Shown here piece after piece: positions 1 through 13,777 of a DNA stretch of 13,777 nt. The DNA comes from an uncultured Collinsella sp. (GTDB taxonomy: Bacteria; Actinomycetota; Coriobacteriia; Coriobacteriales; Coriobacteriaceae). A program made the translations under genes and the position numbers. Numbering within the stretch: the stretch's first letter is position 1; each line of letters begins with the position of its first letter. The DNA lies in contig CATYIV010000042.1 in the NCBI GenBank assembly GCA_958407465.1, positions 1 through 13,777 on the forward strand, in the 5' to 3' direction. The notes under the pieces were generated by a model, which worked only from the letters and a program-made list of their open reading frames with translations, did not search any database and had not been told where the DNA came from.

Positions 1-437
1 GCGCCGAATGCTCGCCATCGAAATTTATCGATGACCTATTTCAGACTGTAATGGGGCTGTTTCCGGGCAGGGGAGTGTCGGCTGCTGCCAGCTAATAACG
101 AAATTGGGGGCGAGCTCACAGTTGAGGCTGTCCTGCGCAACCTCAGCGGGGCTACGTTCTTCAGACGCGTGTTGGAAGTGGTGCGGAGTGTTAGGGCCTC
201 GCCGCGATGTCGAACGGTACGGTTATCAAGGATTTGCTCAGCGTCAAGTTCGAACTTCCGGTGTGGGTGCAAAGTGGATTGGGACAGGACGGATGATTGG
301 GGCCATCTTCGAGCTTGCAGGTGAAATAGGGGCGGCATAGGATATCTAATGATATTCAGGTTTGGGATGCGGACCGACTCGCTTCGAATCGGGCTTACAT
401 CAACTTTCTCGACACTATCGTATGAGAGGAATCTGGT
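1..437. other. Gene-poor left edge, possibly decayed coding DNA
   Basis: No convincing intact gene is visible before 438. Short protein-like stretches occur on the plus strand in three different frames: one from about 124, one from the ATG at 207 to a stop at 294-296 (29 codons), and one ending at the stop near 338-340. This pattern could be a frameshifted remnant, but each piece is too short to name, and the longer open frames on either strand here have no recognisable motif. The last 120 bases hold the candidate promoter and leader of the PHP-ATPase gene. Confidence 0.35.
315..343 (+). promoter_or_regulatory. Candidate promoter of the PHP-ATPase module
   Basis: TTGCAG (315-320) and TAGGAT (338-343) are separated by 17 bp, each matching the sigma-70-type consensus at four of six positions. 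The box lies about 95 bases before the ATG at 438, next to an AT-rich stretch. It is found by eye only. Confidence 0.35.
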
Positions 438-2612
438 ATGAAGATTGATTTGCATTGCCATACCATCAAGGCGAAATCGGGCGATGGAGGGCGCGATATT
501 GACCCGGCCAGCTTGGCTGAGGCCTTAGCAGGCAACCAGGTTGGTATCGCCGCCATTACAAACCATAACCTCTTCGACCTTTCAATATTCAAGCAATGCG
601 TAGCTGAAGCGTCAGCCAAGGGAATCGATCTCTGGCCGGGCATAGAGCTTGATATTCGAGGCAAGTCTAGGGTTGTCGGCCATGTAATCGTTATTGCTGA
701 CCCCGTGCATGCGAAGCAGTTTTCTGATGTCTGTAATGGCCTGGTTCAATGCACACATCCTGATGATTTTGTTCTTGATTGGGATAAGCTTGCCGGCGCA
801 TTTGTCGGACAAGGGTTCGATTTCATCGTGATATCTCATTACCGTCCCTTCAAGGGCAAGTCTTATAAAGATAAGGCACTGCCTTACGCCGATAATCAAG
901 CACTGAAAGCGAGTTTTCCAGTAGAAACCCCGTTCTTTTTCGAGCCTTCAAACCTTAAGCGCGCTGGCATCATGTATGCCGATGGGGTCGATTGCCTGAT
1001 TGGCTCGGACGTCAAAGACTGGAGCAAGTATTGTGAGTGCTCCCTTCCTGAGATTAAACTTGAGGTCAAGAGCTTCAGCCAGTTTCTGCTCCTGCTTAGA
1101 AAGACACCTGAAGTTCTCAAATCCATTATGGACAAGAAAACGTCAGAGCAGGTTGAAATCACTTTGTTCGATGACGATGCGAAGCTTACCTTCCCCGTCT
1201 ACAACGACGTCACCATCGTCTTTGGCGCCAAAGGCACGGGGAAGACGGCGCTTCTAAAAAAGATAGAGAATCATTTTCGGGCGAAGGGGTGGACCGATGT
1301 CTCTTCGTATTACGCGTCAGAAAACAATGACAAGTATAAACAAATGGTGAACGTGAATCCCAAAGAGGAGGACTTTGTTAAACTCGGCGTCGACGACGCG
1401 AGTGATAAATTCGCTGGCATCAGAGCGTGGAATGAACCGGCAGTAACTCCTTTTAGCAATTACATCAGCTGGGAAGAATACAGTGTCGAGAAAAAGGACA
1501 CGGCTCGCTTCGGATTTGCCTTGGCTTCTGCACCTGTAGAACCGGACCTTGACGCGATGAGATGTCTTATCGATGACTATAAGACATTGATATCTAGCGC
1601 TAATAATATTCTTAACAACAAGATTGTTGAGGCTTGCTTGAGTTCTAACGAATTCAGTGAACTTAGATCTGCTGTTCTGAGAGTATGTATGAACGCGCAA
1701 TCCTATGTGCGATCCGGTTTCGTTGACGCCTACGCACTTCATCTCGAGTGTTTTACAGTCAAGAAAATGAAAAGTTACATCACTGCGCGAACGGGGAGTC
1801 CTACAAAGCCTTCCGGAACCGGGTTTTCGGCTTTTGCCTTAAGCTACAAAAAGGCGAGATCCATTTTGAATTCGATTTCCGATTCTTTTCAAAACGAGCC
1901 TTATGAGGAAAAAGTGGTACTCGGACGTCTGGCTGAAAAGGGCGACGTTGTACAACATCGAAAATACTTAATAAATCCGTCGCAGGGAACGAAGGTCTCT
2001 TATCTTCGCGATAAGGTGAAGGCCAAGAATCTAAAATCGTTGGTTGCGGCAATCGGCAATGCATCGGATACCGCCAAAACTCCGTGTGGAGCATTGGCCT
2101 CGAAAATAGCCGAGGTTAACAAGATGACAGATGAGATGGGAATTGCCTCGCTTAAGGACTGTCTGGGCGTTACCTCCTATGTGTCTTGTGGGGGAGATTC
2201 GAGCTATGAGCCCTCTAACGGGGAGAGGGCGATGATTGTTCTTGCCCATGCCCTGTTCGACGATGATGCCTCCATTTATATCCTCGATGAGCCTGAGGCA
2301 AGTATGGGCAATGAATTTATCAACGAGGTTATCGTAGATAGAATCAACCAGCTGGCGAAAGCAAATAAAATTGTCATAGTGTCCACCCATAATGCCAACA
2401 TTGCTGTTCGTACTTTGCCCTGGCAATCGATTTATCGCGAATACGATGGCGGTTGCTATCGTACCTACGTGGGTAATCCCTTTTGCGATGAGCTTAGGGA
2501 TATTGCTGAGGTCAAACCGCCTAAGGTGTGGACACAAGTGAGTATGGACACTCTTGAGGGCGGGGAATATGCATTTACCGACAGGGAGATTGTTTATGGA
2601 AAACTTAACTAA
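438..2612 (+). CDS. PHP phosphoesterase / ABC-type ATPase fusion (Ppl/TrlF-like, likely antiphage)
   Basis: The 724-residue protein joins two modules. Residues 1 to about 200 form a PHP metal-dependent phosphoesterase domain: HCH at 6-8, NHN with H43, E70, H82, H134 and a late D191 are in the expected order for PHP metal ligands. From about 240 it is an SMC/ABC-like ATPase: Walker A GAKGTGKT at 263-270, signature-like PSNGER at 592-597, Walker B ILDEPEAS with D617-E618, and a switch histidine in STHN (H651). The ATPase middle (about 300-580) is helical and not recognisable. The start ATG has AGAGG 8 bases upstream. Known: PHP-ATPase fusions include the single-gene Ppl defence system and the TrlF family. 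Inferred: an ATP-gated, nucleic-acid-directed defence enzyme. Codon use is AT-richer than in the sucrose and guaB genes, which fits horizontal transfer. It is probably co-translated with the next gene. The exact substrate cannot be read from the sequence. Confidence 0.85.
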   Translation: MKIDLHCHTIKAKSGDGGRDIDPASLAEALAGNQVGIAAITNHNLFDLSIFKQCVAEASAKGIDLWPGIELDIRGKSRVVGHVIVIADPVHAKQFSDVCNGLVQCTHPDDFVLDWDKLAGAFVGQGFDFIVISHYRPFKGKSYKDKALPYADNQALKASFPVETPFFFEPSNLKRAGIMYADGVDCLIGSDVKDWSKYCECSLPEIKLEVKSFSQFLLLLRKTPEVLKSIMDKKTSEQVEITLFDDDAKLTFPVYNDVTIVFGAKGTGKTALLKKIENHFRAKGWTDVSSYYASENNDKYKQMVNVNPKEEDFVKLGVDDASDKFAGIRAWNEPAVTPFSNYISWEEYSVEKKDTARFGFALASAPVEPDLDAMRCLIDDYKTLISSANNILNNKIVEACLSSNEFSELRSAVLRVCMNAQSYVRSGFVDAYALHLECFTVKKMKSYITARTGSPTKPSGTGFSAFALSYKKARSILNSISDSFQNEPYEEKVVLGRLAEKGDVVQHRKYLINPSQGTKVSYLRDKVKAKNLKSLVAAIGNASDTAKTPCGALASKIAEVNKMTDEMGIASLKDCLGVTSYVSCGGDSSYEPSNGERAMIVLAHALFDDDASIYILDEPEASMGNEFINEVIVDRINQLAKANKIVIVSTHNANIAVRTLPWQSIYREYDGGCYRTYVGNPFCDELRDIAEVKPPKVWTQVSMDTLEGGEYAFTDREIVYGKLN

Positions 2613-2955
2613 CGGAATCGTTCTGAACGCCGGTGCCGACCAACACGTGATTACGGTTACGTTGCGTATGAACTCGGAGGGCAATGAGGTCCTTCACTTT
2701 GAAGACGCTCCGGAAGAGTTGGACATCGACTTTGCGAAAAGCGACCAGACCTCTCTACGCAAGTTATTTCGCTGGCTGTTGGATGAGCAGCTCAAGCAAA
2801 GATTCAGCCTGAAATTAAAGATTGACTCCTCGGTTAAGAATGTCACTTATAAAAAGGTCGCTGAGGATTACGTCAATGACCTCAACGCTGAAATTGATCA
2901 GGTCTTTTTAAATGAAGCTCAGACCATAAAGGATCTACATGAGAAATTGGGATAG
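2596..2955 (+). CDS. Small acidic protein of unknown function, partner of the PHP-ATPase
   Basis: The chosen ATG at 2596 lies inside the end of the PHP-ATPase gene, a 17-bp overlap, and has AGGGAG (2583-2588) 7 bases upstream. A longer reading from 2554 is possible but would lie deeper in the upstream gene. The product is 119 residues, acidic, with no signal peptide or membrane segment. Its first half looks beta-rich (ITVTLRM, VLHFED), and its second half is charged and helical, ending in DLHEKLG. I do not recognise a family. The tight overlap indicates co-translation, so it is most likely a subunit, inhibitor or sensor for the PHP-ATPase; that role is inferred from position only. No terminator with a T run is evident directly after it. 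Confidence 0.7.
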   Translation: MENLTNGIVLNAGADQHVITVTLRMNSEGNEVLHFEDAPEELDIDFAKSDQTSLRKLFRWLLDEQLKQRFSLKLKIDSSVKNVTYKKVAEDYVNDLNAEIDQVFLNEAQTIKDLHEKLG

Positions 2956-3232
2956 AGCCCGGAAACGGTAGGGGTTCTGGGGACTCATAAGCCTCGATTA
3001 GTTTGAGGTATCTTTAAAGATGACTCCCGATAACGTCTTGATAAGGGCTGCTTCGAATATTGGTAGTATGGTTGTTTGCGAATTTGTGTATGAGACGCTT
3101 GACTAATGTGTCCTCGTGGAGTGCGATGCCGTCTTTCGGGTCGCTGCGGGCGCGGGTATGTAGAGTGCTTTTATGCGTTGGCACTCGTCAACCGCTAGGG
3201 CGATGCAGTACGAGTTGGGGCCTCTTTTCTGC
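2956..3232. other. Intergenic stretch between the two defence modules
   Basis: No intact gene is supported. An imperfect fold pairs 2980-2988 with 3020-3028 (one mismatch) around an inner CCTC/GAGG stem at 2992-3008. It could be a 3' structure for module 1, but it lacks a T run. Most of the rest overlaps the possible minus-strand gene remnant listed separately. Confidence 0.3.
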
Positions 3233-3245
3233 TTCACTTCATTAA
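3014..3245 (-). pseudogene. Possible decayed gene on the minus strand
   Basis: Read on the minus strand, 3245 to about 3183 gives a protein-like stretch (NEVKQKRGPNSYC... VDECQR). A different frame then stays open from a GTG at 3184 to a stop at 3014-3016 (56 codons, including DPKDGIALHEDTLVKRLIHK). The first frame meets a stop at the codon following RTH. The composition of both stretches is natural for a protein, which suggests one gene broken by a frameshift. I cannot name the family, and chance is not excluded. The plus-strand frame opposite, from 3060, is rich in Cys, Trp and Arg and looks like its shadow. Confidence 0.2.
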
Positions 3246-3260
3246 GGTGTATAGTATATA
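3233..3260 (+). promoter_or_regulatory. Candidate promoter for a short terminated RNA
   Basis: TTCACT (3233-3238) and TATATA (3255-3260) are 16 bp apart in an otherwise non-coding AT-rich segment. Transcription would start near 3267, just before two consecutive hairpins. An overlapping TATAGT (3250-3255) is another possible -10 box. Confidence 0.3.
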
Positions 3261-3266
3261 GCGCAA

Positions 3267-3328
3267 TATTAAAGCTCTTTGGGAGCTTTAAGGGTGACGC
3301 TTTCTGTAAGAGAGTGTTGCCCTTTTTT
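3267..3328 (+). ncRNA. Candidate short structured RNA of about 60 nt
   Basis: Two adjacent stem-loops make up nearly the whole segment. The first has 9-bp perfect arms, TTAAAGCTC at 3269-3277 and its complement at 3283-3291, with the loop TTTGG. The second is the terminator hairpin that follows at once. A promoter-like pair lies just upstream and no reading frame is evident inside. The alternative is that this is only the terminator of a lost gene. The family is not recognised. Confidence 0.3.
3292..3328 (+). terminator. Rho-independent terminator
   Basis: A 13-bp stem (3292-3304 with 3310-3322, four G-U pairs) with the 5-base loop TGTAA is followed directly by six T (3323-3328). It points along the plus strand, upstream of the RloA-like gene and more than 330 bases after the stop of module 1. 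Confidence 0.75.
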
Positions 3329-3435
3329 CATGCATGTAATGTGTGACGTGTTAGCTAAACGCCATTTCGGCAATGGGATGGTCGAGTATGGGCGGTTTGG
3401 CACCTTGCGCCTGCTGTCATTGGTGTAGCAAGCAC

Positions 3436-3466
3436 TTGATTTAGACTACTTAAAGTCTATAATCAA
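3436..3466 (+). promoter_or_regulatory. Promoter of the RloAB-like operon with overlapping dyad operator
   Basis: TTGATT (3436-3441) and a perfect TATAAT (3458-3463) are separated by 16 bp, giving the strongest promoter match in the window. An inverted repeat spans the same bases: TTGAT (3436-3440) pairs with ATCAA (3462-3466), and TAGACT (3442-3447) with AGTCTA (3454-3459), around the centre acttaa. A dimeric repressor bound there would cover both promoter boxes. The regulator is not identified. Confidence 0.6.
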
Positions 3467-3517
3467 AGAAAAACTCTGATATATCTTTTCAAAATAATGA
3501 AAGGAATGTTGAGTACC

Positions 3518-4735
3518 ATGCTTTGTCAGTTCACCTTTAAGAACTATCGGTCCTATCGCGACGAGGCTGAGCTTTCCATGCAGGCGACGCCGATGAAGGA
3601 GTTTGAGCGTTCCCTCATCGAGTGCTCCGACGGGCAGAGTTTCCTTCCGGTGGCTGCGGTGTACGGGCCCAACGCTGGTGGTAAGTCTAACCTGCTCGAG
3701 GCTCTTGATTACGTTCGTTCGGCGGTGGCCAGACCAATTAGATTGCTGTCTGCCAGCGCTGATGCGCCAGCGGGTGATCGCCCTTTGATAGCCCGTTGTT
3801 CGGCGTTTGAATTTGATGACGTGTCTGCTGCCGAGCCCACCGAGTTCGAGCTCTATTACCGCGCGGGCGAGCATGAGTACCGCTATGTTCTGTCTGTACA
3901 CGCCGATGAGATCGTGTCCGAAGGGCTGTGGCGGCGTAAATTGGGAGCGTCGCGTACGGCGATGCTGTTCGAGCGCGAGGATACAAAGGTTGAACTCGGC
4001 CCCACACTGCGTAAGCTTGTGACGTCTGCGAGGTTCAACCCGAGCCTGCCGTACCTATCGTTCCTTTGCATCAACTTCGATGCGCCGGTGGTCCAGGAGG
4101 CGGCCAGCTGGTTTCTCGACGCTGTGTTTCTCAACTACAACAGTTCCTACCTTGAGCGGATGCTCGAGCAAATGCTCGACGAGGGCGACTCGCGCGAGGT
4201 CACGCGTTTTTTGCGCGCCGTTGATGTGCGTATTGATGGCTTCAGAGTGGAGAGGGCGCCGGAGTGGCGTGGCCAGCGCGTCTTCGTGAGGCACAAGGTG
4301 AGGGGCAAGGCGTACGAGCTGCGTTTATCCGAGGAATCTGCCGGTACCCAGAAGCTCATGGGGTTGGCTGCGTATCTGATGACAGCGCTTGAGCGTGGTG
4401 GCACCGTTGTGGTAGACGAGCTCGACGCCAAACTGCACCCGAAGCTTCTTCGCTATGTGATTCTGCTGTTTAAGGATCCTGAGGTCAACAAGAGTGGCGC
4501 GCAGCTCATCTTCTCGTCCCAGGATGTGTCAACCATGCGAAACGATGTGTTCCGCCGTGACGAGATATGGTTCGCTGCACGCGGCGAGGGGGAGGCGAGC
4601 CAACTGTGGTCTCTCGCCGATATCCACGAGGCAAACGGTAATCTGGTAAGCAAGAACGCGGCTTTCGACAAGCAATACCTGTCCGGTCGCTACGGCGCCG
4701 ATCCGTACCTCACCCGCATCGAGGAGTGGGATTAG
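3518..4735 (+). CDS. AAA15/RloA-like ATPase (AbiLi-like), likely antiphage
   Basis: This is a soluble P-loop ATPase of 405 residues from the chosen start. The N-terminus FxFKNYRSYRDEAEL at 5-19 is the classic opening of the AAA15/AAA21 (RloA, OLD-like) group. Walker A is GPNAGGKS (50-57), followed by a long inserted middle (about 70-260), an LSEESAGTQ signature-like segment (270-278) and Walker B VVVDELD with D300-E301 then LHPKLLR. The last motif reads FSSQDVST, with Q335 where the family usually has histidine. The ATG at 3518 is chosen because the family motif begins right after it; an AAGGA stands 12 bases before it. ATGs at 3497 and 3506 are in frame and possible. The RloB gene follows after 1 bp, so the two form one unit, as in the lactococcal AbiL abortive-infection system and in rloAB genes found near type I restriction loci. 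Inferred role: ATP-driven sensor or scaffold controlling the RloB effector. Confidence 0.88.
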   Translation: MLCQFTFKNYRSYRDEAELSMQATPMKEFERSLIECSDGQSFLPVAAVYGPNAGGKSNLLEALDYVRSAVARPIRLLSASADAPAGDRPLIARCSAFEFDDVSAAEPTEFELYYRAGEHEYRYVLSVHADEIVSEGLWRRKLGASRTAMLFEREDTKVELGPTLRKLVTSARFNPSLPYLSFLCINFDAPVVQEAASWFLDAVFLNYNSSYLERMLEQMLDEGDSREVTRFLRAVDVRIDGFRVERAPEWRGQRVFVRHKVRGKAYELRLSEESAGTQKLMGLAAYLMTALERGGTVVVDELDAKLHPKLLRYVILLFKDPEVNKSGAQLIFSSQDVSTMRNDVFRRDEIWFAARGEGEASQLWSLADIHEANGNLVSKNAAFDKQYLSGRYGADPYLTRIEEWD

Positions 4736-4736
4736 C

Positions 4737-5405
4737 ATGGTGGTGAAGAAGTCGAAGGGCTGGCGTAGCGGCAAGCGAGAGGGCCGCTCGCGCATGGTTC
4801 AGATGACGCGTCATCTTGTAGTGAGCGAGGGCAAGGAGACCGAGCCTCGCTACTTTGAGGGCGTGCGTGCGGCGTTGGGCGCGGCGAACGAGCGCAAGGT
4901 TGCCATTGTCGTTAAGGGGACCGGCAGACACACGCTTGACCTGCTTGACTTCGCCGTCGAACACTGTCGCTATGCGCCCGAGACGTTCGATCACGTGTGG
5001 CTCGTGTATGACAAGGATGACTTTCCTGCGTCCGACTTTGATGCGATGAAGCGCAAATGTGACGAGCTCTCCGATGGTTCGAGGACCTTCCATGCGTTGT
5101 GGTCGAACCCCTGCTTCGAGCTGTGGCCGCTTTTGCACTTTCGCTACACGACCGCGCATATGTCCGCGTCCGACTGCCAGCATGCCCTCGCGCAGGAGAT
5201 GTCGAAGAACTTGGGCATCGAGTACCGCAAGAACCTGGACGGGATGTTTGGGGCAGTGGATGATAGGCGAGGCGAAGCATTGGAGCGTGCTGGGCGCCTC
5301 GTCGCGTACCATAGGGAACTGGGTAACATTAAGCCATCTGCGCAAAACCCTGCAACTAAGGTGGGCGAAATTTTCGATGTAATCGGTCCGTATCTGGTTG
5401 GATAG
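4737..5405 (+). CDS. rloB: RloB-family protein (AbiLii-like, TOPRIM-like putative nuclease)
   Basis: The 222-residue protein opens with a basic tail (KKSKGWRSGKREGRSR), then VVSEGKETEPRYFEG at 28-42, the hallmark of the RloB family. Further landmarks are VYDKDDF with D92 and D94, and SNPCFELW at 123-130 with E128. An early Glu (E31) plus a DxD motif is the acidic layout of TOPRIM-type metal sites, so a nuclease function is plausible. That is a family inference and is not proven by this sequence. The length is typical. The ATG follows the RloA-like stop by one base, and GAGGAG (4721-4726) in the end of that gene serves as ribosome binding site, so translation is coupled. By analogy with AbiL and the ATPase/TOPRIM pair of PARIS, it would be the effector released or activated by the ATPase on infection. 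Confidence 0.88.
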   Translation: MVVKKSKGWRSGKREGRSRMVQMTRHLVVSEGKETEPRYFEGVRAALGAANERKVAIVVKGTGRHTLDLLDFAVEHCRYAPETFDHVWLVYDKDDFPASDFDAMKRKCDELSDGSRTFHALWSNPCFELWPLLHFRYTTAHMSASDCQHALAQEMSKNLGIEYRKNLDGMFGAVDDRRGEALERAGRLVAYHRELGNIKPSAQNPATKVGEIFDVIGPYLVG

Positions 5406-5510
5406 CCGAGTTCGATCGGGCTCGATAGGTCTGGAGATTCATGAAAGATGTTGTTTCGGGCTGCCTGCCGTCTTTAACTGGATTGACCTTTTGGGACCCG
5501 ATAGGATACT

Positions 5511-5626
5511 AGGCCGAATCTAGCGGTATTGACGCAGTCAACCTACGGGCCTGCGTCCTGCGGGGGCGGCTTTTCTTTTGAATCACCGCCCCTTTTCATC
5601 ATTTGTATGGATGTAAGATTCGGCCT
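5511..5626. repeat. 11-bp inverted repeat enclosing two hairpins
   Basis: AGGCCGAATCT (5511-5521) is the exact complement of AGATTCGGCCT (5616-5626). Between them lie two perfect 7-bp hairpins: GACGCAG/CTGCGTC (5531-5537 with 5551-5557) and GGGGCGG/CCGCCCC (5563-5569 with 5586-5592). As RNA this would fold as a closing stem with two arms. It could be a structured RNA, an attenuator, or a small mobile element with terminal repeats. No target-site duplication is apparent. Confidence 0.5.
5563..5596 (+). terminator. Probable terminator downstream of the RloAB-like operon
   Basis: A 7-bp all-GC stem (5563-5569 with 5586-5592) and a 16-base loop are followed by TTTT (5593-5596). The loop is long and the T run short, so termination may be partial. 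It is the first such structure after the rloB stop. Confidence 0.5.
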
Positions 5627-5739
5627 GTCAAAATTTACATCTCAATAAAGAAAAGGCGAAATTGCGTGCGATTTTCTGCTCGTATGTAACTTTGCTGACG
5701 TGTTGTTGCTCAGTCTCCATTCGCTGTGGTTGCCGGTAA

Positions 5740-5943
5740 GGGATTGACCGGAATTGGGCTTTTCCCTATCCGCTCCGTCGCGAGTTCTACATCGAGTGCA
5801 TCTGCAACATGATGCGCCCGCGGACCATCGTGGACTACGAACGCGAGCCGTGGGTGATGGATGAGGGCACCGCGCGCATTACGTTTGACATAAACATGCA
5901 CGCGGCGGTGGATCGCTGGCGTTTGCTCAACCTGGGCGGTTGA
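5740..5943 (+). pseudogene. Internal fragment of a VTC-domain polyphosphate polymerase gene
   Basis: The frame between stops at 5737-5739 and 5941-5943 encodes a stretch with RREFYIECICNMMRPRTIV, then DYEREPWVMDEGTARITFD. This matches the core of the VTC (polyphosphate polymerase) domain, where a LRPrviVDYeREpy...vRiTFD motif binds substrate phosphates. Only about 45 residues of that match are present. The N-terminal lysine/arginine tunnel strands and the C-terminal lEvKf strand are missing, there is no evident start codon with a ribosome binding site, and the frame ends in an unrelated short tail. It is therefore a remnant of a host gene, lost by deletion or by the rearrangements that made the accessory region. 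The minus-strand frame at 5710-6000 is its shadow. Confidence 0.7.
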
Positions 5944-6031
5944 AATGATCCGCCGAGACCTTTCCGGTCGAATATTTTTCGGGCGAGGGTTGGGTATCAT
6001 GGTGAAAGCGATTTCAATGATAGGGGTACTC

Positions 6032-7012
6032 GTGGTAAAGATGAAGGATGTGGCCGAGCTGGCCGGCGTTTCGAGCGCCGCTGTCTCGCGCTACCTCAAC
6101 GGTGGCTACATATCGGCGGACAAGGCCGAACGCATTAAGCAGGCGATTGAGCTGACCGGATACGTGCGGTCCAGCCAGGCTCGCGCGCTGCGCACCGGCT
6201 CCACCAAGCTCATCGGCGTCATCGTGCCCAAGATCAACTCGGAATCCGTGAGCCGCATTACTGCCGGCATTGGCCAGGTGCTCGGTCGTCGTGGCTACCA
6301 GATGCTGCTTGCCAATACCGACAATGCCCCCGATCGCGAGCTCGAATACCTCGATTTATTCCAAAACCACCCGGTCGATGGCATTGTGCTGGTGGCAACC
6401 ATGATCACCGACGAGCATCGTCGGGCGATCGAGTCGTGCCGTGTGCCCATTGTGCTGATCGGCCAGAATGTCGAGGGCGCGGCGTGCGTCTATCATGACG
6501 ATTACGAGGCCGCTTTTGAGCTGGGCCATGCGCTTGCGGGTCGCGTGGACGGCAAGATTGCCTACATTGGAGTTACCGAGGAGGACCGCGCCGCCGGTTA
6601 TGACCGCCGTCGCGGTTTTGAGGCCGGCTTGCGCGCCGTGGGCGTGTCACTTGATCCGAGCCTGATTCGCCAGGGGTCCTTTACGCTCGACTCGGGCTAT
6701 GGTGCGGCGCGTGAACTGCTTTCCGTCGACCCCGATGTTTCGTTTATCGCGTGCGCGACCGACACCATGGCGGCGGGCGCGCTGCGTGCTATCGATGAGG
6801 TTCGCGGCATGGGCGAGGGCATACACCGCGTGAGCGGTTTTGGCGACAACGCGTTTTTGCGCGCGCTGACGGGAGGCATTCCCACCGTGCACTATGGGTA
6901 TCTGACCAGTGGCGTCGAGGCGACCAATATGTTGCTCAACACGCTCGACGGCGAGGAGGGGGAGCGCGGTCTCAAGACGCTCAAGCTCGGCCATCAGCTT
7001 ATGAATGTCTAG
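6032..7012 (+). CDS. LacI-family transcriptional regulator, probable sucrose operon repressor
   Basis: From GTG 6032 the protein has 326 residues, the usual LacI length. An N-terminal helix-turn-helix (MKDVAELAGVSSAAVSRYLN, beginning at residue 4) and a hinge region with the YVRSSQARALRTGSTKLIGV boundary lead into a periplasmic-binding-protein-like effector domain (LIGVIVPKINS... VDGIVLVATM... GFGDN). GTG 6032 is chosen because AGGGG (6022-6026) lies 5 bases upstream. ATG 6041 is the minimal family start, and ATGs at 5945, 5999 and 6017 would add unneeded tails. It precedes a sucrose PTS gene, and the gap between them carries two LacI-type sites, so a ScrR-like role sensing sucrose, sucrose-6-phosphate or fructose is likely; the ligand is inferred. 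A TATCAT box at 5995-6000 may be its -10, with no clear -35. Confidence 0.9.
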   Translation: MVKMKDVAELAGVSSAAVSRYLNGGYISADKAERIKQAIELTGYVRSSQARALRTGSTKLIGVIVPKINSESVSRITAGIGQVLGRRGYQMLLANTDNAPDRELEYLDLFQNHPVDGIVLVATMITDEHRRAIESCRVPIVLIGQNVEGAACVYHDDYEAAFELGHALAGRVDGKIAYIGVTEEDRAAGYDRRRGFEAGLRAVGVSLDPSLIRQGSFTLDSGYGAARELLSVDPDVSFIACATDTMAAGALRAIDEVRGMGEGIHRVSGFGDNAFLRALTGGIPTVHYGYLTSGVEATNMLLNTLDGEEGERGLKTLKLGHQLMNV

Positions 7013-7098
7013 ACTCTGGGCACGTCTGCTTGCCTCTGAGACCCTGTTTTGTCTCAAAACTACCATTCGCCGGCTATTTCCTACCGTTCACCCTTCTG
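7013..7098 (+). other. Overlapping hairpins after the LacI-family gene
   Basis: TGAGAC/GTCTCA (7037-7042 with 7051-7056) and GTTTTG/CAAAAC (7046-7051 with 7055-7060) are two mutually exclusive stems sharing bases. There is no T run after either, so a weak terminator or attenuator role is only possible. Confidence 0.25.
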
Positions 7099-7112
7099 TG
7101 AAAACGATTACA
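7099..7112 (+). promoter_or_regulatory. LacI-family operator, copy 1
   Basis: TGAAAACGATTACA is a half-symmetric site around a central CG (five of seven positions palindromic), typical of LacI-family operators. It lies 96 bp before the permease ATG. It also fits the catabolite-response consensus TGWAANCGNTNWCA, but the local regulator is the likelier binder. Confidence 0.8.
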
Positions 7113-7124
7113 GACATATGAAAC

Positions 7125-7138
7125 TGAAAACGATTACA
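7125..7138 (+). promoter_or_regulatory. LacI-family operator, copy 2
   Basis: This is an exact second copy of the 14-bp site TGAAAACGATTACA, 26 bp downstream of the first and in the same orientation. Spacing of roughly 2.5 helical turns would place two bound dimers on nearly opposite faces. The operon promoter probably overlaps the pair; CATATG (7115-7120) between them may hold the -10 box. Confidence 0.8.
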
Positions 7139-7194
7139 GTGTAAGTGTCAAAGCTGGTCGGGTGCAAATGCGCCCGTTGGAGGAAAGGGAAGTC

Positions 7195-8595
7195 ATGGAC
7201 TACCGCAAATCAGCCCAAGAGGTGCTCGACAATATCGGTGGCGCCGACAACGTTGTTTCGGCTGCGCACTGCGCCACGCGTCTGCGCCTGGTGATTGCCG
7301 ATAATTCCAAGGTTAACAAGGAGGCCATCGAGAACGTCGACGGCGCCAAGGGCGTCTTTGAGGCCCAGGGCCAGCTCCAGATTATTTTTGGCACCGGCAC
7401 CGTCAACAAGGTCTACGAAGAGTTCATCGCGCTCAGTGGCGTCGAGGCTGCCACCAAGGCCGAGGTCAAGGAGGCCGCGGCGCAGCGGCAGAACATTTTT
7501 ATGCGCGCCATTAAGGTGCTCGGCGACGTCTTTGTCCCCATCATTCCCGCCATCGTGGCTTCGGGCCTGCTGCTGGGAATCATGAGTGCTCTCAACTTTA
7601 TGGCCTCCAATGGCTTTATCGCGCTCGACACCAATAACTTTATCTACAAGATCGCCGACCTGGTCTCGGGCACGTCCTTTGGCATTCTGCAGATCCTGAT
7701 CGGCTACTCCGCCGCCAAGGCCTTTGGCGCCAACCCGTACCTGGGCGCCGTCGTCGGCGGTGCGTTCATCAACTCCTCGCTGCAGAGCGCCTACACGGTT
7801 GCCTCCGAGGGCGTGCAGACCATGGTCACCGTTATTCCCGGTGTGTACAGCTTTGAGTGGGTCGGCTATCAGGGCCATGTGATTCCCATCGTCATCGCCT
7901 GCGCCATTCTCGCCTTCCTCGAGAAGCGCCTGCACAAGATCGTTCCCGAGATGTTCGACCTCTTTGTGACTCCGCTCGTCTCCGTATTCGTGACCGTGCT
8001 CGTGACGCTCGTTGCCGTCGGTCCCATCTTCGTGTGGGCCGAGAACGCCATCCTCGGTCTGATTCAGACCCTTCTGACCCTGCCCTTCGGCATCGGTTCC
8101 TTTATCGTCGGTCTGTTCTATGCCCCCACGGTTGTTACCGGTATCCACCAGATGTACACCGCCATCGACCTGGGTCAGCTCGCCCAGTACGGCGTGACCT
8201 ATTGGCTGCCCATCGCCAGTGCCGCCAACATTGCCCAGGGTGGTGCCGCGCTCGCCGTTGCCTTTAAGACCCGCGATGCCAAGATCAAGGGCCTGGCGCT
8301 TCCTTCGGCTCTGTCCGCCTTCATGGGCATTACCGAGCCTGCCATCTTCGGTGTGAACCTGCGCTTCTTTAAGCCCTTCATCGCCGGCTGCATCGGCGGT
8401 GGCTGCGGCGCACTGGTCTGCGCGCTCACCTCGCTGGCTGCCTCCGGCACGGGCGTTACCGGTATCTTCGGTATCCTTCTGTGCCTGGCCCAGCCTGTGC
8501 AGTACGCGATCATGTTTGCGGTCGCCGCGGTGGTTTCCTTTGCCATCTCGTTTGTCCTGTACAAGGACGAGCCTAAGGCTTCCGAGCAGGCCTAA
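7195..8595 (+). CDS. scrA: Sucrose-type PTS EIIBC permease
   Basis: This is a phosphotransferase transporter of 466 residues with the IIB domain first and the IIC domain after. IIB carries the phosphorylated cysteine in HCATRLRL (C26). IIC begins near residue 110, has about ten hydrophobic segments (the first at 113-133), and contains the sugar-binding GITEP motif at 378-382. This is the glucose-superfamily, sucrose/beta-glucoside branch. No IIA domain is fused, so a separate EIIA of the glucose type must supply phosphate; none is in the window. The start at ATG 7195 is supported by GGAGG (7179-7183) and AAGGGA (7185-7190), and an in-frame ATG at 7162 lacks such a site. The adjacent sucrose-6-phosphate hydrolase and LacI-type operators make sucrose the best substrate. 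Trehalose and beta-glucosides are alternatives for the family, but the GH32 neighbour argues against them. Confidence 0.92.
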   Translation: MDYRKSAQEVLDNIGGADNVVSAAHCATRLRLVIADNSKVNKEAIENVDGAKGVFEAQGQLQIIFGTGTVNKVYEEFIALSGVEAATKAEVKEAAAQRQNIFMRAIKVLGDVFVPIIPAIVASGLLLGIMSALNFMASNGFIALDTNNFIYKIADLVSGTSFGILQILIGYSAAKAFGANPYLGAVVGGAFINSSLQSAYTVASEGVQTMVTVIPGVYSFEWVGYQGHVIPIVIACAILAFLEKRLHKIVPEMFDLFVTPLVSVFVTVLVTLVAVGPIFVWAENAILGLIQTLLTLPFGIGSFIVGLFYAPTVVTGIHQMYTAIDLGQLAQYGVTYWLPIASAANIAQGGAALAVAFKTRDAKIKGLALPSALSAFMGITEPAIFGVNLRFFKPFIAGCIGGGCGALVCALTSLAASGTGVTGIFGILLCLAQPVQYAIMFAVAAVVSFAISFVLYKDEPKASEQA

Positions 8596-8609
8596 GAGCT
8601 TTTGATTAA

Positions 8610-8648
8610 GGGAAACTCCCGCGGGTTGTATGCTCGCGGGCGTTTCCC
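8610..8648 (+). terminator. Intercistronic hairpin without a T run
   Basis: GGGAAAC (8610-8616) pairs with GTTTCCC (8642-8648), and CCCGCG (8618-8623) with CGCGGG (8635-8640), with one T/C mismatch between and an 11-base loop. No T run follows, so it is better seen as an mRNA stabiliser or partial terminator setting the permease-to-hydrolase ratio. Confidence 0.55.
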
Positions 8649-8703
8649 GTATCTGGTGCCGATCTCTGGCGCCTTGTAACTTTCGATCCGTTAGGACTTT
8701 GAT

Positions 8704-10242
8704 ATGTCTAATGCACTTGGTCGCGATCTTGCAAAGCTGGTTGCCGCTGTTGACGCTGCCGCCTCTGAGTGCGGTCATGGCGCGTATGGCCAGCACTTCC
8801 ATATTATGCCGCCGGCGGGCTGGCTCAACGACCCCAACGGTCTTTGCCAAGCGGCCGGCGTGTTCCATGCTTATTTTCAATATGCGCCGTTTGATGTCGA
8901 GGGTGGCGTTAAGACCTGGGGCCATGCGACGAGTCGCGATCTTATGACGTGGGACTACGTTGGCGCCCCGCTGCTGCCCGATGAGCCGTTCGATTGCCAC
9001 GGTGTGTATTCGGGCTCCGCGCTTGCCGAGGACGGTTGCATTCGCGTACTGTACACGGGCAACGTGAAGCTATCCGATGCGGACGGGACGTACGACTACG
9101 TTAATACCGGCCGCCGCGCCGATACTGTTTATGTCGAGAGCGTCGATGGTCTTGCCGGTCGGGAGTTCAGCCAAAAGCGTGTGGTGCTGTCTTCCGAGGA
9201 TTATCCCGAGGATTTGACCTGTCACGTGCGCGACCCCAAGGTGTGGCGTGACTCGGACGGGCGTTATCACATGGTGCTGGGCGCGCGTCGTCGCGTGGAT
9301 GGTCCGCATGTCGAGAGCCGTTTTTGTGCGATGCACGGTGAGGGTGCCGGGCGCGATGTGGGCGAGATCCTGGTGTATGGCTCGGCCGATATGCTGAGCT
9401 GGGAGCTTGAGAACCGCGTGTCTACGCCCGAGCGTTTTGGCTTTATGTGGGAGTGCCCCGGCTATATTGAGCTCGATGCGAATGTCGATACCGCTGCATT
9501 TTTGTCGTTCTCGCCCCAGGGCCTTGAGGGCGGTCGTTGGGATCGCGGCAATGTGTATGCCGCTGGCTACATGCCTGTATCGGGCGACATTACGGGTGGC
9601 AAGGACGCTTATGAGCTGGGCGAGTTCCGCCTGTGGGACGCCGGTTTTGACTTCTATGCGCCGCAGGAGTTCACGGCCGAGGACGGTCGCCATATTCTAA
9701 TCGGCTGGATGGGCATGCCCGATGAGCCGACCTATGGCAACGCACCGACCGTGGTGTGCGGCTGGCAGCACTGCATGACGGTGCCGCGCGAGCTTACGGC
9801 CGGTGACGGCGGCGTGGTGCTGCAGCAGCCGACGCGCGAGATCGAGCGCCATTATGCCTCGGTGCGTGTGGGGGAGGGCTCGTTGGAGGTTGCCGGCGAT
9901 ACCTGCTTTGACGTTGTTGTCGACGGCGTCCACCGCGCGTTTACCACAACCGTTGATGGCGAGCTAAGGCTGTCGTTTATGCCTGCCGAGGGCGAACTGC
10001 CCGCGCGCTTTGAGATGCGATTTACCGATGAGAGCCGCGCTTCTGCCGGCTGCGGTCGCACCGTGCGCTGGGAGCCCGTCGACGAGGTTCGTAACGTGCG
10101 CATTGTTGGCGATGTTTCGTCGGTCGAGGTGTTTGTGAACGATGGCGCGCTCGTGTTTTCGACACGCGTCTATCCTGAGGCCTATGGCGTGACCGTTGAC
10201 GCTCCGGGCGCGAACGTGACCTATCACACGCTCAACATCTAG
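8704..10242 (+). CDS. scrB: Sucrose-6-phosphate hydrolase (GH32)
   Basis: The 512-residue cytoplasmic glycoside hydrolase of family 32 would hydrolyse sucrose-6-phosphate to glucose-6-phosphate and fructose. All three GH32 catalytic motifs are present: WLNDPNG with nucleophile D43, the transition-state stabiliser in HVRDPK (D177), and the acid/base in WECPGY (E250). The five-bladed propeller is followed from about residue 390 by the usual C-terminal beta-sandwich (RIVGDVSSVEVFVNDG near the end). There is no signal peptide, which supports action on an internalised phosphosugar and not on external fructans. The ATG has AGGA 7 bases upstream. It lies 108 bp after the permease with only a hairpin between, and shares the plus orientation, so it is probably in the same operon. 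Family members can also act on sucrose or short fructans, and the assignment to the phosphate form is from context. Confidence 0.94.
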   Translation: MSNALGRDLAKLVAAVDAAASECGHGAYGQHFHIMPPAGWLNDPNGLCQAAGVFHAYFQYAPFDVEGGVKTWGHATSRDLMTWDYVGAPLLPDEPFDCHGVYSGSALAEDGCIRVLYTGNVKLSDADGTYDYVNTGRRADTVYVESVDGLAGREFSQKRVVLSSEDYPEDLTCHVRDPKVWRDSDGRYHMVLGARRRVDGPHVESRFCAMHGEGAGRDVGEILVYGSADMLSWELENRVSTPERFGFMWECPGYIELDANVDTAAFLSFSPQGLEGGRWDRGNVYAAGYMPVSGDITGGKDAYELGEFRLWDAGFDFYAPQEFTAEDGRHILIGWMGMPDEPTYGNAPTVVCGWQHCMTVPRELTAGDGGVVLQQPTREIERHYASVRVGEGSLEVAGDTCFDVVVDGVHRAFTTTVDGELRLSFMPAEGELPARFEMRFTDESRASAGCGRTVRWEPVDEVRNVRIVGDVSSVEVFVNDGALVFSTRVYPEAYGVTVDAPGANVTYHTLNI

Positions 10243-10280
10243 GCGATTGGTCGTCTATCGGCGCTATACTGCAGCCGTTG

Positions 10281-10316
10281 CCCACGATGCGGGGAACATC
10301 CGCATCGTGGGTTTTT
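10281..10316 (+). terminator. Strong Rho-independent terminator after the sucrose hydrolase gene
   Basis: A perfect 12-bp stem (10281-10292 with 10300-10311), a 7-base loop and TTTTT (10312-10316) make this a classic terminator for the sucrose operon. It lies only 23 bases before the next gene's start. Confidence 0.92.
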
Positions 10317-10338
10317 GCTTGTGAAGGGACGGTGCTGC

Positions 10339-11331
10339 GTGGACGTGCAACAGCTAGAAGAGGCCTGGGCTTTGAGGACCGGCGCGCGTGAGGTGCATCT
10401 ATTTGCTGCCCGGCACGTGCCGGCAGCGCTTTCGCTGCTGGGTATTGTGCGTCCTGGTGACCGCCTGGTGGCCTTTGCAGATGACTTTACCGAAGCGTTT
10501 GCGCACGGCTTTGATGGCTGCGACGTGGCTATGGTGGGCGAGGCGTCGGTTGCAGCGTTTGCTGCTGCGTCCGAGGGCTTTGATGCTTCGTTTGATGCCG
10601 AGGGGTCGCACCTGTGGTGGTTTGTGAACTCTATCGGCGGGTTTGGTCTGCGCGTTCCCGACCTTCGCGCTCTGGGCCGCGCGGCGCGTGAGGCTCATGC
10701 GCTGCTGGTTGTGGACAACACCGTGTCGTCGGCTTTTGGCTGCGATCCGCTGCGGCTGGGTGCCGTGCTGTCGCTCGAGGCGTTCGACCGCGTGTGTGCT
10801 GGTAAGGCACCGTGCAAGCTCGTTGCCGCTTCGGTGGCGCGCTCGCAGCTCAAGCGCCATCGTGTGGATGCTGCCGCCGAGTGCGCGTATACCCTGCTTG
10901 AGGGGTGCGGCTCGTCGGCGCTCGACCTTTCTACCGAGGAGGCCGACGTGCTGGAGCGCGGGCTTTCCTCGTTTAACACCCGCATGCAAGCGCATTTCGA
11001 CCGCGCCCGTGCGCTGGCCGAGTATCTGGCCGCCAACGAGATGGTGCGCAACGTGTGCTATCCCGGGCTGAACTCGCATCCCGACCATGCGGTTGCAACG
11101 GGAATCCTCGAGCATGGTTTTGGCCCGGCAGTTGAGTTTGACCTTATCAAGCTTAGCGCAGGAGAGCTGTTCGACGCTTTGCCGGGGGAGTTTCGCACAT
11201 CGCCTGCCGGCGGCGCAACGACGCGTCTTTCGGCCCCACGCGGCAAGCAGGGGAGCACCATCCGCCTCTTCGCCGGTACCGACAACCCACTGGTTGTAGC
11301 GTCAACCCTAGACAACGCCCTTCGCAACTAG
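10339..11331 (+). CDS. Divergent Cys/Met-metabolism PLP-dependent enzyme homologue
   Basis: The 330-residue protein belongs to the cystathionine gamma-synthase/O-acetylhomoserine sulfhydrylase fold, which is usually 380-400 residues. Landmarks are LLVVDNTVSSAFGCDPLRLGA (VDNT at 125-128, D126 as pyridine partner), LDLSTEEADVLERGLSSFNTRM, VCYPGLNSHPDH, and a C-terminal GSTIRLFAGTDNP. The canonical HSATKYLGGH stretch holding the cofactor lysine is not recognisable: 25 residues after D126, where MetB has its lysine, this protein has R151, and the nearest lysines are K156 and K160. The N-terminus is also shortened. It may use a shifted lysine, have lost catalysis, or have a changed role. GTG 10339 is chosen for AAGGGA (10324-10329) 9 bases upstream; TTG 10315 and GTG 10321 are in frame but lie at the terminator. 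It stands alone between the sucrose terminator and a long palindrome. Confidence 0.75.
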   Translation: MDVQQLEEAWALRTGAREVHLFAARHVPAALSLLGIVRPGDRLVAFADDFTEAFAHGFDGCDVAMVGEASVAAFAAASEGFDASFDAEGSHLWWFVNSIGGFGLRVPDLRALGRAAREAHALLVVDNTVSSAFGCDPLRLGAVLSLEAFDRVCAGKAPCKLVAASVARSQLKRHRVDAAAECAYTLLEGCGSSALDLSTEEADVLERGLSSFNTRMQAHFDRARALAEYLAANEMVRNVCYPGLNSHPDHAVATGILEHGFGPAVEFDLIKLSAGELFDALPGEFRTSPAGGATTRLSAPRGKQGSTIRLFAGTDNPLVVASTLDNALRN

Positions 11332-11349
11332 CTAAATCATCCTCAACTC

Positions 11350-11424
11350 CATAAGTTGCGGTGAAATAGGGATTGATTTACGGCTTTATCGGCATAAACA
11401 GTCCCTATTTCACCGCAACTTATG
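11350..11424. repeat. Palindrome with perfect 23-bp arms between convergent genes
   Basis: Bases 11350-11372 are the exact reverse complement of 11402-11424, around a 29-base AT-rich centre. It sits between the stops of the PLP-enzyme gene and the minus-strand regulator. There is no T run after either arm, so it is either a bidirectional transcript barrier or a dispersed intergenic repeat unit. The arm core ggtgaaataggg also occurs at about 320-331. Confidence 0.8.
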
Positions 11425-11465
11425 AGAAGGGGTTGTGCAGCTAAAAAAGCTCCGTCTCAAATTGG

Positions 11466-11810
11466 CTACTCTTTGATGCTGGCGATGAGGTCGTTGGCTT
11501 TGGTGGCGATGACGTTGTTGATCTCGCCCTGCAACGTCTCGTAGACTTCGATGGCTCGCTCGCCGGCGGGGGTGAGCGTGGATCCGCGGGCGCCGTCGCG
11601 CTCGATGAGCTTGCAGCCCAGCTGGCCTTCGGCTTCGTTTACAATGCGCCAGGCCTTGGAATACGCCATACCCATGCTCTTGGCGGCGCGGTTGAGCGAG
11701 TGCTCGCGGGCGATACCCTGCAGCAGCAAGACACAGCCGTGTCCAAACACGCCCGGCAGATCTTTGTCGCACGCTTGAATGACCAACTTTGCCGTCGTCT
11801 TGTACTCCAT
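11466..11810 (-). CDS. ModE-like winged-helix transcriptional regulator (single domain)
   Basis: The product is 114 residues from ATG 11810. It matches the N-terminal DNA-binding domain of ModE (LysR-type winged helix): a hydrophobic first helix (CVLLLQGIAREHS), the recognition region LNRAAKSMGMAYSKAWRIVNEAEGQL, then a wing with LIERDGARGSTLTPAGERAIEVYE. The molybdate-binding TOBE domains of full ModE are absent, so it either responds to nothing small or binds a different signal. GTG 11819 is a possible start but lies only 1 to 2 bases after a GGGGAGA run; for ATG 11810 the same GGGGAG is 11 bases upstream. It is divergent from guaB and could bind the shared 190-bp intergenic region. In other bacteria such one-domain regulators often sit with molybdate or redox genes, none of which are in the window. 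Confidence 0.82.
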   Translation of the reverse strand: MEYKTTAKLVIQACDKDLPGVFGHGCVLLLQGIAREHSLNRAAKSMGMAYSKAWRIVNEAEGQLGCKLIERDGARGSTLTPAGERAIEVYETLQGEINNVIATKANDLIASIKE

Positions 11811-11895
11811 ACGCTCCACGTCTCCCCGCTAAAGTGTTTGCTGGGCAAACGCAAAGCCTGCGTCAAACCCTCGTGTGCTCTTCTTAAATCATGCA

Positions 11896-11924
11896 TTGTA
11901 GCAGTCAAAGTGCGTTAAGATACT
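11896..11924 (+). promoter_or_regulatory. Candidate guaB promoter
   Basis: TTGTAG (11896-11901) and GATACT (11919-11924) are 17 bp apart, giving a leader of about 75 bases before the guaB ATG. The match to consensus is moderate. Confidence 0.4.
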
Positions 11925-11933
11925 TCCCCAGTA

Positions 11934-11953
11934 TTGGGCGCCCAAGGTTGGGC
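11934..11953 (+). promoter_or_regulatory. Palindromic element in the guaB leader
   Basis: TTGGGCGCCCAA (11934-11945) is a perfect 12-bp palindrome, directly overlapped by GCCCAAGGTTGGGC (11940-11953). The shared GCCCAA can pair with TTGGGC on either side. Placed just after the predicted transcription start, it could be an operator or a leader switch; the binder is unknown. Confidence 0.4.
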
Positions 11954-12003
11954 TGGGTCCTACGAGGCCTGCAGCCGACCGGTCGCATGGAAAAAGGAGA
12001 AAC

Positions 12004-13515
12004 ATGGCTACGTTCTTTCCCGGTGAGTCCCACACGTTTTCGGAGTATCTGCTGGTCCCTGGTTACTCGTCCTCGCAGTGCATCCCCAACAACGTCTCTC
12101 TTAAGACGCCGCTGACCCGCTTTAAGCGCGGTGAGAAGCCGGCAATCACCCTGAACATCCCCATGGTTTCCGCCATCATGCAGTCTGTTTCGGGCGTCGA
12201 CATGGGTGTCGCGCTCGCTACCGAGGGTGGCCTGTCCTTCATTTACGGTTCCCAGAGCGCCGAGTCCGAGGCCGCTATGGTCAAGGCCGTCAAGGATCAC
12301 AAGGCCGGCTTCGTTCAGTCCGATTCCACCCTGACCCCCGACATGACCATGGAGCAGGTCATCGAGCTCAAGGAGAAGACCGGTCACTCCACCATGCCGG
12401 TCACCGACGACGGCACTCCCAAGGGTAAGCTCCTGGGCATCGTCACCAGCCGTGACTATCGCCCCAGCCGCGATGACCACCAGACGAAGGTCTCTGAGTT
12501 CATGACCCCGCGTGAGCAGCTCATCGTGGGCGACAAGAACATCAGCCTCAAGGTCGCTAACGACGTCATCTGGGACAACAAGCTCAACGCCCTGCCCATC
12601 GTCGACGATAACGATCACCTCATGGGCATCGTCTTCCGCAAGGACTACGACAGCCACAAGACCAACCCCAACGAGCTGCTCGACGGCGACAAGCGCTACA
12701 TGGTCGGCGCCGGTATCAACACCCGCGACTATGCCGAGCGCGTGCCGCTGCTCATCGAGGCTGGTGCCGATGTCCTGTGCATCGACTCTTCCGAGGGCTT
12801 CAGCGAGTGGCAGAAGCGCACCATCGAGTGGATCCGCGCCAACTACGGCGAGGACGTCAAGGTCGGTGCCGGTAACGTTGTCGACGCCGAGGGCTTCCGC
12901 TTCCTGGCCGACTGTGGTGCCGACTTCATCAAGGTCGGTATCGGCGGCGGTTCCATCTGCATCACCCGTGAGACCAAGGGTATCGGCCGTGGCCAGGCCA
13001 CCGCGCTGATCGATGTCTGCCGCGCTCGCGACGAGTACTACGAGGAGACCGGCGTCTACGTGCCCGTGTGCTCCGACGGCGGCATCGTTTATGACTACCA
13101 CATGACGCTCGCCCTTGCCATGGGTGCCGACTTTATGATGCTGGGCCGTTACTTCGCCCGCTTCGACGAGAGCCCGACCGAGCGCGTCAACGTCAATGGC
13201 CAGTACATGAAGGAGTACTGGGGCGAGGGTTCCGCGCGTGCCCGCAACTGGCAGCGCTACGATCTGGGTGGCGCCGCGAAGCTCAGCTTCGTCGAGGGCG
13301 TCGACTCCTACGTTCCCTACGCCGGTTCCCTCAAGGACGGTGTGGGCGGAACGCTCTACAAGGTCAAGTCCACGATGTGCAACTGCGGTGCCCTCTCGAT
13401 CCCCGAGCTCCAGGAAAAGGCACGCCTGACCCTGGTGAGCTCGACCTCCATCGTCGAAGGCGGCGCCCACGACGTAGTCGTCAAGGATTCCCAGCAGTCC
13501 GTATCTTATCGATAA
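12004..13515 (+). CDS. guaB: Inosine-5'-monophosphate dehydrogenase
   Basis: This enzyme oxidises IMP to XMP with NAD+, the committed step of guanine nucleotide synthesis, in the cytoplasm. It has 503 residues: a catalytic TIM barrel interrupted at about 100-220 by two CBS domains (regulatory, adenine-nucleotide binding in many members). The active-site loop [12 protein letters not shown] carries C319, which attacks IMP, and the K+ site is in the same loop. The mobile flap [16 protein letters not shown] carries the R418-Y419 pair. Further markers are SAIMQSVSG near the N-terminus, VGAGINTRD at the barrel strand and [11 protein letters not shown] at the phosphate site. The start is the ATG with AGGAG (11995-11999) 4 bases upstream. 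The sequence, length and residue numbers match the Tritrichomonas foetus enzyme rather than the E. coli type. Codon use is strongly biased to C- and G-ending codons, as expected for a highly expressed gene. The large frame open on the opposite strand is its shadow. Confidence 0.97.
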
Positions 13516-13563
13516 GGTAAGAGCCTCACATAAAGGTTGAGTTTCAACCACGTTATTTAGATA

Positions 13564-13608
13564 AAGCGAGATGCCTGCAAGTTGCAGGCATCTCGCTTGT
13601 TGTATTTG
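13564..13608 (+). terminator. Terminator of guaB
   Basis: A 17-bp perfect stem (13564-13580 with 13582-13598; in practice the tip opens to a small loop around 13581) is followed by a T-rich tail TTGTTGTATTT. It lies about 50 bases after the guaB stop. Confidence 0.85.
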
Positions 13609-13623
13609 CTATCATCAGTCAAG

Positions 13624-13764
13624 TTAACCTTAGGGTCGGTCGGCTTGGCTTTGTTCGCTACAAGTTCCGCACGCAAAGAAGAGCACTTAATGTGCTCTTC
13701 GTCTTGCGCAGGACTGTCCGCAGTAGCGAACAAAGCCAAGCCGCCCGACCCCAGCTAAGATTAA
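13624..13764. repeat. Very long imperfect hairpin upstream of the next gene
   Basis: The main arms, 13633-13660 and 13724-13751, match at 27 of 28 positions (only T13640 faces C13744). Outside them TTAACCTTAG (13624-13633) pairs with CTAAGATTAA (13755-13764), one mismatch, across a small bulge. Inside, CGCAA/TTGCG and a 9-bp GAAGAGCAC/GTGCTCTTC stem (13677-13685 with 13691-13699) continue the fold. The right end abuts the ribosome binding site of the next gene. It may be a leader that controls that gene or a palindromic mobile repeat. Confidence 0.8.
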
Positions 13765-13774
13765 AGGAGCTGAT

Positions 13775-13777
13775 ATG
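13775..13777 (+). CDS. Start codon of a gene that continues beyond the window
   Basis: Only the ATG is present. AAAGGAG (13763-13769), 5 bases upstream, is a strong ribosome binding site, so a gene very likely starts here. Its product is unknown from this window. Confidence 0.6.

Follow-up and report, generated by a model that had tools for sequence, protein, structure and literature searches.

The question raised by this locus is whether a small gene that begins inside a PHP-ATPase gene encodes a dedicated partner of that protein, and whether the two genes together form a defence system. The pair, here called A and B, lies in a 13,777-nucleotide stretch of DNA from an uncultured Collinsella sp. 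(hereafter the window), where an initial annotation had proposed a two-gene version of the Ppl and TrlF systems.

Architecture of the gene pair

Gene A (438..2612, on the forward strand, as are all features of A and B given below) encodes a 724-residue protein in which a PHP domain is fused to an ABC/SMC/AriA-like ATPase. Fold matches place the PHP domain at 438..1130 (residues ~1-231). Seven ligand-type residues, H6, H8, H43, E70, H82, H134 and D191, which we take to be the PHP metal ligands, are each present in 36 of 36 sequences from A's clade; a further position, 193, is variable in the same comparison. This conserved set of His, Glu and Asp residues marks A as a predicted metal-dependent PHP hydrolase. 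The ATPase carries a Walker A region (1224..1247, residues 263-270), an ABC signature-like PSNGE (2211..2225, residues 592-596) and a Walker B region (2274..2297, residues 613-620) that includes Glu 618. Near the end of the protein is a tail motif, (L/M)E(G/A)G..(F/Y)..R...Y (window 2553-2597, residues 706-720), common to all three PHP-ATPase clades described below. The monomer model assigns low confidence to most of these tail residues. Given their presence in three clades, this suggests that they contact another subunit in an oligomer or a partner protein.

Gene B (2596..2955) encodes an acidic protein of 119 residues (pI 4.8, net charge about -9). Its first 17 bp (2596..2612) overlap gene A, and a Shine-Dalgarno-like AGGGAG lies within gene A at 2583..2588, 7 nt upstream of the ATG at 2596. 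The open reading frame coordinates and this motif bear out the initial description of an acidic small protein starting inside the ATPase gene with its own ribosome binding site. An alternative start, TTG at 2554 (133 residues), was set aside because the ATG is preceded by a better ribosome site and is similar to the scored starts of relatives. The overlapping arrangement suggests obligate co-translation of the two genes. Predicted secondary structure in B comprises strands at residues 17-25, 31-35 and 43-45, a helix at 51-67, a strand at 70-76 and a long helix at 83-118, and the structure model has a mean pLDDT of 76.9.

As the initial annotation had also stated, B belongs to no recognised family: it has no match to PADLOC or NCBIfam models at E 1, and its two matches to Pfam, both near 0.1, fall below the family cut-offs. 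B has relatives, with 37 proteins found in a single-sequence search and 1452 matching the B family profile at E 1e-3; among these 1452, a Pfam domain is absent from all 120 that were listed. A hidden Markov model built from 39 distant Bs at other loci scores 57.0 bits for the window's B and no less than 43.0 bits for each of its 37 close relatives, compared with at most 7.9 bits for decoys (200 shuffles, one reversal and 267 unrelated proteins) and at most 4.9 bits for eight second-gene products of the PDC-M49 clade. Judged by these profile scores, the window's B and the distant Bs are one family. The searches yielded no clear match of B to an enzyme.

Constancy and co-divergence of A and B

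The locus set consists of 80 loci and one more from viral contigs (L108). By the sizes of A and of the second gene, 38 of the 80 were assigned to the window's clade, 25 to a PDC-M49 clade and 7 to a TrlF clade, with the remaining 10 outside these counts. In a tree built from 64 A proteins, to which these clades contribute 37, 21 and 6 (the window and L001, which is identical to it, are among the 37), each group is supported at 100/100; the tree is rooted at its midpoint, and its sister relations depend on that choice.

Every one of the 39 loci that could be assessed in the window's clade (the 38 and L108) has an overlapping B; among them, A is cut by a contig end in L060, L061 and L065 and broken in L062. 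A lack of the small gene beside most PHP-ATPases of this kind would have counted against a two-gene unit; in A's clade this was not seen. An open reading frame of 90-140 codons that begins between -60 and +10 nt from the stop codon of A is present in 35 of 35 full-length clade loci, and the same test applied to other open reading frames of at least 300 residues, called mechanically rather than curated as genes, succeeds in 14 of 225 (clade loci plus 20 control loci). The A-then-B arrangement therefore exceeds chance. The commonest scored start of B lies 14 nt before the end of A (21 of 36). At L062 (6001-8132), several stop codons and a shift of frame interrupt A, and the overlapping B remains open.

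Pairwise distances of A and B across the clade are correlated (r 0.93), with a median pairwise identity of 27% for B and 34% for A. The greater divergence of B might be expected if it were a phage sensor, that is, a fast-evolving recognition subunit. However, this divergence tracks that of A, with no sign of independent replacement of B inside A's clade, and we regard a sensor role as quite unlikely. Divergence in step with A, together with the lack of a clear enzyme match, is best read as that of a bound subunit that assembles or gates A.

Distribution among genomes

The cassette occurs in several phyla, and its presence is patchy in the two that were surveyed. In 398 genomes of a first phylum, A (1e-20) is found in four, and the same four have an adjoining B (1e-3). 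Two of them overlap the locus set: one holds L031, and another has the B of L060 together with a split A. The only B away from A in the 398 genomes is one further weak match (1.8e-4), in one of the same four; weak orphans may escape this census, since its first look scored at most two A and 12 B candidates per genome. In 395 genomes of a second phylum, three match A. Two do so at full length, G099 (the genome of L041) and G601, and both carry B at 108 bits or more; the third, a partial match, stands outside the B count. Among 98 relatives of G001, a genome that carries the window type, only G001 itself has a full-length A. A member of the same family, G055 (L002), has a PHP-ATPase followed by a small gene that by eye resembles that of PDC-M49 and not the window's B, so both types are present in related hosts. 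G036 contains a 760-residue frame with too little DNA 3' of it to show a second gene.

A rival to the subunit reading is that B is an antitoxin-like inhibitor: free A would be toxic, and B would hold it off until phage action removes B. The small acidic partner and tight gene arrangement fit this idea, as does the AriA-like ATPase of A, given that PARIS holds its effector off. The gene order fits less well, because many antitoxins are encoded ahead of their toxins and B follows A. The near absence of B away from A in the 398 genomes does not separate an inhibitor from a subunit, and the B beside a broken A at L062 is neutral for the former. We consider an inhibitor rather unlikely and keep to the subunit reading below.

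Neighbourhood and mobility

Downstream of B lies an AbiL-type pair on the forward strand, AbiLi (3497-4735; E 4e-83) and RloB/AbiLii (4737-5405; E 1e-21), which is probably a unit separate from A-B. Between B and this pair, pattern matches mark a terminator-like hairpin 3' of B (3290..3324, forward strand) and a promoter-like site upstream of the AbiL-type pair (3436-3463); such patterns are near chance in number when compared with shuffled sequence (promoter-like, 7 versus a mean of 4.9; terminator-like, 8 versus 6.3). Further along (5945-10242) are a LacI-type regulator and open reading frames that by eye resemble a PTS permease and a sucrose hydrolase.

A block that includes both pairs (53..5559) is 99.8% identical to genome G001 over 5507 bases, whereas later stretches are more diverged (90.6% at 5991-11334, 96.1% at 11459-13496 and 82.8% at 13526-13777). 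This difference points to the A-B-AbiL block having been transferred or recombined recently; the contrast with G001 is drawn on the right-hand stretches, the window extending too little to the left of the block for such a comparison. GC content is 47% in A and 45% in B, compared with 58-64% in the genes from AbiLi onward.

Neighbours of A-B in 20 genomes (136 proteins) were compared with controls, 131 proteins encoded in 20 stretches elsewhere on these contigs. At 1e-15, 187 PADLOC families are matched among the neighbours and 6 among the controls; these are counts of families rather than of distinct defence proteins, each listed neighbour family being matched by one or two proteins. Two PADLOC names, mad3 and AriA, are found on both sides. 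The 25 Pfam families listed for neighbours (of 117) include ResIII and phage integrase (3/136 each), N6_Mtase (1/136) and metabolic families, and the 25 listed for controls (of 166) show regulators, transporters and housekeeping enzymes. A-B neighbours thus look richer in defence genes than controls. On a Photobacterium plasmid, the A-B pair adjoins a BsuBI/PstI restriction system; its genes overlap by 14 bp and are annotated as 'AAA family ATPase' and 'hypothetical protein'. The A-B pair at L108 comes from an IMG/VR contig, which raises the possibility that prophages sometimes carry the cassette.

PHP domains are also part of enzymes that repair or replicate DNA or act on RNA (EndoQ, Pol III, RNase AM), and A-B might accordingly be imagined to act in housekeeping DNA or RNA metabolism rather than in defence. 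Such a role is very unlikely in view of the patchy presence of the pair (4/398 and 3/395 genomes), the low GC content of both genes, the near-identical block in a genome whose further stretches are more diverged, and neighbours that lean towards defence. Overall, A-B looks like a mobile anti-phage unit.

A model for A-B function

We think it somewhat probable that A and B form one Ppl-like anti-phage (or anti-mobile-DNA) unit, composed of a PHP nuclease, an ATPase check and a bound, non-enzymatic B. This proposal builds on the gene pair, the co-occurrence of its members, their correlated divergence, the conserved active-site-type residues, the defence-leaning neighbourhood and the near-identical block elsewhere. 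From these we infer a nuclease activity of A, a shared mRNA, binding of B and a trigger. The PHP domain of A would act as a nuclease that depends on metal, has DNA ends as its probable substrate and is restrained by the SMC/AriA-like ATPase. B would be translated from A's mRNA and, without enzymatic activity of its own, would bind A at constant stoichiometry to assemble or gate it. Infection, through the nucleotide depletion or exposed ends reported for Ppl, would then free the nuclease.

A more tentative and rather doubtful extension is that PHP-ATPases form a modular platform for defence and that each clade has its own interchangeable second subunit (window-type B, PDC-M49 B or an AlbA_2-like protein), with B here taking a regulatory role that longer relatives keep in the same chain. 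A and B together have 843 residues, close to the 853 and 858 of TrlF-clade proteins and the 882 positions of the Ppl model.

Comparison with known systems

The ATPase of A has AriA of PARIS (8ux9, 8v45, 8v46) as its best PDB sequence match; AriA is not known to carry a PHP domain. The AriA partner, AriB, is a Toprim nuclease (PMC12409363).

TrlF, like A, combines PHP and ATPase domains and has the (L/M)EGG..AF..R tail, but it is a longer protein. A scores 79.6 bits against the TrlF model (NF045780), whose curated cut-off is 350, and the two TrlF-clade loci scored, L096 and L099, reach 520 and 541 bits. The 25 best-scoring of 60 NCBIfam models for A, which go down to 19.1 bits, do not include that of Ppl (NF042955), so A lies far under the Ppl cut-off of 1000 bits. 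The proposal of a two-gene Ppl or TrlF thus holds in that A is a related PHP-ATPase with a conserved B, and fails in that A is below both cut-offs.

A long second gene follows A in six of seven TrlF-clade loci (none was found in L103). The Ppl model matched 4 of 274 genomes, all below its cut-off; three of these matches have a readable 3' end, and a long second gene is present in L147 and L148 but none of that kind in L146. Other PHP-ATPases may therefore also be two-gene systems. By eye only, the long following genes at L096, L097, L098, L099, L102, L106, L147 and L148 appear AlbA_2/Schlafen-like.

The nearest catalogued relative of A by score is PDC-M49, a two-gene PADLOC candidate that likewise has a PHP-ATPase (~670-680 residues) followed by an overlapping small gene (~100 residues). 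The PDC-M49A model, which has no stated cut-off, gives the window's A 108 bits (1e-31) and two PDC-M49-clade members 942 and 948. The midpoint-drawn tree, whose root is not fixed, shows the PDC-M49 clade as sister to the window's. A small second gene is present at each of the 25 loci in the PDC-M49 clade, with the scored start downstream in L074 and L091. Of these second genes, 19 were scanned with the PDC-M49B models and all 19 match, whereas none of 46 window-family Bs does at E 0.01 (nor the window's B at E 1), and no profile similarity was detected between the two B families. PADLOC annotation would miss B, because its models do not recognise the window-type second gene. The idea of an undescribed system survives for the distinct B family; the two-gene architecture is not new, being already present in PDC-M49. 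We class A-B as a probable subtype close to PDC-M49, distinguished by a B family of its own.

Ppl resembles A-B in joining PHP and NTPase domains and is described as a nuclease. It is described as a single-gene system encoding a 3'-5' ssDNA exonuclease that is set free by falling NTPs together with the appearance of 3' ends (PMC12904381). Window-type A differs from it in having B at 39 of 39 assessable loci. The present analysis delimits a PHP-ATPase and small-subunit cassette in several phyla and opens the question of what a small partner contributes to a nuclease type described, in Ppl, as working alone. By analogy, A-B would resemble Ppl in its working and PDC-M49 in its build.
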